Source: Winogradskyella marina (GTDB taxonomy: Bacteria > Bacteroidota > Bacteroidia > Flavobacteriales > Flavobacteriaceae). Taken from it: a stretch of 64,000 bases of DNA. Numbering within the stretch: position 1 is the first letter of the stretch; each line of letters starts with the position of its first letter. The position numbers and the translations under genes were made by a program. The notes below the pieces were generated by a model. That model did not search any database. It had not been told where the DNA came from and saw nothing but the letters and a program-made list of their open reading frames with translations. Location of the stretch: positions 62,001 through 126,000 of the forward strand of contig NZ_JADOET010000002.1 in the NCBI RefSeq assembly GCF_015645385.1. Direction: 5' to 3'. This document shows, one piece after another, positions 1 to 64,000 of this stretch.

Positions 1-434
1 ATCCAAAATACAAAGCGCGTTGCGATGAGTATTTCTACAATGCACATAGACACGAAGGTCGTGGGATTGGTGGATTATTCTTTGATTATTGCAAAGCCAC
101 AGATGCTATGAGTATGCAGAATTGGTATGATTTTGTCACCGAAGTTGGTGATAGTTTCTTAGAAGCCTACGTCCCGATCGTTGAAAAACGAAAAGGCTTA
201 GACTACAGCAAAGCACAGCGCGATTGGCAAGAAATTAGAAGAGGCCGTTATGTTGAATTTAATCTCGTACATGATAAAGGCACCTTATTCGGATTAAAAA
301 CTAATGGACGTATTGAAAGTATCCTAATGAGCTTACCACCACATGTACAGTGGGTGTACGACCACCATCCAGAAGCTGGTAGCGAAGAAGAAAAGTTGAT
401 TAAGGTGTTACAAAAGCCTGTAGATTGGGTGTAA
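1..434 (+). CDS. hemF: Oxygen-dependent coproporphyrinogen III oxidase, C-terminal part
   Basis: Only the last 144 codons are inside the window (first complete codon at base 3). The product oxidatively decarboxylates coproporphyrinogen III to protoporphyrinogen IX in haem synthesis. The visible part carries the family's GRGIGGLFFDY segment and the C-terminal block RGRYVEFNLVHDKGT followed by LKTNGRIESILMSLPP, all standard for HemF. The reading frame is open to the window edge. hemB, an earlier enzyme of the same pathway, lies 3.4 kb downstream. No anomaly is seen in the visible part. Confidence 0.95.
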   Translation, partial: PKYKARCDEYFYNAHRHEGRGIGGLFFDYCKATDAMSMQNWYDFVTEVGDSFLEAYVPIVEKRKGLDYSKAQRDWQEIRRGRYVEFNLVHDKGTLFGLKTNGRIESILMSLPPHVQWVYDHHPEAGSEEEKLIKVLQKPVDWV

Positions 435-442
435 TTAATTTA

Positions 443-476
443 AGACCTCGCAGGTTTTTAAAACCTAGCAGATCTA
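443..476. repeat. Dispersed ACCTGNCAGGT-type palindrome, short form
   Basis: Imperfect inverted repeat with arms related to GACCTNNCAGGT around a TTTTAAAA-like centre, in the gap between hemF and the YchJ-like gene. It belongs to a family with six other copies in this window (904, 3815, 8589, 59904, 60354, 61524). Base differences between the arms suggest some decay. Confidence 0.75.
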
Positions 477-492
477 TAAGAGTACGATAACC

Positions 493-879
493 ATGAACTG
501 TCATTGCGGAAACAATAAAACCTACCAAGAATGCTGCGAAGTTTTCCATCTTAATAATGGAAAAACCGAAACAGCTGAACAATTGATGCGTTCTAGATAT
601 TCTGCTTTTGTCCTTGCCAATGGTGATTATATAATGGCAACGCATCACAAATCTACACGCCCCATAAAAGAGAAAAAAGCCATTCAAAAATGGGCCAAAT
701 CGGTACAATGGATTCGATTAGACGTTTTAGAATCATCCAAAGGAATGCAAAACGACACCGAAGGCACCGTAACCTTTAACGCTTACTTTTTTGAAAACGG
801 AAAAGTGGATGTTATCCATGAAAAATCGGCTTTTGTAAAAGAGAATGGGCAATGGTTTTATTTGGGATTGAGTAAATAA
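493..879 (+). CDS. YchJ-like SEC-C/NTF2-fold protein
   Basis: A 128-residue protein that starts with a compact cysteine cluster (C3, C5, C14, C15 in CHCGNNKTYQECC), the SEC-C type zinc-binding motif at the N terminus of the YchJ/UPF0225 family. The rest, with AEQLMRSRYSAFVLANGDYI and a C-terminal WFYLGLSK, matches the family's NTF2-like fold. Biochemical function is not established for the family. It sits alone downstream of hemF, between two copies of a dispersed palindrome, so co-transcription is uncertain. Length is slightly short for a YchJ homologue but covers the single domain. Confidence 0.85.
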   Translation: MNCHCGNNKTYQECCEVFHLNNGKTETAEQLMRSRYSAFVLANGDYIMATHHKSTRPIKEKKAIQKWAKSVQWIRLDVLESSKGMQNDTEGTVTFNAYFFENGKVDVIHEKSAFVKENGQWFYLGLSK

Positions 880-903
880 AGAACTAAAATGATGAATCAT
901 ACT

Positions 904-936
904 TAACCTAGCAGGTTTCAAAAACCTTGCAGGTCT
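904..936. repeat. Dispersed ACCTGNCAGGT-type palindrome, short form
   Basis: Second copy of the family: arms AACCTAGCAGGTTT and AAACCTTGCAGGTCT head to tail just after the YchJ-like gene. Together with the copy at 443 it brackets that gene. Confidence 0.75.
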
Positions 937-1002
937 AAAATTATAAAACTATCCTATATCATTTGATTGTTGAATAAAGACATTTTTCATGATAATAATT
1001 TT

Positions 1003-1104
1003 ACACCCCTAAAGTCCCCTCAAGGGGACAATTAATAAAAAAATCTTTTAGATTTTTTTATTCGCAACAGTGAGACTGTCCCCTTGAGGGGACTTTAGGG
1101 GTGT
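1003..1104. repeat. 102-bp nested palindrome (27-bp perfect terminal arms)
   Basis: Bases 1003-1029 and 1078-1104 are perfect 27-bp reverse complements, each containing TCCCCTCAAGGGGA or its complement. Inside lies a second perfect 13-bp inverted repeat (1034-1046 with 1050-1062) with a 3-base loop. As RNA or single-stranded DNA the whole element folds into a long hairpin. It starts 8 bp beyond the helicase stop codon (read from the minus strand) and could terminate helicase transcription, but its size and GC-rich arms look more like a miniature mobile palindrome than an ordinary terminator. Confidence 0.85.
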
Positions 1105-1112
1105 TTTCAAAC

Positions 1113-3749
1113 CTATTTCCAAACCACAACCTCTTTGGTCACCTCTTTAAACGCATTATATACGTGATATAATCGTGCTTTCAATAATAATTTTCGACCT
1201 TCAACACTTCGTGTAAAAAACAGTTTACTCTTTCCTAAATAATTAGTCCAATAGTTTTGAAAAATAAGAGCGTTTTCTTTCTTATCCCCAAACATTTCAG
1301 GAACCGGATAGAAATTTTCAACATCAAAACGCTTTCTAAATATGTTTGTTTTTATTATTAGATATCTTGGCGATTCAACAGGTTCTATAAGTTCACTTAA
1401 GGCTTTAGCGAATAATGAATTTTCAAGTGCATTGGCACCCACCAAATTACAAACCACATCACCTTTGCCTAATAAATGAGAAGTCACGCTTATGTGCTTT
1501 CGGTTTGAAGTGACATAACCCAATTCGTCCAACGTATCGAGAATCGCTAAACCCATTTTACCAATCTTTTTATAGAGGTAACCATGACGTAGATACAGCT
1601 TTACTGCCTTATAAAATTTATAACCAAAAGTGCCCACTGCTGCTGCTAAAAAAGCATAGATAAAGTAATAAACACCACGTTGTAAAATGAGGTTAAAACT
1701 ATGCACTATAAATTCAACATAAAACAGCATCATGGTAAAAAACAATTCCACCACAAAAAACCGAAGTGCGTCAAAATAACAAATTTGCTTTTGCTTTTTA
1801 AAAGGTCGTTTTCCCTGATGTAAAACTTTAACTTCCTTGGTTAGTTTAGTGCCTTTTCCGATGGCATTATTCCATTTTTCGGTAATTAAAATCCGATTTG
1901 TCGCATGTTTTATGGTGGCTTCGTTTAATGCTTCAATCGATTCCACAGGAATTTCATCAGGAATATTTAAGCGTTCAAAACCATTAGCTATAAACGGAAT
2001 GGTACTGTTGGTAACGCCAACAAAGGCTTCAAAGCGTCGTTTTAAGGTATCTACTTCTCGTCCACCATCTAAATTTGTTGGATCTACACAAGCCAAGTGC
2101 CAAATGTTTCCTGTTTTGTTAGGTGCATTGGCATCTTTTCGGATGGCTCTTCCTCGCATTTGGTTAGACGATACAAACGAGCCAATGAAAGACGCTAGAA
2201 CCAAGCTGTTGATAGATGGCGCATCCCAACCTTCGCCCAACAAGGATTTCGTGCCGATAAGTACATTAATGTGTCCGGCTTCAAAAAGCTGTGTGATGAT
2301 GCTAACAATAGAATTTTCAGGTTTCCCTTTGGGGTTGACCAACAAAAACGATGCATCGGTTTGCAATGGTGAAAATGAAAAATTATCCAAAGATTCAATC
2401 GTTTCAAACGCTTTTAAAATCGATTGATGAACAATCACAACACTGCCCGAAAGTACCGCTAATACTTCAGGACGAGAACAATAATATCTAACATATTGAA
2501 AAATAGGAAGCACGCCAATTTTGTTAATGTCCGCTATGTTTTCATCAGTCGTATTTAAAAATTCCTTCCGAATATAATCGGTAAGAACAACACATCTTAA
2601 ATCGGATTTTAAACTTTCGCGTTCAGCTTTGACAATACTGACGATGCTTTTAAGTTTACTCGGACTATTAGATAATGATTTATACAACAATTTTTTGCCT
2701 ATAAAATCGACGGATTTTCGTTCAAAAACATTGAGTCGTCTTAATCGTTTTTCTAAAGTTGCAATGTATTTTTCCTGTTCAATTAAGTGTTCTCTATCGG
2801 AAACTAAGATATTCTGAAATAAAATACCCAACCAATACAAATCGAGTTCAGGAAACTGAATCATTTCTTGTTTTTCAAAGCCTAAAACTTCTAATTTTTG
2901 ATGATCGATTTCAAATCCACAAGCGTACAAAAATATGAGAATGGCAGAAAAATAGTCGGTATTAGAATAGAGTTCGTCTAAATGCCAATTCGGGTTTTTA
3001 TAAAAACGGTGTTCAATTAAAAAATCGATGAAGGTGTCATCTTTTACTAATTCGTCTTTAAAATCTGAAATATCGCGTCTAAAATCAACAATAAAATTGA
3101 TTTCTAAATCCTCAGGTTTTGAGAAGTATACAAAGTCTTGATGAGGACTTAAATCGCCTTCACGCACCAAATCTGGTACTGCAATTTCATCATCCACCTC
3201 GCCACAGAGCGTAAAATATTTAGACACCTCTGCTCTACTACTATCGTAAGGTGGTGTTGCCGTAAGTGCCACGATATAAAACTCAGAATTCCGTTTTAAA
3301 TCCATTAAGCAATTCCACCACGCATTTTTTAAATGATGGGCTTCGTCTAAAACTAAAGTTTCAATATTGTGTTTGTTGAAGAATTGGTAATAATCGTTTT
3401 TATCTTCAAACGTTTTATAAAAGGCATGTAAAGATTGATAGGTTGAAAAGGTTACATCGCTTGGCGATTTAATATCGAATGAAAAGGCTTCAAAATCACA
3501 ATTCTCAGTAAAAAAGTTTTGTAATCGGTCTTCCCATTGGTTTCTAATGGTCAATGTTGGAGCTAAAACAAGCGTTTTCTTTCCTAATTTTCTAACAATT
3601 TCTAATCCTAGAATCGTTTTTCCAGAACCAGGTGGTGCAATCACATGAAAATGATTGTCTGCAATATGGCTATTAAACTGTTTTAAAAGTTCGGCTTGGT
3701 AGCTTCGCCAAGGAAAAATAAATTCTAAATCATCTAGGGATTTGAGCAC
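1113..3749 (-). CDS. DEAH-box superfamily 2 helicase with internal hydrophobic segment
   Basis: An 878-residue SF2 helicase. Motif I is APPGSGKT (38-45), motif II DEAH (135-138), motif III TATP (163-166), motif V near 499-512 (GTKSLLGEGWDAP) and motif VI QMRGRAIR (530-537). These define the two RecA-like lobes (about 10-180 and 430-590), separated by a roughly 250-residue helical insertion. Residues 661-712 are unusually hydrophobic and read like two membrane-spanning stretches, followed by about 165 residues that I do not recognise. ATP-dependent nucleic-acid translocation is inferred from the motifs; the substrate is unknown. It stands alone, with the 102-bp palindrome at its 3' end. A membrane-tethered helicase would be unusual. 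Confidence 0.85.
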   Translation of the reverse strand: MLKSLDDLEFIFPWRSYQAELLKQFNSHIADNHFHVIAPPGSGKTILGLEIVRKLGKKTLVLAPTLTIRNQWEDRLQNFFTENCDFEAFSFDIKSPSDVTFSTYQSLHAFYKTFEDKNDYYQFFNKHNIETLVLDEAHHLKNAWWNCLMDLKRNSEFYIVALTATPPYDSSRAEVSKYFTLCGEVDDEIAVPDLVREGDLSPHQDFVYFSKPEDLEINFIVDFRRDISDFKDELVKDDTFIDFLIEHRFYKNPNWHLDELYSNTDYFSAILIFLYACGFEIDHQKLEVLGFEKQEMIQFPELDLYWLGILFQNILVSDREHLIEQEKYIATLEKRLRRLNVFERKSVDFIGKKLLYKSLSNSPSKLKSIVSIVKAERESLKSDLRCVVLTDYIRKEFLNTTDENIADINKIGVLPIFQYVRYYCSRPEVLAVLSGSVVIVHQSILKAFETIESLDNFSFSPLQTDASFLLVNPKGKPENSIVSIITQLFEAGHINVLIGTKSLLGEGWDAPSINSLVLASFIGSFVSSNQMRGRAIRKDANAPNKTGNIWHLACVDPTNLDGGREVDTLKRRFEAFVGVTNSTIPFIANGFERLNIPDEIPVESIEALNEATIKHATNRILITEKWNNAIGKGTKLTKEVKVLHQGKRPFKKQKQICYFDALRFFVVELFFTMMLFYVEFIVHSFNLILQRGVYYFIYAFLAAAVGTFGYKFYKAVKLYLRHGYLYKKIGKMGLAILDTLDELGYVTSNRKHISVTSHLLGKGDVVCNLVGANALENSLFAKALSELIEPVESPRYLIIKTNIFRKRFDVENFYPVPEMFGDKKENALIFQNYWTNYLGKSKLFFTRSVEGRKLLLKARLYHVYNAFKEVTKEVVVWK

Positions 3750-3770
3750 TCAGAAATGGGTTTAAATCGT

Positions 3771-3778
3771 TAACTTTG
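3771..3778 (+). promoter_or_regulatory. Candidate -7 promoter box for hemB
   Basis: TAACTTTG matches the Bacteroidota -7 consensus TAnnTTTG about 100 bp before the hemB start. No good TTG box is seen at the usual spacing. The resulting leader would carry the long-form palindrome at 3815. Confidence 0.45.
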
Positions 3779-3814
3779 TATTTGATAAAAGTAATCATAA
3801 TCCTCATACATAAA

Positions 3815-3872
3815 AACCTGTCAGGTTTTAGATACTGAATTAACTTCAGCACAACACCTAACAAGTCTAAAA
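3815..3872. repeat. Dispersed palindrome, long form with conserved loop
   Basis: Begins with AACCTGTCAGGTTTTAGAT and ends with ACACCTAACAAGTCTAAAA. The arms match the short palindromes, but the centre holds about 25 extra bases (GATACTGAATTAACTTCAGC). Nearly the same centre occurs at 59904-59957, so this is a distinct subtype. It lies directly before hemB. Confidence 0.75.
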
Positions 3873-3881
3873 CACATAATC

Positions 3882-4874
3882 ATGTTTCCATTACGAAGAA
3901 ATAGAAGACTAAGAACTAACGCGGCTATTAGAAGTTTAGTTAGAGAAAACCACATTACTCCAAATGATTTTTTAGTACCACTTTTTGTGGTTGAAGGTAA
4001 AGGCGTAAAAGATGAAATTCCGTCTATGCCCAACTATTTTAGGTACAGTTTAGATTTACTTGAAAATGAAGTCAAAGAATTATGGAGCTTAGGTTTAAAA
4101 GCGGTGTTACTCTTTGTAAAAGTTCCGGATAATTTAAAAGATAACAAAGGTACAGAGGCATTAAACTCAGATGGATTGATGCAACGCGCTATTAAAACGG
4201 TAAAAAATGCTTGTCCGGATATGATAGTGATGACAGATGTTGCTCTTGACCCTTATTCTTCCGTTGGCCACGATGGTATTGTACAAAACGGGATGATTAT
4301 TAATGACGAATCGGCCGAAGTGCTCGCAAAAATGGCCTTAACACACGCTCAAGCGGGTTCTGATTTTGTAGCGCCTAGCGATATGAACGATGGAAGAACG
4401 TTACAAATGCGTCAATTACTAGAACAAGAAGGCTATAAAAACACTGGTATTATGGCTTATACTGCAAAATACGCATCTTCGTTTTATGGCCCTTTTCGCG
4501 ATGCTCTTGATTCTGCACCTGTGGATTTAGTTGATGTACCGAAAGACAAAAAAACCTACCAAATGGATTTTGGTAACCGAATTGAAGCGGTTAGAGAAAC
4601 TTTAATAGATATTGAAGAAGGTGCCGATATTGTGATGGTTAAACCAGGCCTTTCCTACCTAGATATTTTAAGAGACATTAAAAATGAAGTGGATGTGCCT
4701 GTGGCCGTATATCAAGTATCTGGTGAATACGCCATGATAAAAGCAGCTGCAGAAAAAGGGTGGTTAAATCATGATCAGGTAATGCTAGAAACTACGATGG
4801 CTTTTAAGCGTGCTGGTGCCGATATTATTACCTCTTATTTTGCTAAAGATGTTGTGAAAATTATTAATGGGTAA
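3882..4874 (+). CDS. hemB: Delta-aminolevulinic acid dehydratase (porphobilinogen synthase)
   Basis: Full-length 330-residue enzyme that condenses two 5-aminolevulinate molecules to porphobilinogen. The two Schiff-base lysines are visible: K196 in MAYTAKYASSFYGP and K254 in VMVKPG. The metal-site region is DVALDPYSSVGHDG (119-132), without the three cysteines of zinc-dependent enzymes, so by family knowledge it should rely on magnesium or potassium instead of catalytic zinc. The ATG follows a long-form palindrome and a TAACTTTG promoter box. It is probably transcribed alone. Confidence 0.97.
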   Translation: MFPLRRNRRLRTNAAIRSLVRENHITPNDFLVPLFVVEGKGVKDEIPSMPNYFRYSLDLLENEVKELWSLGLKAVLLFVKVPDNLKDNKGTEALNSDGLMQRAIKTVKNACPDMIVMTDVALDPYSSVGHDGIVQNGMIINDESAEVLAKMALTHAQAGSDFVAPSDMNDGRTLQMRQLLEQEGYKNTGIMAYTAKYASSFYGPFRDALDSAPVDLVDVPKDKKTYQMDFGNRIEAVRETLIDIEEGADIVMVKPGLSYLDILRDIKNEVDVPVAVYQVSGEYAMIKAAAEKGWLNHDQVMLETTMAFKRAGADIITSYFAKDVVKIING

Positions 4875-4959
4875 AAAATTATTCAAGCCTTTAACGTCTT
4901 ACTATTTACATCAAAAAATCTAAAAATACTTTAAAAATAAGCTAATCAACACTTAATTT

Positions 4960-4993
4960 TTGATTGACAATCAATCCAATTTTTATATATTTG
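4960..4993 (+). promoter_or_regulatory. Promoter and overlapping palindromic operator of the Lrp-family gene
   Basis: TTG (4964-4966), 19 bp, then TATATTTG (4986-4993) is a complete Bacteroidota promoter. A perfect 15-bp palindrome, TTGATTG-A-CAATCAA (4960-4974), covers the TTG element. Its position fits an autoregulatory operator for the Lrp-type protein encoded 48 bp downstream. Confidence 0.7.
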
Positions 4994-5040
4994 ATTTTGA
5001 ATCGTTAGAAAAACACTAAAACTGATTTACAATCGAAAAA

Positions 5041-5448
5041 ATGGATAAAATTGACAAGAAAATAATAAAAATGCTTTCTGCAAACGCTCGAGAGTCTTTT
5101 GCGAACATCGGAAAGTCGGTAGATTTATCGGCACCTGCCGTTGGGAAACGCGTTAAACAATTAGAGGAAAAAGGATTTATTTTGGGGTATTCACTTCGAA
5201 TTAACCATGATAAATTAGGCCTCACTACAAGAGCTTATATCAATCTAAAAATTCATCAATCTAGCACTTTAAGAACGGCCTATAATCAAATTAAAACCTT
5301 TAAAGAAGTACAACGTTGCGACCGAGTTTCCGGAGAAGACAGTCTGTATATTCTAGCTTATTTTAAAAACAATAAAGGTTTAGTTACAATGTTAGAACGC
5401 ATTTCACAATATGGTGTGCCTAATACCAGAATCATTTTAGAGAGTTAA
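5041..5448 (+). CDS. Lrp/AsnC family transcriptional regulator
   Basis: A 135-residue protein. Residues 1-55 form the AsnC-type winged HTH (DKIDKKIIKMLSANARESF, then SAPAVGKRVKQLEEKGFILGY), and the rest is the RAM ligand-binding and oligomerisation domain. It is about 15-20 residues shorter than E. coli Lrp, trimmed at the C terminus. Such proteins usually sense amino acids and control their metabolism or transport; the effector here is unknown. The palindrome over its promoter suggests autoregulation. It is single, with no metabolic gene next to it to hint at a target. Confidence 0.92.
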   Translation: MDKIDKKIIKMLSANARESFANIGKSVDLSAPAVGKRVKQLEEKGFILGYSLRINHDKLGLTTRAYINLKIHQSSTLRTAYNQIKTFKEVQRCDRVSGEDSLYILAYFKNNKGLVTMLERISQYGVPNTRIILES

Positions 5449-5473
5449 TGTTTGCTAGACTAATAATTCTATA

Positions 5474-5656
5474 TTATTTATCAGCAAAAGGATTCCCACT
5501 GAACTTTACAAACTCTTCATGAGTTAATAACTCTCCTTCAAAAGGCTGTTATACACTATCTTTAATGGTTTCGAGACGATACGTTACCTTTCCTTTAAGT
5601 TGAGCAGATAAGCCATATGAACTTAGTATAACGAGTATTAAAAATATGCTCTTCAT
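5474..5656 (-). pseudogene. Small secreted protein gene with an internal stop
   Basis: Read on the minus strand, ATG at 5656 gives a clear signal peptide (MKSIFLILVILSSYGLSAQ) and then LKGKVTYRLETIKDSV, a TAA at 5549-5551, and in the same frame QPFEGELLTHEEFVKFSGNP to a second stop at 5474. The coding character on both sides of the stop suggests a roughly 60-residue secreted protein broken by one nonsense change. The family is not recognised. It could instead be a genuine 35-residue peptide with chance reading beyond the stop. Confidence 0.6.
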
Positions 5657-5756
5657 GGTTTAATTTACAAAATATTTCAACTATTTATTTCTTGTTATAA
5701 AATTTAACTTGGTAATAACTAAAAAAATAGCGCACCTAAAATTAGTATTCATTTTG

Positions 5757-5764
5757 TAACTTTG
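5757..5764 (+). promoter_or_regulatory. -7 promoter box of the CNNM/CBS gene
   Basis: TAACTTTG ends at 5764, overlapping the first G of an in-frame GTG. Because the promoter covers that GTG, translation must begin at the ATG at 5788, giving a leader of about 17 bases. Confidence 0.6.
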
Positions 5765-5787
5765 TGTATCTAAACTCTAAAACATTA

Positions 5788-6906
5788 ATGGGCTTACTCA
5801 TTTTTTTCGCTGTCATTTCCATCTTCTTTTCATTTTTATGTTCAATTTTAGAAGCTGTTCTTTTAAGTATTACTCCAACTTTTCTTAATCTTAAAAAAAA
5901 AGAGGGTAAATCTTATGCTGTTGAATTGGAAGAATTAAAAAAAGATGTTGATCGACCACTTATCGCCATTTTAACCTTAAACACTATTGCGCATACGGTT
6001 GGTGCCATCTTAGTTGGTGTACAAGCTAAAGTTGCCTATGTAGAATTATATGGCAGTACAGAACACAGTATTTTAGGCATTAATTTTACGGAAGAATTAA
6101 TGGTTGGACTCGTGTCTACAATAATGACGATTCTTATCTTAGTTGCTTCAGAAATTATACCTAAAACCATAGGAGCCACCTACTGGAAGCAATTATCTAA
6201 TTTTACCGCAAAGGCTTTAAACGTTCTAATTTTTCCTTTAAAATGGACAGGTATTTTATGGCTACTTCAATTAACTACAAAACTAATTGGTGGTCAAGGC
6301 CATGGAAGTGTTTTAAATAGAGAAAGTTTTGCCGCAATGGCAGAAATAGCGGAAGAAGAAGGTGTTTTTGAAGAAAACGAAAGTAAGGTTATTAAAAACC
6401 TACTTAGCTTTAAGGAGGTTCAAGCCAAAGACGTTATGACACCTCGTACAGTAATGAAAACGGAAAACGAAAAAATGACGGTTGAAGCATTTTTTAAAGC
6501 CAATTCTAATATTCGATTTTCTAGAGTTCCTGTCTATACAGATGACGCTGATAATATTACTGGTTTAGTTTTAAAAGCGGAAGCATTTAAAGAAATGGCC
6601 CTTGGTAATGGTTCTAAATTATTGTCGGAAATTAAACGCAGTATCATTATTGTGAATCGTAATTTACCTATTCCTACTTTATTTGAACAATTATTAGAAA
6701 GCCGAAATCACCTCGCCTTAGTCGTCGATGAATACGGAACTGTTAGTGGTTTACTGACAATGGAAGATGTTATTGAAACACTTCTAGGACTCGAAATTAT
6801 GGACGAAAGTGATAATGTTTCTGATTTACAACTATTAGCACGAAAAAGCTGGGAATCTAGAGCAAAACGTTTAGGAATAATAGAAAATGATAATTTAGAG
6901 AAATAA
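5788..6906 (+). CDS. CNNM/CorC-type membrane protein with CBS pair
   Basis: A 372-residue protein. The N-terminal DUF21/CNNM membrane domain (about 1-175) has several hydrophobic helices and the LEAVLLSITP segment; two CBS repeats follow (about 200-330), containing DVMTPRTVM and VVDEYGTVSGLLTMEDVIE. It lacks the C-terminal CorC_HlyC domain of longer relatives. The family is linked to Mg2+ or Co2+ efflux in the inner membrane. The ATG at 5788 is preferred over an in-frame GTG at 5764 because a TAACTTTG promoter box covers the latter. It ends 8 bp before ogt, suggesting co-transcription. Confidence 0.88.
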   Translation: MGLLIFFAVISIFFSFLCSILEAVLLSITPTFLNLKKKEGKSYAVELEELKKDVDRPLIAILTLNTIAHTVGAILVGVQAKVAYVELYGSTEHSILGINFTEELMVGLVSTIMTILILVASEIIPKTIGATYWKQLSNFTAKALNVLIFPLKWTGILWLLQLTTKLIGGQGHGSVLNRESFAAMAEIAEEEGVFEENESKVIKNLLSFKEVQAKDVMTPRTVMKTENEKMTVEAFFKANSNIRFSRVPVYTDDADNITGLVLKAEAFKEMALGNGSKLLSEIKRSIIIVNRNLPIPTLFEQLLESRNHLALVVDEYGTVSGLLTMEDVIETLLGLEIMDESDNVSDLQLLARKSWESRAKRLGIIENDNLEK

Positions 6907-6914
6907 GCCGCATC

Positions 6915-7403
6915 TTGGAACCGTCCATTCTACAAACCTGTTATATTGAAACACCACTTGGACACGCTAAAATTACAGGTAACGAAAACGGTATTGCTTC
7001 AGTTTCAATATTAGATACGCAAAAAGAATTATCAGACAGCATTCCAGAATCGTTGTTAGATTGTGTTATTCAGCTTAAAGCATACTTCAACGACACCCGA
7101 AAAACGTTCGACCTAAAACTTAATCCAGAAGGTACAACGTTTCAGAAAAAAGTATGGAAACAGTTAGAAACTATTCCTTTTGGTAAATCCATCTCGTATT
7201 TAGACTTATCCAAGCAGTTAGGTGATGCTAAAGCCATACGAGCTGTAGCTAATGCCAACGGAAAAAACCCGCTTTGGATTATTGTTCCTTGCCATAGAGT
7301 TATTGGAAGCGATGGCAGTTTAACAGGTTATGCTGGCGGATTATACAGAAAACAATGGCTGCTTAATCATGAAAGTGACTACAAACAACAAATGCTTTTT
7401 TAA
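6915..7403 (+). CDS. ogt: Methylated-DNA--protein-cysteine S-methyltransferase
   Basis: A 162-residue suicide repair protein that moves the methyl group from O6-methylguanine to its own cysteine. The active-site PCHRVIGSDGSLTGYAGGL is present with C126, preceded by the HTH segment around SYLDLSKQLGDAKAIRAVANA. A TTG start at 6915 is used in this call because no ATG lies near the expected N terminus and an in-frame stop is just upstream. It begins 8 bp after the CNNM gene stop, so translation is probably coupled. Confidence 0.92.
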   Translation: MEPSILQTCYIETPLGHAKITGNENGIASVSILDTQKELSDSIPESLLDCVIQLKAYFNDTRKTFDLKLNPEGTTFQKKVWKQLETIPFGKSISYLDLSKQLGDAKAIRAVANANGKNPLWIIVPCHRVIGSDGSLTGYAGGLYRKQWLLNHESDYKQQMLF

Positions 7404-7440
7404 GATTACTTTTACTATATTTAGTTCCTAAACCCGTCCT

Positions 7441-8580
7441 ATGAAATTTATAAAAACATTATTAAAATGGCTCATCGGCATCATTGCCATGGCTGTTATC
7501 GCGGCATATATTTTTGATTTCGATTATATCTTAAAAGGGATTCGCGTGGTATATTTCACTGGTCATAGCTCAGCTTTTATTGATGACCATCCATATTTTG
7601 AAAATGATACCATTAAAAAAGGAACACATACTGATGCTTGGCCATTACACAAAAACTATAATACTGTAGAGGCGACGCAAGCCCTAACAGATATTAACAC
7701 AGAACTTGGTACAGTTGCATATCTTATTATTAAAAATGACAGTATTTTTTATGAAAATTATGCTGAAAATTATAGCAAAGACTCTAAAACCAATTCATTT
7801 TCTATGGCTAAAAGTATCACAACGTCGCTACTTGGCAAAGCCATTATGGACGGTTACATTAAAAATTTAGACCAACCTGTAAGTGATTTTTATACCGAAT
7901 TTAAAGGCGCAAAAACAACCGTTGGAGATTTATCTTCCATGGCTTCTGGATTAGATTGGGTAGAATCTTATACAAGTCCATTTTCAATAACAGCTAGAGC
8001 AAATTATGATGACGATTTAGCCGAAACCATATTAAACCAAAAGGTTATAAAAACACCAGGCAATGAGTTTGAATATTTAAGCGGAAGCACACAATTATTG
8101 GGAATGGTTATTAAAAAAGCTACAGGAAAACCATTAGCAGATTATCTTTCCGAAAGTTTTTGGCAACCGCTTGGTGCTAAAAGTGATGCCTTGTGGCAAT
8201 TAGACGATGACGAGAACAAATTAGCAAAAGCTTTTTGTTGTATTTCTAGTAATGCACGCGATTTTGCACGTTTTGGTAAGCTTTACAAAGATCATGGACA
8301 ATGGCATGGTAAACAAATCTTAGATTCAACGTTTGTGGCCAAAGCAACCACATCTCGATTTAATGGTCAACCTTATGGCTATGGCTTTTGGATTAGTGAT
8401 TATAATGGGAAACACACCTTTGCTATGCGAGGAATTTTAGGGCAATATGTAATTGTTATCCCTCAAGACAATTTAATGGTCGTGAGATTAGGTCATCACA
8501 GAAGTTCTGAGACCATAAATTCTTTTCCTTCCGATTTTTATGTTTATATTGATGAAGCTTATGAGATGATGGGTAAATAA
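7441..8580 (+). CDS. Membrane-anchored serine hydrolase, beta-lactamase class C family
   Basis: A 379-residue protein with an N-terminal membrane anchor (about 7-26) and a PF00144-type hydrolase domain. The nucleophile motif SxxK is SMAK (121-124) in SFSMAKSIT, and a YLS at FEYLSGSTQ is the likely YxN/YxS element. Such proteins act outside the inner membrane as esterases, D-aminopeptidases or DD-peptidases; the substrate cannot be predicted. True beta-lactamase activity is unlikely. It lies 37 bp after ogt on the same strand. Confidence 0.85.
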   Translation: MKFIKTLLKWLIGIIAMAVIAAYIFDFDYILKGIRVVYFTGHSSAFIDDHPYFENDTIKKGTHTDAWPLHKNYNTVEATQALTDINTELGTVAYLIIKNDSIFYENYAENYSKDSKTNSFSMAKSITTSLLGKAIMDGYIKNLDQPVSDFYTEFKGAKTTVGDLSSMASGLDWVESYTSPFSITARANYDDDLAETILNQKVIKTPGNEFEYLSGSTQLLGMVIKKATGKPLADYLSESFWQPLGAKSDALWQLDDDENKLAKAFCCISSNARDFARFGKLYKDHGQWHGKQILDSTFVAKATTSRFNGQPYGYGFWISDYNGKHTFAMRGILGQYVIVIPQDNLMVVRLGHHRSSETINSFPSDFYVYIDEAYEMMGK

Positions 8581-8588
8581 GCTTTAAT

Positions 8589-8620
8589 ACCTGACAGGTT
8601 TTAAAAACCTGTCAGGTCTA
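8589..8620. repeat. Dispersed ACCTGACAGGT palindrome, short form
   Basis: Arms ACCTGACAGGTTTT and AAAACCTGTCAGGTCTA form a near-perfect palindrome in the 55-bp gap between the serine hydrolase and the exonuclease. The T-rich centre gives it terminator-like geometry. Confidence 0.8.
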
Positions 8621-8635
8621 ACACATAAACAAAAA

Positions 8636-9349
8636 ATGATTAGCAAACTCAACCTAGAAAACATCCTCTTCTTAGATATAGAAACCGTTCCGGAAACGGA
8701 ACATTTCTCAGATTTAGAAGCTGCTAAACAAGACCTTTGGGAAGCCAAGTCACGCTATCAAAGAAGGGAAGAGTATACAGCTGAAGAATTTTATGACAGA
8801 GCTGGCATTTGGGCTGAGTTTGGTAAAATCGTCTGTATTTCGGTTGGCTATTTTAAGATGGAAGGCGAATCTAGAACCTTTAGAGTGACCTCATTTTATG
8901 GTGATGAAATCAAAATTCTAAAGGATTTTAAAAACTTATTAATCACACATTTTAGCTCAAACAAACATTTACTTTGTGCACATAATGGTAAGGAATTCGA
9001 TTTTCCGTATATCGCAAGACGTATGATTATCCACAACATAGAATTACCATACAAATTGAATCTCTTCGGAAAAAAACCTTGGGAAGTACCACATTTAGAC
9101 ACCTTAGAACTCTGGAAATTTGGCGACTATAAATCGTATACCTCGTTAAAGTTATTGACCAATGTTTTAGGCATTCCTTCACCAAAAGATGATATTGATG
9201 GTAGCGAGGTTTATCGCGTGTATTACAAGGAAAAAGAAATAGATCGCATTATTATCTATTGTGAAAAAGATACCATTGCTGTCGCGCAGATTTTCTTACG
9301 ATTGCGTGGAGATGAATTGCTACATGATAATGAAATAAAACATGTGTAA
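8636..9349 (+). CDS. 3'-5' exonuclease, PolB-exonuclease-like (PF10108 type)
   Basis: A 237-residue RNase H-fold DnaQ-like protein. ExoI motif is FLDIETVPE near residues 13-21, ExoII is around CAHNGKEFDFPYIARRM, and ExoIII around YCEKDTIAVAQIFLRL, with the acidic residues in place. It resembles the predicted 3'-5' exonuclease related to the PolB exonuclease domain. No polymerase domain is attached. The role is probably DNA or RNA processing; a specific pathway cannot be assigned. It is followed closely by the ABC gene, whose promoter box overlaps its stop codon. Confidence 0.85.
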   Translation: MISKLNLENILFLDIETVPETEHFSDLEAAKQDLWEAKSRYQRREEYTAEEFYDRAGIWAEFGKIVCISVGYFKMEGESRTFRVTSFYGDEIKILKDFKNLLITHFSSNKHLLCAHNGKEFDFPYIARRMIIHNIELPYKLNLFGKKPWEVPHLDTLELWKFGDYKSYTSLKLLTNVLGIPSPKDDIDGSEVYRVYYKEKEIDRIIIYCEKDTIAVAQIFLRLRGDELLHDNEIKHV

Positions 9350-9354
9350 TTTTG
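9347..9354 (+). promoter_or_regulatory. Candidate -7 box for the double-ATPase ABC gene
   Basis: TAATTTTG fits TAnnTTTG and overlaps the exonuclease stop codon, 24 bp before the ABC start. No TTG at the right spacing, so the call is weak. Confidence 0.35.
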
Positions 9355-9377
9355 TAATCTAGATTCAAACTTTATTT

Positions 9378-11063
9378 ATGGCAAATTTAATAGAGGTCCA
9401 AGGCTTAAATATCTCATTTTTTAAGCATCAACTTGAAAAACAAATTATAAGTAACATTTCGTTTGAAATTAAACCAAATGAAATCGTAGCTGTAGTTGGT
9501 GAATCTGGTTCAGGTAAATCTATTTCGTCGTTAGCATTAATGGGTTTATTACCTAAACAAATTTCTAAGATTACCGCTGGCTCTATTTTGTTTGAAGACA
9601 AAAACCTGGCTAACCTTTCAGAAAAAGAGTTCCAATCTATAAGAGGTAACGACATTGCCATGATTTTTCAAGAACCTATGAGTTCTTTAAATCCGTCGAT
9701 GCGTTGCGGTAAGCAGGTGGAAGAAATCTTGAAACAACATGTCAAATTAACGGATTCGGAAATAAAATCAGAAGTTTTAAATCTTTTCGAAAAAGTAAAA
9801 TTGCCTAATCCAAAACGGATTTTTAAAGCCTATCCTCATGAAATTTCAGGTGGACAAAAACAACGTGTTATGATTGCGATGGCAATTGCGTGCAAACCAA
9901 AATTGTTAATTGCTGACGAACCTACAACAGCATTAGATGTCACCGTTCAAAAAGAAATTTTAGAGTTATTGAAAACCATTCAAACTGAAACCAAAATGAG
10001 TGTGTTGTTTATCTCACACGATTTATCATTGGTGTCTGAATTAGCCGATCGGGTTTTAGTAATGTATAAAGGTAAAATTGTAGAACAAGGCACAACTGAC
10101 ACTATTTTTAATCATCCAAAACACAACTATACCAAAGCGCTGATTAACGCAAGACCGTCTACAGATTATAGGTTAGAGCAATTACCAACCATTTCAGATT
10201 TTATGGCAGACGAGGTTAATAATGCCATTATTTCTGATGCTGATAGAGCAGAAAATCATAAAAAACTGTATGCTAAAGACCCGTTATTAGAGGTGATTGA
10301 TGTTGAAAAAACATACTTTTCTAAAACAGGATGGTTTACAAAAGAGCAAGAATTTAATGCTGTTGATGGTGTAAGTTTTAAAGTGTTTCCTGGTGAAACT
10401 TTAGGCTTGGTTGGTGAGTCTGGCTGCGGAAAATCGACTTTAGGGAATGCAATTTTACAATTAGATAAAGCCACATCTGGACGTATTTTATATAAAGGAA
10501 AGGATATAACTAACTTAAGCCGTTCCGAAATGCGAACGATGCGAAAGGATATTCAGATTATTTTTCAGGATCCATTTGCCTCTTTAAACCCACGCTTAAC
10601 TGTTGGAAATGCGATTTTAGAACCCATGAAAGTTCACAAAATTGGAACTTCAAATCGATTACGAAAAGAAAAAGTTATAACTATATTAGAAAAAGTAGGC
10701 CTAGATGCTTCGGCCTTTAATCGTTATCCTCATGAGTTTTCTGGAGGACAACGACAGCGTGTCGGTATTGCAAGGACAATTGCTTTAGAACCTCAACTTA
10801 TTGTTTGTGACGAATCGGTTTCGGCATTAGACATTTCTGTACAAGCACAAGTTTTAAATTTATTGAACGCGTTAAAAGCACAATTTGGCTTCACCTATAT
10901 ATTTATTTCACACGATTTAGCAGTTGTAAAATATATGGCAGATCAATTATTAGTAATGAATCAAGGAAAAATTGAGGAAATTGGAGACGCAGATGATATC
11001 TATGCATCGCCAAAACAAGCTTACACAAAAAAGCTTATTCATGCTATTCCGAAAGGATTATAG
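9378..11063 (+). CDS. Peptide-type ABC transporter ATPase, two fused NBDs (YejF/DppDF-like)
   Basis: A 561-residue protein with two complete ATP-binding domains. NBD1 has Walker A GESGSGKS (41-48), signature SGGQKQR and Walker B LLIADEPT; NBD2 has Walker A GESGCGKS (about 345), SGGQRQR and LIVCDESVSALD. Each ends with the oligopeptide-permease type C-terminal extension. This is the arrangement of YejF/GsiA, which energise import of peptides or glutathione. No permease or binding-protein gene is next to it; in Bacteroidota this ATPase is often encoded apart from its permeases. Confidence 0.9.
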   Translation: MANLIEVQGLNISFFKHQLEKQIISNISFEIKPNEIVAVVGESGSGKSISSLALMGLLPKQISKITAGSILFEDKNLANLSEKEFQSIRGNDIAMIFQEPMSSLNPSMRCGKQVEEILKQHVKLTDSEIKSEVLNLFEKVKLPNPKRIFKAYPHEISGGQKQRVMIAMAIACKPKLLIADEPTTALDVTVQKEILELLKTIQTETKMSVLFISHDLSLVSELADRVLVMYKGKIVEQGTTDTIFNHPKHNYTKALINARPSTDYRLEQLPTISDFMADEVNNAIISDADRAENHKKLYAKDPLLEVIDVEKTYFSKTGWFTKEQEFNAVDGVSFKVFPGETLGLVGESGCGKSTLGNAILQLDKATSGRILYKGKDITNLSRSEMRTMRKDIQIIFQDPFASLNPRLTVGNAILEPMKVHKIGTSNRLRKEKVITILEKVGLDASAFNRYPHEFSGGQRQRVGIARTIALEPQLIVCDESVSALDISVQAQVLNLLNALKAQFGFTYIFISHDLAVVKYMADQLLVMNQGKIEEIGDADDIYASPKQAYTKKLIHAIPKGL

Positions 11064-11183
11064 CATGAATACTCTTTTGGCTAATTTAAAAACATTAGAT
11101 ACTAACTCAAAAGTATCTTCTAATACTGAAAATTCTTGATTTTCATTTAAAGTAGGTTCTGGTAGATTTGATTTAGTTTTCAT
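11058..11183 (-). CDS. Possible small protein, 41 residues
   Basis: ATG at 11183 opens a 41-codon frame starting MKTKSNLPEPTLNENQEFSV and ending FKLAKRVFML. It overlaps the last 6 bases of the ABC gene on the opposite strand. Composition is protein-like (acidic and amphipathic), with codon use like the neighbours. No family is recognised and no clear TAnnTTTG promoter is found upstream. It could be a chance open frame. Confidence 0.35.
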   Translation of the reverse strand: MKTKSNLPEPTLNENQEFSVLEDTFELVSNVFKLAKRVFML

Positions 11184-11375
11184 AAGCAGTAATTCATGGT
11201 AGATTTAGGGGCAAAAAGGTAAATTTCGGTTTATGTTAAATCAGGTTAATAAATTAGTTTTTGTTTGGGATTACAATATGAAACATAATTTCAATTAATC
11301 AGCCTAAATACATTATAAATCGATGAAATACATTATTTTTTAACATTTAACATATTATATAACGATTTTTCGCAC

Positions 11376-11401
11376 AAAAAAGCCGCTAAATATTAGCGGC
11401 T
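11376..11401 (-). terminator. Terminator after scoB
   Basis: Perfect hairpin AGCCGCTAA-ATA-TTAGCGGCT (11381-11401) followed on the minus strand by a T run (plus-strand A run 11376-11380), 25 bp beyond the scoB stop. The remaining 190 bases between it and the small minus-strand frame hold no recognisable gene. Confidence 0.85.
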
Positions 11402-11425
11402 CTGATTTTTGTATTACCGTATTAC

Positions 11426-12079
11426 CTATAATTTCATTTCAGGAATATCTCCTTCAATAATTAATTCACCTTCTGTAGCCTTTTTGATATCTTCGACTGA
11501 GACACCTGGAGCGCGTTCTAAAAGTTTAAACCCTTTTGGTGTTACTTCTATAACCGCCATGTTTGTTACTATTCGCTTTACACAGCCAACACCTGTTAAT
11601 GGTAAAGAGCATTTTTTCAGCAACTTAGATGCACCTGCTCTATTAGTATGCATCATGGCTACTATAATATTTTCAGCACTAGCGACTAAATCCATTGCTC
11701 CTCCCATACCTTTAACCATCTTTCCTGGAATTTTCCAGTTCGCTATATCACCATTTTCTGACACTTCCATAGCTCCAAGTATCGTTAAATCAACATGTTG
11801 AGCTCTTATCATTCCAAAACTTGTTGCCGAATCAAAAAATGATGCTCCTGGCAATGTTGTTATCGTTTGTTTGCCTGCGTTTATAATATCTGCATCTTCT
11901 TCTCCTTCAAAAGGAAAAGGCCCCATTCCTAAAACGCCATTTTCACTCTGAAACTCTACTTCAATATCATCTCTTACATAATTAGCTACTAATGTTGGAA
12001 TACCAATTCCTAAGTTAACATAGTAACCGTCTTTTACTTCTTTTGCGATGCGTTTCGCTATTCCGTTTTTATCTAACAT
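11426..12079 (-). CDS. scoB: 3-oxoacid CoA-transferase, subunit B
   Basis: A 217-residue beta subunit. The catalytic-glutamate motif SENG (45-48, E46) sits in EFQSENGVLGMGPFPFEG, as in succinyl-CoA:3-ketoacid CoA-transferases, with the nucleotide-fold segment GIGIPTLVANYV before it. With ScoA it should activate acetoacetate from succinyl-CoA in ketone-body or branched-chain catabolism in the cytoplasm. The start lies 2 bp after the scoA stop, so the two are translationally coupled. Confidence 0.92.
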   Translation of the reverse strand: MLDKNGIAKRIAKEVKDGYYVNLGIGIPTLVANYVRDDIEVEFQSENGVLGMGPFPFEGEEDADIINAGKQTITTLPGASFFDSATSFGMIRAQHVDLTILGAMEVSENGDIANWKIPGKMVKGMGGAMDLVASAENIIVAMMHTNRAGASKLLKKCSLPLTGVGCVKRIVTNMAVIEVTPKGFKLLERAPGVSVEDIKKATEGELIIEGDIPEMKL

Positions 12080-12081
12080 AA

Positions 12082-12783
12082 CTATGCTTTTTGTCTTACC
12101 GTGAGTTGTTCAATTCGTTTTTCATAATTTTCTCCTTCAAAAATACGCTGAACAAAAATGCCTGGAATATGAATTTGATTGGGATCTAATTCACCAACTG
12201 GCACTAATTCTTCAACCTCAGCAACTGTAATTTTTGCTGCGCCACACATTATTGGATTAAAATTTCGCGCTGTTCCTTTAAATATTAAGTTTCCGGCAGC
12301 ATCGCCTTTCCATGCTTTAATAAAAGCATAGTCGGCTTTAAAAGCGTGTTCTAACACATACATTTTACCATCAAATTCTCGTACTTCTTTTCCTTCTGCG
12401 ACTTCTGTTCCGTATCCTGCAGGAGTAAATATGGCAGGAAAACCAGCTTGTGCAGCTCTACAGCGTTCTGCTAGTGTGCCTTGAGGTATTAATTCTACGT
12501 CTAACTCGCCCGAAAGCATTTGACGTTCAAATTCATCGTTTTCGCCAACATAAGATGAGACCATCTTTTTGATTTGCTTTTGATGTAATAATAAACCTAA
12601 GCCAAAATCATCGACTCCAGCATTATTTGAAATACAGGTTAGTCCTTTTATATTACGTTTTACGAGGTTGGCAATGGCATTTTCTGGAATTCCAGATAAA
12701 CCAAAACCACCAAACATAAAGGTCATATTATCACTGACACCCTCAAGGGCTTCAGAAATATTGTTCACTTTTTTATTAATCAT
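12082..12783 (-). CDS. scoA: 3-oxoacid CoA-transferase, subunit A
   Basis: A 233-residue alpha subunit, with the glycine-rich CoA-binding segment [15 protein letters not shown] near the N terminus and [20 protein letters not shown] in the middle, typical of the scoA/atoD family. It forms the heteromeric enzyme with the following scoB gene. A TAGTTTTG promoter box lies 30 bp upstream. Distinguishing succinyl-CoA from acetyl-CoA donor use is not possible from sequence alone. Confidence 0.92.
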
Positions 12784-12812
12784 ATTTAGAAATATTTTGC
12801 TTTTTAAAAATA

Positions 12813-12820
12813 CAAAACTA
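12813..12820 (-). promoter_or_regulatory. Candidate -7 box for scoAB
   Basis: CAAAACTA on the plus strand reads TAGTTTTG on the minus strand, matching TAnnTTTG, 30 bp before scoA. No clear TTG partner. Confidence 0.4.
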
Positions 12821-12875
12821 TGTCCTAAAGTTATAATTAATAGTCATAAAATAAGGGTGTGACTTTTAAGGGTTC

Positions 12876-15233
12876 TTAGAAATCGAACTCTATATTTTCA
12901 ATAGCATCTGACTCATCGATAATATCTCCTTCATCTGTTGCTGTGCAGTCTATATCAATTTTTAAATTTAAAGGTTTTTCAAATTCACCTTTAGATACAT
13001 TTAAGGTTTCGTCTGCATAACAAGCTTTCATGTACAAGCCCCAAATTGGCAATGCCATTGTAGCTCCTTGACCGTAAGTAATCGTTCTGAAGTGAGCTGC
13101 TCTATCTTCTGCACCAACCCAAACTCCTGTTACCAAGTTGGGCACCATTCCCATAAACCATCCATCACTTTGATTTTGTGTGGTTCCTGTTTTTCCAGCA
13201 ATAGGGTTTGTTAATTCATACGGATAACCAGTCATTACCTCCTGATACATTTTATTGTATTTATCAACACCTTTAGTCCTTAAACGACCACCTGAACCTG
13301 CTTTTGTAACCCCTTCTAAAAGATTTACCGTTACATAAGCTACCTCTTCACTTAAAACATCTTTACTTTCTGGTACAAATTGATATAAAATGGTTCCATT
13401 TTTATCTTCTATTCGTGTCACCATTACTGGTTTATTGTAAACTCCTTTATTGGCAAAGGTAGAATACGCTGCCACCATTTCGTATACACTAATATCAGGT
13501 GTTCCTAAAGCAATAGCTGGTACTGGTAAAATATCTGAAGTAACACCTAGTTTATTCGCCATTTCAACAACAGGTTGTGGTCCAACCTCATTCATTAAAC
13601 GTGCTGTAATAGTATTTGTTGAACTCGCCAAAGCATCTTTTAGCGATTGCTCACCAGAATAATTACCATCCGAGTTTTTAGTGGTCCAAGGCTCTGGGTT
13701 TCCAAATTTATTGGCTTCAATAGTAATAGGTGTTCTTGGAAATTTATCGCAAGGAGATAACTGAAGCTGATCAATTGCTGTAGCATAAACAAAAGGTTTA
13801 AAAGTTGAACCCACTTGACGCTTACCTTGCTTTACCATATCGTATTGGAAATGTCTATAATTCATTCCGCCTACCCAAGCTTTTACATGACCTGTGTGCG
13901 GATCCATAGACATCATACCTGGTCGCAAAAATGACTTATAGTAACGCATAGAATCTAAGGGTTTCATAACAGTATCCACCTCACTGGCTTCACCATCTAT
14001 CCATTTAAACACAGTCATGTCTGTTGGTTCGTAAAACGACGCTTCTATTTCTTTATCTGATTTTCCTTGATTTTTTAGAATTCTCCAACGTTCACCACGT
14101 CTCATTCCGTCCTTTAATAATTTATCAACTTCAGAACTACTAAGTTCTAAAAATGGTGCTGTTTTATTACGGTCAGGTGTGTTCTGATGATCAAATTCTG
14201 CCTGTAACCTTGGCATATGCTGCCCAATGGCATCTTCTGCATATTGTTGCATGCGAGAATCTATCGTTGTATAGATTTTAAGTCCATCTGTATATAAATC
14301 GTATTTAGTACCATCTGGTTTTCTGTTCTCTTCTTTATTTGCCCATTCTTTCATAAATCCTCTGAGGTATTCTCTAAAATAAGTAGCAATACCTTCTCGA
14401 TGCGATTCTGGTGAGTAGTTTAAATCTAATTCTGTTTTTTGAAGTGAATCTTTAACCTCTTCGGTGATATAATCATATTTAGCCATTTGAGCTAAAACAA
14501 CATTTCGTCTGTTTCTAACACCAACAGGATTTTTATGAGGCCTAGGATTATATAGTGAAGAATTCTTAAACATCCCAACTAACATCGCAGACTCCTTTGT
14601 ATCTAAATCTCTTGGTTCTTTACCAAAATAAATACGAGATGCAGAACGAATACCATCTCCATTATTACCAAAATCATAGATGTTAAAATACATCGCAATA
14701 ATTTCATCCTTTGTGTATTGGCGCTCTAAACGGATGGCTAACACCCATTCTTGAATTTTTTGTATGATAGCATTTGTAGTGCTCTCTTTATCTCTAAAGC
14801 CAATAAACAATTGCCTTGCTAACTGTTGAGATATTGTACTTGCACCTCCTTTTTTACCTAAGTAAACAAAGGCTCTCAAAGTACCTCTTCCATCAATACC
14901 TGAATGATTATAATGACGCACATCTTCTGTTGCGATTAGCGCATCCACTAAGTTTTTTGGTAAATCTTCAAATCCAATTGGTGTTCTGTTATCGTCAAAA
15001 TAAAATTTACCTAAGGTTTGATTATCTGAAGAAATAATTTCCGTTGCTAAGTTTGTTTCAGGATTTGCTAATCTAGAAGGGTCAGGCATATCACCTAACG
15101 CACCCCAAGATGCCAATAAAAATATGGACACTACGGCTAGAATGCCACCTAAAAATACGATCCAAAACCAACGTACGTACTTTGAAAAATCTAAAGTCTT
15201 TGTTTTAGATTTCGTTGTTTTCTTTTTTGCCAT
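12876..15233 (-). CDS. Penicillin-binding protein 1A, bifunctional peptidoglycan synthase
   Basis: A 785-residue class A PBP. A short basic cytoplasmic tail (KKKTTKSKTK) precedes one transmembrane helix (about 20-47). The GT51 glycosyltransferase domain shows ATEDVRHYNHSGID and GGASTISQQLARQLF. The transpeptidase domain shows the nucleophile motif STFK in QVGSTFKPFVYA, the second motif as SSTNT, and KTGT in AGKTGTTQNQSDGW. It polymerises and cross-links peptidoglycan at the inner membrane. It starts 5 bp after gldH ends, in the operon order ricT-gldH-pbp1A common in flavobacteria. Confidence 0.95.
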   Translation of the reverse strand: MAKKKTTKSKTKTLDFSKYVRWFWIVFLGGILAVVSIFLLASWGALGDMPDPSRLANPETNLATEIISSDNQTLGKFYFDDNRTPIGFEDLPKNLVDALIATEDVRHYNHSGIDGRGTLRAFVYLGKKGGASTISQQLARQLFIGFRDKESTTNAIIQKIQEWVLAIRLERQYTKDEIIAMYFNIYDFGNNGDGIRSASRIYFGKEPRDLDTKESAMLVGMFKNSSLYNPRPHKNPVGVRNRRNVVLAQMAKYDYITEEVKDSLQKTELDLNYSPESHREGIATYFREYLRGFMKEWANKEENRKPDGTKYDLYTDGLKIYTTIDSRMQQYAEDAIGQHMPRLQAEFDHQNTPDRNKTAPFLELSSSEVDKLLKDGMRRGERWRILKNQGKSDKEIEASFYEPTDMTVFKWIDGEASEVDTVMKPLDSMRYYKSFLRPGMMSMDPHTGHVKAWVGGMNYRHFQYDMVKQGKRQVGSTFKPFVYATAIDQLQLSPCDKFPRTPITIEANKFGNPEPWTTKNSDGNYSGEQSLKDALASSTNTITARLMNEVGPQPVVEMANKLGVTSDILPVPAIALGTPDISVYEMVAAYSTFANKGVYNKPVMVTRIEDKNGTILYQFVPESKDVLSEEVAYVTVNLLEGVTKAGSGGRLRTKGVDKYNKMYQEVMTGYPYELTNPIAGKTGTTQNQSDGWFMGMVPNLVTGVWVGAEDRAAHFRTITYGQGATMALPIWGLYMKACYADETLNVSKGEFEKPLNLKIDIDCTATDEGDIIDESDAIENIEFDF

Positions 15234-15238
15234 CTTCT

Positions 15239-15748
15239 CTATTTTTGAGCCTTTTCTACTCTAAAACCAATTTCAGTTATACCTTGTAAATTTTCTACAC
15301 CATTAACAACACCATAGTTTCGCATGGCATGTTGAATGTTAACCGTATACTCACCTTCTTCATTAAATGCAAACGGTTCTTTATAGCCTCTATACCACAA
15401 TTTATTCTCTTTTAAATCTGAAAATCCGGTACCTAAAAGCTCACCATTTGGTGCTGCCATTTTATATTCTAATGTATCTTTAACCACCTTTCCGTTAGGA
15501 TAGTTCATCTCTACAATAAGAAATAAATTACTAAACTTATAAGCGTCAGTATTTCTTAAATTAACATACAAATTATATCCATTTAAAGTATCTGGTGCTT
15601 TAAAGTTAAATGTTGCGATAGAATCTTTGTTCCATTGATTAGGAACCGATGCATACTCGTCAAACACAGCGTCGGAATCGCAACTTGTAAATAAAAGACA
15701 GCCGACAACAACCAAAAACAACTTATTAGTCTTTCTTAGTATTTGCAT
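15239..15748 (-). CDS. gldH: Gliding motility lipoprotein GldH
   Basis: A 169-residue lipoprotein: signal peptide with lipobox LLFTSC and lipidated C23, then a beta-rich domain whose sequence (VFDEYASVPNQWNKDSIATF near the start) is characteristic of GldH. Flavobacterium johnsoniae GldH is needed for gliding and chitin use and is tied to the T9SS apparatus. The gene overlaps the end of ricT by 23 bp and is followed 5 bp later by pbp1A. With sprE elsewhere in the window it indicates a gliding/T9SS-competent organism. Confidence 0.93.
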   Translation of the reverse strand: MQILRKTNKLFLVVVGCLLFTSCDSDAVFDEYASVPNQWNKDSIATFNFKAPDTLNGYNLYVNLRNTDAYKFSNLFLIVEMNYPNGKVVKDTLEYKMAAPNGELLGTGFSDLKENKLWYRGYKEPFAFNEEGEYTVNIQHAMRNYGVVNGVENLQGITEIGFRVEKAQK

Positions 15749-16967
15749 TGGATTTGGCTTTTGGTTTTTGATTACGGTTTCGATTTTGAGTTTTATTCTT
15801 GTTGTTGTTTTTGTTGTTTCGGTTCTTAGAATTTCTTTTGTTCCTATTATTTTTACGTTTCTTATTCGATTTTGGATTATCGAAACGTGTTAAACTATCT
15901 TGACCTACAACGTTCTCAAACTCGTTTTTAGTGTCTTGTATATGCTCAGCAGCATATTCTTCAAGACTTGTCACTTTCTCTCTTTTCTTGTTTTTTGCAA
16001 TAATTTCATTGGCTTGCGCAGTGGTAATAATGTGCCAATTCATCCACTCACCTTCATAAGCATACCACATTAAACCCTTGAAAATATCGGTTTTTTGGCA
16101 AACTGCATTTCCTTTTTCAGTGTACAATTTAGTGTCAGATTTCGGAAATGCTTTTAGTGCATCTAAATACGAATCTAATTCGTAATTAAGACAACATTTT
16201 AACTTTCCGCATTGACCTGCAAGTTTTAAAGGGTTTAAAGATAATTGTTGGTAACGTGCCGCTGAAGTGCTTACCGATCTAAAATCGGTTAACCAGGTTG
16301 AACAACATAATTCTCTACCACAAGAACCGATACCACCAAGTCTTGCAGCTTCTTGTCTAAAGCCAACTTGTTTCATCTCAATACGTGTTCTGAACTCGCG
16401 TGCAAAGACTTTTATTAACTCTCTAAAATCCACACGTTCTTCTGCTGTGTAATAGAAAGTAGCTTTACTACCATCTCCTTGAAACTCAATATCTGAAATT
16501 TTCATTTTCAGATTTAAATCTATAGCAAACTGACGTGCTTTTACCTTCATTGGCTCTTCTCTATCTCTAGCCTGTGACCAAACATCAATATCTTTTTGTG
16601 ATGCTTTTCGGTATATTTTTAAAACATTTTCTGTGTCGTCAAGCTTTACTTTTTTGCGCTTCATTTGTACGCTTACCAATTCGCCAGTAAGTGTAACCAT
16701 TCCGATATCGTGACCAGACTTTGCCTGTGTTGCCACAATGTCTCCAATGCTTAATGTAAGATTTTCTGTGTTTTTATAATAGTGTTTTCTGCCATTTTTA
16801 AAACGTACTTCTACACCGATAAAGGGTTCTTGTCCGTTAGGAAGCGACATGTTGGCTAACCAATCAAAAACAGTTAATTTATTGCAGCTATCTGTACCAC
16901 AAGTTCCGTTGTTTTTGCATCCTTTTGGTTGGCCATCTTTACCAGTTGTACAACTGTTACAAGCCAT
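15726..16967 (-). CDS. ricT: PSP1-domain protein RicT (YaaT)
   Basis: A 413-residue protein. The N terminus is cysteine-rich (C3, C6, C17, C23, C28), the middle is the PSP1/YaaT domain with GSCGRELCCSTWL and GQCGKLKCCLNYEL, and the last 70 residues are a very basic, Asn/Lys/Arg-rich tail. In Bacillus, RicT with RicA and RicF forms an Fe-S complex that stimulates RNA maturation by RNase Y. The N-terminal cysteines and the tail are typical additions in Bacteroidota. It is the first gene of ricT-gldH-pbp1A. Confidence 0.9.
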   Translation of the reverse strand: MACNSCTTGKDGQPKGCKNNGTCGTDSCNKLTVFDWLANMSLPNGQEPFIGVEVRFKNGRKHYYKNTENLTLSIGDIVATQAKSGHDIGMVTLTGELVSVQMKRKKVKLDDTENVLKIYRKASQKDIDVWSQARDREEPMKVKARQFAIDLNLKMKISDIEFQGDGSKATFYYTAEERVDFRELIKVFAREFRTRIEMKQVGFRQEAARLGGIGSCGRELCCSTWLTDFRSVSTSAARYQQLSLNPLKLAGQCGKLKCCLNYELDSYLDALKAFPKSDTKLYTEKGNAVCQKTDIFKGLMWYAYEGEWMNWHIITTAQANEIIAKNKKREKVTSLEEYAAEHIQDTKNEFENVVGQDSLTRFDNPKSNKKRKNNRNKRNSKNRNNKNNNKNKTQNRNRNQKPKAKSNANTKKD

Positions 16968-17276
16968 AAATAATATATATGTTAAATCTAAATTCCGAAT
17001 ATGAACTAATCCGTTTTCTTCGTACTCTGTAAAGACGTACTTAAGCTAAAACGAAATAAAATCAATTCATAAGTATTAAAAATCTAGATATAGGATTCGT
17101 AAATAATTAATGAGTAAAGATAATATTATTTATTGAGTTATCTAAAGTCTGCTTTGATATTGCGAGCTGTTGTTGCTCTATGATAGAAAAAAATTGATGT
17201 TCACATTGAGCGCGGTCCAAAAAACTATAAAAAATAACCGTATAGATTTCTCGACTGAGCTCGAAATGACATTTAT
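16968..17276. other. Gene-free stretch between ricT and trhO
   Basis: No coding sequence or RNA gene is recognised in these 309 bases. The part nearest trhO (17198-17271) is a TTGAGCGC-type inverted repeat described separately; the rest is AT-rich and featureless. Confidence 0.7.
17198..17271. repeat. TGTCA...TTGAGCGC inverted-repeat element
   Basis: Left end TGTTCACATTGAGCGCGGTC and right end GACTGAGCTCGAAATGACA are imperfect inverted repeats about 30 bp apart. A second member of the family is at 62624-62685. The element lies just beyond the 3' end of trhO. Confidence 0.7.
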
Positions 17277-18347
17277 CTATTTTTTAGATGTCATCGTTTC
17301 AAAAATATTCCGCAGGTCTTTTTTATAAGGCAAATGATCTGCGCGTCCTTTTTTGAAAATATCGTTACTATTACCTTGGCCTTTTCGCAGTGCTTTTTGC
17401 TCTTCGTAAGGCAATTGATTTATTTCCATGCAGTTAGTTGAACAGCAATTTTCCATTTTTGCTTTACACTCATCACACTGAATAAATAGTAAGTGACATG
17501 CTTCATTAGCACAATTGGTATGTAAATCTGCTGGCTTTCCGCATTGGTGACAATTGGCAATAACATCATCTGAAATTCGTTCAGATCGTCTTTCGTCGAA
17601 CACAAAATTCTTGCCTAAAAATTTATTTTCCAATCCTTTAGCTTCAATTTGTCTGACGTAGTTTATGATTCCGCCTTCAAGCTGAAACACATTTTTAAAA
17701 CCTTTATGCTTATAATACGCACTCGCTTTTTCACAACGAATTCCACCAGTACAATACATCACTAGTTTTTTATCTTCTTTATGTTCTCTTAAGTCTTCTT
17801 CAATTAAATCTAAAGATTCTCTAAACGTATCGACATCTGGAGTAACGGCATTTTTAAAATGACCTATTTCACTTTCGTAATGATTTCTCATATCTACCAA
17901 AACGGTGTTTGGGTCTTCTATGAGTTCATTAAATTTTTCGGCATTAACGTGAACCCCTTTATTAGTGACATCAAAGGACGCATCGTTTAATCCGTCTGCC
18001 ACAATTTTATTTCTGACTTTAACTTTCAGTTTTAAAAAGGCAAAATTATCGTGCTCAATAGCAATATTTAATCTTACGTTTTCTAAAAAAGAAATAGTGT
18101 CTAAGTGGTTTTTAAAGGGCTCAAAGTTTTCTGCTGGCACAGAGAGTTGGGCATTTATACCTTCATTTGCCACATAGATTCTTCCTAAGACCTCTAATTG
18201 ATCCCAAGCAAGAAACAGATGATTTCTAAAAATTTCGGTATTGTTAATTTTGGCGTACTTGTAGAAAGAGATGGTTAAGCGTTCTTTTCCCGCTTGTTCA
18301 ATAAGTTCTGCTCTTTCTTTAGCACTTAAGTTATTGTACAGTTGCAT
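17277..18347 (-). CDS. trhO: tRNA uridine(34) hydroxylase (rhodanese-related)
   Basis: A 356-residue TrhO/YceA protein. An acylphosphatase-like N-terminal domain (1-110) is followed by a rhodanese domain with active-site C199 in VMYCTGGIRCEKAS. A C-terminal cysteine-rich segment (about 267-305, with CHQCGKP, CHLLFIQCDECK and CCSTNC) looks zinc-binding. TrhO makes 5-hydroxyuridine at tRNA wobble position 34 using molecular oxygen. A TACCTTTG promoter box lies 34 bp upstream. It appears to be a single-gene unit. Confidence 0.93.
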   Translation of the reverse strand: MQLYNNLSAKERAELIEQAGKERLTISFYKYAKINNTEIFRNHLFLAWDQLEVLGRIYVANEGINAQLSVPAENFEPFKNHLDTISFLENVRLNIAIEHDNFAFLKLKVKVRNKIVADGLNDASFDVTNKGVHVNAEKFNELIEDPNTVLVDMRNHYESEIGHFKNAVTPDVDTFRESLDLIEEDLREHKEDKKLVMYCTGGIRCEKASAYYKHKGFKNVFQLEGGIINYVRQIEAKGLENKFLGKNFVFDERRSERISDDVIANCHQCGKPADLHTNCANEACHLLFIQCDECKAKMENCCSTNCMEINQLPYEEQKALRKGQGNSNDIFKKGRADHLPYKKDLRNIFETMTSKK

Positions 18348-18380
18348 GCTATACTAATTTTAAGGTTAAAGAATTAGTTG

Positions 18381-18388
18381 CAAAGGTA
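18381..18388 (-). promoter_or_regulatory. -7 promoter box of trhO
   Basis: CAAAGGTA on the plus strand is TACCTTTG on the minus strand, 34 bp before the trhO ATG and just after the T-rich terminator at 18425, so trhO has its own transcription unit. Confidence 0.5.
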
Positions 18389-18424
18389 TTGTTTTTACTG
18401 AAAATGATTTAAAAAAAACATAAA

Positions 18425-18454
18425 AAAGCACCTTGAATACATTCAAAGTGCTTT
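18425..18454 (-). terminator. Terminator ending an unannotated minus-strand transcript
   Basis: AAAGCAC-c-TTGAAT-AC-ATTCAA-a-GTGCTTT hairpin, followed on the minus strand by a long T run (plus-strand A runs below 18425). No minus-strand protein gene lies upstream, so it probably closes a small RNA. Confidence 0.7.
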
Positions 18455-18690
18455 ACTAAATTAACCTATCAACTTAAAACAAATAATACGCTAATCTACA
18501 CCGGCTTTACAGTTACTGAGGAAAAAACAAACGGTAACTGAAACACCTAATGCTTTACTAACCTTCTTAAAAATCTGAATATTTTAATTTTAACTAAAAC
18601 ATTTAGAAAAAATTCGCTACGCAACTCTAAAGCTAACTTCAGAGTTGATTGTAGCGTTTTTCATAGCAATTATTTCCTTTTTCATTTAGT
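18455..18690 (-). ncRNA. Candidate small structured RNA with short peptide frame
   Basis: On the minus strand this stretch holds a bulged stem around CGCTAC...GTAGCG (18615-18657) followed by a T run, a perfect 7-bp stem CAGTTAC/GTAACTG (18510-18540), and an intrinsic terminator at 18425-18454. It also contains a 22-codon frame, 18685 to 18617 (MKKEIIAMKNATINSEVSFR and two more residues). A regulatory RNA or leader divergent from the TonB receptor gene is the simplest reading. No matching RNA family is recognised and no TAnnTTTG box was located upstream. Confidence 0.4.
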
Positions 18691-18918
18691 AGATGTAAAA
18701 AGTTAAAAAGGGTTGCGTCATAAATTAAAAAAAAATAGTTCTCATTTAACGATTGGCTTCTTCTCTCTTACAAACAGCCTCAACACCTTTGAGTATTTAC
18801 ATGATTATACGACTGATTATCAACACAAAAAACAACAAATAATTCAAAACAGTTTATTTCAATACACCGTTTTTAATCAGGTCCTCATAAATTTTAACAC
18901 AAAAGCTTTTATTTTTAT

Positions 18919-18948
18919 TTGGAATGAATAAAAATAAGGATACTTTTG
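18919..18948 (+). promoter_or_regulatory. Promoter of the TonB receptor/DUF4374 operon
   Basis: TTG (18919-18921), a 19-bp spacer and TACTTTTG (18941-18948): a full match to the Bacteroidota promoter, 14 bp before the GTG start at 18963. The 18691-18918 stretch before it shows no other feature. Confidence 0.7.
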
Positions 18949-18962
18949 TCAAAAATTTTTAG

Positions 18963-21371
18963 GTGTCTCAATTCAATTTATACGTTGTTTTATTAGGGCT
19001 ATTTTTAAGCTATTCTGCTTTTGGTCAAAATGGAAATTTTTACGGAAAAGTAAAATACGATTCTAACGAACCTGCTGTCGCAACATTTATAGCTCTAAAA
19101 GGTAATAGTATAACCAAAGAAACCAACTCTAATATCAATGGGTCTTTTACGTTTAAGGACATTCCTTATGGCGAATACACCATTTTATTTTATTCACTAA
19201 ACGACCAACCGAAAACCGTTACTATAACATTAGACTCAAAAAACAAAGAGGTCAATGTGACTCTAGAGGTTGCGGCTTTAGATGAAGTTTTGGTGAGATC
19301 CAAAACTGTTCAGCAAAAAATTGAAGAAAAAGGTTTTGCCGTTAACGTTATTGAGACTAAAGATGCTGCCATACAATCCATACAAGTTAACGAATTGTTA
19401 GACCAATCTGCAGGTGTCAGAGTGCGTCAATCTGGTGGTTTAGGTTCTCATGCACATTATAATTTAAATGGCATGACCGGGAATTCTGTAAAAGTTTTCA
19501 TTGATGGGGTTCCCATTCGGAATTTTGGACCGTCGTTTTCTTTAAATAGTATTCCTCCATCGTTAATAAAACGTATTGAAGTTTACAAAGGTGTTGTTCC
19601 TCCGCATTTATCTGATGATGCCATGGGTGGAGCTATTAATGTGGTATTAAATGGCATTACCAAAAATGAATTAAAAGCATCTGTTTCTGCTGGTTCTTTT
19701 GGAACCTACAGAGCTGATGTAAATGGCGGTTTCAGAAATAATAAAAACGGATTTACTGCTAGAGGATCTGCCTTTGTAAACTACGCAGACAACGATTATG
19801 AAGTTTGGGGAGATCAAGTTGCTGTAGCACTTTCTGCAGGAACTCCAGATGTTTACATCCGAGCAAAGCGTTTCCATGATCGCTATAGGTCTCAAGGAGG
19901 AAAAGCCGAATTTGGTTACACGCATGTTCCTTGGGCAGATAAGCTTTTAGCTGGTGTTTTATTGTCTAATATGGATCAACAAATTCAAACTGGTGCCACC
20001 ATGGAAATTGTTTATGGTAACCGATTTACCGAGCAAAACACCAATATGTATAGTTTAGATTATGCAAAAAAAGATATTATTAAAAACCTCGATGTGAGTG
20101 CTTTTGCGTCTTATTCTCGTCTTAACAGAAAAACTATAGATACCATTGCTACGCAATACAGTTGGTTAGGACATCCTACGAGTTATTATAACGATCCTGA
20201 TGTATGGGCAACTGGAGCAGAAGCAGGAAATCCAACCCTTCAAAAAGATATTGATCAAACCATTAATACACGGACAAATGTTGCTTACCATCTCAATGAT
20301 AATAACACTGTTCAGTTAAATCATTTACTAAACACCTTTACACGAGATTCTGACGACCCAATGCTGCCTGCTGCTGAAAATGCACTACGAGAAGAACGCG
20401 AATATTTAAAATCTATCTTAACGGTTTCTTTTGAAAATAAAGCTTTTGATGAGAAATTGAGAACTTCGGTTTTTGGTAAATCTTATTATATGAATAGAAC
20501 TTCAAAATTACGCACACGAAGTTCAAATTCATCAACTGCCACAATATCTATTGAAGAAAACACTATTTCCTCTAATGAATTTGGCTTTGGAGGCTCAATT
20601 TCATATTCATTCTCTCCAAAACTTACTGTATTTGGTTCTGCCGAAAAAGCCATTCGGTTACCAGAAGCCAATGAAGTCTTTGGAAATGTAGCCGCAAATT
20701 TAAATGCTTCAATAAATCTAAAGCCAGAACATAGTAACAACTATAACCTCGGTTTTACATACGATAATTTACAATTTAAAAAACATACGTTTGGAGTTAC
20801 TGCTAATGGTTTTATTAGAGATACAGACGATTTAATTATGCAACTGCCAACAGGTAGTAACGAAGAATTCTTTGCAAACTCTAATGTTGGGAAAATATAT
20901 ACTGAAGGTGTTGATTTAACTCTAAATTATAACTACAACGAAGCACTTTTCTTTAGTGCTAATACCTCGTTCTTTAATGCTAGAGATTATAATGTGACTT
21001 ATGATGTTAATGGAAATCCAATTACACCAAGCTATGAAAGACTAGCCAACACACCGTATTTTACAATGAATTATAATTTAAAATTCAATACCAAAAATCT
21101 TATTCAAAAAGGATCTACACTATCTAGCTATACTAATTTATTATATGTACATGAATTTTTTAGAGGTAGCAGTGTTCTTGGTGGATCTGGAAAAACAATA
21201 ATTCCAAGCCAAGTGTCTTTTGATGCTGGTTTTGCTTATACATTTCCCAAAAACAAAGTCTCATTTAGTTTTGATGTAAAAAACATTTTAAACAATCAAT
21301 TATTCGACAATTATGCCCTTCAAAAACCTGGAAGAGGGTTTTATGGGAAACTAACATTTTCAATTTTATAA
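18963..21371 (+). CDS. TonB-dependent outer-membrane receptor, siderophore type
   Basis: An 802-residue receptor. After a signal peptide (cleavage near SAFGQ, residue 22) comes a carboxypeptidase-regulatory-like domain (about 25-105), a TonB box near ALDEVLVR, the plug (about 115-225) and a 22-strand barrel ending in GRGFYGKLTFSIL. It is not SusC-length (about 1000) and no SusD follows, so a siderophore, haem or vitamin is a likelier ligand than glycans. The partner 20 bp downstream is a DUF4374 lipoprotein, which favours xenosiderophore uptake. The GTG start fits the promoter spacing. Confidence 0.9.
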   Translation: MSQFNLYVVLLGLFLSYSAFGQNGNFYGKVKYDSNEPAVATFIALKGNSITKETNSNINGSFTFKDIPYGEYTILFYSLNDQPKTVTITLDSKNKEVNVTLEVAALDEVLVRSKTVQQKIEEKGFAVNVIETKDAAIQSIQVNELLDQSAGVRVRQSGGLGSHAHYNLNGMTGNSVKVFIDGVPIRNFGPSFSLNSIPPSLIKRIEVYKGVVPPHLSDDAMGGAINVVLNGITKNELKASVSAGSFGTYRADVNGGFRNNKNGFTARGSAFVNYADNDYEVWGDQVAVALSAGTPDVYIRAKRFHDRYRSQGGKAEFGYTHVPWADKLLAGVLLSNMDQQIQTGATMEIVYGNRFTEQNTNMYSLDYAKKDIIKNLDVSAFASYSRLNRKTIDTIATQYSWLGHPTSYYNDPDVWATGAEAGNPTLQKDIDQTINTRTNVAYHLNDNNTVQLNHLLNTFTRDSDDPMLPAAENALREEREYLKSILTVSFENKAFDEKLRTSVFGKSYYMNRTSKLRTRSSNSSTATISIEENTISSNEFGFGGSISYSFSPKLTVFGSAEKAIRLPEANEVFGNVAANLNASINLKPEHSNNYNLGFTYDNLQFKKHTFGVTANGFIRDTDDLIMQLPTGSNEEFFANSNVGKIYTEGVDLTLNYNYNEALFFSANTSFFNARDYNVTYDVNGNPITPSYERLANTPYFTMNYNLKFNTKNLIQKGSTLSSYTNLLYVHEFFRGSSVLGGSGKTIIPSQVSFDAGFAYTFPKNKVSFSFDVKNILNNQLFDNYALQKPGRGFYGKLTFSIL

Positions 21372-21391
21372 TTACTTTTAATTTAATACTT

Positions 21392-22690
21392 ATGAATTTT
21401 AAAAACCTATTTCGTTTTACCTTTATTTCAGCCCTATCTTTAGCTACGTTTTCATGTAGTGAAGATGATGTACCAAGCTCAGGACCATCTGAATCTAATT
21501 ACAGACCATATCACTTGGTTATAGGTTCAAGTCCTACAGGAGAATCAGAAACTTACACTCAAGGAGTCACTGTTGAAGACCTTAATAATCCTGACAAAAC
21601 ATTTACATTTAGTGGTTTTGGTAAAGAAATACCATCAACTCGTACAGCAAGATTATACACATCTGATGATGGCGAAACGGTATACAATTTAAATTATGGT
21701 GGTGGTGATATTGCCAAGTATGATTATGTCAGTGGACAAAACTATGATTTGCTTTTAACAACTGATATCCAAGCCGTAATGGGAACTGCATATCCACGTT
21801 GGACAAAAATCGATGAGAACTACGCGATGTTACATAACGTCACTACCGAGAACATTTATGAAAATCCTGAAGACGAGACTTCTCCCTACATCAAAACTAC
21901 AGCCACAGTAACTTTGGCTCGTGTAGACTTAAATACAATGACCGTTTTAGAAAATTCATCATTTGAATTCCCTTATAGTGAAGATGAATCTACTGAAGGT
22001 ATTTATGCTTTCCGTATTGATGCACCAGTAATTACTAATGGAAAATTATACTATGGTGTTGCGAAACGATTTTATGATGCTTTAACAGGTGAAAGAGGTA
22101 CAATGGTTTACGATAATATTGAAACCTTGGTTGTAGATTATCCTTCTTTAGAAAATGAAACTACAATTACCTCAACTTTAGCCCAAGGTTCTACTAATGG
22201 TTATAGAACACCAGTTTCTCATAAAGATGAAAGTGGAGATACATACCAATTAGTAACCAGCGGAGACGCTTCTATTATGAAAATAAGCAATGGTGCTTAT
22301 GATACGGCTTATGGTAAATTTGATATAAAATCATTATTAGGTTATAATGCTGAAGCAAATACAGGATGGTTTTACGTTGGCAATGGTATTGGATATGTAC
22401 CTGTATTAAACACAGATTTAGGTGATAATGCAAGTTCTAATTGGGATATTGTACGTATTGATGTGTACAATAAAACAGCCGTTAAAATGAATATTCCATT
22501 AGATTTATGGTTACGTCAGTACCAATGGGCAAGTGTTATTGATGGCAAATTATATATGGCATTAGCATCCTTAGGAGGTGTTGGTAATGTTTATATTTTT
22601 GATCCTAATTCTACAAGTCCAGATGGTTATACCACAGGTGCAACTTTAGAAACTGGTACAACAGATGCTTCATATATTGGACTATTTTAA
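21392..22690 (+). CDS. DUF4374-type surface lipoprotein (XusB-like)
   Basis: A 432-residue lipoprotein: signal peptide with lipobox SLATFSC, then a repetitive beta-rich domain (YNLNYGGGDIAKYDY, LYYGVAKRFYDA, GKLYMALASLGGVGNVYIFD) suggesting a beta-propeller. I assign it to DUF4374, the family of Bacteroides XusB, which binds enterobactin at the cell surface and passes it to a TonB receptor. Here it directly follows such a receptor. A PepSY-type XusC partner is not adjacent. Family assignment is from sequence memory and should be confirmed by a profile search. Confidence 0.7.
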   Translation: MNFKNLFRFTFISALSLATFSCSEDDVPSSGPSESNYRPYHLVIGSSPTGESETYTQGVTVEDLNNPDKTFTFSGFGKEIPSTRTARLYTSDDGETVYNLNYGGGDIAKYDYVSGQNYDLLLTTDIQAVMGTAYPRWTKIDENYAMLHNVTTENIYENPEDETSPYIKTTATVTLARVDLNTMTVLENSSFEFPYSEDESTEGIYAFRIDAPVITNGKLYYGVAKRFYDALTGERGTMVYDNIETLVVDYPSLENETTITSTLAQGSTNGYRTPVSHKDESGDTYQLVTSGDASIMKISNGAYDTAYGKFDIKSLLGYNAEANTGWFYVGNGIGYVPVLNTDLGDNASSNWDIVRIDVYNKTAVKMNIPLDLWLRQYQWASVIDGKLYMALASLGGVGNVYIFDPNSTSPDGYTTGATLETGTTDASYIGLF

Positions 22691-22713
22691 AACAGTCTAA
22701 CGCATTAAATAGT

Positions 22714-22746
22714 AAAACCAGAGCATGAATTTGTTCTGGTTTTTTT
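22714..22746 (+). terminator. Terminator of the receptor operon
   Basis: Hairpin AAAACCAGA ... TCTGGTTTT (22714-22743) running into a T run, 24 bp after the DUF4374 stop. Confidence 0.85.
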
Positions 22747-22853
22747 GTGTTTTATAATCTAAAATAATACCTATTCATTTTTAAAAATTAAAAAAAGATT
22801 ACCTGCATTTGTAGTAATTTGAAACAAGAAATGTTATTAATTAAAATAAGTGG

Positions 22854-22861
22854 TATTTTTG
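22854..22861 (+). promoter_or_regulatory. Candidate -7 box for recA
   Basis: TATTTTTG matches TAnnTTTG 38 bp before the recA ATG. No recognisable LexA box or TTG element is seen nearby. Confidence 0.4.
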
Positions 22862-22899
22862 AATATTAATTAATTAAGAATTCTTAGAAAACAGAACAT

Positions 22900-23904
22900 A
22901 TGAGTAATGAAAAAGACGCAAAATTAAAAGCCTTAAAATTAACTTTAGACAAGTTAGATAAAGCTTACGGAAAAGGAACAGTAATGAAAATGAGCGACCA
23001 AGCTGTGGTAGATGTTGATGCGATACCTTCAGGCTCATTAGGATTAGATATAGCTTTAGGCGTTGGTGGTTATCCTAGAGGACGTGTTATTGAAATATAT
23101 GGTCCGGAATCATCAGGTAAAACAACCCTAACACTTCATGCTATTGCCGAAGCTCAAAAAGCCGGTGGTATTGCAGCATTTATTGATGCAGAGCACGCTT
23201 TTGACCGTTTTTATGCTGAAAAATTAGGTGTAGATATCGATAATTTAATAATTTCTCAACCCGATAATGGTGAACAAGCATTAGAAATTGCAGATAACCT
23301 AATTAGATCTGGTGCTATTGATATTGTAGTGGTCGATTCTGTTGCGGCTTTAACACCAAAAAGTGAGATTGAAGGTGAAATGGGAGATTCTAAAATGGGC
23401 TTACATGCGCGTTTAATGTCTCAGGCTTTAAGAAAATTAACGGCTTCAATTAGCAAAACAAATTGTACGGTGATTTTTATTAACCAATTACGTGAAAAAA
23501 TTGGTGTTATGTTCGGAAACCCGGAAACTACAACAGGTGGTAATGCCTTAAAGTTTTACGCTTCAGTACGTTTAGACATCAGACGATCTACACAAATTAA
23601 AGATAGCGATAGTAACGTAATGGGTAATAAAACCCGAGTTAAAGTCGTGAAAAATAAAGTAGCTCCACCGTTTAGATTGGCGGAGTTTGATATTATGTAT
23701 GGAGCTGGTATTTCTAAAGTTGGAGAAATTTTAGATCAAGCTGTACAGCATGAAGTCGTTAAAAAGAGTGGCTCATGGTTTAGCTATGGAGATACCAAAC
23801 TAGGACAAGGTCGTGATGCCGTTAAACTTATTATTAAAGACAATCCAGATCTTATGGATGAGTTAGAGGAAAAAGTTAGAGCACTGATTAACGACCCTAA
23901 ATAG
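22900..23904 (+). CDS. recA: Recombinase RecA
   Basis: A 334-residue RecA with Walker A GPESSGKT (68-75), Walker B region [19 protein letters not shown], and the L1/L2 segments ([40 protein letters not shown]). It polymerises on single-stranded DNA for homologous recombination and repair. Length and all motifs are standard. It has its own promoter box and a strong terminator, so it is monocistronic. Confidence 0.98.
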
Positions 23905-23913
23905 AACATTGAA

Positions 23914-23942
23914 AAAAATCCTGATTAATTCAGGATTTTTTT
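23914..23942 (+). terminator. Terminator of recA
   Basis: AAATCCTGA-TTAA-TTCAGGATTT hairpin flanked by A and T runs, directly after the recA stop codon. Confidence 0.9.
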
Positions 23943-24005
23943 GATTTCAGACGCAACCCTTTTGGCTTTTCTACATCTATAAGTTGAAATTGATTATTTT
24001 TAATT

Positions 24006-24455
24006 ATGAAAAGATATACCATTTTAGTCTTAGTCTTTGGCTTTGTCACTGCATTTACATCTTGTAGTCTCGAAAATGATAGTAATTATGTTGGTAACGA
24101 AATTATACCAATAGAAAGTGTAGAAATACCAGATCACTTTCTTTTTGGAGAAAGCTACGAAATTGAAATAACATATAATCGTCCTTCAACCTGTTATCGG
24201 TTCTATAATTTTTTATACGAAATTAATGAGAACGAACGTACTGTTGCAATAATTAATTCGGTGTATAATAATTCAACTTGTGTGCAAGAAGAAGAATCGG
24301 TTACAGTAACTTTAAATTTTCTGGTTACAGAAACAGAAACTTATCTGTTTAAATTTTACCAAGGCCGTGATGAAGAAGGTGAAGATCAGTATTATTTAGC
24401 AGAAGTACCTGTTCTTGATGAAAGACCTACTTCTGACGCCATATTATTAGACTAA
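24006..24455 (+). CDS. Hypothetical lipoprotein
   Basis: A 149-residue protein with a signal peptide and lipobox TAFTSC (lipidated C20), followed by a small beta-rich domain with two cysteines (in STCYRFYNF and NSTCVQEEE) that could form a disulfide. The family is not recognised. It precedes the ECF sigma factor by 24 bp on the same strand, so it may be part of that regulatory unit. Confidence 0.75.
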   Translation: MKRYTILVLVFGFVTAFTSCSLENDSNYVGNEIIPIESVEIPDHFLFGESYEIEITYNRPSTCYRFYNFLYEINENERTVAIINSVYNNSTCVQEEESVTVTLNFLVTETETYLFKFYQGRDEEGEDQYYLAEVPVLDERPTSDAILLD

Positions 24456-24479
24456 TTATTAATTAATTCCTTAACTAAT

Positions 24480-25025
24480 GTGAGTTTAGACAAGCTCATA
24501 CAAAATTGTATTAATAAAGATGTACAAGCTCAAAGCCAATTATACAAGCAGTATGCAAGTAAGTTATTTTCGCTTTGTCTTAAGTACTCAAAAAATTATG
24601 CACAAGCAGAAGATAACCTGCATGATGCATTCATAACTATTTTTAATAAAATAGAGCAGTATAATAATAAAGGGTCTTTTGAAGGTTGGCTAAAACGCAT
24701 CGCGATTAACACCTCATTACAACGCTACAGACAAGATGTCGGTGTTTATGATATAGTTAACGAAGACCATATTGAAGATGTTTCTGTAGTTATTAATGAT
24801 GATAATGTTAGTATTGATTTTTTGTTAAAAATCATACAAGAATTACCAGACAGATATAGATTGATATTCAATTTGTATGTTTTAGATGGTTATTCTCATG
24901 TTGAAATTAGTGAGTTAATTCAGATTTCAACAGGCACCTCAAAATCAAATCTAGCACGCGCAAGAAAGATTTTAAAAGAAAAAATAGAAACCTACAACGC
25001 GAGTTCAAATTCGCAGAGTATATAA
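24480..25025 (+). CDS. ECF-type RNA polymerase sigma factor
   Basis: A 181-residue sigma-70 family protein. Region 2 is about 10-75 (KYSKNYAQAEDNLHDAFITI) with WLKRIAINT after it; region 4 is about 115-165 (LPDRYRLIFNLYVLDGYSHV). It should direct RNA polymerase to a dedicated promoter set. GTG at 24480 is the start, since an overlapping ATG at 24478 would be followed at once by a stop. The next gene begins 3 bp later and carries an anti-sigma-like N terminus, the usual sigma/anti-sigma pairing. Confidence 0.9.
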   Translation: MSLDKLIQNCINKDVQAQSQLYKQYASKLFSLCLKYSKNYAQAEDNLHDAFITIFNKIEQYNNKGSFEGWLKRIAINTSLQRYRQDVGVYDIVNEDHIEDVSVVINDDNVSIDFLLKIIQELPDRYRLIFNLYVLDGYSHVEISELIQISTGTSKSNLARARKILKEKIETYNASSNSQSI

Positions 25026-25027
25026 AA

Positions 25028-26608
25028 ATGAGTCACAAGAAAAACATAGATAGGCTTTTTCAAGAAAAGTTTAAAGATTTTGAAGTTGCACCAAATGATG
25101 CACTTTGGGAACGTATAAACGACAGTCTTCCTAATAAAAAGAAAAAACGCAGAATCATTGCGCTTTGGTGGCAAGTTGGTGGAGTTGCAGCTGCAATTGC
25201 ACTACTGTTTACTATTGGTTATGCTGTTTATAATTCAGACGACAATAATAATCAAGAACTTCCTATTGTAAATACTGAAGAGGTAGAAAGCCCAATAGAA
25301 AAGGACAATTCAAATACGTCATCTCGTAAAAATCAAAACGAACTTAAATCAGTTACAGGTGAAACCACTAAGATGGTCGATTCTAAATTAGGTGCTGAAC
25401 AAGAATCAAAAGTAAACGATTCTGAAACTAAAACACCTCGTAAATCGAATAGTTCAAAGCCATTAACAACACCTAAAAATTCGAATCAAACATCGAACAC
25501 CGTTGCCAACACCACTAATGAAGAAAAATTAGACACTACTCAGCAACAAAACAATACATCTACAGGTGCTAATAAGGCTTCGCGTACAAAAGTTGCGCAG
25601 CAAACCAAAACGTCTAATACTAATTTAAAAACAGACACTAAAATACAGTTGGCATCTGAGGTAGAACAGAAATCTGCAATTAAAAAGCATATTGAGGATA
25701 CTAAAACTACTGTCGTAGAAAACGCAACACCCAAAAAACAAAACGCTGAGACTATTAATTCAGAGACCAATAAAACAAACCCTACGGAGCCTGAAAATTC
25801 AATTATTGAAATTCCAGAGAAAGAAAGCATGGAAAATGCTATTGCAGAGCATAACGAAACTATAAGTGAAGAAGAAAAAGAAGATGATGAAAGCAGGTGG
25901 AGCATTGCGCCAAATGTTGCACCTGTTTATTTTAATTCCTTTGGTCAAGGTTCTTCTTTAGATAAGCAATTTAACGAAAACTCTAAAGGTTCTGATATTA
26001 ATATGAGTTATGGTATTGCAGGTAGTTATGCTATTTCCAAAAAACTAAAAGTTAGAGCAGGTATTAACCGTGTTAACCTTAATCAAACTACTGCTGATGT
26101 GTATGCGTTTACAAGTCCAGAAATGGCTTCTAGAGGTGTCGATGCTTCATTTAACAATATTGCATTTAGCGAAGGAGAGCACGTATCGCTTATGAGTGCT
26201 AAAATGATGAATAGATCCTCTACACCAGAGCTATTTAACACAAAGCTTGCTGGTAATATAGATCAGCGTTTTGGATTTATAGAAATACCCTTAGAATTAG
26301 AATATAGAGTATTAGATAACAAATTTGGAGTTAATGTTATTGGCGGATTCAGTACTTTCTTTTTAAGTGAAAATGAAATTTATGCTGATATTAATGGAGG
26401 CTCATCATTAATAGGAGAAGCTAATAATATTAATGATACAAGTTTTAGTGCCAATTTTGGTTTAGGCATGGATTACAGCCTTTCAAAACAATGGAATATA
26501 AACCTTGAACCCACATTTAAATATCAAATAAATACCTTCAATAATACAACAGGTGATTTTAAGCCTTTCTTTATTGGAGTCTATACAGGATTACGTTATA
26601 AGTTTTAA
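25028..26608 (+). CDS. Anti-sigma-like membrane protein fused to an outer-membrane beta-barrel
   Basis: A 526-residue protein. Residues 1-40 (KKNIDRLFQEKFKDFEVAPN, then LWERINDSL) look like the cytoplasmic sigma-contact part of Bacteroidota anti-sigma factors. A membrane helix (about 43-66) and a 215-residue low-complexity Ser/Thr/Asn/Lys/Glu linker follow. From about 288 to the end is a porin-like barrel (WSIAPNVAPVYFNSF) finishing in GVYTGLRYKF, with the terminal phenylalanine of a BAM signal. The pairing with the sigma factor 3 bp upstream is clear; simultaneous insertion in both membranes is inference. Confidence 0.75.
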   Translation: MSHKKNIDRLFQEKFKDFEVAPNDALWERINDSLPNKKKKRRIIALWWQVGGVAAAIALLFTIGYAVYNSDDNNNQELPIVNTEEVESPIEKDNSNTSSRKNQNELKSVTGETTKMVDSKLGAEQESKVNDSETKTPRKSNSSKPLTTPKNSNQTSNTVANTTNEEKLDTTQQQNNTSTGANKASRTKVAQQTKTSNTNLKTDTKIQLASEVEQKSAIKKHIEDTKTTVVENATPKKQNAETINSETNKTNPTEPENSIIEIPEKESMENAIAEHNETISEEEKEDDESRWSIAPNVAPVYFNSFGQGSSLDKQFNENSKGSDINMSYGIAGSYAISKKLKVRAGINRVNLNQTTADVYAFTSPEMASRGVDASFNNIAFSEGEHVSLMSAKMMNRSSTPELFNTKLAGNIDQRFGFIEIPLELEYRVLDNKFGVNVIGGFSTFFLSENEIYADINGGSSLIGEANNINDTSFSANFGLGMDYSLSKQWNINLEPTFKYQINTFNNTTGDFKPFFIGVYTGLRYKF

Positions 26609-26655
26609 GTTAGGTTATTGCAAGTTATACGCTATGAAAATGCAATGATGATTAA

Positions 26656-26684
26656 AGCCACTCTTATTTAGAGTGGTTTTTTTT
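26656..26684 (+). terminator. Terminator of the sigma/anti-sigma unit
   Basis: CCACTC-TTATTTA-GAGTGG followed by eight T bases. It overlaps the stop codon of the convergent acyltransferase gene. Confidence 0.8.
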
Positions 26685-27422
26685 GGTTATAAGACTTGTG
26701 CTTAATTCATCCCAAATTATAGTCCTTGTTGTTTTATTTAAAGCTTTTGTATCTGCAATTTCCAATCCATTTGTTGGAATAAACGGTAGGATTTTAGCAC
26801 GCATTCTACCAGGACTTCCACTAAAAAAAGTATAGGAAAATCGCTTTTTATTATCGTAGAACGTAATTGGTACTACAGGTATTTGATGATTAATGGCTAA
26901 TCGAAACGCACCATCTTTAAACTCGTCTAACAGAATATGTTCTTCTGGTACTCCGCCTTCTGGAAAAATACAAATGCTTACACCTTGTTTTAGTCGTCGT
27001 TGTGCTCTTAAAAATACAGCCTGCCTACTTTTAGCACTCGATCTGTCAACTAATATACAAGTCCGTTTATAAAAGAATCCGAATAAGGGGATTTTGGCTA
27101 ACTCTTGTTTTCCTACAAAAACAAAAGGGTTTTTTACAGCCACTAGCATTAGCATAATATCTGCCATAGACGTGTGGTTAGCAACAAACATGTAACTTTT
27201 ATCAGGATCTGGTATTTCTTCTCTCTTAATTTTATATCCAAACCCCATACCTATTAAAATAAACTTAGACCAAATACGAGCGAGTTTAAAAAAGTAAGAA
27301 TACCATTGCTCTCTTGAGATAGAAATAATCAACAACGGAAACAGTACAATAATTGGAATAGCAACCAAAATATAGAACCAAATGCGATATAAAAGCCAAA
27401 ATGGATATTTAAAAAATGCCAT
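26664..27422 (-). CDS. plsC: 1-acyl-sn-glycerol-3-phosphate acyltransferase
   Basis: A 252-residue PlsC-family enzyme. Two membrane helices at the N terminus (about 8-36) precede the catalytic HxxxxD, ANHTSMAD (H83, D88), and the acceptor-binding FPEGG (153-157). It adds the second acyl chain to lysophosphatidate in phospholipid synthesis at the inner membrane. Its 3' end overlaps the terminator of the convergent sigma-factor unit. A TAGTTTTG box sits only 6 bp before the ATG, which would give an almost leaderless mRNA. Confidence 0.9.
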   Translation of the reverse strand: MAFFKYPFWLLYRIWFYILVAIPIIVLFPLLIISISREQWYSYFFKLARIWSKFILIGMGFGYKIKREEIPDPDKSYMFVANHTSMADIMLMLVAVKNPFVFVGKQELAKIPLFGFFYKRTCILVDRSSAKSRQAVFLRAQRRLKQGVSICIFPEGGVPEEHILLDEFKDGAFRLAINHQIPVVPITFYDNKKRFSYTFFSGSPGRMRAKILPFIPTNGLEIADTKALNKTTRTIIWDELSTSLITKKNHSK

Positions 27423-27427
27423 AGCAC

Positions 27428-27435
27428 CAAAACTA
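27428..27435 (-). promoter_or_regulatory. Possible -7 box for plsC
   Basis: CAAAACTA on the plus strand is TAGTTTTG on the minus strand. It lies too close to the ATG for a normal leader, so it is either a leaderless promoter or chance. Confidence 0.25.
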
Positions 27436-27478
27436 GTTAATTAAATTAAATGACTTCTAATAGTTCTGCTAAAAAATT

Positions 27479-27486
27479 TACCTTTG
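27479..27486 (+). promoter_or_regulatory. -7 promoter box of trpS
   Basis: TACCTTTG, 52 bp before the trpS start. The leader it would produce contains the CCTGCNNNCGCAGG-type palindrome at 27514. Confidence 0.5.
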
Positions 27487-27513
27487 TTTTTTAATTGAAG
27501 TTGAATTTAAAGA

Positions 27514-27535
27514 GATACCTGCTTCCGCAGGTAAT
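27514..27535. repeat. CCTGCttCCGCAGG-type palindrome in the trpS leader
   Basis: GATACCTGCTTCCGCAGGTA forms a stable small hairpin ending only 3 bases before the trpS ATG. It is one of four related copies (43436, 43843, 47218). Confidence 0.75.
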
Positions 27536-27538
27536 GTT

Positions 27539-28507
27539 ATGGCAAGAATACTAACAGGAGTACAAAGTACAGGAACACCACATTTAGGAAACATCTTAGG
27601 TGCAATTTTACCAGCAATAGAAATGGCAAATGACGCCAAAAACGATTCGTTTTTATTTATCGCAAATTTGCACACATTAACGCAAATAAAAAATGCTGAG
27701 GAGTTAAGAAATCATACCTATTCTGTTGCTGCTACTTGGTTGGCCTGTGGCTTAGATATTGAAAAAACGGTGTTTTATAGACAAAGTGATATTCCGCAAG
27801 TCACAGAATTATCTTGGTATTTAAGTTGTTTTTTTCCGTACCAACGTTTAACCTTAGCACATGGATTTAAGGATAAAGCAGATCGTTTAGAAGATGTAAA
27901 TTCTGGTTTGTTTACTTATCCAATGCTTATGGCTGCCGATATTTTATTGTATGATGCTGAAATAATTCCGGTTGGTAAAGACCAATTACAACATATTGAA
28001 ATGACTCGTGATGTCGCGTCTCGTTTTCACGCCAAAATGGGAGACACTTTTGTACTTCCTAAAGGAAAGATACAAGAAGATGGCATGCTTATTCCTGGAA
28101 CAGATGGTGAAAAAATGAGTAAGAGTAGAGGTAATTTTATCAATATCTTTTTACCAGATAAAAAATTACGTAAAAAAATAATGTCTATTGAAACGGATAG
28201 CACACCTCTTGAAGAACCAAAAGATTGGAAAACCTGTAACTGTTTTGCTATTTATAGTTTATTGGCTTCAGATGCTCAAATTGTAGAAATGAAAGCCAAT
28301 TATGAAGGTGGAAATTATGGTTATGGTCATGCCAAACAAGCTTTATATGAATTAGTTGTTGAGCGTTTTGCAGAACAACGCGAACGTTACCATTATTATA
28401 TGGATAACCTAGACGAAGTCGATGCTGCATTGGCAAAAGGAGCTGCAAAGGCTAAATTAGTTGCTGATGATGTCTTAGAGCGTGTTAGAGCAAAGGTTGG
28501 TTACTAG
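27539..28507 (+). CDS. trpS: Tryptophanyl-tRNA synthetase
   Basis: A 322-residue class I aminoacyl-tRNA synthetase with the HIGH-type motif GTPHLGN (12-18) and KMSKS at 192-196. It charges tRNA-Trp. The length is normal for bacterial TrpRS. A short palindrome forms a hairpin immediately before the start codon and may affect translation initiation. Single-gene unit with its own promoter box and terminator. Confidence 0.97.
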   Translation: MARILTGVQSTGTPHLGNILGAILPAIEMANDAKNDSFLFIANLHTLTQIKNAEELRNHTYSVAATWLACGLDIEKTVFYRQSDIPQVTELSWYLSCFFPYQRLTLAHGFKDKADRLEDVNSGLFTYPMLMAADILLYDAEIIPVGKDQLQHIEMTRDVASRFHAKMGDTFVLPKGKIQEDGMLIPGTDGEKMSKSRGNFINIFLPDKKLRKKIMSIETDSTPLEEPKDWKTCNCFAIYSLLASDAQIVEMKANYEGGNYGYGHAKQALYELVVERFAEQRERYHYYMDNLDEVDAALAKGAAKAKLVADDVLERVRAKVGY

Positions 28508-28526
28508 TCGCTTCGAGTAATAAAAT

Positions 28527-28565
28527 AAAAAGCCCTCAGTTAAAAAATAATTGAGGGCTTTTTTA
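28527..28565. terminator. Bidirectional terminator between trpS and a T9SS cargo gene
   Basis: AAAAGCCCTCA ... TGAGGGCTTTT with A and T runs on both sides, between convergent genes. Confidence 0.85.
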
Positions 28566-28585
28566 TGTTTAACGACTTCGATATG

Positions 28586-31500
28586 TTAGTTAACAATCTT
28601 TTTCGTTACGGTTATATCACCTTCTAAAGTTATAGACGCTAAATACACACCTCTAGAAAACTGGAAGTTTTCACTAAGTGTATTGCTATAACCGTTAGAA
28701 CTATAGGATACAACCTGTCTTCCATTAATATCATAAACGTTAACCGCTTCTATTTTTGCGTTAGACTGAACATTTAACATGCCGTCTTTTACAAAAGCAA
28801 AAGTACCAAGCATCACATTATCGTCTATAGATAACGTAGTAACATAACGTAAGTTAAATCTATCGTTAGTTTCACCTTGAACTCCTGTAAAAGCATATGG
28901 AGATTGTCTAAGATCGTGCTCTAAATTAAGTAATGTATCTTCGAGATATATACCTTGCGCATCATTAACAAACACACTTCCCTGCAAGTCTCCAATAGCA
29001 ATTTTGTAAGCCCCTTCTGTTGGTAGCTCAACTCCTAAAGGCACCACATCGGTATCCACGAAAGGAATTGGACGTCCTTGAATTACCATTTTTGCGTTAT
29101 CTACAATAGAATATACTCGCATACTTTCTTCATCAGAATACGCATCATAAAGTCTATCTTTTCCTAAAGTTGCTCCAGCAACATAACCTACTAAGGTACT
29201 TACAGAAACGTTGGCATCATTAATTAGGCTTAACCACATTAATTGTTTTCCTGCATCTTGTGTACTTGGAACTGAGGTATGACTGGAGCCAATAAATTGT
29301 GAATTATCATGAGCTACTTCATTGTCGTCATATCGCATTGAATTTGTAAAGGTAACTTCACCTTCTGATGCATTATCGTCTACTTGTACAAAAAAGCCTT
29401 GACCAGAACCAATAAAGCCATCTGTAGTAGCCGGAGGATTAGCTCCTGTAAGGTTGTAGCTCACAAACTGTTGTCCGTAATTATAATTTAAACTTTGATA
29501 AGCTGAGCTACTTAAAGGGTTTTGGTTTGCAATAGCCATGTTATTCGCCCAGAATTTTATATGACCTTCTAATCTGGTGTTATCTGCTAATAATTGATTA
29601 GCATCAATAGCTGAAGGGTATGGGTTTCCTAAAAGGTTTCTGTGTCTAACTTCAAGGTTAGGCTGATTTCCTGTAGATTTAAAAACATTTACTGAAATAT
29701 CACCATTATTTGGCCTTCCTACAAAATTTGCTGTATAATCAGATGGAGCTTCTACAGCATATCCGATACCTTCTGTCATATTAATAGTTATTGCAATCCA
29801 ATCTCCAGCAACACCGTTTGTATTAACAGTATTAACATCCCATTTAAACCCATCTGAAACCATAGGGCTTGCAAGATCTTCCATATCGAAATTAGCCACA
29901 GGTGATGACCATAATATAAAATCACTAGCATCTAAATCATTAGCTTCACGTTTTACTCTGATATTACCAGAATTTTCATTGGTACTTACAATTTTAGTTT
30001 GAATTAAACTCGCACTATCCTCTAAAGTTAATGAGCCTCCAGATTCTACAGTAACAGCGCCGTAAAGTTTAAGTGTTGATTCAGAAGGAATGATGACATT
30101 ACTACCAGAAGGTATTAAACAATCACAACCTTCAATATCTCCAGCTTCGTTATAATTTGAAGAAAATACTAATCCTCTATCTTGTGGCTCTACTGTAATT
30201 CCTGCATTTTCATAAACTAACGGTAATTGCCATTCAGAACCATTCCAATACACTGGTGTTCCACCAATTGATAAACTTACAGGTACCACAACAGATCCAA
30301 AATCATTGGTTACTCTCAATTTATAGCTACCTAAACTTTCTTCATTAATAGTCCCAGGAATTGTATATGTATTAGAAGTAGCACCAGGAATTGGCTCATT
30401 ATACTTAGACCATTGATAAGATAAGGTTTCCTCTGGCGCACCAGTAGCACCACCAGAAACCTCAGCTGTAGCTGAAAATGTAATACTAGAATCACTTGGA
30501 AAATCACATACAAATCTCGCTAATGGATATTCTGTAACTACAGGTGTTTTTATATCAAAAGACCCTCTGTTATACGCTAAAAACCCAAGATCTGCTGTAC
30601 CACCAGCAACCATATTTAGGTTATTAATATTTGTGATATTAGCGTCATTGATTTCAAAATCTTCAAATTTAAATGCTGCCATTCGTAATGGTCTTTCTTC
30701 ATTATTAGAAAAGGCTCTACTTTTAGGTGTTGCAATACCGTAATTAACCCCAGGATTAAATTTATATAAATCTAATCTCCACTTGGTTAATAGCGCATCA
30801 CCGTCATTTTCATTTTGATCTCTAATGGTTAGTTTTATAGGTCTACCAACAACGTTCTTTTCAGCATCTGCATAATAATAAACATCTGTACTACCTGCCT
30901 GCGCTATTTGCGTAATTAAAAAATCTGGTATATCATCTTCTAAGGCTCCTAGTTGCCCTCCACTACTGTAAAATTCCACATCGGCAGTAGCGTTAAAATT
31001 GGTAACACCTGTACCGATATCTAAACCGTTTACACCATCAGTAATAGCGTCATACACTGTAGTACCTTCTATTTCTGAAGATGTTATAGCAACTCCTTCT
31101 CCAACTTCACCATCTATCATATCTGCCATAGCTAAATAATTGCCTGGGTGTGTTATACCATCAACACCATTAGTTGTGTAAGCATAGAATAACTGAGAAC
31201 TAAAAGTTACTCCATTATCTGTAAGTAACTGATCGTTAACACCTGTAGAATAGGTAACACCATTGTAAGTAAACGCGAGTAAATCATGACTAGTATTTGG
31301 TTTTAGACTATTATTATCTGGGTCTGCTTTCCACTGTGAAGATCTCCAAAAGCCATTATAAGTAGTGAATATTTCCGTTATTTTAGTGACGTTACTCGTC
31401 TCTCCATTTCTTAATTCCTTTGCTGTAGGACTCACATATTCGACAGTATGCCCTGTAGCAATTCCGCCTAACACAAGTTCCCCAGAAGTATCTGATGATC

Positions 31501-31774
31501 CTGTATGTGATATTTTAAAACGCATTTCCGTAGCACTTAGTAACGTTATACTACTATTAGATACACTAATGCCATTAATACTAATTGAGGTACTTTCTGT
31601 AAAGCCCGTTCCTAATACTGTAACTTGAGAATTGGTTGTAATTCTTGAAGGAGTAACTTGAGAAACTGTCTCTGATTGTGCCAACACGCTATTTGAAACT
31701 GTTAACAATAATGCTAAAACTGTCCATTTGACTATTTCAAGCGGTTTTAAATTTAAAGTAATTTTTTTATTCAT
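28586..31774 (-). CDS. Large secreted T9SS cargo protein with IPT/TIG domain (copy 1)
   Basis: A 1062-residue exported protein: signal peptide (cleavage near SVLAQ, about 33), an IPT/TIG domain (about 38-115; VTPSRITTNSQVTVLGTGF), a long beta-rich region with NGFWRSSQWKAD and HDLLAFTYNG, an Ig-like segment around 430-510 (SYQWSKYNEPIPG), and a T9SS type A sorting domain at the C terminus (VNVYDINGRQVVSYSS, ending TKKIVN). The body shares many blocks in the same order with the next gene upstream. An adhesin-like surface role is likely; binding target unknown. It should be exported by T9SS and anchored or released. Confidence 0.88.
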   Translation of the reverse strand: MNKKITLNLKPLEIVKWTVLALLLTVSNSVLAQSETVSQVTPSRITTNSQVTVLGTGFTESTSISINGISVSNSSITLLSATEMRFKISHTGSSDTSGELVLGGIATGHTVEYVSPTAKELRNGETSNVTKITEIFTTYNGFWRSSQWKADPDNNSLKPNTSHDLLAFTYNGVTYSTGVNDQLLTDNGVTFSSQLFYAYTTNGVDGITHPGNYLAMADMIDGEVGEGVAITSSEIEGTTVYDAITDGVNGLDIGTGVTNFNATADVEFYSSGGQLGALEDDIPDFLITQIAQAGSTDVYYYADAEKNVVGRPIKLTIRDQNENDGDALLTKWRLDLYKFNPGVNYGIATPKSRAFSNNEERPLRMAAFKFEDFEINDANITNINNLNMVAGGTADLGFLAYNRGSFDIKTPVVTEYPLARFVCDFPSDSSITFSATAEVSGGATGAPEETLSYQWSKYNEPIPGATSNTYTIPGTINEESLGSYKLRVTNDFGSVVVPVSLSIGGTPVYWNGSEWQLPLVYENAGITVEPQDRGLVFSSNYNEAGDIEGCDCLIPSGSNVIIPSESTLKLYGAVTVESGGSLTLEDSASLIQTKIVSTNENSGNIRVKREANDLDASDFILWSSPVANFDMEDLASPMVSDGFKWDVNTVNTNGVAGDWIAITINMTEGIGYAVEAPSDYTANFVGRPNNGDISVNVFKSTGNQPNLEVRHRNLLGNPYPSAIDANQLLADNTRLEGHIKFWANNMAIANQNPLSSSAYQSLNYNYGQQFVSYNLTGANPPATTDGFIGSGQGFFVQVDDNASEGEVTFTNSMRYDDNEVAHDNSQFIGSSHTSVPSTQDAGKQLMWLSLINDANVSVSTLVGYVAGATLGKDRLYDAYSDEESMRVYSIVDNAKMVIQGRPIPFVDTDVVPLGVELPTEGAYKIAIGDLQGSVFVNDAQGIYLEDTLLNLEHDLRQSPYAFTGVQGETNDRFNLRYVTTLSIDDNVMLGTFAFVKDGMLNVQSNAKIEAVNVYDINGRQVVSYSSNGYSNTLSENFQFSRGVYLASITLEGDITVTKKIVN

Positions 31775-31790
31775 AATAGAAGGTTTAAAT

Positions 31791-31816
31791 AAAGGGCATA
31801 GTCGCCTATACCCTTT
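31791..31816 (-). promoter_or_regulatory. Hairpin in the gap between the two T9SS cargo genes
   Basis: AAAGGGCATAG-TCGC-CTATACCCTTT has one mismatch. Read on the minus strand it lies after the copy-2 gene and 17 bp before the copy-1 ATG, so it may be a terminator with poor T run, or a leader structure of copy 1. Confidence 0.45.
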
Positions 31817-31898
31817 AAATTTTTTAAAGGTTAAAATTTAGTTTAATTAAAAATGAGATAGATTATATTTAAACCTAGGGAAGTCTAAATTAGAGTAT

Positions 31899-34800
31899 TT
31901 AGTTTATTAATTTCTTAGTTACTATACTGCCATTATCTAATTTGATAGCTACTATATATACGCCTTTAGCAAAATTAAAATCTGTGCTAAAAGTATCTCT
32001 ATTATCATTTGACATGTGACTAACAATTTGCTTACCATTTATATCATATACCTCTACAGATTTTATGGTGTTTGAAGACCTAACAAACAACATGGCATCA
32101 TTGATGTAGGCATATGTGTTTGTATTAGATACCTCATCTATAGAAAGTGAAATCGAAGGTGTATATCTTAAAACAAAACGGTCATTAAAGATACCTGCCT
32201 CACCTGTAAATGTATAAGGAGCAACTCTTAAATCGTGAACCTCACCAGTATAAGTATCTTCTAGATAAATGTCTTGTTCTTGCGCTTCAAATAGGCTTCC
32301 TCTTACATCAGCAATAGCAATGTTATAGATACCGTTTTGTAATAACTCCAAACCTAATGGTACTATATTGGTATCTACAAATGGTAAAGGAAGGCCTTGT
32401 ATTACCATTTTTTCTTCTTCTGAAATTAGAGAATAGAGATTAAACCCATCACTATTTGCATAAGCATCGTAAAGTCTGTCTTTTCCTTCAGTAGCACCAT
32501 CAACGTAACCTATTAGGGCTGTAGAAGCTAGATTAGTTTCATTTGATAAGTTTAGCCAAACTAATTGTTTTTCAATACTTATTGAAGAATCTTCACTATC
32601 TCTGTAGAAACCTGAATTATTATATCCGTTTAATGTAGCCTCATCATAACGCATCTTATTGGTAAAGGTTACCGGAACGGTATCATCAGTTACTTTTACA
32701 AAAAAGCCTTGTCCTGAAGCAATTTTCAAATCATCATTATATTCCTCATCAACCTCTATCTCATCTGTAGGTGGATTTGAAGATCCCGTAGCGTTATAGG
32801 CTATATATTGATTTCCATAGTTCAATGCAAAACTTCCGTAAAAAGGGTCATCATGTATACTACTTGGCGCACCTTCGTGTTTCCATAAGTACACGGCACC
32901 TTCAATATTAGTATTCCCCGTTAAGAATTTTTCTGCATCTATTGAAGACGGGTATGGGTTTCCTATTAAGTTCCAATGGGTATCTTCAGGATCCATTCCA
33001 TCTGAATCACTGGTTTTTTCAACAGGGAAATCAATATCACCATTATTTGGCACTCCTTTAAAAGTAGCTAGGTAATCGCCATCTGCAGGCACTCTTGCAA
33101 TATAGCCTCTTCCAGTAGACATCGAACTTGTTGCTGGCGCAACCCAGTTTCCTACCCCTTCATTTGTATTCCATTCAAATTTTAATGTGCCAGGTATAGC
33201 AGTGAATGGAGCATTGACAACAGGTGATGACCAATATACATAGTCATATTTTTGTAAATCGTCTGCCTTACGTTTTACGGTAATAGGGCCTTTATTCTCT
33301 ACATTTTCATGATTAATCTGCACTAAACTAGCATCGTCTTCTAATGTGAAGGTTCCCTGTGGGACAGCAGGTACGACTACTACATCATCAATATCCTTTA
33401 TCTCTGCTATAGCAGGTTCTATAATAATTTCATTGTAAAGCGTTAAAGTTCTTTCTGAAGGAATAATCACTGTTTTATTAGGCTGAACAGTACAATTACA
33501 CCCTACTAAATCAACATCTTTATTATAATCCTCTGAAAACACTAAATTTCGATCTTTATCTTCAATTGTAAATTCACTATAAATTGAAGGTTTTACCCAA
33601 TCACCAGCTCCTGAATCTGCCGAGTTATCCCAAGTGAAAGGTATTCCTCCATCTTTAACTGTAAAAGGAACATCTATAGCTCCATATGTATTAGATATTC
33701 TTACTTTATATATTACACCTTCAATAAAAGACTGCGGAAGTGTTTCTAATAACGTAAAGTCAGTTGAAGTTTCCGTATCAATAGCACTGTAACCCTTATA
33801 CCATTGGTAATTAATTGCCTCATTCGAAATAATATCCGCTTCCTCTGCTGGAGTTAAACCCTCAAAATCAGTTGTAAATCCGCCTTCTACACCACCCAAT
33901 GCTTCAAAGTTTAGATCAGAATTCATAGGGAATCTACAAATATATCGTGACAAAGGCGCTTTTTCTACTATAGGTGCTTTTATATCAAAAGCCGCTTTAT
34001 TATAAGCTATAAAAGCCATATCCGAACCACCTCCAGCTCCTACGTTAATGACATCAATATCTCCTATATTAGATGAAGTTATACCGAAGTCATCAAGCTT
34101 GAACGCCACCATTCTATACGGTCTGGTTTCAGTATGACCAAAAGAACCACCCGCTGATGTAGAAAGGTCATATGATCGACTAAGATCCATTCTATATAAA
34201 TCTAAACGCCATTCAAAAAGCCTTTTGGGATTAGAATCACTATTTGAAATTCCTAATTTTATAGGAGTTCCAACAACATTACCATCTACATCCGCATAAT
34301 AATATAAATCAAAACCTCTAGGATCTGCTATTTGGGTTATTAACAAATCTGGAACATCATCTAAACCACCAACATTCCCATTACCACTATAAAATTTAAT
34401 CTCTGCAGATTGGTTAAAATTGGTAATTCCTGTTCCCATACCTAAACCATTTTCACCATCAATAATAACATCTAAAACCGTCGCTGTTACATTTTCATTA
34501 TAAAATCTACTATCTTCGAATCCGTCTATTAGATCAGCCGTTGCTATAAAGTTACCACTATGCGGATTACCACTTACACCATTTGTAGAATAAGCTCTAA
34601 ATTCTTGACTTATATATTCTGTAGGATCATTGATATCTGCAATACCAAAAAGTGTTAAATTTGCTTCTAATACATCTTCCTGAACCCCTGTAGAGAAAAC
34701 AATATCTTTCCCATTATAACGCATCTTAAAACCTAATAAGTCATGATTTGCATTTGGCATAGTTTCATTATCAGATGAATCAAACCAATCAGATCTCCAA

Positions 34801-35273
34801 AAACCATCATCATAAAGTCCATTTCCATTAGAATCACCTTTATCCCAATTAGTATAAACTTCTTTTACTTGATATTCGTGATTGTTATTAAGATTAATAG
34901 TTTTATGATAAACGTATGAAATATCACCATTAACACCTGAATCAAAACTAATTGAAGTATCCGAACCAAAACCAATTGTTCTATTTAATTCATTACCTGG
35001 GGTACCAGAATGATATTGTACTTCAATTTTTATTTCATTAGGGCTGACATAAAAAGTATCATAAGAAAAACCAGAAATATCAAGAGAATCTGCATGACTA
35101 GCAGTAAAACCTGTACCAATAACGGTGATTACCCCATTTTCAGCTACTCTTCTAGGTATAATTTCGGTTACAACAGCTTGTGAAAAAGACAAGACACTAA
35201 ACAAAAGCATAAATGCAGTTAATAGTCTTTTAGACATTAAAAAAGAAAAAACAGTGTGTATAATTGTTTTCAT
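31899..35273 (-). CDS. Large secreted T9SS cargo protein with IPT/TIG domain (copy 2)
   Basis: A 1124-residue paralogue of copy 1. Signal peptide (LLTAFMLLFSVLSFSQ), IPT/TIG domain (EIIPRRVAENGVITVIGTGF), then shared blocks such as DGFWRSDWFDSSDNETMPNA, NHDLLGFKM, GVPNNGDIDFP and HWNLIGNPYPSSIDAEKFL, and a type A sorting tail (VEVYDINGKQIVSH, ending TKKLIN). A second ATG at 35237 may be the true start, as it begins a compact signal peptide. It is encoded 124 bp upstream of copy 1 on the same strand. A T9SS-exported surface or adhesin-like role is inferred. Confidence 0.88.
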   Translation of the reverse strand: MKTIIHTVFSFLMSKRLLTAFMLLFSVLSFSQAVVTEIIPRRVAENGVITVIGTGFTASHADSLDISGFSYDTFYVSPNEIKIEVQYHSGTPGNELNRTIGFGSDTSISFDSGVNGDISYVYHKTINLNNNHEYQVKEVYTNWDKGDSNGNGLYDDGFWRSDWFDSSDNETMPNANHDLLGFKMRYNGKDIVFSTGVQEDVLEANLTLFGIADINDPTEYISQEFRAYSTNGVSGNPHSGNFIATADLIDGFEDSRFYNENVTATVLDVIIDGENGLGMGTGITNFNQSAEIKFYSGNGNVGGLDDVPDLLITQIADPRGFDLYYYADVDGNVVGTPIKLGISNSDSNPKRLFEWRLDLYRMDLSRSYDLSTSAGGSFGHTETRPYRMVAFKLDDFGITSSNIGDIDVINVGAGGGSDMAFIAYNKAAFDIKAPIVEKAPLSRYICRFPMNSDLNFEALGGVEGGFTTDFEGLTPAEEADIISNEAINYQWYKGYSAIDTETSTDFTLLETLPQSFIEGVIYKVRISNTYGAIDVPFTVKDGGIPFTWDNSADSGAGDWVKPSIYSEFTIEDKDRNLVFSEDYNKDVDLVGCNCTVQPNKTVIIPSERTLTLYNEIIIEPAIAEIKDIDDVVVVPAVPQGTFTLEDDASLVQINHENVENKGPITVKRKADDLQKYDYVYWSSPVVNAPFTAIPGTLKFEWNTNEGVGNWVAPATSSMSTGRGYIARVPADGDYLATFKGVPNNGDIDFPVEKTSDSDGMDPEDTHWNLIGNPYPSSIDAEKFLTGNTNIEGAVYLWKHEGAPSSIHDDPFYGSFALNYGNQYIAYNATGSSNPPTDEIEVDEEYNDDLKIASGQGFFVKVTDDTVPVTFTNKMRYDEATLNGYNNSGFYRDSEDSSISIEKQLVWLNLSNETNLASTALIGYVDGATEGKDRLYDAYANSDGFNLYSLISEEEKMVIQGLPLPFVDTNIVPLGLELLQNGIYNIAIADVRGSLFEAQEQDIYLEDTYTGEVHDLRVAPYTFTGEAGIFNDRFVLRYTPSISLSIDEVSNTNTYAYINDAMLFVRSSNTIKSVEVYDINGKQIVSHMSNDNRDTFSTDFNFAKGVYIVAIKLDNGSIVTKKLIN

Positions 35274-35381
35274 AGGTTTTGTATTTTAGTTATGCATCTT
35301 AAATGTTATGAATTGTTATTACTTTTTAAGACTGGGTCTTTACAGAAATAACACTTCTATGTAAATTTGGGTTAGGCCACG

Positions 35382-35389
35382 CAAACATA
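35382..35389 (-). promoter_or_regulatory. Candidate -7 box for the T9SS cargo pair
   Basis: CAAACATA on the plus strand reads TATGTTTG on the minus strand (TAnnTTTG), about 110 bp before the copy-2 start. No TTG partner at 19 bp. Confidence 0.4.
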
Positions 35390-35534
35390 TATTGCTTTAT
35401 GTGATAACTAAAATAAACTAGTTAATGTGTAAGCTAAATTCTTTGAAATGCATTACATCACAGTGTAACTCACACAAAAACTGTATTTTAAATCTTACAA
35501 GAAGAAGGTGTTGGGCAAGATCTACTAATTGTTT

Positions 35535-36638
35535 CTAGATTATTTCAAACAATTTTCCTGGTAAAGGCCTAATGACACCTTTTAATTCCATGTTTAGTAA
35601 AATACCTGCCAATTTATACGTTGGCATTTCACAACGTAAGGCTATGACATCTAACAACTCTTTGTTATTGTCTTTAAGGAAGTTATAGATTATTTTTTCA
35701 TCGGGATCTAATTCTACAAATAGCTGTTGTTGAATGGCTGGTTTTTTATCCGATTCCAAATCCCAATTTAACATATACGGTACATCTAAAGGATTTGATA
35801 GTAAATGGGCTTTCTGAAATTTTATTAAATTATTACAACCTACACTTTGGCTATCCGTTGTTCGTCCTGGAACAGCAAACACTTCCCTATTGTATGAATT
35901 AGCAATATCTGCAGTGACTAAACTTCCACCTTTTTCGGCAGATTCTATAACAATGGTCGCTTCGCTTAATCCAGCGATAATACGGTTACGTTTTAAAAAA
36001 TTATTTCTATCAAAGGCATCTGTACTCCAAAAATCGGTGTAAAATCCACCATGGTTTTCTATATCTGCCACATACTTCTTGTGTACTTTAGGATATATCT
36101 GATTAAGACCATGAGCCAAGCAACCTATAGTTTGTAAATTGTGCTTTACGGCAGCTTTTTGCGCTGTGATATCTGTTCCGTAGGCAAAACCAGACACTAT
36201 AATTGGGTTAAATGGAGACAAAGCTTCTACTAGCTTTTCACAAAACGAAATACCACTTGTCGTGATTTTTCGAGCACCAACAATACTGATAATACGTTGC
36301 TGTTTTATATTAATATTTCCCGACTGGAATAAAACTATTGGTCCATCAATACAATGCTTTAAACGTTCTGGATAGGTGTCTTCGGTGAAATAATGTGTAA
36401 TGATGTTGTTATCTTTTATGAACTTTAATTCTTGTTCGGCGTCTTCGAGATGAATTTTATCAAACAAACCTTGAATGGTAATGCTTCCGATTCCATCAAT
36501 TTTTAAAATATTCGATTTTTTTTCATTTAAAACCGCTTCTGCAGATCCGCAATGATTAATCAACTTTTTAGCCGTTGTTGCTCCAATTTTTGGAACATGT
36601 TGTAACGCTAATGCATATATAAGTTGTTGATCTGTCAT
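35535..36638 (-). CDS. dprA: DNA-protecting protein DprA
   Basis: Starting at the ATG at 36638 (MTDQQLIYALALQHVPKIGA) the protein is 367 residues. An HhH-like N-terminal domain (HVPKIGATTAKKLI, KIDGIGSITIQGL) precedes the Rossmann DprA domain with VGARKITTSGISFCEKLVEA, VSGFAYGTDITAQKA and SAEKGGSLVTADIA. A winged-helix domain (about 305-367) closes it. DprA loads RecA on incoming single-stranded DNA in natural transformation. The open frame reaches 36677, but those extra 13 residues are not DprA-like. It appears to be a single gene. Confidence 0.93.
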   Translation of the reverse strand: MTDQQLIYALALQHVPKIGATTAKKLINHCGSAEAVLNEKKSNILKIDGIGSITIQGLFDKIHLEDAEQELKFIKDNNIITHYFTEDTYPERLKHCIDGPIVLFQSGNINIKQQRIISIVGARKITTSGISFCEKLVEALSPFNPIIVSGFAYGTDITAQKAAVKHNLQTIGCLAHGLNQIYPKVHKKYVADIENHGGFYTDFWSTDAFDRNNFLKRNRIIAGLSEATIVIESAEKGGSLVTADIANSYNREVFAVPGRTTDSQSVGCNNLIKFQKAHLLSNPLDVPYMLNWDLESDKKPAIQQQLFVELDPDEKIIYNFLKDNNKELLDVIALRCEMPTYKLAGILLNMELKGVIRPLPGKLFEII

Positions 36639-37042
36639 TGAAAACGAAGTAGTTAAAGATAATATTCCTACATACACGAATATAATTATTTAATTCTGAA
36701 CAGATTATAGTTTCATTAAAGAAGTCCATAAATAATATGATTACTGCATCGCAAAAATAATTGTCTTGAAAAGCCATTACTCGTTATTATATTAAAACTA
36801 AAAAAAGGTTCTCGATACATCCCGACCAAAATGTCGAAAGACTCGAACTGACGAACTGATCCCTATGCCTGAGATTTAAATACAAATCACTTTACTTTTG
36901 AGCTGTAAACACCAAATTACATAAATATTTTAGACACAAATTCATAGTAAATCAAACACATAGAAAAAAATCTATTTTGATGTTAATAAATAAACGAAAC
37001 TTCACTTCGTTCAGAAATAAAAATTTTTAACTTTGTCTTCAT
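36639..37042. other. Gene-free stretch between dprA and the HU/SPOR gene
   Basis: A roughly 400-bp divergent intergenic region. It contains a decayed GATACATCCCGACC...GTCGAAAGACTCGAACTGACG segment (36812-36860) of the same kind as the TTGAGCGC elements, and the promoter box of the HU/SPOR gene. No coding sequence is seen. Confidence 0.6.
37028..37035 (+). promoter_or_regulatory. -7 promoter box of the HU/SPOR gene, leaderless arrangement
   Basis: TAACTTTG ends 7 bp before the ATG at 37043, so the transcript would start at or very near the start codon. Confidence 0.5.
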
Positions 37043-37981
37043 ATGCAGTTAGAGACTTACATTAGCGACCTTTTATACCGATACGATTGTGTTACTGTTC
37101 CAGAATTTGGAGCATTTTTGACACAACGTGTTTCGGCAAAAATTCATGAAACCACACATACGTTTTACCCTCCAAAAAAAGCCTTGTCTTTTAACGAGCA
37201 ATTACAACAAAACGATGGTTTATTGGCTAACTATATTGCTGAGGTTGAAAAAATACCATACGCAACAGCGCTAAATAAAATCTCTAGGCAAGTAAGATCT
37301 ATTAAGTCGTTTTTAGTTGAAGGTGAAACTATTCAACTAAAAAATATTGGTGAAATGGTTTTAAACACCGATGGAAAGATTCAATTTGATCCATCTAGTC
37401 ATATTAATTATTTGACGGATGCCTTTGGACTATCGCACTTTTCTTCTTCAGACATTTCTCGCGAAGTTTACAAGGAAACCGTAGAAGTCATTGAAGAAAC
37501 TGCACCAATTGTATTAACACCAGAAAAACGTTCTAACCGTAACTGGTTAAAATATGCAGCTGCAGCTGTTGTTTTATTAGGTATAGGCACTTTTGGTGGT
37601 ACAACGTATTACAACAACACCATTGAAGATCACAATCAATTAGCACAAGAGCAAGCCAATGAGCAACTCGATGCTAAAGTGCAAGAAGCCACTTTTGTGA
37701 TTAGTAACCCATTACCTGCGGCAACATTATCTGTTAAAAAACAAACTGGAAATTACCACATTGTTGCTGGTGCTTTTAGAGTGGAAGCTAATTCTAAAAA
37801 GAAAGTCAACCAACTAAGAGAACAAGGATTTAAAGCACGACAAATTGGTGCCAACCGCTATGGACTGCATGAAGTGGTTTATGCTAGTTTTGAAACCAGA
37901 GCTGAAGCACAAAATGAACTTTTTAAAATTCGTAGTGAGCACAACCGTGATGCTTGGTTGTTGATTAAGAAACTTGACTAG
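37043..37981 (+). CDS. HU-CCDC81-like / transmembrane / SPOR domain protein
   Basis: A 312-residue protein. Residues 1-60 and 60-137 match the two bacterial HU-CCDC81-like domains (QLETYISDLLYRYDCVTVPE; TIQLKNIGEMVLNTDGKIQF). A transmembrane helix is at 169-188 (LKYAAAAVVLLGIGTFGGTT), and residues 236-312 are a SPOR domain (GNYHIVAGAFRVEANSKKKV). SPOR domains bind denuded glycan strands at division sites. The topology places HU-like domains in the cytoplasm and SPOR in the periplasm, suggesting a septum-associated role; DNA binding is not shown by sequence. Confidence 0.87.
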   Translation: MQLETYISDLLYRYDCVTVPEFGAFLTQRVSAKIHETTHTFYPPKKALSFNEQLQQNDGLLANYIAEVEKIPYATALNKISRQVRSIKSFLVEGETIQLKNIGEMVLNTDGKIQFDPSSHINYLTDAFGLSHFSSSDISREVYKETVEVIEETAPIVLTPEKRSNRNWLKYAAAAVVLLGIGTFGGTTYYNNTIEDHNQLAQEQANEQLDAKVQEATFVISNPLPAATLSVKKQTGNYHIVAGAFRVEANSKKKVNQLREQGFKARQIGANRYGLHEVVYASFETRAEAQNELFKIRSEHNRDAWLLIKKLD

Positions 37982-38371
37982 GTTCCTTTCTGACACGAAT
38001 TACATTAATTGACACAACGTTTTACGGCTTTACGACTTTGCGTGGAATAGAATTACACAAAGATCCATAGAGGTTACACAGAGGTTCGCGGAGTTTACAC
38101 GGAGATTCACAGAGATAAAAGTGTTAATAATTTGCGGCTTAGCGACGTTGCGTGGAATAGTTCTACACAGAGACCGATAGAGTTTACTCCGAGATTCACT
38201 GCGAGAAATTTGACCAAGCTTACTTAGAAACTTTAATAGATTGATCTAATCTTTTTATTCGCCGAACTTTTTTCACTTTTCACTTTTTACTTTTTACTTT
38301 TTACTTTTTACGCACAATAATACTCCTTCATCCTAAAATCGCTTTATCTTTGCACAAATTTTAAATTTCCT
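37982..38371. repeat. Degenerate repeat region with heptamer tract
   Basis: No gene. Two decayed copies of a unit (CGGCTTTACGACTTTGCGTGG at about 38023, CGGCTTAGCGACGTTGCGTGG at about 38137), each followed by CACAGAG/CACGGAG-rich sequence. At 38268-38310 there is a tandem CTTTTTA/CTTTTCA heptamer run of about six units, ending just before the promoter of the thioesterase gene. Confidence 0.7.
38345..38352 (+). promoter_or_regulatory. -7 promoter box of the thioesterase gene
   Basis: TATCTTTG, followed by GCACAAATTTTAAA and the ATG 19 bp later. The same TATCTTTGCACAAA context precedes the PaaE-type gene at 60398. Confidence 0.55.
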
Positions 38372-38881
38372 ATGCCATCTAGAACCGCATTTCAGTCTAA
38401 AACCATTGTTACCGATTTGGTATTACCAAGCGAAACTAATCCTATCAATAACTTATTTGGTGGTGAACTATTAGCTCGTATGGACCGAGCAGCTAGTATT
38501 TCTGCCAGAAGACACTCTAGACGTATAGTTGTAACTGCATCTGTAAATCATGTGGCCTTTAATAGAGCTGTACCGTTAGGTAGCGTTGTAATGATTGAGG
38601 CTAAAGTATCGAGAGCATTTTCATCTTCTATGGAAGTATATATGGATGTTTGGATTGAAGATAGAGAGTCTGGCGAATGTATTAAAGCCAACGAAGCCAT
38701 CTACACCTTTGTTGCTGTAGACGAAACAGGACGACCTGTTAGAGTACCAGAATTGGTGCCTGAAACAGAATTAGAAAAACAACGTTTTGACGCTGCTTTA
38801 CGTAGAAAACAATTAAGTTTAGTCTTAGCAGGAAAGATGAAGCCTGAAGATGCAACAGAACTTAAAGCACTTTTCGAGTAG
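38372..38881 (+). CDS. Acyl-CoA thioesterase, hotdog fold
   Basis: A 169-residue protein of the YciA/BACH type. The catalytic hotdog block is NPINNLFGGELLARMDRAAS with the aspartate in the helix, followed by VVTASVNHVAFNRAVPLGS. It hydrolyses fatty acyl-CoA to free acid and CoA in the cytoplasm. Chain-length preference cannot be told. It is monocistronic, behind a TATCTTTG promoter box. Confidence 0.93.
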   Translation: MPSRTAFQSKTIVTDLVLPSETNPINNLFGGELLARMDRAASISARRHSRRIVVTASVNHVAFNRAVPLGSVVMIEAKVSRAFSSSMEVYMDVWIEDRESGECIKANEAIYTFVAVDETGRPVRVPELVPETELEKQRFDAALRRKQLSLVLAGKMKPEDATELKALFE

Positions 38882-38894
38882 TATTCTGACTGTT

Positions 38895-40118
38895 CTATTG
38901 TCTTGCCAACCAAGATTCAGGATTCAACTTTAGATTACTTTTGTAAATTCTAAAATCAAGAAGAGTTTCACCCGTTATTTTGTTAGTAAACACTTCACCT
39001 ATAACTTGACCTGTGGTAATTTTATCTCCTTTTTTTACGTAAAGTTTTGAGAGATTATGGTAAATGGTTAAATAGTCTCCATGCCTGATTAATATCGTAG
39101 GATTTCCTCGTTTCATCACATGAATTGAAGACACCACACCATTAAAAACGGCTTTAACTTCTGCATTGGTCTCAGTCGCTATTTTTACACCAGAATGGTT
39201 AACTTCTACCGAACTATCCGTTAACGAACGTGTTTTACCAAATTTTCCTTTAATGACACCTCTAGACACTGGCCATCCTAATTTACCTTTGTTGGCAGCA
39301 AAACTTGAGGCTAATTTTTTAGCTTCAGGTGTTAACACAAATTTTCCGGTAGACGATTTATTACCTGCTTCTTTATTTGATGCAGCAATAGCTTCGGCAA
39401 TTAAACGGTCTATTTCTTTATCTAATCGGTCTGCTTCTTGCTTTTTTGTTTTTATCTGTAAAGCAAATTTGCTCATATCAGACTTTATTGAAGCCATTAA
39501 AGCTTCACGTTCTTTTAATTCACCTTCCAATTCGCGTTTAGCAACTCGATTTTCTTCAATAAGCTTTTGCTTATCTTCTTTTTGTTTAGACAACTGAATA
39601 TTTAACTCTTGTAATTCTTTTGTTTTAACCTTTATGGCTTCCCCTTGCTCTTTCTGATAATCTCTATATTGCCTTATATATTGCAATCGTTTATAAGCTT
39701 GCTGAAAGTTGCGCGAGGAGAGTAAAAACATCACTTTACTTTGTTCAGATTTGCTTTTATAAGATTTTACAACCATTGCAGAATAGTCGTCCTTTAATTC
39801 TTGTAGTTGCGTTCTTAAGCTAGTGATTTCTTCTTGATTAGCATTAATTTCGCGCGTTAACAAATTGGCTTGTTCGTTAGTAATTCTAATTAAATTTTTT
39901 CTAACGTTTACCTTATAATTAATGTCTTCAATAAGCGTAATTGCAGACTTTTCCTCTTTCTTTTTGGTGAATAGTAATGCATTGATTTGCTTAATCTCTC
40001 GTAGCTTTTGTTGACGTTGTGCTTCTAACTCTTTTTGTCTGTCACTTTGAGCGTACAGTGAAAAGCAGGACAATAAAAGTCCAAATACTAGAGTAATATA
40101 AAACCGATTGTTAGTCAT
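38895..40118 (-). CDS. EnvC-like LytM-domain protein, catalytic site degenerate
   Basis: A 407-residue exported protein: signal peptide (cleavage near SLYAQ, about 24), a coiled coil of about 220 residues rich in Lys/Glu/Gln, and a C-terminal M23/LytM domain (about 285-407). The zinc-ligand sites are changed: NHSGVKIA stands where enzymes have HxGxD, and LDFRIY where they have HxHFE. It is therefore probably an amidase activator like EnvC rather than an endopeptidase. It is the third gene of a TPR-DUF4292-EnvC operon, starting one base from the DUF4292 stop. Confidence 0.88.
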   Translation of the reverse strand: MTNNRFYITLVFGLLLSCFSLYAQSDRQKELEAQRQQKLREIKQINALLFTKKKEEKSAITLIEDINYKVNVRKNLIRITNEQANLLTREINANQEEITSLRTQLQELKDDYSAMVVKSYKSKSEQSKVMFLLSSRNFQQAYKRLQYIRQYRDYQKEQGEAIKVKTKELQELNIQLSKQKEDKQKLIEENRVAKRELEGELKEREALMASIKSDMSKFALQIKTKKQEADRLDKEIDRLIAEAIAASNKEAGNKSSTGKFVLTPEAKKLASSFAANKGKLGWPVSRGVIKGKFGKTRSLTDSSVEVNHSGVKIATETNAEVKAVFNGVVSSIHVMKRGNPTILIRHGDYLTIYHNLSKLYVKKGDKITTGQVIGEVFTNKITGETLLDFRIYKSNLKLNPESWLARQ

Positions 40119-40912
40119 TATTTGATTTCAATTTCTTTATAACCTGAAGGAATATTAAACGGAAAACGCACTTCACCGTCCAAAGATACCGATTTAAACT
40201 CCATGGTAATAGCAACTTCGTCAGTATCTTCTACGGCTATAATTCTTATGTTTTCTGGCACAATTTGCTTATCAACCTTTTGATACGACGAATAATCAAC
40301 TTGAAGCATTCGTTTTTTTAACATTTGTTGCATTTGTAAGCTATCCATTTTAAAATGTGAAGGGTTAATTAAATAAAATAACTCTATTAATGCATTTTGA
40401 TCTTTTGGGTTAATTGCATAAGAATTATTATTTACTGAAACCTGATAAGGTTCGTCATCAAGATCGTAGATAGCCTGACCTAAAAGGATATTTTGTACTT
40501 TCATGAAATCGAGATCAATACCTACAACATCACTGAGCAGTTTATAGTCTCCATCAAAATATTCGTTGTCTAATTTATTATAAAACTTCACTTTGTCTGG
40601 AGTAATCATCATACGTGCCATGCCTAATATAGATTCACTTAACCATATCACTTTATCCTTTTCCATTCGCAAAGTAAAGCCAGCTCCTTGTGAATTGTTA
40701 TTCTGAGAAATATCGATTTTTACTCTAGCTTTCAAAGTTTTAAAGTCAACCTCATTCTTTTGGTGTTGTTTAATCACTTGTTTTGCTGAAAGTTTATCAC
40801 TAGCTTCTCCAGAGGCTATAACACGTTTTGCCGAATTACAACTAAATGCAACGGTTATTAAAAAGACACTTAGTGTCCATTTTATATGTCTATGTACTTG
40901 AGGTAACTTCAT
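40118..40912 (-). CDS. DUF4292 lipoprotein
   Basis: A 264-residue protein with signal peptide and lipobox ITVAFSC (Cys near 25), then an antiparallel beta domain. Sequences such as KARVKIDISQNN, GAGFTLRMEKDKVIWLSESI and MARMMITPDKVKFYNKLDN match the LolA/LolB-like DUF4292 family. A role in outer-membrane lipoprotein or envelope traffic is plausible by fold but unproven. It lies between a TPR protein and an EnvC-like protein with overlaps of 1-3 bp, so the three likely act together in the envelope. Confidence 0.85.
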   Translation of the reverse strand: MKLPQVHRHIKWTLSVFLITVAFSCNSAKRVIASGEASDKLSAKQVIKQHQKNEVDFKTLKARVKIDISQNNNSQGAGFTLRMEKDKVIWLSESILGMARMMITPDKVKFYNKLDNEYFDGDYKLLSDVVGIDLDFMKVQNILLGQAIYDLDDEPYQVSVNNNSYAINPKDQNALIELFYLINPSHFKMDSLQMQQMLKKRMLQVDYSSYQKVDKQIVPENIRIIAVEDTDEVAITMEFKSVSLDGEVRFPFNIPSGYKEIEIK

Positions 40913-40915
40913 TAA

Positions 40916-42274
40916 TTATTGAGCTTTTAGGGCTTTTGCCTTTTTAGCAAACGTTTCAGATTTACTAATATTATTTAAGGCTTTGTGTGCGATGCTTAAT
41001 TCGGAATAAAAGTCAGCCTCCATACTTGGGTTATCAATTAAAAAATCTAATCCCATTTCTAAATTATCAATCGCCTTTTTAGGTGCGCCCAAATTATTAT
41101 TTGCCACAGCATTTACTAAATATAAAATAGGTTGCGCTGGATAAAGTTCTAAAGCCTGCTCACTATCTGTTATAACCGCATTATAATCCTTTAAATCTAA
41201 CTGAAGTAATAAGACGTCTTTAATTAATTTAAAGTCGTTAGGGCTTTGCTTTAAGGCTTCTTTAAAATTTGAAAGTGCTTTTGCTTTATCTCCTGCTTTT
41301 AAATAGTATTGTCCTAAGTCGCTATGCGTTTGTGCGTCTTTGTTGCCATCAATAAGGGATGTAATATCAATTAAATCGGTTTCATACTCAGGGTTTGTAG
41401 CCACAAAAGCGACAAAATCCTTAAGAACTTTAGCTTTAGCATCTGCATTTATTTCTGGGCTTGTTAAAACCGTTTTTACAGAACTAATAGCGTCTTCTAC
41501 CTTGTTATCTTGAAGATAAAATTTATACAAAGCCAAGTGCACAAATTTAGAATCTGGCTTTACTTTCAATAAATTTTGTGCGGCTTTAAAAGCATTCTTT
41601 TTATCGCCTGTTTGGCTGTATCTGTAAATGAGTTTTAAATGATTGTCTTCGTTATTAGGATTGTTAGCAATACGCTGTTCAAGGTTTTCAATACGATCAT
41701 CTGCATTTCCCGTAATGCTATAAATATCGTTACGCATGGCATCTCTAGACTCGCTTAAACCGAACTCTTCATCTAATTCGTCTAATATATTTAAGGCTTG
41801 CTTATATTTCTCTTCTCTAACATAAAGTGCCGCTAAATCTTCTTTATAATCTGGATGGTATTTTACCAACTGCTTTATGGTTTTTAACGCATTTCTAATA
41901 TCATCTTGCTGAAAATACACATCGTAGAGCTCATCTAGAAACCAAACATTATCGGGTTGCATATCGATGGCTTTTTTTAAGTTTTCTTCTGCAGCACCAA
42001 AGTTTTTGAGTTTGTTGTAGTTTTTTCCTAACTCGAAATAAATTACTGGCTTACTACTGTCTAAATTCAAACATTTATGAAGTGCATCAACAGCTCTACC
42101 GTAATTCTCAATGCCTTTTTGCTTTAAGGCTTCAAAAAAGTGTTCTTGAAATTCATCTTCTACATTGCCTAAGTCGTCATCTGGTCTTTTATTGAAATCG
42201 ACTTGGGCATGCGCCATCTGCGGAATGAAGACTATTCCGAGCAGAAGCATTATTATGTAGCATTGTTTTTTCAT
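40916..42274 (-). CDS. Tetratricopeptide-repeat periplasmic protein
   Basis: A 452-residue exported protein: signal peptide (cleavage near MAHAQ, 24) and about ten TPR units, e.g. AVDALHKCLNLDSSKPVIYF, AEENLKKAIDMQPDNVWFL and ALSNFKEALKQSPNDFKLI. TPRs act as protein-binding scaffolds; partners are unknown, but the gene is in an operon with a DUF4292 lipoprotein and an EnvC-like protein, suggesting a cell-envelope role. The gap to the next gene upstream is 137 bp. Confidence 0.85.
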   Translation of the reverse strand: MKKQCYIIMLLLGIVFIPQMAHAQVDFNKRPDDDLGNVEDEFQEHFFEALKQKGIENYGRAVDALHKCLNLDSSKPVIYFELGKNYNKLKNFGAAEENLKKAIDMQPDNVWFLDELYDVYFQQDDIRNALKTIKQLVKYHPDYKEDLAALYVREEKYKQALNILDELDEEFGLSESRDAMRNDIYSITGNADDRIENLEQRIANNPNNEDNHLKLIYRYSQTGDKKNAFKAAQNLLKVKPDSKFVHLALYKFYLQDNKVEDAISSVKTVLTSPEINADAKAKVLKDFVAFVATNPEYETDLIDITSLIDGNKDAQTHSDLGQYYLKAGDKAKALSNFKEALKQSPNDFKLIKDVLLLQLDLKDYNAVITDSEQALELYPAQPILYLVNAVANNNLGAPKKAIDNLEMGLDFLIDNPSMEADFYSELSIAHKALNNISKSETFAKKAKALKAQ

Positions 42275-42411
42275 CTGTTGTTCACTTTGATACCGAGCCT
42301 CTCATTTTAATAGAGGCTTAGACAAGCTCAGCATAACCTAATCACTGACAAAAGTTATTCCAAAAACTAAATTTAACTAAAAATAAAGCAGTTTCAGCTT
42401 TTGCAAAGATT

Positions 42412-43431
42412 TTATTCTATAACAGTATAATCACCAATACTAATCTTAGTAAACTCGCCATTGTACTTTACATGATTTCCAATCATAGCCTCGTCTAAAT
42501 TAGCGTTTTTAATAGTCGTTTGGTTTTGTATTAAGCTATTTTTAACGGTTGAATTTTGAATCACACAATCCTTACCAATTGAAACATTTGGTCCAACTGT
42601 TGTGTTTTTTAAAACTGTCCCTTTTCCTATGTAACATGGTTCTAATACTGTTGAATTTTCTAAAACAACAGAATCATCAACTAATTGCTCTTCGTTATCT
42701 GATGTTAAAAAACCTAACATTTTTGCGTTAGTGTCTAGTGTCACGGCTTTATTTCCACAATCCATCCACTCGTCAACGGTTCCTGTTTTAAAAATGCGTC
42801 CATCTGCCATCATGCGTTTTATACCATCGTTTATTTGGTACTCGCCACCATTCATAATGTTTTCGTCTAAAATCTCTTGCAATTTCTCTTTTAAAACAGC
42901 TACATCTTTAAAGTAATAAATACCAATAACGGCTTGGTTACTTACAAAGGTTTCTGGTTTCTCTACAAGTTCAACAATATTTTGGTCGTCATTTAATTTT
43001 ACAACACCATAAGCTTCAGGATTCTCTACAGATTTGGTCCAAATAACACTATCTGCTGTTGGATCTAAATCAAACTCAGCTCTAATTAAAGTATCTGCAT
43101 AAGCAATTACAGCAGGACCAGACAACGATGGTTTTGCACTCATAATAGCATGACCAGTTCCTAGAGGTTGATCTTGTCTATAAATAGATGCTTTTGCACC
43201 TAAACCTTCTGCTAATTCAGTTAAACTAGCTACTACATCGTCCCCAAACCAAGCAGGATCGCCTAATACAAAGGCAATTTCTTCAATGGGTTGTTTTAAA
43301 ACTTTAGCAATATCCTTTACTAAACGATGTACTATCGGTTGACCTGCAACAGGAATTAAAGGTTTTGGTACGGTTAAACTGTGTGGTCTTAGGCGAGATC
43401 CTCTGCCTGCCATTGGTACTATTATTTTCAT
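42412..43431 (-). CDS. Sugar-1-phosphate nucleotidyltransferase with left-handed beta-helix
   Basis: A 339-residue enzyme. The N-terminal domain has MAGRGSRLRPHSLTVPKPLI (GxGxRxxP-type nucleotide-binding loop) and GTGHAIMSA, followed by hexapeptide-like repeats (VVLENSTVLEPCYIGKGTVL) from about 255. It resembles glucose-1-phosphate thymidylyl/uridylyltransferases and would make an NDP-sugar for polysaccharide or LPS. The exact nucleotide and sugar cannot be fixed. Neighbouring dut and the flippase lie on the same strand. Confidence 0.87.
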   Translation of the reverse strand: MKIIVPMAGRGSRLRPHSLTVPKPLIPVAGQPIVHRLVKDIAKVLKQPIEEIAFVLGDPAWFGDDVVASLTELAEGLGAKASIYRQDQPLGTGHAIMSAKPSLSGPAVIAYADTLIRAEFDLDPTADSVIWTKSVENPEAYGVVKLNDDQNIVELVEKPETFVSNQAVIGIYYFKDVAVLKEKLQEILDENIMNGGEYQINDGIKRMMADGRIFKTGTVDEWMDCGNKAVTLDTNAKMLGFLTSDNEEQLVDDSVVLENSTVLEPCYIGKGTVLKNTTVGPNVSIGKDCVIQNSTVKNSLIQNQTTIKNANLDEAMIGNHVKYNGEFTKISIGDYTVIE

Positions 43432-43435
43432 CTCT

Positions 43436-43455
43436 ATGCCTGCGAAAGCAGGTAT
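43436..43455. repeat. CCTGCGAAAGCAGG palindrome
   Basis: ATGCCTGCGAAAGCAGGTAT, immediately 5' of the nucleotidyltransferase gene. Together with the copy at 43843 it brackets the GIY-YIG gene. Confidence 0.75.
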
Positions 43456-43511
43456 CTTTTAGGTTAAACTTAATTCCTTTGAATCCCGATAATTATCGTG
43501 AAGGAATCTCT

Positions 43512-43829
43512 TTATTTTGTTCTTAATTTATTATAATTTAAATTCCAGTTGGTGCTTAAATCTGACCAACTAGGATTCATTTCTACTATTAATTCAATTT
43601 TCCAATCTCTTTTCCATTTTTTGAATTGGTTTTCTCGCTTCTCAGCTTTACTTCCATCTTCAAACTCTTCAAAATACACCAACATATCACAATTATATTT
43701 TGCTGTAAATGACTTTGGATACACTTTTAATTGATGTTCTTTTACTCTTTCTTCTATATTATCCGTTACTCCGATATAAATTACTCCATATGGCTTGTTT
43801 GCCATTATATAGACATACCAAAGTTTCAT
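43512..43829 (-). CDS. GIY-YIG domain protein
   Basis: A 105-residue single-domain protein with WYVYIMANKPYGVIYIGVTD (the GIY...YIG strands written as VYI and YIG) followed by NIEERVKEHQLKVYPKSF. The family are small stand-alone GIY-YIG proteins of the UPF0213 type. Catalytic Arg (in the NIEERV helix) and Glu (in FEDGSKAEKRENQFKKW) seem present. Physiological role is unknown. It is flanked on both sides by short palindromes. Confidence 0.88.
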   Translation of the reverse strand: MKLWYVYIMANKPYGVIYIGVTDNIEERVKEHQLKVYPKSFTAKYNCDMLVYFEEFEDGSKAEKRENQFKKWKRDWKIELIVEMNPSWSDLSTNWNLNYNKLRTK

Positions 43830-43842
43830 TCTTATTTATTCA

Positions 43843-43866
43843 GAGATTCCTGCCTTCGCAGGAATT
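43843..43866. repeat. ATTCCTGCCTTCGCAGGAAT palindrome
   Basis: Near-perfect palindrome between dut and the GIY-YIG gene, ending 3 bases before the dut stop. Related copies at 27514, 43436 and 47218. Confidence 0.8.
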
Positions 43867-43868
43867 AG

Positions 43869-44303
43869 TTATTTAGTTCCAGTACTTCCAAAACCACCTT
43901 CACCGCGATCAGTATCAGATAAAACGTCAACCTGCTCCCATTCTGCACGTTCGTGTTTGGCAATAACTAATTGTGCGATACGCTCTCCATTCTGAATCTC
44001 GAAATCCTCATTAGACAAGTTGACTAATATTACACCGATTTCACCTCTATAATCCGCATCAATAGTGCCAGGTGCATTTAAAACTGTGATTCCTTTTTTT
44101 GCCGCTAAGCCACTTCTTGGCCTTACTTGTGCTTCAGTTCCTATTGGTAATTCTATATATAGACCTGTACCAACAATACTGCGTTCTAATGGCTTTAAAA
44201 TTCTAGGTTCCGATAAGTTTGCTCGTAAATCCATACCAGCAGATGCGATGGTTTCGTAATGCGGTAAATTGTGAATTGATTTGTTTATTATTTTAATTTT
44301 CAT
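43869..44303 (-). CDS. dut: dUTP diphosphatase
   Basis: A 144-residue trimeric dUTPase with all five motifs: [51 protein letters not shown] and the C-terminal [10 protein letters not shown]. It hydrolyses dUTP to dUMP, keeping uracil out of DNA and feeding thymidylate synthesis. Start at 44303 gives the canonical length. The gap to the flippase upstream is 93 bp. Confidence 0.97.
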
Positions 44304-44396
44304 AAGTCATTTTTGTCTGTTCGAACGCAGTCGAAAACTATGTAAAACTCTAACCTCAATAACACCCTCTCGTCTGCGCTCGAGAGGACAGAATAA

Positions 44397-45854
44397 TTAA
44401 CGTTTTAACACTTGTTTTAATTCCTTCTTTTCAAGTGAAATAACCAGTCCCAAAAATACAATTAACATTGCAATTCCTATAATATAATTCTCGCGATAGT
44501 TATAGAAAAACACAAATGAAAACACTATAGATACAGAAAGGTATGCGCCTATTTTTTTCAAGTTATAAGGAATTGGATAGTGTTTTTTTCCGAAGTAAAA
44601 CGATAGCAGCATCATAATTAAATACGCTGAAAGTGTTGCTATGGCCGAACCTTTAAAACCTATAATTGGAATTAAGACTACATTTAATACTAAAGTTGTA
44701 ATAGCACCAAGTATTGAAATATAAGCGCCATACTTAGTACGATCTGTTATTTTATACCACACCGAAAGGTTGTGATAAATACCTAAACAAAAATTGGCTA
44801 AAAGTATAAATGGAACAATCCACATGGCTTCGTAATAGGCTTCACTTCGAATTATAAAAGGTTTTAAAACATCTGCAAAAACAACAACGCTTAAAAAGAT
44901 TACAGAACCAAGGGCTACAAAATATTCTAAAATTTTAGCATAATTTTTTTGTGGATTATCTGTTTTAGAATGGCTAAAAAAATACGGTTCTATTCCTAAA
45001 CGAAAGGCGGTTGCAAACAAGGTCATGAATAAAGCCAGCTTGTAACATGCCGAGTACATGCCAATTTGTTGATCAGCAATATCATCTGGTAATAAGTACT
45101 CTAATAAAATACGATCAAAGGTTTCATTAACTGAGTAGGCAATGCCAGCAATAAGCACTGGTATGGCGTAACGCATCATATTTTTCCAAAGAACGGTATC
45201 GAACGTAAACTTAAGTTTTGTATAAAATGGAAGTAATAATAGTAATGTTAGTCCACTTGCAATGACGTTGGAAATAAAGATGTAACTTATTTCAAAATCC
45301 GGCTTATAAATACGATCGAAAACAGAATTACTTTCTGCTAAATCTTTTAAGTATAGCAATAGGAAAACATTGAGCCCAAGATTTACGGCAACATTTAATA
45401 TTTTAATAATAGCATAACGCATTGGTTTTGCTGTAGCGCGCAACCAAGCAAATGGAATAATAACCAAAGCGTCTAATAGCAAAATAATAAAGACTAAATT
45501 GAGGTACTTAAGCTCAATATTTATTAGACTAGAAATTTGATGTCTCAACAGAAAGGTAATTCCGATCAACCCAAAAGAACTGATTATTAATGACATTGCA
45601 GAAGTGCTAGTTACTTTTTCTTGATGGTCTTCTTTATTGAAAAACCTAAAAAAAGCCGTTTCCATGCCGTATGCCAAAACAACATTAAATAACACAAAAT
45701 AAGCAAAGATGAATGATACACGTCCATATTCTTCTACTGAGAGTACAGCTGGATCCGTGTAAAGTGGAACTAAAATAAAACTTAACATTCTAGGCAGTAC
45801 AGTAGCTAAGCCATAAATAAATGTCTGTTTAAAAAGTGATTTGAATCCGCTCAA
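44397..45854 (-). CDS. Oligosaccharide flippase (Wzx/MATE-like)
   Basis: A 485-residue integral membrane protein with about 12-14 predicted helices, beginning MSGFKSLFKQTFIYGLATVL and including the characteristic block RMLSFILVPLYTDPAVLSVE. It belongs to the polysaccharide biosynthesis/Wzx flippase families of the MOP superfamily, which move lipid-linked sugars across the inner membrane. The repeat unit is unknown. A TACTTTTG box is 20 bp upstream. Confidence 0.87.
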   Translation of the reverse strand: MSGFKSLFKQTFIYGLATVLPRMLSFILVPLYTDPAVLSVEEYGRVSFIFAYFVLFNVVLAYGMETAFFRFFNKEDHQEKVTSTSAMSLIISSFGLIGITFLLRHQISSLINIELKYLNLVFIILLLDALVIIPFAWLRATAKPMRYAIIKILNVAVNLGLNVFLLLYLKDLAESNSVFDRIYKPDFEISYIFISNVIASGLTLLLLLPFYTKLKFTFDTVLWKNMMRYAIPVLIAGIAYSVNETFDRILLEYLLPDDIADQQIGMYSACYKLALFMTLFATAFRLGIEPYFFSHSKTDNPQKNYAKILEYFVALGSVIFLSVVVFADVLKPFIIRSEAYYEAMWIVPFILLANFCLGIYHNLSVWYKITDRTKYGAYISILGAITTLVLNVVLIPIIGFKGSAIATLSAYLIMMLLSFYFGKKHYPIPYNLKKIGAYLSVSIVFSFVFFYNYRENYIIGIAMLIVFLGLVISLEKKELKQVLKR

Positions 45855-46216
45855 TGTATTTATCTTATTGAGTTCAAAAGTATTGAAATAATTTGAGACC
45901 TTATGACTTTCAAAACATCAATAATTAAAACATTAGTTGACACAAACACTAGAAATAAAAATAAAAACAGGCTTTCTTTTACGACCAACTTTAATTCCTA
46001 CAACGCATTCTATAAATTGAATAGGTGTTACCTTAAAAGGTGTGGATTAATCGCGTAGTGCTGTTATTGCTTTTGGACTAGAATAGTAAAAAGTGACGGA
46101 TAAAGCGCGTGGCAAAACAATGACGAAAGTTGACTTTCTTAGGCCTTTCCTATTGTTATTGGTTAAGATGTAACAAACGACAACTATAGGTTTTATAACA
46201 TTTTAATTTAAGTCAT
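45855..46216. other. Gene-free stretch between the flippase and atpG
   Basis: No frame with coding character and no recognisable RNA. Apart from the flippase promoter box (45875-45882) only a small TACCTTAAAAGGTG palindrome near 46028 stands out. Confidence 0.6.
45875..45882 (-). promoter_or_regulatory. Candidate -7 box for the flippase gene
   Basis: CAAAAGTA on the plus strand is TACTTTTG on the minus strand (TAnnTTTG), 20 bp before the ATG. Confidence 0.45.
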
Positions 46217-46247
46217 AAAAAAACCTAACTCGTTAAAGTTAGGTTTT
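46217..46247 (-). terminator. Terminator of the ATP synthase operon
   Basis: AAACCTAACT-CGTTAA-AGTTAGGTTT with an A run on the left (T run on the minus strand), 54 bp after the atpG stop. Confidence 0.88.
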
Positions 46248-46300
46248 ATAATATTCTTTATGAGACACTAAGACTAAATTCAATGTATCATAAGCTACAT

Positions 46301-47161
46301 TTAATTATTTAAAGCTTCAGCACCACCAACAATCTCTAAGATCTCATTAGTAATAGCCGCTTGACGTGCTTTGTTATAAGTTAACTTAAGTTGATCTCTT
46401 AATTCTGTTGCGTTATCTGTTGCTTTATGCATCGCTGTCATACGTGCACCATGTTCTGACGCAAAAGAATCTCTAATCCCTTTATATAATTGTGTTTTTA
46501 ACGACTTAGGGATTAATTCTTCTACAATTTCTATTTTAGAAGGTTCAAAAATATAATCTAAAGTAACGTTTTCATCAGTTTCTACAGGTACAATTGGTAA
46601 AAACTGTTCCGTCATTACTATTTGAGTTGCTGCATTCTTAAAGTGATTATAAACGATTTCAATTTTATCGAACTCACCTGTTTCAAATTTTTCCATTAGC
46701 ATTTCTGCTATCTCAGAAACATTATCGAACGTTAAGTCGTCGTAAATTTCACTTTTGTTTGCTATAACTCTATCTTGTTTTGCAAACGCATCATTGGCTT
46801 TTTTACCAATAGCTAAAATCGAAACATTTTTAGTGGCGTAAACATTATTAATCAAATTACTCGTTTGTTTAATAATATTAGAATTAAAAGCACCACATAA
46901 GCCTCTATTAGATGTCACAGCCACAATAAGTACATTTTCAACTTCGCGTTGCTCTGCATACTTACTTCCAGTGTTTTCGTCTAAAGTTGCACTTAAGCTC
47001 TGAAGCAATTCCGATAACTTATTAGAATAAGGGCGCATTGCAGTAATAGCATCTTGAGCTTTCTTTAACTTAGCAGCAGATACCATTTTCATGGCACTAG
47101 TAATCTGCATCGTTGAAGATACCGATGATATTCTGTTTCTAATTTCCTTTAAATTCGCCAT
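46301..47161 (-). CDS. atpG: ATP synthase F1 subunit gamma
   Basis: A 286-residue central-stalk protein with the N-terminal helix MANLKEIRNRISSVSSTMQI TSAMKMVSAAKLKKAQ segment and the C-terminal ASEHGARMTAMHKATDNA helix. It rotates inside alpha3beta3. It is the last gene of the atp cluster and is followed by a strong terminator. An 84-bp gap with a short palindrome separates it from atpA. Confidence 0.97.
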   Translation of the reverse strand: MANLKEIRNRISSVSSTMQITSAMKMVSAAKLKKAQDAITAMRPYSNKLSELLQSLSATLDENTGSKYAEQREVENVLIVAVTSNRGLCGAFNSNIIKQTSNLINNVYATKNVSILAIGKKANDAFAKQDRVIANKSEIYDDLTFDNVSEIAEMLMEKFETGEFDKIEIVYNHFKNAATQIVMTEQFLPIVPVETDENVTLDYIFEPSKIEIVEELIPKSLKTQLYKGIRDSFASEHGARMTAMHKATDNATELRDQLKLTYNKARQAAITNEILEIVGGAEALNN

Positions 47162-47217
47162 AATCTGTTTTTCTCATTACGCATTAAATGCGTCTTCAAT
47201 TATATTAACTCAAACAT

Positions 47218-47243
47218 GAGATTCCTACTTTCGCAGGAATGAC
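47218..47243. repeat. ATTCCTACTTTCGCAGGAAT palindrome between atpA and atpG
   Basis: GAGATTCCTACTTTCGCAGG and AATGAC form an imperfect copy of the CCTGCNNNCGCAGG family, placed 3 bases beyond the atpA stop codon. Confidence 0.75.
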
Positions 47244-47245
47244 AA

Positions 47246-48826
47246 CTATGCTCTATACTTCGCTGAAAGTTCCTTAGACACATTCGTCAACACATCAATA
47301 ACCTCATCAGTTAATTTTCCTGCCTTAAGCGTGTCTAAAGTATCTCTATGCTTTGCATTTAAGAACTCTAAATAATCGCGTTCAAATTCTTTTACTTTCT
47401 CTACAGGCACATCTTTTAATAAGTTCTTAGAACCTGCATAAATGATAGCCACCTGATCTTCTACTTTAAAAGGATCATTTTGCGCTTGTTTTAGGATTTC
47501 AACATTTCGCTTACCTTTATTAATTACGTTTAAAGTAACGGCATCTAAATCAGAACCAAACTTAGCAAACGCTTCTAATTCACGATACTGTGCTTGATCT
47601 AATTTTAACGTACCAGATACTTTTTTCATAGACTTAATCTGTGCATTACCACCAACACGAGATACAGAAATACCTACGTTAATTGCTGGACGAACACCAG
47701 AGTTAAATAAATCACCATCTAAGAAAATCTGACCATCTGTAATAGAAATTACGTTGGTAGGAATATATGCTGAAACGTCACCTGCTTGTGTTTCAATAAT
47801 TGGTAAAGCTGTTAATGAACCACCACCTTTTACCATTGGCTTTAACACCTCTGGAAGGTCATTCATTTCTTTAGCAATCTCATCGTTATTGATAATCTTA
47901 GCAGAACGCTCTAATAATCTTGAGTGTAAGTAAAATACATCACCAGGATATGCCTCACGTCCTGGTGGACGTCTTAATAATAAAGATACCTCACGGTAAG
48001 CAACGGCTTGTTTTGATAAATCATCAAATACAATTAACGCTGGACGACCAGTATCTCTAAAGTACTCTCCAATAGAAGCTCCTGTCATAGGTGCCCAAAC
48101 TTGCATTGCTGCAGGATCTGAAGCGTTAGCCGCAACTATTGTAGTGTAAGCTAAAGCTCCTTTTTCTTCTAAAGTTTTAGCAATTAAAGCTACTGTAGAA
48201 GCCTTTTGACCTACAGCAACATATATACAATATACAGGTTCACCTGCATCGTAAAATTCTTTTTGATTTAAGATCGCATCAATACAAACTGCTGTTTTAC
48301 CAGTTTGACGGTCACCAATAACCAACTCACGTTGTCCTCTACCCACTGGAATCATAGCATCAATTGCTTTAATACCTGTTTGTAATGGTTCTGTTACTGG
48401 TTCTCTATAGATAACACCAGGTGCTTTACGCTCTAATGGCATTTCATAAGTATCTCCAGTTATTGGACCTTTACCGTCAATAGGATTACCTAAAGTATCT
48501 ACAACACGTCCAACAATACCTTCACCTACTTTAACAGAGGCGATACGTCCTGTACGTTTTACTGTAGAGCCTTCTTTAATTCCAATTGAAGTTCCTAAAA
48601 GTACAATACCTACATTATCTTCCTCAAGGTTAAGAACGATACCTTCTGCACCACCTTCAAATTCGACTAATTCACCATATTGTGTATTAGCTAATCCATA
48701 TGCACGTACAATACCATCACCTACGGTTAATACTGTTCCTACTTCATCTAATGAAGCACCTGCTTCAAAACCTGAAAGTTGTTGTTTTAAGATTGCTGAT
48801 ATTTCAGCTGGTTTTACTTCTGCCAT
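47246..48826 (-). CDS. atpA: ATP synthase F1 subunit alpha
   Basis: A 526-residue non-catalytic nucleotide-binding subunit with Walker A GDRQTGKT (171-178) and the [20 protein letters not shown] segment. The length is slightly above E. coli alpha (513) but typical of Bacteroidota. It is encoded 56 bp after atpH. The beta subunit (atpD) is not in this cluster. Confidence 0.98.
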
Positions 48827-48882
48827 CTTTGTTTAGATATTAGACGTTAAATGTGAGACGATAAACGTCTACGCTAACGCTT

Positions 48883-49419
48883 TTAATTTAATGTAAATTC
48901 TCTTTTTAATTTATCGAGTTTGTTTGCAATACTAGCGTTATACTGAATATCTCCAACTCGTAATATGAAACCACCTAAAATGTTTTCATCTATAATATTT
49001 TCTACTTCAGCGTCTTTTCCTGTAAGTTCTTTAACTTTAGCTAATACTTTCGTTTTTAACTCCTCTGTTAATGGAACTGCTGTTGTAACTGTTGCTACTT
49101 GGCTACCTCTTAGTTCATCGTATAACTGAATATAACTTATGGCAACATCATTTAATAACGCCAATCTTTTATTAGCAATTAAAGTATCTATTAAATTAGT
49201 GGTTGCATCATTAGCATTTTTGAAAACTGCTAATAATACCTCCTTTTTATCTGTAGATCTTACAACAGGACTTTGAAGCATTTGATTTAATTCTCCGCTC
49301 TCAGCAATAGTGTTTTTGATTAATTTCATATCACTATTTACCGCTTCTGCAGATTTTTGATCTGTTGCTATGCTTAAAACCGCTTTAGCATATCTTATGG
49401 CTGCTCTTGATCCTGACAT
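48883..49419 (-). CDS. atpH: ATP synthase F1 subunit delta
   Basis: A 178-residue peripheral-stalk protein with the N-terminal GSRAAIRYAKAVLSIATDQK helix bundle and a C-terminal beta/alpha part (VENIIDENILGGFILRVGDI). The ATG at 49419 (MSGSRAA) is chosen over an in-frame ATG 12 bases upstream because it gives the usual N terminus; a CCCACATCGTGGG hairpin lies at the upstream one. It links F1 to subunit b. Confidence 0.95.
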   Translation of the reverse strand: MSGSRAAIRYAKAVLSIATDQKSAEAVNSDMKLIKNTIAESGELNQMLQSPVVRSTDKKEVLLAVFKNANDATTNLIDTLIANKRLALLNDVAISYIQLYDELRGSQVATVTTAVPLTEELKTKVLAKVKELTGKDAEVENIIDENILGGFILRVGDIQYNASIANKLDKLKREFTLN

Positions 49420-49494
49420 ATTTATGCCCACGATGTGGGTGACTTTTAATTATACTTCAATGATTATCGATTTGAACTTACGCTCAACGATACT

Positions 49495-49989
49495 TTAATT
49501 TAACTTTGCCTCACCTAACATAGACTCAACTAATTCTAATTGCTTGTCTTTATTAGATAATTCATTACGCACTACTTTTTCAGCGATATCTAAAGATAAG
49601 CCTGCAACATGACTTTTTAATTCTGCCATTGCTACTTTCTTTTCGGTTACAATAGCTTCTTGAGCTTGAGTAATCATTTTATCAGCTTGTGCCTGAGCCT
49701 CTTCTTTAGCATCAGCAATCATTTTGTTCTTCATTTCACGCGCCTCTTTCAACATGCTTTCACGTTCGTTACGCGCTTCTTGTAAAATACGCTCGTTATC
49801 CGCTTTAAGATTTTCCATCTCTCTCCGTGCGCTTTCGGCAGATGCTAAGGCAGTTTTTATACCTTCTTCTCTTTCCTCAACAGCTCCTAAAATAGGTTTC
49901 CAAGCAAATTTTCTTAATACAATAAGTAGTATTATAAAAGTTACTAACGACCAAAATACGAGACCAAGTTCTGGTTTAATTATATCCAT
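49495..49989 (-). CDS. atpF: ATP synthase F0 subunit b
   Basis: A 164-residue subunit with one N-terminal membrane helix (about 9-27, VFWSLVTFIILLIVLRKFAW) and a long charged coiled coil (30-164), the peripheral stalk. It follows atpE after a 131-bp gap containing two terminator-like hairpins, so its expression may be lower than that of atpE. Confidence 0.95.
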   Translation of the reverse strand: MDIIKPELGLVFWSLVTFIILLIVLRKFAWKPILGAVEEREEGIKTALASAESARREMENLKADNERILQEARNERESMLKEAREMKNKMIADAKEEAQAQADKMITQAQEAIVTEKKVAMAELKSHVAGLSLDIAEKVVRNELSNKDKQLELVESMLGEAKLN

Positions 49990-50039
49990 ACTGTTTTATT
50001 TATATAACTTAAGTTTTATTCTATATGACTAATTAGGTC

Positions 50040-50068
50040 AAAAAACGATTCTCTATAGCTCTAGAGAA
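50040..50068 (-). terminator. Second terminator-like hairpin between atpE and atpF
   Basis: ATTCTCTA-tagctc-TAGAGAAT (50047-50068), followed on the minus strand by CGTTTTT. It is 51 bp before the atpF start. Confidence 0.6.
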
Positions 50069-50074
50069 TTAAAG

Positions 50075-50107
50075 TAAAAACACAGAAGCAGCCAACCGCT
50101 ACTTCTG
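50075..50107 (-). terminator. First terminator-like hairpin between atpE and atpF
   Basis: ACAGAAG(cAG)CCAACC(GCTa)CTTCTGT, 50081-50107, followed on the minus strand by a GTTTTTAC run. It starts 13 bases after the atpE stop. Confidence 0.65.
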
Positions 50108-50120
50108 TATCTTAGTCTTC

Positions 50121-50330
50121 TTATCCTTGTAATAAAGCAACAACAACACCGAATAATGCAACAGCTTCAATAAAAGCTGCTAAAATAAGGGCTGAAGTTT
50201 GGATTTTTCCTTGGATTTCTGGTTGGCGTGCCATAGCTTCCATAGCTGAGCTACCAACTTTTCCAATTCCCATTCCTGCTCCAATTACTGCGATACCAGC
50301 TCCAATAGCTGCGATTCCTGTAATAGTCAT
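50121..50330 (-). CDS. atpE: ATP synthase F0 subunit c
   Basis: A 69-residue hairpin of two membrane helices. The first carries the glycine-rich GIAAIGAGIAVIGAGMGIGK, the polar loop is ARQPEIQGK, and the ion-carrying glutamate is in LAAFIEAVALFG. The Q and ES pattern of sodium-binding rings (GxGQ, xES) is missing (GIGK, IEA), so proton coupling is inferred. Its position between two F0 genes is canonical, but it is separated from atpF by unusual hairpins. Confidence 0.97.
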   Translation of the reverse strand: MTITGIAAIGAGIAVIGAGMGIGKVGSSAMEAMARQPEIQGKIQTSALILAAFIEAVALFGVVVALLQG

Positions 50331-50360
50331 AATATAAAATTTAAATTAGTAATATTTAGT

Positions 50361-51461
50361 TTAATGTGCTTCTTCTGTTGCCATTCCAAAATAAAGGGCA
50401 GACAATATTGTAAATATATATGCTTGTATTGCTGTTACTAATATCTCGATAATAATAATAAACAATGAAAAACCTACTGATATTGGCGCTACAGCATAGC
50501 TCTTAAATATAAAAATCAGAGACATTAATGCCAATACAATAATATGACCTGCTGTAATATTAGCAAACAGACGAATCATTAGCGATATAGGTTTAACAAA
50601 CATCCCAACAATCTCTATAGGCATTAAAAATATTTTCATCGGCACCGGAACTCCTGGCATCCAAAATATGTGTTTCCAATAATTTTTATTACCGCTCAAA
50701 GTGGTAATTACAAACGTACACAATGCCATAGCGCATGTAAATGCAATATTACCTGTAAGGTTAGCACCATTAAGTATTGGAATTAATCCAAAAATATTAT
50801 TTATCCATATAAAGAAAAATACGGTTAACAAATAAGGCATAAAGCGCTTATACTTGTGCTCACCTATCATAGGAATAGCAATGTCGTCTCTGACAAAAAG
50901 AACTAAAGGCTCAATAAAACTAGCAATACCTTTAGGAACATTCTCTCCAGATTTTTTATAGTGTTTTGCGGCCGTCATAAAAATAAGTAACAGTACTATA
51001 ACTGACACCCACATCATAAAGACATTCTTGGTCACTGATAAATCTACAATTGGTCTCGAAGCATTTGTTGGATGGTGATCTGCATCATAAGCAACCGCCG
51101 TTTCACCTTCGTTAAGCACGTATATCTTCTCGTGCACGTTAGCGAATTTTTGGCCATCTTTTTCTACAACTACATTTCCATTATAGTCATACTCAAATTC
51201 AGAGGATAAAAAGGTTGTAAATCCTTGATCTGTATAAAGAATTATAGGCAAAGGAATATTTATATGAGTTTCATTCTCCTGCCCCTTATGTAAGGTGGCA
51301 ATATGAAAACCATAAGCATCCTTAACGTGATGCAAAATCATTGCTTTTGAGTCAAACTTTTCTGAATCTCCTGTGTCTTCACTCTGCTTAGCAAAACTGA
51401 AGCTAAAAACAGTTAAAAACAAAACAGTAAAAAGGGTGCGCTTTAAGGTGCTTAATGTCAT
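50361..51461 (-). CDS. atpB: ATP synthase F0 subunit a
   Basis: A 366-residue membrane protein with an N-terminal signal-peptide-like stretch (LFTVLFLTVFSFSFA) and a roughly 110-residue non-membrane extension before the helices, as in other Bacteroidota. The essential arginine lies in SLMIRLFANITAGH, against the c-ring glutamate. The TACATTTG promoter 39 bp upstream serves the atp genes. The a subunit forms the proton half-channels. Confidence 0.96.
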   Translation of the reverse strand: MTLSTLKRTLFTVLFLTVFSFSFAKQSEDTGDSEKFDSKAMILHHVKDAYGFHIATLHKGQENETHINIPLPIILYTDQGFTTFLSSEFEYDYNGNVVVEKDGQKFANVHEKIYVLNEGETAVAYDADHHPTNASRPIVDLSVTKNVFMMWVSVIVLLLIFMTAAKHYKKSGENVPKGIASFIEPLVLFVRDDIAIPMIGEHKYKRFMPYLLTVFFFIWINNIFGLIPILNGANLTGNIAFTCAMALCTFVITTLSGNKNYWKHIFWMPGVPVPMKIFLMPIEIVGMFVKPISLMIRLFANITAGHIIVLALMSLIFIFKSYAVAPISVGFSLFIIIIEILVTAIQAYIFTILSALYFGMATEEAH

Positions 51462-51499
51462 TATTTACGGCTTTAAAATACCTTCTTTTAAATTTCATG

Positions 51500-51530
51500 C
51501 AAATGTACGTACATTAAATGAATTGACAAA
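51500..51530 (-). promoter_or_regulatory. Promoter of atpB and the downstream atp genes
   Basis: On the minus strand: TTTG (51530-51527), a 19-bp spacer and TACATTTG (51507-51500). This is a textbook Bacteroidota promoter 39 bp before atpB. The genes for the DUF6168-like protein, AtpZ and bactofilin are upstream of it, so it is internal to the longer gene string. Confidence 0.75.
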
Positions 51531-51606
51531 CAATAATTTTTCTATAATTTATAATTACTGTTTTACTATGGAAACCGTTGATTTATAAGTTTTAAAAAAA
51601 CAAACT

Positions 51607-52002
51607 TTAGGACTTTTGAAGAAATTTAACTAAGCCTAAAACCTCAAAAAACAAATACAAGAAATACGGGATGAAAAAATTGAAAACATCTGGCACTTTG
51701 TTTTCAAAATCCGATAGGATTAATGGTAGTAAAAATAATATCGCTAATAGCATCTTAAAAAGTGTCATTCCCATAAATAGAATAAAAACATCTTTCATTC
51801 CAGTGGAAAATTTGTAATTGACTACTGTGTATACTATTAAGGTCACGATGACGTGAAAGGTATAAATATGCCAAACAGGAAAAAAGAAAGTAGTGTCTTT
51901 TGCAAAGTGAAACAAAAGATAAGCGTGAATACCAAATAATAACACACTAAGTCCAACTAACTGCAAAACAAATGCTATTTGTCTCTTTTTAAAATCCTCC
52001 AT
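51607..52002 (-). CDS. Small membrane protein, DUF6168-like, AtpI position
   Basis: A 131-residue protein with four predicted helices (about 10-30, 42-62, 71-92, 106-124) and few charged residues. It occupies the place of AtpI between AtpZ and AtpB. I believe it is a DUF6168 family member, but the assignment rests on position and recollection of the family. A function in F0 assembly or Mg2+ supply is inference. Confidence 0.7.
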   Translation of the reverse strand: MEDFKKRQIAFVLQLVGLSVLLFGIHAYLLFHFAKDTTFFFPVWHIYTFHVIVTLIVYTVVNYKFSTGMKDVFILFMGMTLFKMLLAILFLLPLILSDFENKVPDVFNFFIPYFLYLFFEVLGLVKFLQKS

Positions 52003-52013
52003 TTTTAATCTAC

Positions 52014-52259
52014 TTATGAGCTTGCAATAATACGTCTTATAACATAAACCATTGACAAAATTACGGAAGATAATGACAATATTAAAGTGTATAATTTATG
52101 CTCATTAGGAAAGTATTCATCGAGTTTTACTCCTATGAATGTCCCAACACCGATAATAATTACCATCTGAATTGCTATGCTAGAATAACGAGCATAAGAA
52201 TTAAGATCGCTCTTTTTAGTTTTGGGCTTTTGCGGTTTGTTGTGATTTGCTTGGCTCAT
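52014..52259 (-). CDS. atpZ: AtpZ/AtpI family protein
   Basis: An 81-residue protein with a polar N terminus (QANHNKPQKPKTKKSDLNSY), two membrane helices (about 27-46 and 56-75) and the GTFIGVKLDEYFPNEHKLYT loop of AtpZ/AtpI proteins. AtpZ assists ATP synthase assembly or Mg2+/Ca2+ transport in other bacteria. The ATG overlaps the bactofilin gene end by 44 bp, and no later start would retain the first helix. Confidence 0.82.
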   Translation of the reverse strand: MSQANHNKPQKPKTKKSDLNSYARYSSIAIQMVIIIGVGTFIGVKLDEYFPNEHKLYTLILSLSSVILSMVYVIRRIIASS

Positions 52260-52644
52260 TAGATAAAGATTTTACAGTGCCTTTCATACTACAAGTAGCG
52301 TTAAAAGTTGCTCCAGGCTCTACAGCCAACTTACTTACATGTACTTCACCTTCAATATGAGCTGTAGTCTTTAAGGATAATGTACCAGACAAAATAAGCT
52401 TCCCTGAAAACTTACCTTCAAAATCAGCATTTTCTCCTTGTAAAGTTCCTTTAATAAAGCCCGACTTACCAACAACTATTTTGCCAGAGGTTTTTACATT
52501 ACCTTCAATTGTTCCATCGATTCTAAATGGTCCTTGGCTCGCAATATCACCTACAATTTTAGTGCCTTGCGCTATTATATTTTGTTGTGTACTTGTTTCC
52601 ATAGTTCCGTGTTGTTTAGATTTTTTATTGTCTGAGGAAAACAT
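52216..52644 (-). CDS. Bactofilin (polymer-forming cytoskeletal protein)
   Basis: A 142-residue bactofilin. The DUF583 core (about 17-125) is built of right-handed beta-helix repeats: ISQ/GTKIVGDIASQGPFRIDG, IEGNVKTSGKIVVGKSGFIK and KLILSGTLSLKTTAHIEGEV. Disordered Ser/Gln/Lys tails flank it. Bactofilins form filaments that organise cell shape, stalk or envelope proteins. It is encoded between sprE and atpZ, overlapping atpZ by 44 bp and 17 bp after sprE. Confidence 0.9.
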   Translation of the reverse strand: MFSSDNKKSKQHGTMETSTQQNIIAQGTKIVGDIASQGPFRIDGTIEGNVKTSGKIVVGKSGFIKGTLQGENADFEGKFSGKLILSGTLSLKTTAHIEGEVHVSKLAVEPGATFNATCSMKGTVKSLSNEPSKSQQTAKAQN

Positions 52645-52661
52645 AATAAATTAGTTTTAAA

Positions 52662-55286
52662 TTACTGCAGCTTTAAATACGCATTTAAGTTTTTATGTCG
52701 TTGAATAATCGCATAGTTTGGTGATGAAATAGCAAAGTATGGCCGCGTTATTTTTGGTTTAATGACACGCCCTCTTTTATCCTTTTCTTCTGACTTAAGC
52801 AATTCACCAAACCCATTGGCTCCATTTATACTTGTTAGACCATGAACCACCACAAAAGTGGTGTTTTCAGTGTAAAGATCTTTTGAAACTGTAAGATCAA
52901 AGTAGTCGATTTTTGCAACTTCTTCTTCTAAAGTCTTTATAAATGCTTCAATATCTTCACCCGAATTATTTTCAAATTGAAATATGACATTAAATTTGTC
53001 AGTATCATCATCTGAAATAAATTCTTTCTTCTCTAGCACAGGAAGTGCTTCGTTTATAATTTCTTGAGCCCTTTTGCCTTCGTCAGTATTAGCATAAGTT
53101 AATGCAATATAGTTAATACCTTCTTTGTAAGCTTCAAAACCATAAAGTCTTCCTTTTGCCGATGCTTTTAAGATTTCAAACTTAGGTACAAAATCACCAC
53201 CTTCAAATCGCTTTATCTGTGCTTCTGCTTCTGTAATAACAGCTGCATATTCTTCGTTTTCAAATTGTTTATAAAGGGTTGTGTAAATGAATTCTGGACT
53301 GTTTTCATCCTTAGACAATTCCGATTGTGGATTTAATAATATCTCCGCGTAGCGCGACTCTGGATAGTCTTGTATAATAGCAGACTTCATTGCTTCTGCT
53401 TTTTGGTTTAAACCTAATTCTAGATAAATTCCGTACAAATTATATTTTGAAGGTAAAATTAAACGGTCTTCAGGTTTATTTTCCAATAGGTTTTCGAGTT
53501 TAGACTTTGCCAACAGAAACTCTTTAAACTTTTCTTTATAAATAATTCCTAATTGGTAATAGGCAAAGTTGCGCTCTGTAGCAATACTATCTATTTCCGT
53601 TTGTTCTGTTGGTAAGGATGCTAAATAGGTTTCAGGATTAAAACGAACATCTTCTATTGTTTCGCCTGTTTCCTCATCTTCTTTAGACGTATTTACAATA
53701 TCTGCACGCTGACTAGAATGTCTCCAATTATCTTGTAGCTTACGATCTCCCCAAAGCTTTAGGAATTCATTTTTTCCATAAGCTACTGTCGTTGCATTAT
53801 AAAAATAAAAACTACTACTTGCGCTCGCTCCTGAGGCTTGTAGCGTTCTAGAGGTTCCTGGAGGTCGTTTTGAAGCTTGTGATGCTACGGCCCTGCCTTT
53901 CTGCTTTAGATTTCCAGCTGTTGGCGCTACTTGCCTTTTTTGTCTTTCTAAAGCTTCTTCTTGTTGTTTTTGTTCTTCTAATGCTTGTAAACGAAGTGCT
54001 TCAGCATGTTTTGTATAAATCGCTAATTGTTCTGATTTTGGAAGACTTACCATCCTTAAAATACTATCATTAGTTTGAGCTATGCCTTCGTAATAGATAA
54101 CGTCGTCAAGATTTTCGCGCTTTCTTTTAATAATTCGGTATGGTTTTGAATTTTCAACCATTGCCGTCATTGTACTGTCGTAATAGGCTCCAGCGGTTTT
54201 ATAAACGTTTCTATCAAAATACATATTCCCTAAAGTTTCATAACTAAGTGCCCTAAGGTGCTTGTCTGAGGTTGTTTTTCTCAGGGATTTATTATAGTAT
54301 GCTTCGGCAAGACTGTCTGTTGTATTAGTGCGATGGTATTCTGCAATGCGGTAATATATTTTATCTAAAAACGGTCTGTTCTCTCTATTTTCTTCTAATT
54401 CTGTAAGGTATTCTTCAAATTCAAGTTGGTTACCGTTTAATACATCAAAATTATTTGACTTTTCTATATGTGCATTAATGTAAAATGATCTTGGGACCTT
54501 ACGATGCAAGTCTATGATGGCGTCAAATTCAATATTAGCACTGTCTTTTTTACCAAACTCATTATATAACTGTCCTTTAATAAAGTGGTATCGCGCTTTT
54601 TCTCTTTTAACTTCAGTGTTTTTTGCTGCAATATCGAGCTGAGCAATTGCACTATCTTTAGATTTAATGTTGATATACGCTTGTGCTAAAGTTGCTGTAG
54701 CATCTGCCAAATCTTGCCCTTCAATGTCTTCTTCTTTTAATAAACGTTTTAGTTTTTCAATGGCTCCAGCATCATTATCTAAACGCATGTTTGTTTTTTC
54801 GCGCCAAATTTTAACTTGGTTGATTTTATCGCTCGTTGGATATTTATTTAAAATATTGTTAAACGCAGCCATGGCTGGCACAAAACGTTGATCGAAATAA
54901 CGCGCTTGACCTAAAAGTAAATAAGCTTCGTCTATTTGAGGATTTTTTTCTTTTCCGTCGATATTCATGCCATGTACCTGAATCGCTTTTATGGCTTTTT
55001 CTTCGGCACGTTCAAAATCTGCATTTTTTGTTTGTCCTGGCAGAAAGATATCTTCGGACACATTCATACGCTCCACAGGTAAAAGCTCCCAGAAGTTTTC
55101 TGTAAACTCATTATTAACGGCATCTTTTCCACGCTCTAAAGCAATATTGCCATTATAAAGCACATTGTATTTTGTGCCCATAGCATGAAATTGTCGGTTT
55201 ATAAATTTATCCTTTTTACGTGAACAGCTTTGAGTAAGCATCACCACGCAACATAGCGATAATATGAATTTGTAATAGGTTTTCAA
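52662..55286 (-). CDS. sprE: Gliding motility/T9SS lipoprotein SprE (PorW)
   Basis: An 874-residue lipoprotein: signal peptide with VMLTQSC lipobox (Cys21), then many TPR-like helical repeats and a proline/glutamine/serine-rich central stretch (about 445-490). Length and sequence match Flavobacterium johnsoniae SprE and Porphyromonas PorW, required for gliding and for T9SS secretion. A C-terminal domain (from about 780, FNVIFQFENNSGEDIEAFIK) is the conserved PorW end. It precedes bactofilin by 17 bp. It supplies the machinery for the T9SS cargo genes in this window. Confidence 0.9.
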   Translation of the reverse strand: MKTYYKFILSLCCVVMLTQSCSRKKDKFINRQFHAMGTKYNVLYNGNIALERGKDAVNNEFTENFWELLPVERMNVSEDIFLPGQTKNADFERAEEKAIKAIQVHGMNIDGKEKNPQIDEAYLLLGQARYFDQRFVPAMAAFNNILNKYPTSDKINQVKIWREKTNMRLDNDAGAIEKLKRLLKEEDIEGQDLADATATLAQAYINIKSKDSAIAQLDIAAKNTEVKREKARYHFIKGQLYNEFGKKDSANIEFDAIIDLHRKVPRSFYINAHIEKSNNFDVLNGNQLEFEEYLTELEENRENRPFLDKIYYRIAEYHRTNTTDSLAEAYYNKSLRKTTSDKHLRALSYETLGNMYFDRNVYKTAGAYYDSTMTAMVENSKPYRIIKRKRENLDDVIYYEGIAQTNDSILRMVSLPKSEQLAIYTKHAEALRLQALEEQKQQEEALERQKRQVAPTAGNLKQKGRAVASQASKRPPGTSRTLQASGASASSSFYFYNATTVAYGKNEFLKLWGDRKLQDNWRHSSQRADIVNTSKEDEETGETIEDVRFNPETYLASLPTEQTEIDSIATERNFAYYQLGIIYKEKFKEFLLAKSKLENLLENKPEDRLILPSKYNLYGIYLELGLNQKAEAMKSAIIQDYPESRYAEILLNPQSELSKDENSPEFIYTTLYKQFENEEYAAVITEAEAQIKRFEGGDFVPKFEILKASAKGRLYGFEAYKEGINYIALTYANTDEGKRAQEIINEALPVLEKKEFISDDDTDKFNVIFQFENNSGEDIEAFIKTLEEEVAKIDYFDLTVSKDLYTENTTFVVVHGLTSINGANGFGELLKSEEKDKRGRVIKPKITRPYFAISSPNYAIIQRHKNLNAYLKLQ

Positions 55287-55525
55287 ACGTTGGTTCTATT
55301 TGGTTAATAGATAACTGAAAAACACCTTGTTTAGTGTGTTAGATGGTAAAAATAAGGATCTTTTTGAATTTGAGGCTGAAATTTATAAGATATTAGACCG
55401 CTTCACTGTTAGAATCCAGAATAAAGCTTGATTGTGGTTCATTTGTAATTGATAAAATCGATTGAAAAATAATATTCTCGCGAAGGCGGAGAGATGCAGG
55501 GACCTACTCTTGCGTGAAATAAAAT

Positions 55526-55548
55526 GGCATGAAAATGATTTTCATGCC
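55526..55548 (-). terminator. Terminator of the PadR/ABC operon
   Basis: Perfect GGCATGAAAA-TGA-TTTTCATGCC hairpin 31 bp after the ATPase stop, followed on the minus strand by ATTTTATTT. The rest of 55287-55579 shows no gene. Confidence 0.75.
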
Positions 55549-55579
55549 GTTGTTATAATTTTAAAAAAAAGAAAAAGAA

Positions 55580-56302
55580 TTATTCTTCCTCTTGCATTGC
55601 CATTGCAGTGCCAGAAAAATGTGCTTCCAATTCCTTTAATGTTGCAGGATTGGTTTCTAAATCTTTAATCACATGTCCTTTTTCTAACACAACGATACGT
55701 TCGCACACATCTGTAACATGCAATAGATCATGACTAGAAACTAATACCGTAACACCTTTTTTATGTGCTAAATCTCTGATGATTTCTTTTAATCGGATTT
55801 GAGTGGTTGGATCTAAATTGGCAAAGGGTTCGTCTAAGATGATCACTTCAGGATTTCCGATTAGTGCCGCTACGATTCCGGCTTTCTTTTGATTTCCTTT
55901 ACTTAAATCCCTAAGGTATTTTTTTTGATTTAAAATTTCGCCATGGAAAAAATCTTGAAACTGCGTTAATAAAGCGTCAACATCTGCTTTGTTTTGGCCG
56001 CGTAATTCGCCAATAAAATAAAAATATTCTTCTGGTGTTAAATAACCGATTAAAAAGGTTTCGTCTATAAATGCAGACGTAAATGGCTTCCAGTCTTCAC
56101 TTTCATTAACCAGTACATTATTATTTTTTATATGTCCTGTGGTAGGCTGAATTAAATCTAACAACAAACTAAAATAGGTTGTTTTTCCTGCGCCATTATT
56201 GCCCACAAGTCCAAAACTTTGACCTTTAGGAATCTCTAAACTATCGATTTTTAAAACCGTATTGCTATTATATGTTTTTGATAAGTTGGATGTAATAATC
56301 AT
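55580..56302 (-). CDS. ABC transporter ATP-binding protein (DUF5687-associated)
   Basis: A 240-residue ATPase with Walker A GNNGAGKTT near residue 35, signature LSKGNQKK, Walker B VIILDEPFANLDP and the H-loop VSSHDL. The neighbouring gene, 4 bp upstream, encodes the DUF5687-type permease. The pair resembles ABC-2-type exporters. Its place at the end of the PadR operon suggests regulated export or membrane-stress response. Substrate unknown. Confidence 0.9.
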   Translation of the reverse strand: MIITSNLSKTYNSNTVLKIDSLEIPKGQSFGLVGNNGAGKTTYFSLLLDLIQPTTGHIKNNNVLVNESEDWKPFTSAFIDETFLIGYLTPEEYFYFIGELRGQNKADVDALLTQFQDFFHGEILNQKKYLRDLSKGNQKKAGIVAALIGNPEVIILDEPFANLDPTTQIRLKEIIRDLAHKKGVTVLVSSHDLLHVTDVCERIVVLEKGHVIKDLETNPATLKELEAHFSGTAMAMQEEE

Positions 56303-56306
56303 AATT

Positions 56307-57779
56307 CTAATTGTTTTGTTTGTAAGCCACTAGTGTTTTATACTTTTCAGATTTGTAAATCTTCTCGATAATACTAAATACCTTATTTTTAAATAATAAA
56401 CCTATAAGTCCTGTTATTGCTACCAAAGCAAAGCCTAACACTTCGCTGTAAGCAAAATGACCTATGGCATAAATTACCATGGGTAACACCAATTTAGGAA
56501 TGGTTAACAGCAACGTCTTTACATTAAATGATTTTTTATCTCCGAACGCCTTTTTTGCAGAAGTTAAATCTATCGGTGTTTTTATATACGCTCCTCCCCA
56601 AAGGACCATATGAGAATTAACTCCAATATTATAAATAGCACCTACAACAACAGCTGCATAAGCTTGCCAACCAAAGTAGAGATAGAATGAGGCAATAATT
56701 GTTGTGAAAACCGTAGCAATAACCATAAGATACCATTTGGATTCTAAATATTCCTTATATCTAATATTCTGACTCATTAAGAGCGGATAATAAGCACTAT
56801 CCCAGCTCGGCACAAATTGACCGAAACTAAACAGAAAACCACCCGACACAAAAATACCTGCAAAAATGCGCCAAAAAGGACCGTCGTAGACTTCTATACT
56901 TCCTGTAAAAAACAACAAGCCATAGAAAATAAAGAGAAAGCTCATAAAAATGGTCATTTTAGAACGTTTGTTACGTTTTATGAGCTTAATATCATTTTTT
57001 AGAAAGGTTGAAATGCTACCGAAACGATTTAAATAATCCATAGTGTCCGTTTCCGCGATATCTACTTTCTTAGCTAAACCAGCATCTAAATAGAAGTTTT
57101 CTCTAAAATATTTGAATGCCATTTTATACAATACAAAAGCCAATACTATTGGGATTACAGCTAAATAAGGCTGATTATAAAATGCTGAAAAGATTGGTGC
57201 TGTGAATTGCGTCACATCAAAAATATTGAAATAAAGTAGTCCTCCTAAAATTGCTATGACACCAATTACAGCGAAGAAAACAACATCTTTACTATTGACA
57301 AAAATATTTATGAAATTGTTACAATACACAAGTGCAAGCATCGCTAAATGCCAACCCAACACATTTATAAACGGATGACCTTCTATGATTAAAACAATTG
57401 AAAAAGGAATAAAAAAGAAAGCATGCCAAATGTTGAAAAATGAAATCATTGTTTTATTGATTCCGAATTTAACAATTTGATCCTTCTTTAATGGTAAATA
57501 CAATAGCGGTTTAATATTTACAATAGGCATTTTTTGTAGAAAATACTTAAAAACCAAATCGAAAATAAAATAGAAGATTAAAAATTGGTTGATGATTTTT
57601 AATGGTTCTGGATCAACCATTTCTTCAATAAGATAATAGGCGCCAATACCTGCTCCTAAAGCATATAATAACATAAAAAACGCACCAAAAACCATTAATA
57701 TTTTAAGTGCTAAGTTGACCTGAAATGAAGCAGAGCGCGTAAACGCTTTCCATTCTAGATTTATAAATTGTTTTATCAT
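56307..57779 (-). CDS. ABC transporter permease, DUF5687 family
   Basis: A 490-residue protein with about 12 predicted membrane helices, opening MIKQFINLEWKAFTRSASFQ. This start is characteristic of the DUF5687 family, the permease partner of an ABC-2-like ATPase in Bacteroidota. A cytoplasmic stretch around 235-265 is charged. It is encoded between three small paralogous membrane proteins and its ATPase, in a PadR-led operon. Transported substrate is unknown. Confidence 0.82.
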   Translation of the reverse strand: MIKQFINLEWKAFTRSASFQVNLALKILMVFGAFFMLLYALGAGIGAYYLIEEMVDPEPLKIINQFLIFYFIFDLVFKYFLQKMPIVNIKPLLYLPLKKDQIVKFGINKTMISFFNIWHAFFFIPFSIVLIIEGHPFINVLGWHLAMLALVYCNNFINIFVNSKDVVFFAVIGVIAILGGLLYFNIFDVTQFTAPIFSAFYNQPYLAVIPIVLAFVLYKMAFKYFRENFYLDAGLAKKVDIAETDTMDYLNRFGSISTFLKNDIKLIKRNKRSKMTIFMSFLFIFYGLLFFTGSIEVYDGPFWRIFAGIFVSGGFLFSFGQFVPSWDSAYYPLLMSQNIRYKEYLESKWYLMVIATVFTTIIASFYLYFGWQAYAAVVVGAIYNIGVNSHMVLWGGAYIKTPIDLTSAKKAFGDKKSFNVKTLLLTIPKLVLPMVIYAIGHFAYSEVLGFALVAITGLIGLLFKNKVFSIIEKIYKSEKYKTLVAYKQNN

Positions 57780-57830
57780 AGTGTAATGATGGGTTGGTTT
57801 ACCTAGTAAGTATTAAAAAAAGGAGATTTG

Positions 57831-58520
57831 TTACAAACAAAATTCAGGATAGGTTTCGTTGAGTAGTTTTTCCGCTTTACTTGGTAAGACTTCAAAGCTG
57901 ATATAGCTGATAATTACGAAAGCAGTAAATGCTAATGATAAACCGACAATAAAGTAAATGTTCGTTATAAAACCCTCTGGTATTCTATATACATTATATA
58001 ATTGCGACATAAAAACCATTGACGTTACTCCAGATTGTCTAAAAATAATTTCTTCTAGCATCCATTTTTTGTTCGAAATTTCCTTTCTACGTCTAAATTG
58101 TCTATTAAGTTGGATACCTTTATAAATGGCCCAAATTATTATAATACCATAAAAAACCAAGGCTAAAATTGGCGTATAAAAAGTAGAGAAAGCCAAATAA
58201 AACCCTAAAAACAAACTTAACGTTGCAAATATTTGTGGTAACGCAAACCAATTTTTAAGTTCATTCCATAAATAACGCCTATAACGTTTATTCATCGCTT
58301 TAGCCCGTTGTTCAATAGCGTCCATAAAACCACAGACACCAAATTTCTTGAAAGCTTTGTTTTTAGCCTCTTCAAAACTGAGTTTGGGTTGATTTTGCCA
58401 TTGGGTTTCAATATCATTAGCTAAATGATCTACGGGTTCGGTTTGTAAGTCGTAATGCTCCACAAAATGTTGTCTTGTGAAAGCGTAGAGATCTTGTATT
58501 TGAGGTTCTGTTAGTTTCAT
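57831..58520 (-). CDS. HAAS-like N-terminal domain membrane protein (paralogue 3)
   Basis: A 229-residue protein. Residues 1-65 are a polar helical domain (MKLTEPQIQDLYAFTRQHFV, ETQWQNQPKLSFEEAKNKAF, KKFGVCGFMDAIEQR) with the paralogue-wide DH pair at VDHL; then about four to five helices. It resembles HAAS-type proteins encoded next to PadR regulators in Firmicutes. The stop and start of neighbouring genes touch (1 bp). The most divergent of the three paralogues. Confidence 0.75.
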   Translation of the reverse strand: MKLTEPQIQDLYAFTRQHFVEHYDLQTEPVDHLANDIETQWQNQPKLSFEEAKNKAFKKFGVCGFMDAIEQRAKAMNKRYRRYLWNELKNWFALPQIFATLSLFLGFYLAFSTFYTPILALVFYGIIIIWAIYKGIQLNRQFRRRKEISNKKWMLEEIIFRQSGVTSMVFMSQLYNVYRIPEGFITNIYFIVGLSLAFTAFVIISYISFEVLPSKAEKLLNETYPEFCL

Positions 58521-59243
58521 TTATAAAAACTTGAGACTAAATGATTTTTTATTCTCTTCATACACCTTCCGATATACATCAATATTAGTTCTTATCATTG
58601 GATAAAATAAACATGCAACAACTACAAAGAAGCCATCAGGCATACTTGCAGCATTTTCGTAATTTTCCTTTAAGATATAATAGGAAAGATTATACATGGA
58701 CCAAACTAACATCGCAGAACTTGTTGCCATTGCAAAATTCAAGGATTTTCTAGTAGACTTATCTTTAAAAGTATAATATGCTGAATAAATAGTAGGCAGA
58801 ATTAATACCAACAAACCAATAAGAAAACTTAACTCTGGTTTAATTTGATAGATTGTAATAAATGACAAAATAACTGCGATGTATTCTAACCAAAATTTAA
58901 AGGTTAAAAATTTAGTTTTAAGATGGTTCCATGTCATTTTTCGGTATTTCCTACCAAGTTCTTTCTGCTTATTTCTCGTAAATTTCTTAAATCCAATATT
59001 ACTCTGATACAATCCTTTTTCAAAAATTCTGTCCTTTGAAACACCGAATTCTATAAATTGATTTCCAAATCCTCTATGAACTTCGAGCAATGCTTCATTG
59101 AAAGAAATACCATCATTTGCCATTTTATCTTCTACAGCAGACACAATGTGGTCTAATAATTCTAAACGTACATCCCAAAACTTAACCTCATTTTTAATAA
59201 GGTAGTTGTCTATGAATTTTATTTCTTCTTTTGTTAGTTTCAT
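58521..59243 (-). CDS. HAAS-like N-terminal domain membrane protein (paralogue 2)
   Basis: A 240-residue protein. The N-terminal domain (1-70) reads MKLTKEEIKFIDNYLIKNEV, with LELLDHIVSAVEDKM, and a GISFNEALLEVHRGFGNQFI tail; then about four to five membrane helices and the closing VYRKVYEENKK. It shares its opening with paralogue 1 (MKLTKEDIQFIDTYL). PadR-linked HAAS proteins are thought to act as regulatory membrane partners. Function here is inference from position. Confidence 0.78.
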   Translation of the reverse strand: MKLTKEEIKFIDNYLIKNEVKFWDVRLELLDHIVSAVEDKMANDGISFNEALLEVHRGFGNQFIEFGVSKDRIFEKGLYQSNIGFKKFTRNKQKELGRKYRKMTWNHLKTKFLTFKFWLEYIAVILSFITIYQIKPELSFLIGLLVLILPTIYSAYYTFKDKSTRKSLNFAMATSSAMLVWSMYNLSYYILKENYENAASMPDGFFVVVACLFYPMIRTNIDVYRKVYEENKKSFSLKFL

Positions 59244-59244
59244 T

Positions 59245-59891
59245 TTAGACTACACTTTTAAATCGGCTTTCATAATCCATAAATAGCTTTATGCTTATTA
59301 TAACCAAAATCATCACTAAAGTTAGCGATAGGCTTGCACCACCAATTGTCCATAACAAATCACTTGTTCCGTTGATGTCTTTTGTTCTACTAATAAAGAT
59401 ATAAGGCAATTGGTAAAAAGCTAAAAAAGGAAATGCCAAGCGTTCTACTACTGAGAATCTTTTATTCTGTTTACACCTTGATAAACGACGTAGGTTAGGA
59501 TAAATCCAGTCAATCCAACGAGCGGAATTATAGAAATAAACAGCCTAAACGTTTCTATGGAATAATTTTGAAATAAGATATAAAACCCAAGACAAGATGC
59601 TAAAAAGAGTATAGGTGTCAGTGGACTTTTAAGCTGCTGAACAAAGGTTTTCCATATTTTTTTATCAGCCAATTTTAAAAATTGTTTATTATCATTTAAG
59701 AGTTGTGCTTTGTGTTTAACCATGTAATCTTTGAAAATATCATAAAAGCTTCTCGTATCGCCAGCTTCAATTTGGTTTTCAATATCAGAGGCTACGTGAT
59801 CTACCATTTCCATTCTAATGTCAGCAAAAACCACATCAGAATTCTCTAGATACGTATCTATAAATTGTATGTCTTCTTTTGTTAGTTTCAT
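59245..59891 (-). pseudogene. HAAS-like membrane protein (paralogue 1), frameshifted
   Basis: Two frames join into one gene. The first (59891 to 59448, 147 codons) has MKLTKEDIQFIDTYLENSDV, VDHVASDIE and two to three helices; its reading ends at KDSQ-stop. The second frame (59439 onward) continues KRFSVVERLAFPFLAFYQLP with further helices. Adding one A to the A4 run at 59460-59463 (T4 on plus) restores IKRFSVVERLAFP, giving about 215 residues like the paralogues. So this is a one-base deletion in a homopolymer: a true mutation, phase variation, or a sequencing error. Confidence 0.85.
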
Positions 59892-59903
59892 TTTAAGTTT
59901 TAA

Positions 59904-59957
59904 TACCTACAAGGTTTTAGATGCTAAATCAAGTTCAGCACATGCCTTGCAGGATTA
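59904..59957. repeat. Dispersed palindrome, long form
   Basis: TACCTACAAGGTTTTAGAT, centre GCTAAATCAAGTTCAGCA, and CATGCCTTGCAGGATTAG. The centre matches the copy at 3815-3872. It sits between the PadR gene and the first membrane-protein gene. Confidence 0.72.
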
Positions 59958-59961
59958 GTAC

Positions 59962-60294
59962 TTATGCCAATTTTGGATTTACTAAAGCTTGCATCGTCTT
60001 TATATATTCCGCTAATTCTTCCAATTTATTCACGGTTTCTTTGGTTCCGGTTTCAGTGAGTTTATAGTATTTACGCAATCGGTTATCCACTTTGGCGACT
60101 TCAACATCTAACAAACCTTCGGCTTCTAACTTATGTAACGCAGGATATAAGGCTCCTTCTGTGATTTTTAGTTCACCTTTTGTTAAAGCCTTTACCTTTT
60201 GGGTAATTTCGTAACCATACATTTTATCGTGCTCATTCAATAGCTTTAAAATGATGGTGGTTAAACTTCCTTTATATAATTTTGAATTGCTCAT
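59962..60294 (-). CDS. PadR family transcriptional regulator
   Basis: A 110-residue winged-HTH protein, short PadR subfamily: KLYKGSLTTIILKLLNEHD, YGYEITQKVKALTKGELKIT, EGALYPALHKLEAEGLL and VDNRLRKYYKLTETG. PadR proteins repress their own operon and derepress on ligand or stress. The palindromic sites just upstream match autoregulation. It heads the membrane-protein and ABC genes, a layout well known in Firmicutes but rarely described in Bacteroidota. Confidence 0.95.
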   Translation of the reverse strand: MSNSKLYKGSLTTIILKLLNEHDKMYGYEITQKVKALTKGELKITEGALYPALHKLEAEGLLDVEVAKVDNRLRKYYKLTETGTKETVNKLEELAEYIKTMQALVNPKLA

Positions 60295-60301
60295 CGTAAA
60301 A

Positions 60302-60343
60302 CAAATATATACATAATTTTCTTATGTATAAGACGCTTATGTA
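60302..60343 (-). promoter_or_regulatory. PadR promoter and palindromic operator
   Basis: CAAATATA at 60302-60309 (TATATTTG on the minus strand) is the -7 box, 8 bp from the ATG, so the mRNA is nearly leaderless. TACATAA-TTTTC-TTATGTA (60310-60328) is a perfect inverted repeat abutting it, and a third TTATGTA half-site lies at 60337-60343. Confidence 0.7.
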
Positions 60344-60353
60344 TGTAAAAAAC

Positions 60354-60384
60354 ACCTGACAGGTTTCAAAAACCTGTCAGGTCT
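60354..60384. repeat. Dispersed ACCTGACAGGT palindrome, short form
   Basis: ACCTGACAGGTTTC-AAAAACCTGTCAGGTCTA, between the PadR operator and the promoter of the PaaE-type gene. It may insulate the two divergent units. Confidence 0.8.
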
Positions 60385-60397
60385 ATGGAAGAATAGT

Positions 60398-60405
60398 TAT
60401 CTTTG
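60398..60405 (+). promoter_or_regulatory. -7 promoter box of the PaaE-type reductase
   Basis: TATCTTTG, followed by GCACAAAATTTATTTTTTA and the ATG at 60424. The match of this context to the one at 38345 (TATCTTTGCACAAA) supports the start choice. An in-frame TTG upstream at 60403 overlaps the promoter and is rejected. Confidence 0.6.
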
Positions 60406-60423
60406 CACAAAATTTATTTTTTA

Positions 60424-61482
60424 ATGTCACAATTTCATTCACTCACTATAAAGTCAATTGATAAAGTAACGGATAATTCTGTTGCCATAACCTTTGATAT
60501 TCCTGAACATCTTAAGGAAAAATTCAGCTTTAAAGCCGGACAATATATTACCTTAAAAACCACTATTAATGGTGAAGACATCCGAAGAGACTATTCAATT
60601 TGTGCGTCACAAAGTAGCGGAAATGTAACCGTTGCCGTAAAAGCTGTTGAAGATGGAACGTTTTCAGTTTACGCCAACACCATTTTAAAAGTTGGTGACG
60701 TTTTAGACGTTGCAGAACCTAATGGTCGTTTTATATTTGAAGCCAACGAAGCTAAAACCCGAACCATAGCTGCCTTTGCCGCTGGAAGCGGAATTACACC
60801 TGTGCTTAGCATCGTAAAAACCTTATTAGAAGAAGAGCCTTTTAGTAACTTCATCTTAGTTTATGGTAACAAAACCTTAGCTGATGCGATGTTTATTGAC
60901 GACCTACTTGAACTAAAAAAACAATACAAAAATCGCTTTCATGCGCATTTTATATACAGCCAGTCGCGAGAAACTGATGCCCTTTTTGGTCGCATTGAAA
61001 AAAGTACGGTTAACCTCATCGTAAAAAACAAATATAAAGACGTAACTATAGACAGTTTTTATCTCTGTGGACCAGAACAAATGATTCAAACGGTAAAAGA
61101 TGTTTTATTAGAAAATGGTGTAAAAGAAAATGCCATTAAATTTGAATTGTTTACAGCACCTGTTGATGCAGATTCTGAAGAGGCTGGTGATTTACCTTCA
61201 GGTCAAACTAAAATTAAAGTTTTGGTGGATGATGAAGAATTTGAATTCAACATGTCGCAAGAGCAATCTATTCTTGAGGCAGCTTTAAAACAAGATATTG
61301 ACGCGCCTTATTCTTGTCAAGGTGGAATTTGTAGTAGTTGTATTGCTAAACTTACAGAAGGTGAAGCTAAAATGCGACAAAACAATATTTTAACAGATAG
61401 CGAAGTTGCTGAAGGCTTAATTTTAACCTGCCAAGCGCATCCTACTACGGCAAATGTTGTAGTGGATTATGATGATGTGTAA
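60424..61482 (+). CDS. PaaE-type ferredoxin-NAD(P)H reductase
   Basis: A 352-residue three-domain oxidoreductase. FAD domain (1-110) with RDYS (55-58), NAD(P) domain (about 110-235) with GSGITP (121-126), and a C-terminal plant-type [2Fe-2S] domain with C298, C303, C306 and C336. It resembles the phenylacetyl-CoA epoxidase reductase PaaE and related HCP reductases. No paa genes are near, so a general reductase role is as likely. TATCTTTG is its promoter box. Confidence 0.88.
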   Translation: MSQFHSLTIKSIDKVTDNSVAITFDIPEHLKEKFSFKAGQYITLKTTINGEDIRRDYSICASQSSGNVTVAVKAVEDGTFSVYANTILKVGDVLDVAEPNGRFIFEANEAKTRTIAAFAAGSGITPVLSIVKTLLEEEPFSNFILVYGNKTLADAMFIDDLLELKKQYKNRFHAHFIYSQSRETDALFGRIEKSTVNLIVKNKYKDVTIDSFYLCGPEQMIQTVKDVLLENGVKENAIKFELFTAPVDADSEEAGDLPSGQTKIKVLVDDEEFEFNMSQEQSILEAALKQDIDAPYSCQGGICSSCIAKLTEGEAKMRQNNILTDSEVAEGLILTCQAHPTTANVVVDYDDV

Positions 61483-61523
61483 AACAGACGTTAGACCGCT
61501 TCGCTTTTAGATCATAGACTTAT

Positions 61524-61556
61524 AGACCTACTAGGTTTTGAAAACCTAGTAGGTCT
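61524..61556. repeat. Dispersed palindrome, perfect copy (ACCTACTAGGT type)
   Basis: AGACCTACTAGGTTTT-G-AAAACCTAGTAGGTCT, a perfect 33-bp inverted repeat 42 bp after the PaaE-type stop, likely also acting as its terminator. Just before it, TTAGACCGCTTCGCTTTTAG (61490) resembles TTAGACCGCTTCACTGTTAG at 55393. Confidence 0.85.
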
Positions 61557-61587
61557 TATTTATTTTGAAAAGTTGGGGATTCTACGC

Positions 61588-62613
61588 TTAGTTCTGAATA
61601 ACAGATTCTACTTTTTCAATTACACTTTTAACAGAAACACTACTTGCTGCATTTTCATAACCTTCAGGGAATTTATTTCCGTAAATTGAAGTAGGAATTA
61701 GTGGAAACTGTTCTCTATTTGCCGTTAACGCAAAGTCATTTGGTTGATTAAAAGGCGCAAATCCAGCAAAAGGATGCGTCACTCCCCAAATGGTGATTAC
61801 TTTTTTACCCAACATAGCTGCCATGTGTGCATTGCCAGAATCCATAGCTAACATAACATCTAAATTAGAAATGAGTACTAATTCATCTTTAAAATTTAGT
61901 TTTCCTGCTACGGATTTCACAGTATTGAATTTGCTTTCAACCTGGTTTAATAATTCTACCTCTTTGCTTCCACCACCAAATAAAATGATATTGTAATTTT
62001 TTGAAAGTTCTTCAATAACACGTTCCATTTTAGCTAAAGGATACATCTTACTGTCGTGTGCTGCAAAAGGGGCAATTCCGATGGTTTTGAAGTCCTTTTT
62101 TGAAACAAACACCTTTAGGTTTTCGGTTAATGGTTTTGGTTCTGAAAATACAGGTTGTGATAAATCTACGACATAACCCAAAGCTTCAAAAACGTCTGCA
62201 TAACGTTGGTGTGTGGTTTTTAACTGTTGAAATGTTTGTCCAGAAGTTAATGCCTTTTTTTCGGCTCTCCCTTTATCTAATTGCACTACTTTTTTTCCGA
62301 AGAAAAAGAGTTTTAGAATTTTACTCCGCAGCACGTTGTGTACATCTGCAACAGCATTAAATTTTAAGGCTTTTAATTCTTTTGATAGTTTATAAAGCCC
62401 AAAAACGCCTTTGTGTCTGCCTTTTAAATCGGCTTCATAAACACTTACGTTTACTAAATCTTGAAAAAATGGCTTAAAGAATGCTCTGGTAACTACTGTA
62501 ACTTTTAACTCTGGATACTGACTAGTTAATGCTCGTAACACAGGTACAGTCATTGCCACGTCTCCCATTGCGGAAAATCTGAGGACTAGTATGTGTTTTG
62601 GTTTTGTAGACAT
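61588..62613 (-). CDS. Glycosyltransferase family 9 (heptosyltransferase-like)
   Basis: A 341-residue GT-B enzyme. The N-terminal domain begins KHILVLRFSAMGDVAMTVPV, and the C-terminal half carries GIAPFAAHDSKMYPLAKMER and DVMLAMDSGNAHMAAMLGKK with FGGGSKEVELL. These are GT9 features; such enzymes add heptose or similar sugars to the LPS core at the inner membrane. Exact sugar unknown. The next gene upstream (DUF4254) is on the same strand, 80 bp away. Confidence 0.88.
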   Translation of the reverse strand: MSTKPKHILVLRFSAMGDVAMTVPVLRALTSQYPELKVTVVTRAFFKPFFQDLVNVSVYEADLKGRHKGVFGLYKLSKELKALKFNAVADVHNVLRSKILKLFFFGKKVVQLDKGRAEKKALTSGQTFQQLKTTHQRYADVFEALGYVVDLSQPVFSEPKPLTENLKVFVSKKDFKTIGIAPFAAHDSKMYPLAKMERVIEELSKNYNIILFGGGSKEVELLNQVESKFNTVKSVAGKLNFKDELVLISNLDVMLAMDSGNAHMAAMLGKKVITIWGVTHPFAGFAPFNQPNDFALTANREQFPLIPTSIYGNKFPEGYENAASSVSVKSVIEKVESVIQN

Positions 62614-62623
62614 AGTTTAGGTA

Positions 62624-62685
62624 TGTCATATTGAGCGCAGTTGAAATATCTATAATTGAGATTCTTCACTTTGTTCAGAATGACA
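62624..62685. repeat. TGTCA...TTGAGCGC inverted-repeat element
   Basis: TGTCATATTGAGCGCAGTTG at the left and CTTTGTTCAGAATGACA at the right (TGTCA/TGACA ends). Related to 17198-17271. It fills most of the gap between DUF4254 and GT9. Confidence 0.7.
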
Positions 62686-62693
62686 AAAGATTA

Positions 62694-63299
62694 TTATTGT
62701 CCTCTTAAAACAGGATTTAACTCATCGTCATTATACATTTTCATTTGCTTGTAAACTTTCATGTACTTATCACCATTTGAGATATCGTTAAGTAAATCGT
62801 CAATGGCAGTGCTTAAATCTTCACGTTGCTCTAACAATACATCTAATTTCTTTTGACAAGAGGCTTTGTGTGCATTACTAGCATCTTCCCTTACTGTTTC
62901 TAGATGCATGTGGTAAATTTTTAATGCTAAAATTGAAAGCCTATCTATGGCCCAAGCCGGACTTTCAGAATTAATTTTGGCATCTGGTTTTACGGTTACA
63001 TCTTTGTATTTATCTAAGAAATAACTATCAATGTATTCAACCGTATCTGTTCTATCTTGGTTAGAGGCATCAATCATTCTTTTTAACGTTAAAGCCGCAA
63101 CAGGATCTATGTTTGGATCTCTAATAATATCCTCGTAAGCCCATTGAACAGTGTCTATCCAAGATTTTCTGTATAATAAATGTGCAATAAGGTCTTCCTT
63201 TTTATCATACTTATTTGTAAAAGGCTGATCTACGGTATTTAAAACTTTATAGGTTTTAATAACCTCTTGAAATATGGCGTTTGCTTTTTGTGAAAACAT
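62694..63299 (-). CDS. DUF4254 domain protein
   Basis: A 201-residue, alpha-helical, soluble protein without signal or membrane segments. Motifs such as DKKEDLIAHLLYRKSWIDTV, QWAYEDIIRDPNIDP and SPAWAIDRLSILALKIYHMH are typical of DUF4254, which is linked to glycosyltransferase family 9 genes in Bacteroidota. Function unknown; an accessory role in LPS synthesis is inferred from the neighbouring GT9 gene. TATATTTG promoter box 22 bp before the ATG. Confidence 0.87.
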   Translation of the reverse strand: MFSQKANAIFQEVIKTYKVLNTVDQPFTNKYDKKEDLIAHLLYRKSWIDTVQWAYEDIIRDPNIDPVAALTLKRMIDASNQDRTDTVEYIDSYFLDKYKDVTVKPDAKINSESPAWAIDRLSILALKIYHMHLETVREDASNAHKASCQKKLDVLLEQREDLSTAIDDLLNDISNGDKYMKVYKQMKMYNDDELNPVLRGQ

Positions 63300-63321
63300 A
63301 ATGAATTCGATTTATTGTTTA

Positions 63322-63329
63322 CAAATATA
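63322..63329 (-). promoter_or_regulatory. -7 promoter box of DUF4254/GT9
   Basis: CAAATATA on the plus strand is TATATTTG on the minus strand, 22 bp before the DUF4254 ATG. Confidence 0.5.
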
Positions 63330-63370
63330 GTTGGAATTATTAACTTTAACGACTGAACAAATTTCATAAT

Positions 63371-64000
63371 ATGCAAATTCATAACCTGTCTAAGACACCT
63401 TCAATTTTAAATACTTTTATGTCTGAATTAAGAGATAAATCCGTTCAAAAAGACAGTATGCGCTTTCGGCGAAATATTGAACGTATTGGTGAAATTTTGG
63501 GTTACGAATTAAGTAAATCACTTCAATTTAAGGCTCAAAATATCGAAACACCTCTTGGAACTTCTGAAACGGTTTTGCATCATAATGATATTGTCTTATG
63601 TTCTATTTTAAGAGCTGGTGTTCCGCTTCATAATGGTTTACTAAACTACTTTGATGCCGCAGAAAATGCTTTTATTTCAGCTTATAGACAACACAAACAC
63701 CATCCAGAAAGTTTTGAAATTGTAGTTGAATATTTAGCGTGTCCAAGTTTGGAAGGCAAAACCTTAATTTTAGCAGATCCCATGCTAGCTACAGGCCAAT
63801 CTATGGTGGCTACTTACGAAGCATTAAAACCATTTGGCACACCTAAAGATATTCATTTAGTTAGTGTTATTGGTGCACAACAAGGTGTTGAATACGTTGC
63901 CGAAGCTTTTGATGCCGATGTAAAACTATGGATTGCTACCATTGATGACTCCTTAAATGAAAAAGGGTATATTATTCCAGGATTAGGTGATGCTGGTGAT
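63371..64000 (+). CDS. upp: Uracil phosphoribosyltransferase, 3'-truncated by the window
   Basis: ATG at 63371 (MQIHNLSKTPSILNTFMSEL) opens 210 codons that run off the window. The PRPP-binding motif appears as LILADPMLATGQSM, and the uracil-binding end is beginning at YIIPGLGDAGD. It converts uracil and PRPP to UMP in pyrimidine salvage. Only about 6-8 residues of the C terminus should be missing. The N-terminal segment is slightly divergent from E. coli Upp but complete. Confidence 0.95.
   Translation, partial: MQIHNLSKTPSILNTFMSELRDKSVQKDSMRFRRNIERIGEILGYELSKSLQFKAQNIETPLGTSETVLHHNDIVLCSILRAGVPLHNGLLNYFDAAENAFISAYRQHKHHPESFEIVVEYLACPSLEGKTLILADPMLATGQSMVATYEALKPFGTPKDIHLVSVIGAQQGVEYVAEAFDADVKLWIATIDDSLNEKGYIIPGLGDAGD

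Follow-up and report, generated by a model that had tools for sequence, protein, structure and literature searches.

A paper of 2024 introduced HAAS-PadR dyads, whose partners there include PspC, Toastrack, VanZ and FtsX/MacB, and signalling between HAAS and PadR was proposed from comparative genomics; the accessible portion of that paper contains no test of the signal transfer that we saw, and its dyads are not confined to Firmicutes (PMC11237479), where the initial annotation of the locus studied here had placed the PadR/HAAS partnership. According to the available part of a second report, LltR of Listeria represses its own operon, which holds a DUF1700 membrane protein (PMC6624303). Here we analyze an operon within a 64,000-nucleotide stretch of the Winogradskyella marina genome (the window). 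It had been flagged as a system not recognised as described, and for the combination of PadR, HAAS-like paralogues and a DUF5687 exporter no description was found in the open-licence PMC literature, covered largely through titles and the starts of abstracts; neither DUF5687 nor the permease prefix domain brought up a paper there. The HAAS-PadR dyad itself was already in print, as the accessible text documents (PMC11237479).

A PadR-led operon with paralogous membrane proteins

The genes of the operon all lie on the minus strand: PadR, three paralogous membrane proteins (P1 to P3), a DUF5687 permease and an ABC ATPase. Its features are as follows.

60307-60345, minus strand: putative PadR operator, recognized by conservation; core palindrome TACATAA-N5-TTATGTA (60310-60328) and a second overlapping copy
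60302-60309, minus strand: -7-like promoter box TATATTTG, from the sequence; TATATTTG or a close form adjoins the operator in most upstream regions printed
59962-60294, minus strand: PadR-family regulator, 110 aa (PF03551, 75.6 bits, cut-off 27, E 3.1e-21; 96-100% identical across loci L179-L186)
59448-59891, minus strand: P1, N-terminal 147 codons of a broken gene (reading frames)
59245-59439, minus strand: remainder of P1 (membrane part) in another frame (reading frames)
58521-59243, minus strand: P2, 240 aa, N-terminal prefix/HAAS-like domain and membrane helices (NF038403, E 1.6e-4; hydrophobic segments)
57831-58520, minus strand: P3, 229 aa, the copy adjoining the exporter (orthologues; AlphaFold2 model)
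56307-57779, minus strand: DUF5687 permease, 490 aa, 12 hydrophobic segments (PF18940, E 5e-197, 656 bits, cut-off 33)
55580-56302, minus strand: ABC ATPase, 240 aa (PF00005, E 1.6e-21)

From PadR to the ATPase, the gaps measure 70, 8 (inside the broken P1), 1, 0, 51 and 4 bases. The regulator and the permease belong to the PadR and DUF5687 families, with matches that exceed the respective gathering scores. The same-strand operon led by PadR and coupled to an ABC exporter, as initially annotated, is borne out. The three membrane proteins are homologous; in a three-way alignment P2 and P3 are 33% and 31% identical to P1, and all share an MKLT start and a DH.

In the assembly, the P1 frame ends after codon 147, and the sequence for the C-terminal part follows in a different frame. 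Three-copy Winogradskyella loci carry an intact P1 of 215-217 aa, and long open P1 frames occur in congeners. Programmed frameshifting was considered and is disfavoured because congeners carry a single open frame; the break is either a sequencing error or a real pseudogene. Labelled paralogue copies number from 1 to 4 per locus among 79 named relatives. The triplication first noted in the window does not define the system, since copy number varies in relatives and P1 is broken here.

The N-terminal domain of the paralogues

The paralogues had been read as HAAS-like proteins. In a Pfam scan, PF22564 (HAAS) gave no match at E ≤ 1 for P1, the P1 remainder, P2 or P3, and it did not figure in the list for 56 paralogue members, which showed 25 of 96 families. 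When the N-domain was aligned by hhalign with 30 HAAS domains (20 above and 10 below the cut-off), the score was 14.5, against 14.04 for the best control, whereas permease prefix domain 1 (NF038403) gave 94.6%, E 6.9e-8 and a score of 41.6, with all ten controls at or below 14.04. P2 is the only NF038403 match in the W. marina genome, under the curated cut-off (21.4 versus 30 bits), and 6 of the 56 members match that family at E ≤ 1. In plain HMMER searches, prefix domains are only weakly recovered by the N-domain profile of the paralogues (E 0.026 for the best of 20); the profile gave 0.0038 for a Priestia VanZ protein, 2.6 for a Peribacillus protein and 4.1 for a DUF1129 protein. Since these matches are weak, the link to the prefix domain rests on profile-profile comparison and on bridge proteins. 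In a Deinococcus protein adjoining a PadR-like gene, residues 15-72 match HAAS at 6.1e-8 and residues 22-74 match prefix domain 1 at 1.2e-8, and a Peribacillus plasmid encodes a prefix-domain-1 protein of 238 aa together with PadR. In Spirosoma, PadR and an ABC permease (of MacB/FtsX type in the one scanned) flank a small protein that matches the N-domain profile of the paralogues (2.5e-9, 1.2e-8); against prefix domain 1, these small proteins fall short (no match, and E 0.064). Judged by these profiles, the N-domain shows homology to permease prefix domain 1, and its connection to HAAS runs solely through that domain.

The AlphaFold2 model of P3 (pLDDT 87.5) places helices at residues 5-17, 23-43 and 49-91, followed by further helices, and so predicts the three consecutive N-terminal helices before the TM region that characterize HAAS. 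The GxP motif of the kinked third HAAS helix is absent from all 56 members: F/W-G is kept in 40, none of them with proline, and 16, including the P1 of the window, lack F/W-G. What survives of the original assignment is a HAAS-like domain, related by way of permease prefix domain 1, with neither a direct Pfam match nor GxP. A PDB sequence search with the paralogue profile reached a best E of 0.53, and a Foldseek search with P3 brought up no relative in the PDB (best E 2.7). VIA-align rows for P3 span mainly residues 90-229, so that the N-domain fold was barely probed; the missing structural match for P3 is no evidence for a new fold. Weak matches in the Pfam and NCBIfam scans, such as those to STING_TM (best 5.9e-5; in 6 of 56 members), DUF2207_C, HgcAB_like and Cation_ATPase_N, were set aside because we judge them to reflect the composition of membrane helices.

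A conserved palindrome over the promoter

The Bacteroidota -7 consensus is TAnnTTTG. Upstream of PadR, a conserved palindrome overlies the promoter. Allowing at most two mismatches, 95 of 102 distinct upstream regions contain it, compared with 6 of 1020 dinucleotide shuffles and none of 40 DUF5687 upstream regions (L277-L316); moreover, no site in the W. marina genome other than the operator matches the longer pattern without a mismatch. Its conservation over the promoter and its uniqueness in the genome suggest that PadR most likely represses its own operon at this putative operator. The span initially annotated ends at 60343 and covers most of the operator and promoter region (60302-60345).

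A proposed autoregulated envelope response and its alternatives

We propose, with a probability of roughly 0.6, that this is an autoregulated envelope-response operon in which the paralogues act as sensors that signal through PadR to the exporter. In the resting state, PadR would sit on the promoter-covering palindrome and keep the whole operon low, the paralogues being embedded in the inner membrane and their three-helix N-domain facing the cytoplasm. Disturbance of the membrane by an antimicrobial, a lipid or an exported compound would change the shape of the membrane part of a paralogue; its N-domain would then contact and act on PadR, which would leave the DNA. More sensors and more DUF5687-ATPase exporter would follow, and the exporter would close the loop by removing the compound. 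Signalling from paralogue to PadR is suggested by precedent. Against this reading weigh the missing direct match to Pfam HAAS and the missing GxP motif, the weak HMMER link to prefix domains, the lack of a PDB relative for P3, and the exporter loci and congeners that do without this control.

A neighbourhood survey found the gene order to be conserved in related genomes, as had been anticipated. In 76 of the 79 named loci the paralogues are immediately preceded by PadR, in keeping with the coupling to a stand-alone PadR expected of HAAS; the exceptions are L208, which is truncated close to the end of its contig, and L250 and L255, in which an unlabelled ORF of ~190 aa intervenes. The exporter comes after the paralogues in 71 of the 79; DUF5687 and the ATPase directly follow the last paralogue in 62, with one ORF between in 7 more. 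Such proximity would also be expected if the paralogues were subunits or regulators of the exporter, their prefix domain docking on the ATPase or permease and PadR limiting a potentially harmful membrane complex. Among the prefix-domain-1 matches listed for Bacteroidota, most fall within large open frames (~800-960 aa), the family name and the accessible text of PMC11237479 link prefix domains to ABC permeases, and a PadR-controlled DUF1700 membrane protein of Listeria is harmful at low temperature when overproduced, according to the available part of PMC6624303. We nevertheless regard a role as exporter subunits or regulators as unlikely. In six of the 79 named loci, five from Tenacibaculum and one from Flavobacterium, PadR and 2-4 paralogues are retained with no exporter adjoining them, and all 40 exporter loci L277-L316, which are the top of the DUF5687 score list and not a random sample, lack labelled upstream paralogues. 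Across 65 loci, moreover, P3 distances track those of PadR (rank correlation 0.72) more than those of DUF5687 (0.41).

The PadR-paralogue module and the exporter module are separable. PadR is absent beside DUF5687 in 39 of 40 fetched paralogue-negative loci of the family, and a P2 match is absent in 6 of 18 congeners searched; thus neither the exporter nor the genus needs PadR control. The coupling to an ABC transporter proposed at the outset accordingly stands as a frequent adjacency, and the exporter is a separable neighbour. Weak paralogue matches elsewhere in L291, L292 and L315 and a 132 aa match in L218 were taken as chance. The set of 32 includes G108, where the match has five stops, and G017, where it is a fragment of 85 aa.

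Loci with PadR and paralogues and no adjoining exporter occur both inside and outside the family (L242, L256, L272, L273), as they would if the membrane proteins were themselves effectors, stabilising the membrane in a PSP/Lia-like manner beside a co-transcribed exporter with no functional link. The regular position of the exporter pair next to the last paralogue and the recurrence of an ABC permease in the Spirosoma arrangement make this distinctly improbable. An ordinary multidrug-efflux operon, with PadR itself binding the drug and the paralogues as passengers that could be dispensed with, would have a parallel in LadR, a Listeria PadR protein that controls the MdrL pump (PMC6624303, available part), but is very improbable: among the loci mapped for this PadR group, only L302 has no paralogue beside PadR, and in 30 P3 orthologues conservation is higher in the N-domain (0.68) than in the remainder of the protein (0.38).

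The predicted DUF5687 exporter

In the envelope response that we favour, the output is the exporter. Its DUF5687 permease is probably a 12-TM, two-halves-in-one (tandem) ABC-2-type permease, which would give this family a likely identity. ABC transporters, which we take to be of the ABC-2-like class, occupy VIA-align rows 1-39 for the model at Z 8.2-12.6, a range under 13 that is commonplace among helical proteins; the best MATE row reaches 7.4. Foldseek with the same model (pLDDT 77.7) gave a best E of 0.14, with MATE chains at 0.21. The ATPase partner adjoins DUF5687 in the window and in 40 of 40 loci L277-L316. The model resembles the mycobacterial efflux pump 8k1m-8k1p (Rv1217c), aligning over 407 residues (8k1n, Z 11.7, 5.3 Å), and differs from it in sequence, with 8-10% identity.

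An unexpected feature is that strongly divergent DUF5687 permease types replace one another at one locus. Within Winogradskyella-group loci these types are 30-44% identical to each other. The exporter locus is thereby exposed as a place of replacement and could, tentatively, be read as a plug-in resistance locus, in which a conserved membrane-sensing PadR module stands before an exporter slot with swapped DUF5687 types. Sensors would have been duplicated and diversified, directing several inputs onto one repressor, and divergent permeases exchanged between strains and genera by recombination. We hold these proposals jointly at clearly less than even odds; if true, slot swapping would fit an arms race with changing envelope-active compounds.

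Comparison with described systems

The Listeria LltR operon (lmo0599-lmo0601), as far as the available part of PMC6624303 describes it, has, as proposed here, an autorepressing PadR followed by a multi-TM DUF1700 protein; unlike the present operon, it has a DUF4097 exoprotein and no ABC exporter, and one such membrane protein where the loci described here have up to four. Elsewhere in the W. marina genome (C2:83585-84123), PadR is followed by a PspC/LiaI-LiaF-TM/Toastrack protein with a weak HAAS match (24.1 bits, under the cut-off), a PSP-type version whose membrane part is unrelated. Proteins with permease prefix domain 1 share a homologous N-domain by profile comparison and, in the Peribacillus pair, the PadR neighbour; the window proteins differ in falling under the curated cut-off.

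Another close likeness is to the HAAS-PadR dyad, in which a small PadR wHTH stands beside an alpha-helical domain N-terminal to multi-TM regions, and which the accessible text proposes as an alternative to two-component signalling, naming FtsX/MacB-linked and VanZ-linked versions (PMC11237479). In contrast to that description, the domain in the window is of the prefix-domain-1 type, lacks GxP and is carried on 1-4 separate small proteins, and loci of this type mostly continue into a DUF5687 exporter. The locus combines one repressor, a genome-unique operator, 1-4 putative sensors and a defined output, occurs in marine bacteria that can be cultured, and offers a compact test case for HAAS-PadR signalling. 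Overall, the operon is a variant of the published HAAS-PadR dyad, assembled from parts that resemble known ones.

Gene content and conservation of the operon

All six genes named in the initial annotation are present on the minus strand, separated by gaps of 70, 8, 1, 0, 51 and 4 bases, the 8-base gap lying inside a broken P1. The PadR (75.6 bits) and DUF5687 (656 bits) matches are both far above Pfam cut-offs.

Features of the operon (window coordinates)
59962-60294, minus: PadR regulator
59448-59891, minus: P1, small membrane protein, first 147 codons
59245-59439, minus: remainder of P1, in another frame
58521-59243, minus: P2, paralogue of P1
57831-58520, minus: P3, paralogue of P1
56307-57779, minus: DUF5687 permease
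55580-56302, minus: ABC ATPase

The tandem of three membrane paralogues stands, with the first frame interrupted. P1 (59245-59891) is frame-broken in the W. marina assembly, whereas congeners carry intact copies. Intact P1 of 215-217 aa occurs in three-copy Winogradskyella loci, and open P1 frames were also found among congeners.

Of 476 stretches found in a contig scan to encode relatives of P3, the top 80 gave the 79 loci to which the following counts refer (L numbers denote fetched loci in other genomes). The closest relatives are in Winogradskyella, with P3 identity up to 75%. Gene order is kept: PadR lies immediately upstream of the paralogues in 76/79 loci, and DUF5687-ATPase directly follows them in 62/79. 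In the three exceptions for PadR, the locus is truncated near a contig end (L208) or an unlabelled ORF of ~190 aa intervenes (L250, L255). The exporter follows after one intervening ORF in seven further loci, directly in L218, whose pattern is blurred by a doubtful distant match, and as far as the contig end in L195; its position falls off the contig in two (L231, L249), and no DUF5687-ATPase was seen in the fetched stretch of six (L242, L244, L245, L247, L251, L256). Labelled paralogues number one in 16 loci, two in 37, three in 21 and four in 5, where the true count for L218 is three and some counts take in fragments (e.g. L231).

In an even sample of 120 genomes from the family, paralogues matched in 32, including the window genome, DUF5687 in 89, and both in 30. 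Of the 31 other paralogue-positive genomes, 30 loci were mapped (L050-L079), and G108 later (L277). In 28 of the 30, PadR lies ahead of the paralogues, and the full PadR-paralogues-DUF5687-ATPase order is found in 23, two of them with one inserted ORF. L058 has a different order and lacks PadR, L053 is interrupted by a contig end, L078 is truncated at the PadR side with no exporter seen in the stretch, and in L063, L069, L074 and L076 no exporter adjoins the paralogues within the fetched stretch. A P2 search matched 12 of 18 congeners, which means that not every Winogradskyella carries the operon.

Identity of the paralogue N-terminal domain

AlphaFold2 predicts three N-terminal helices followed by a helical membrane part, and over 30 P3 orthologues conservation is 0.68 in the N-domain vs 0.38 in the remainder. 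P2 matches permease prefix domain 1 (NCBIfam NF038403) at E 1.6e-4, under the cut-off, as the sole match of that model in its own genome. In profile-profile comparison, 56 paralogue N-domains related to 20 prefix domains at 94.6% (score 41.6), the highest of ten controls scoring 14.04 (N and C ends of the PadR, ATPase and DUF5687 families, three reversed alignments, and the membrane part). Prefix domain 1 and HAAS (Pfam PF22564) gave 25.4 (48.6%), and the N-domains against 30 Pfam-HAAS domains gave 14.5, which is noise. Speaking against the prefix-domain relation, plain HMMER with the N-domain profile reached prefix domains only at E 0.026 or worse and a Peribacillus protein at 2.6.

The link to HAAS is carried by single plasmid-encoded proteins adjoining PadR genes. 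In a Deinococcus protein, HAAS matches residues 15-72 and prefix domain 1 matches residues 22-74; a 238 aa Peribacillus protein following PadR gives E 9.2e-15 for prefix domain 1 and 0.0083 for HAAS; and a Priestia VanZ protein matches prefix domain 1 at 4.3e-12, VanZ being a HAAS partner named in PMC11237479. The prefix-domain-1 match and these bridging proteins lead us to describe the domain as HAAS-like by way of prefix domain 1. Neither a direct Pfam HAAS match nor the GxP motif was found in the paralogues, so we leave it outside Pfam HAAS; the HAAS assignment first proposed survives in this indirect form. In the paralogue tree the exporter-nearest copies cluster (79/80, one intruder), with support of just 0.52.

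On two Spirosoma plasmids (L317:4492-7824, L318:4492-7833), three consecutive genes encode PadR, a protein of 159-163 aa that is related to the paralogue N-domain, and an ABC permease; the single permease scanned is MacB/FtsX. The window genome also holds, at C2:83585-84123 (L096/L175), a second PadR; the PspC/LiaI-LiaF-TM/Toastrack protein that follows it matches HAAS weakly (24.1 bits, under cut-off), and this pair is a dyad of the published HAAS-PadR kind.

The DUF5687 permease

The DUF5687 protein has 12 hydrophobic segments, and its AlphaFold2 model (pLDDT 77.7) retrieved a mycobacterial efflux pump as top Foldseek match (E 0.14, probability 0.98-0.99), with MATE chains near (E 0.21). When Foldseek's own list was re-examined with VIA-align, rows 1-39 were ABC transporters (CcmB, NosY, ABCA4, ABCG proteins and, aligned over 407 residues, the mycobacterial pump), which we take to be ABC-2-like; the best MATE row had Z 7.4. 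The hydrophobic segments, neighbouring ATPase and VIA-align rows suggest that DUF5687 is likely a two-halves-in-one ABC-2 permease, with the caveat that middling Z values come easily to helical membrane folds.

Divergent permease types at one locus

Against L179-L186, window identity is 96-100% for PadR, 70-74% for P3, 82-85% for the ATPase, and just 37-41% for DUF5687. The window DUF5687 shares 95% identity with that of W. bathintestinalis (L207), 77-78% with those of a further two Winogradskyella (L189, L187) and 78-79% with those from a Hanstruepera (L237) and from a Lacinutrix MAG (L208). DNA identity to L179, L180, L184 and L186 drops to ~0.5 across most of DUF5687 and recovers inside the ATPase gene. 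Clustering 153 DUF5687 proteins at 55% linkage gives three large types, with 69, 29 and 27 members, plus minor ones; Winogradskyella-group pairs are either 30-44% or at least 60% identical, with none between.

A quick-method tree of two flanking genes from 64 loci requires 15 or more changes of type, where five types require at least four and shuffled labels average 24.9 (minimum 19). These data fit repeated replacement of DUF5687 types at the same locus across the window and L179-L257; an old duplication followed by loss is a possible alternative, and recombination may have affected the flanking genes as well. Within Winogradskyella, DUF5687 distances track those of the ATPase (0.89) vs 0.58 for PorW, 0.36 for P3 and 0.31 for PadR. 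Over all 65 loci, ATPase distances agree better with flanking PorW (0.78) than with DUF5687 (0.57), so permease and ATPase would travel together only partly. PorW is presumably the TPR protein at 52662-55286, where a Pfam scan gave only a weak TPR match. The P2 region (58521-59243) shows sharp identity drops against L207, L189 and L184 while adjoining P3 remains more similar, suggesting that paralogue slots may be exchanged too.

Separability of the PadR-paralogue module and exporter

Paralogues had been proposed to be coupled to the exporter, yet the two form separable modules. Forty exporter loci were drawn, picked by score, from 39 of 59 DUF5687-positive, paralogue-negative genomes plus G108. 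The ATPase adjoins DUF5687 in 40/40, PadR in 1/40 (L302, with no labelled paralogue), and window-like flanks occur: a divergent gene of 340-385 aa lies immediately upstream in 30, and a >700 aa gene lies downstream in 36. This implies that the PadR-paralogue module was either inserted immediately before an exporter locus that is otherwise conserved, or lost from that position. Conversely, among the 79 loci, five from Tenacibaculum and one from Flavobacterium have PadR and paralogues without an adjoining exporter, as do L272, L273 and L274 from elsewhere in the order, outside this family. Thirteen DUF5687 loci from outside the family showed no labelled PadR or paralogue within the fetched stretch.

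In L302 (5011-6914), PadR directly precedes DUF5687 and no paralogue was found, possibly a half-lost module. An ORF of 134-135 aa separates the last paralogue from DUF5687 in L241 (8733-9137), L052, L079, L209, L220, L223, L224 and L254 (DUF2059 in the single member scanned), and similar-sized ORFs immediately precede DUF5687 in L295, L305, L310, L311 and L315.

A putative operator and working model

60310-60328, upstream of PadR: palindrome TACATAA-N5-TTATGTA, which shares bases with a second copy and runs up to the TATATTTG box

When a 5-base spacer was required and up to two mismatches were allowed, the palindrome occurred in 95/102 distinct upstream regions vs 6/1020 dinucleotide shuffles, and in 0/40 DUF5687 upstream regions from L277-L316; an initial count with free spacing gave 105/108 vs 27/540 simple shuffles. 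Because the motif was picked by eye from the window and the same related loci, some being one genome under two handles, these counts measure conservation rather than independent discovery. Searching the window genome with the longer pattern gave a single perfect match, which lies at this promoter; two 2-mismatch sites overlap it or its neighbouring copy, and the remaining three (3 mismatches) are at the reversed-control level (4). The palindrome and its uniqueness are consistent with PadR acting as a local autorepressor at a putative operator, the role reported for the Listeria regulators LltR and LstR (PMC6624303).

Feedback control is the most likely working model: the paralogues, as sensors, would retain or release PadR, which would govern sensors and exporter jointly, with a signal, sensor-PadR contact and substrate that we infer. 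Literature searches found no paper mentioning DUF5687, no account of stand-alone multiplied sensors before a DUF5687 exporter, and no description of the operator or of exchange of permease types. The dyad principle itself, FtsX/MacB partners included, is already published, as reported in PMC11237479.
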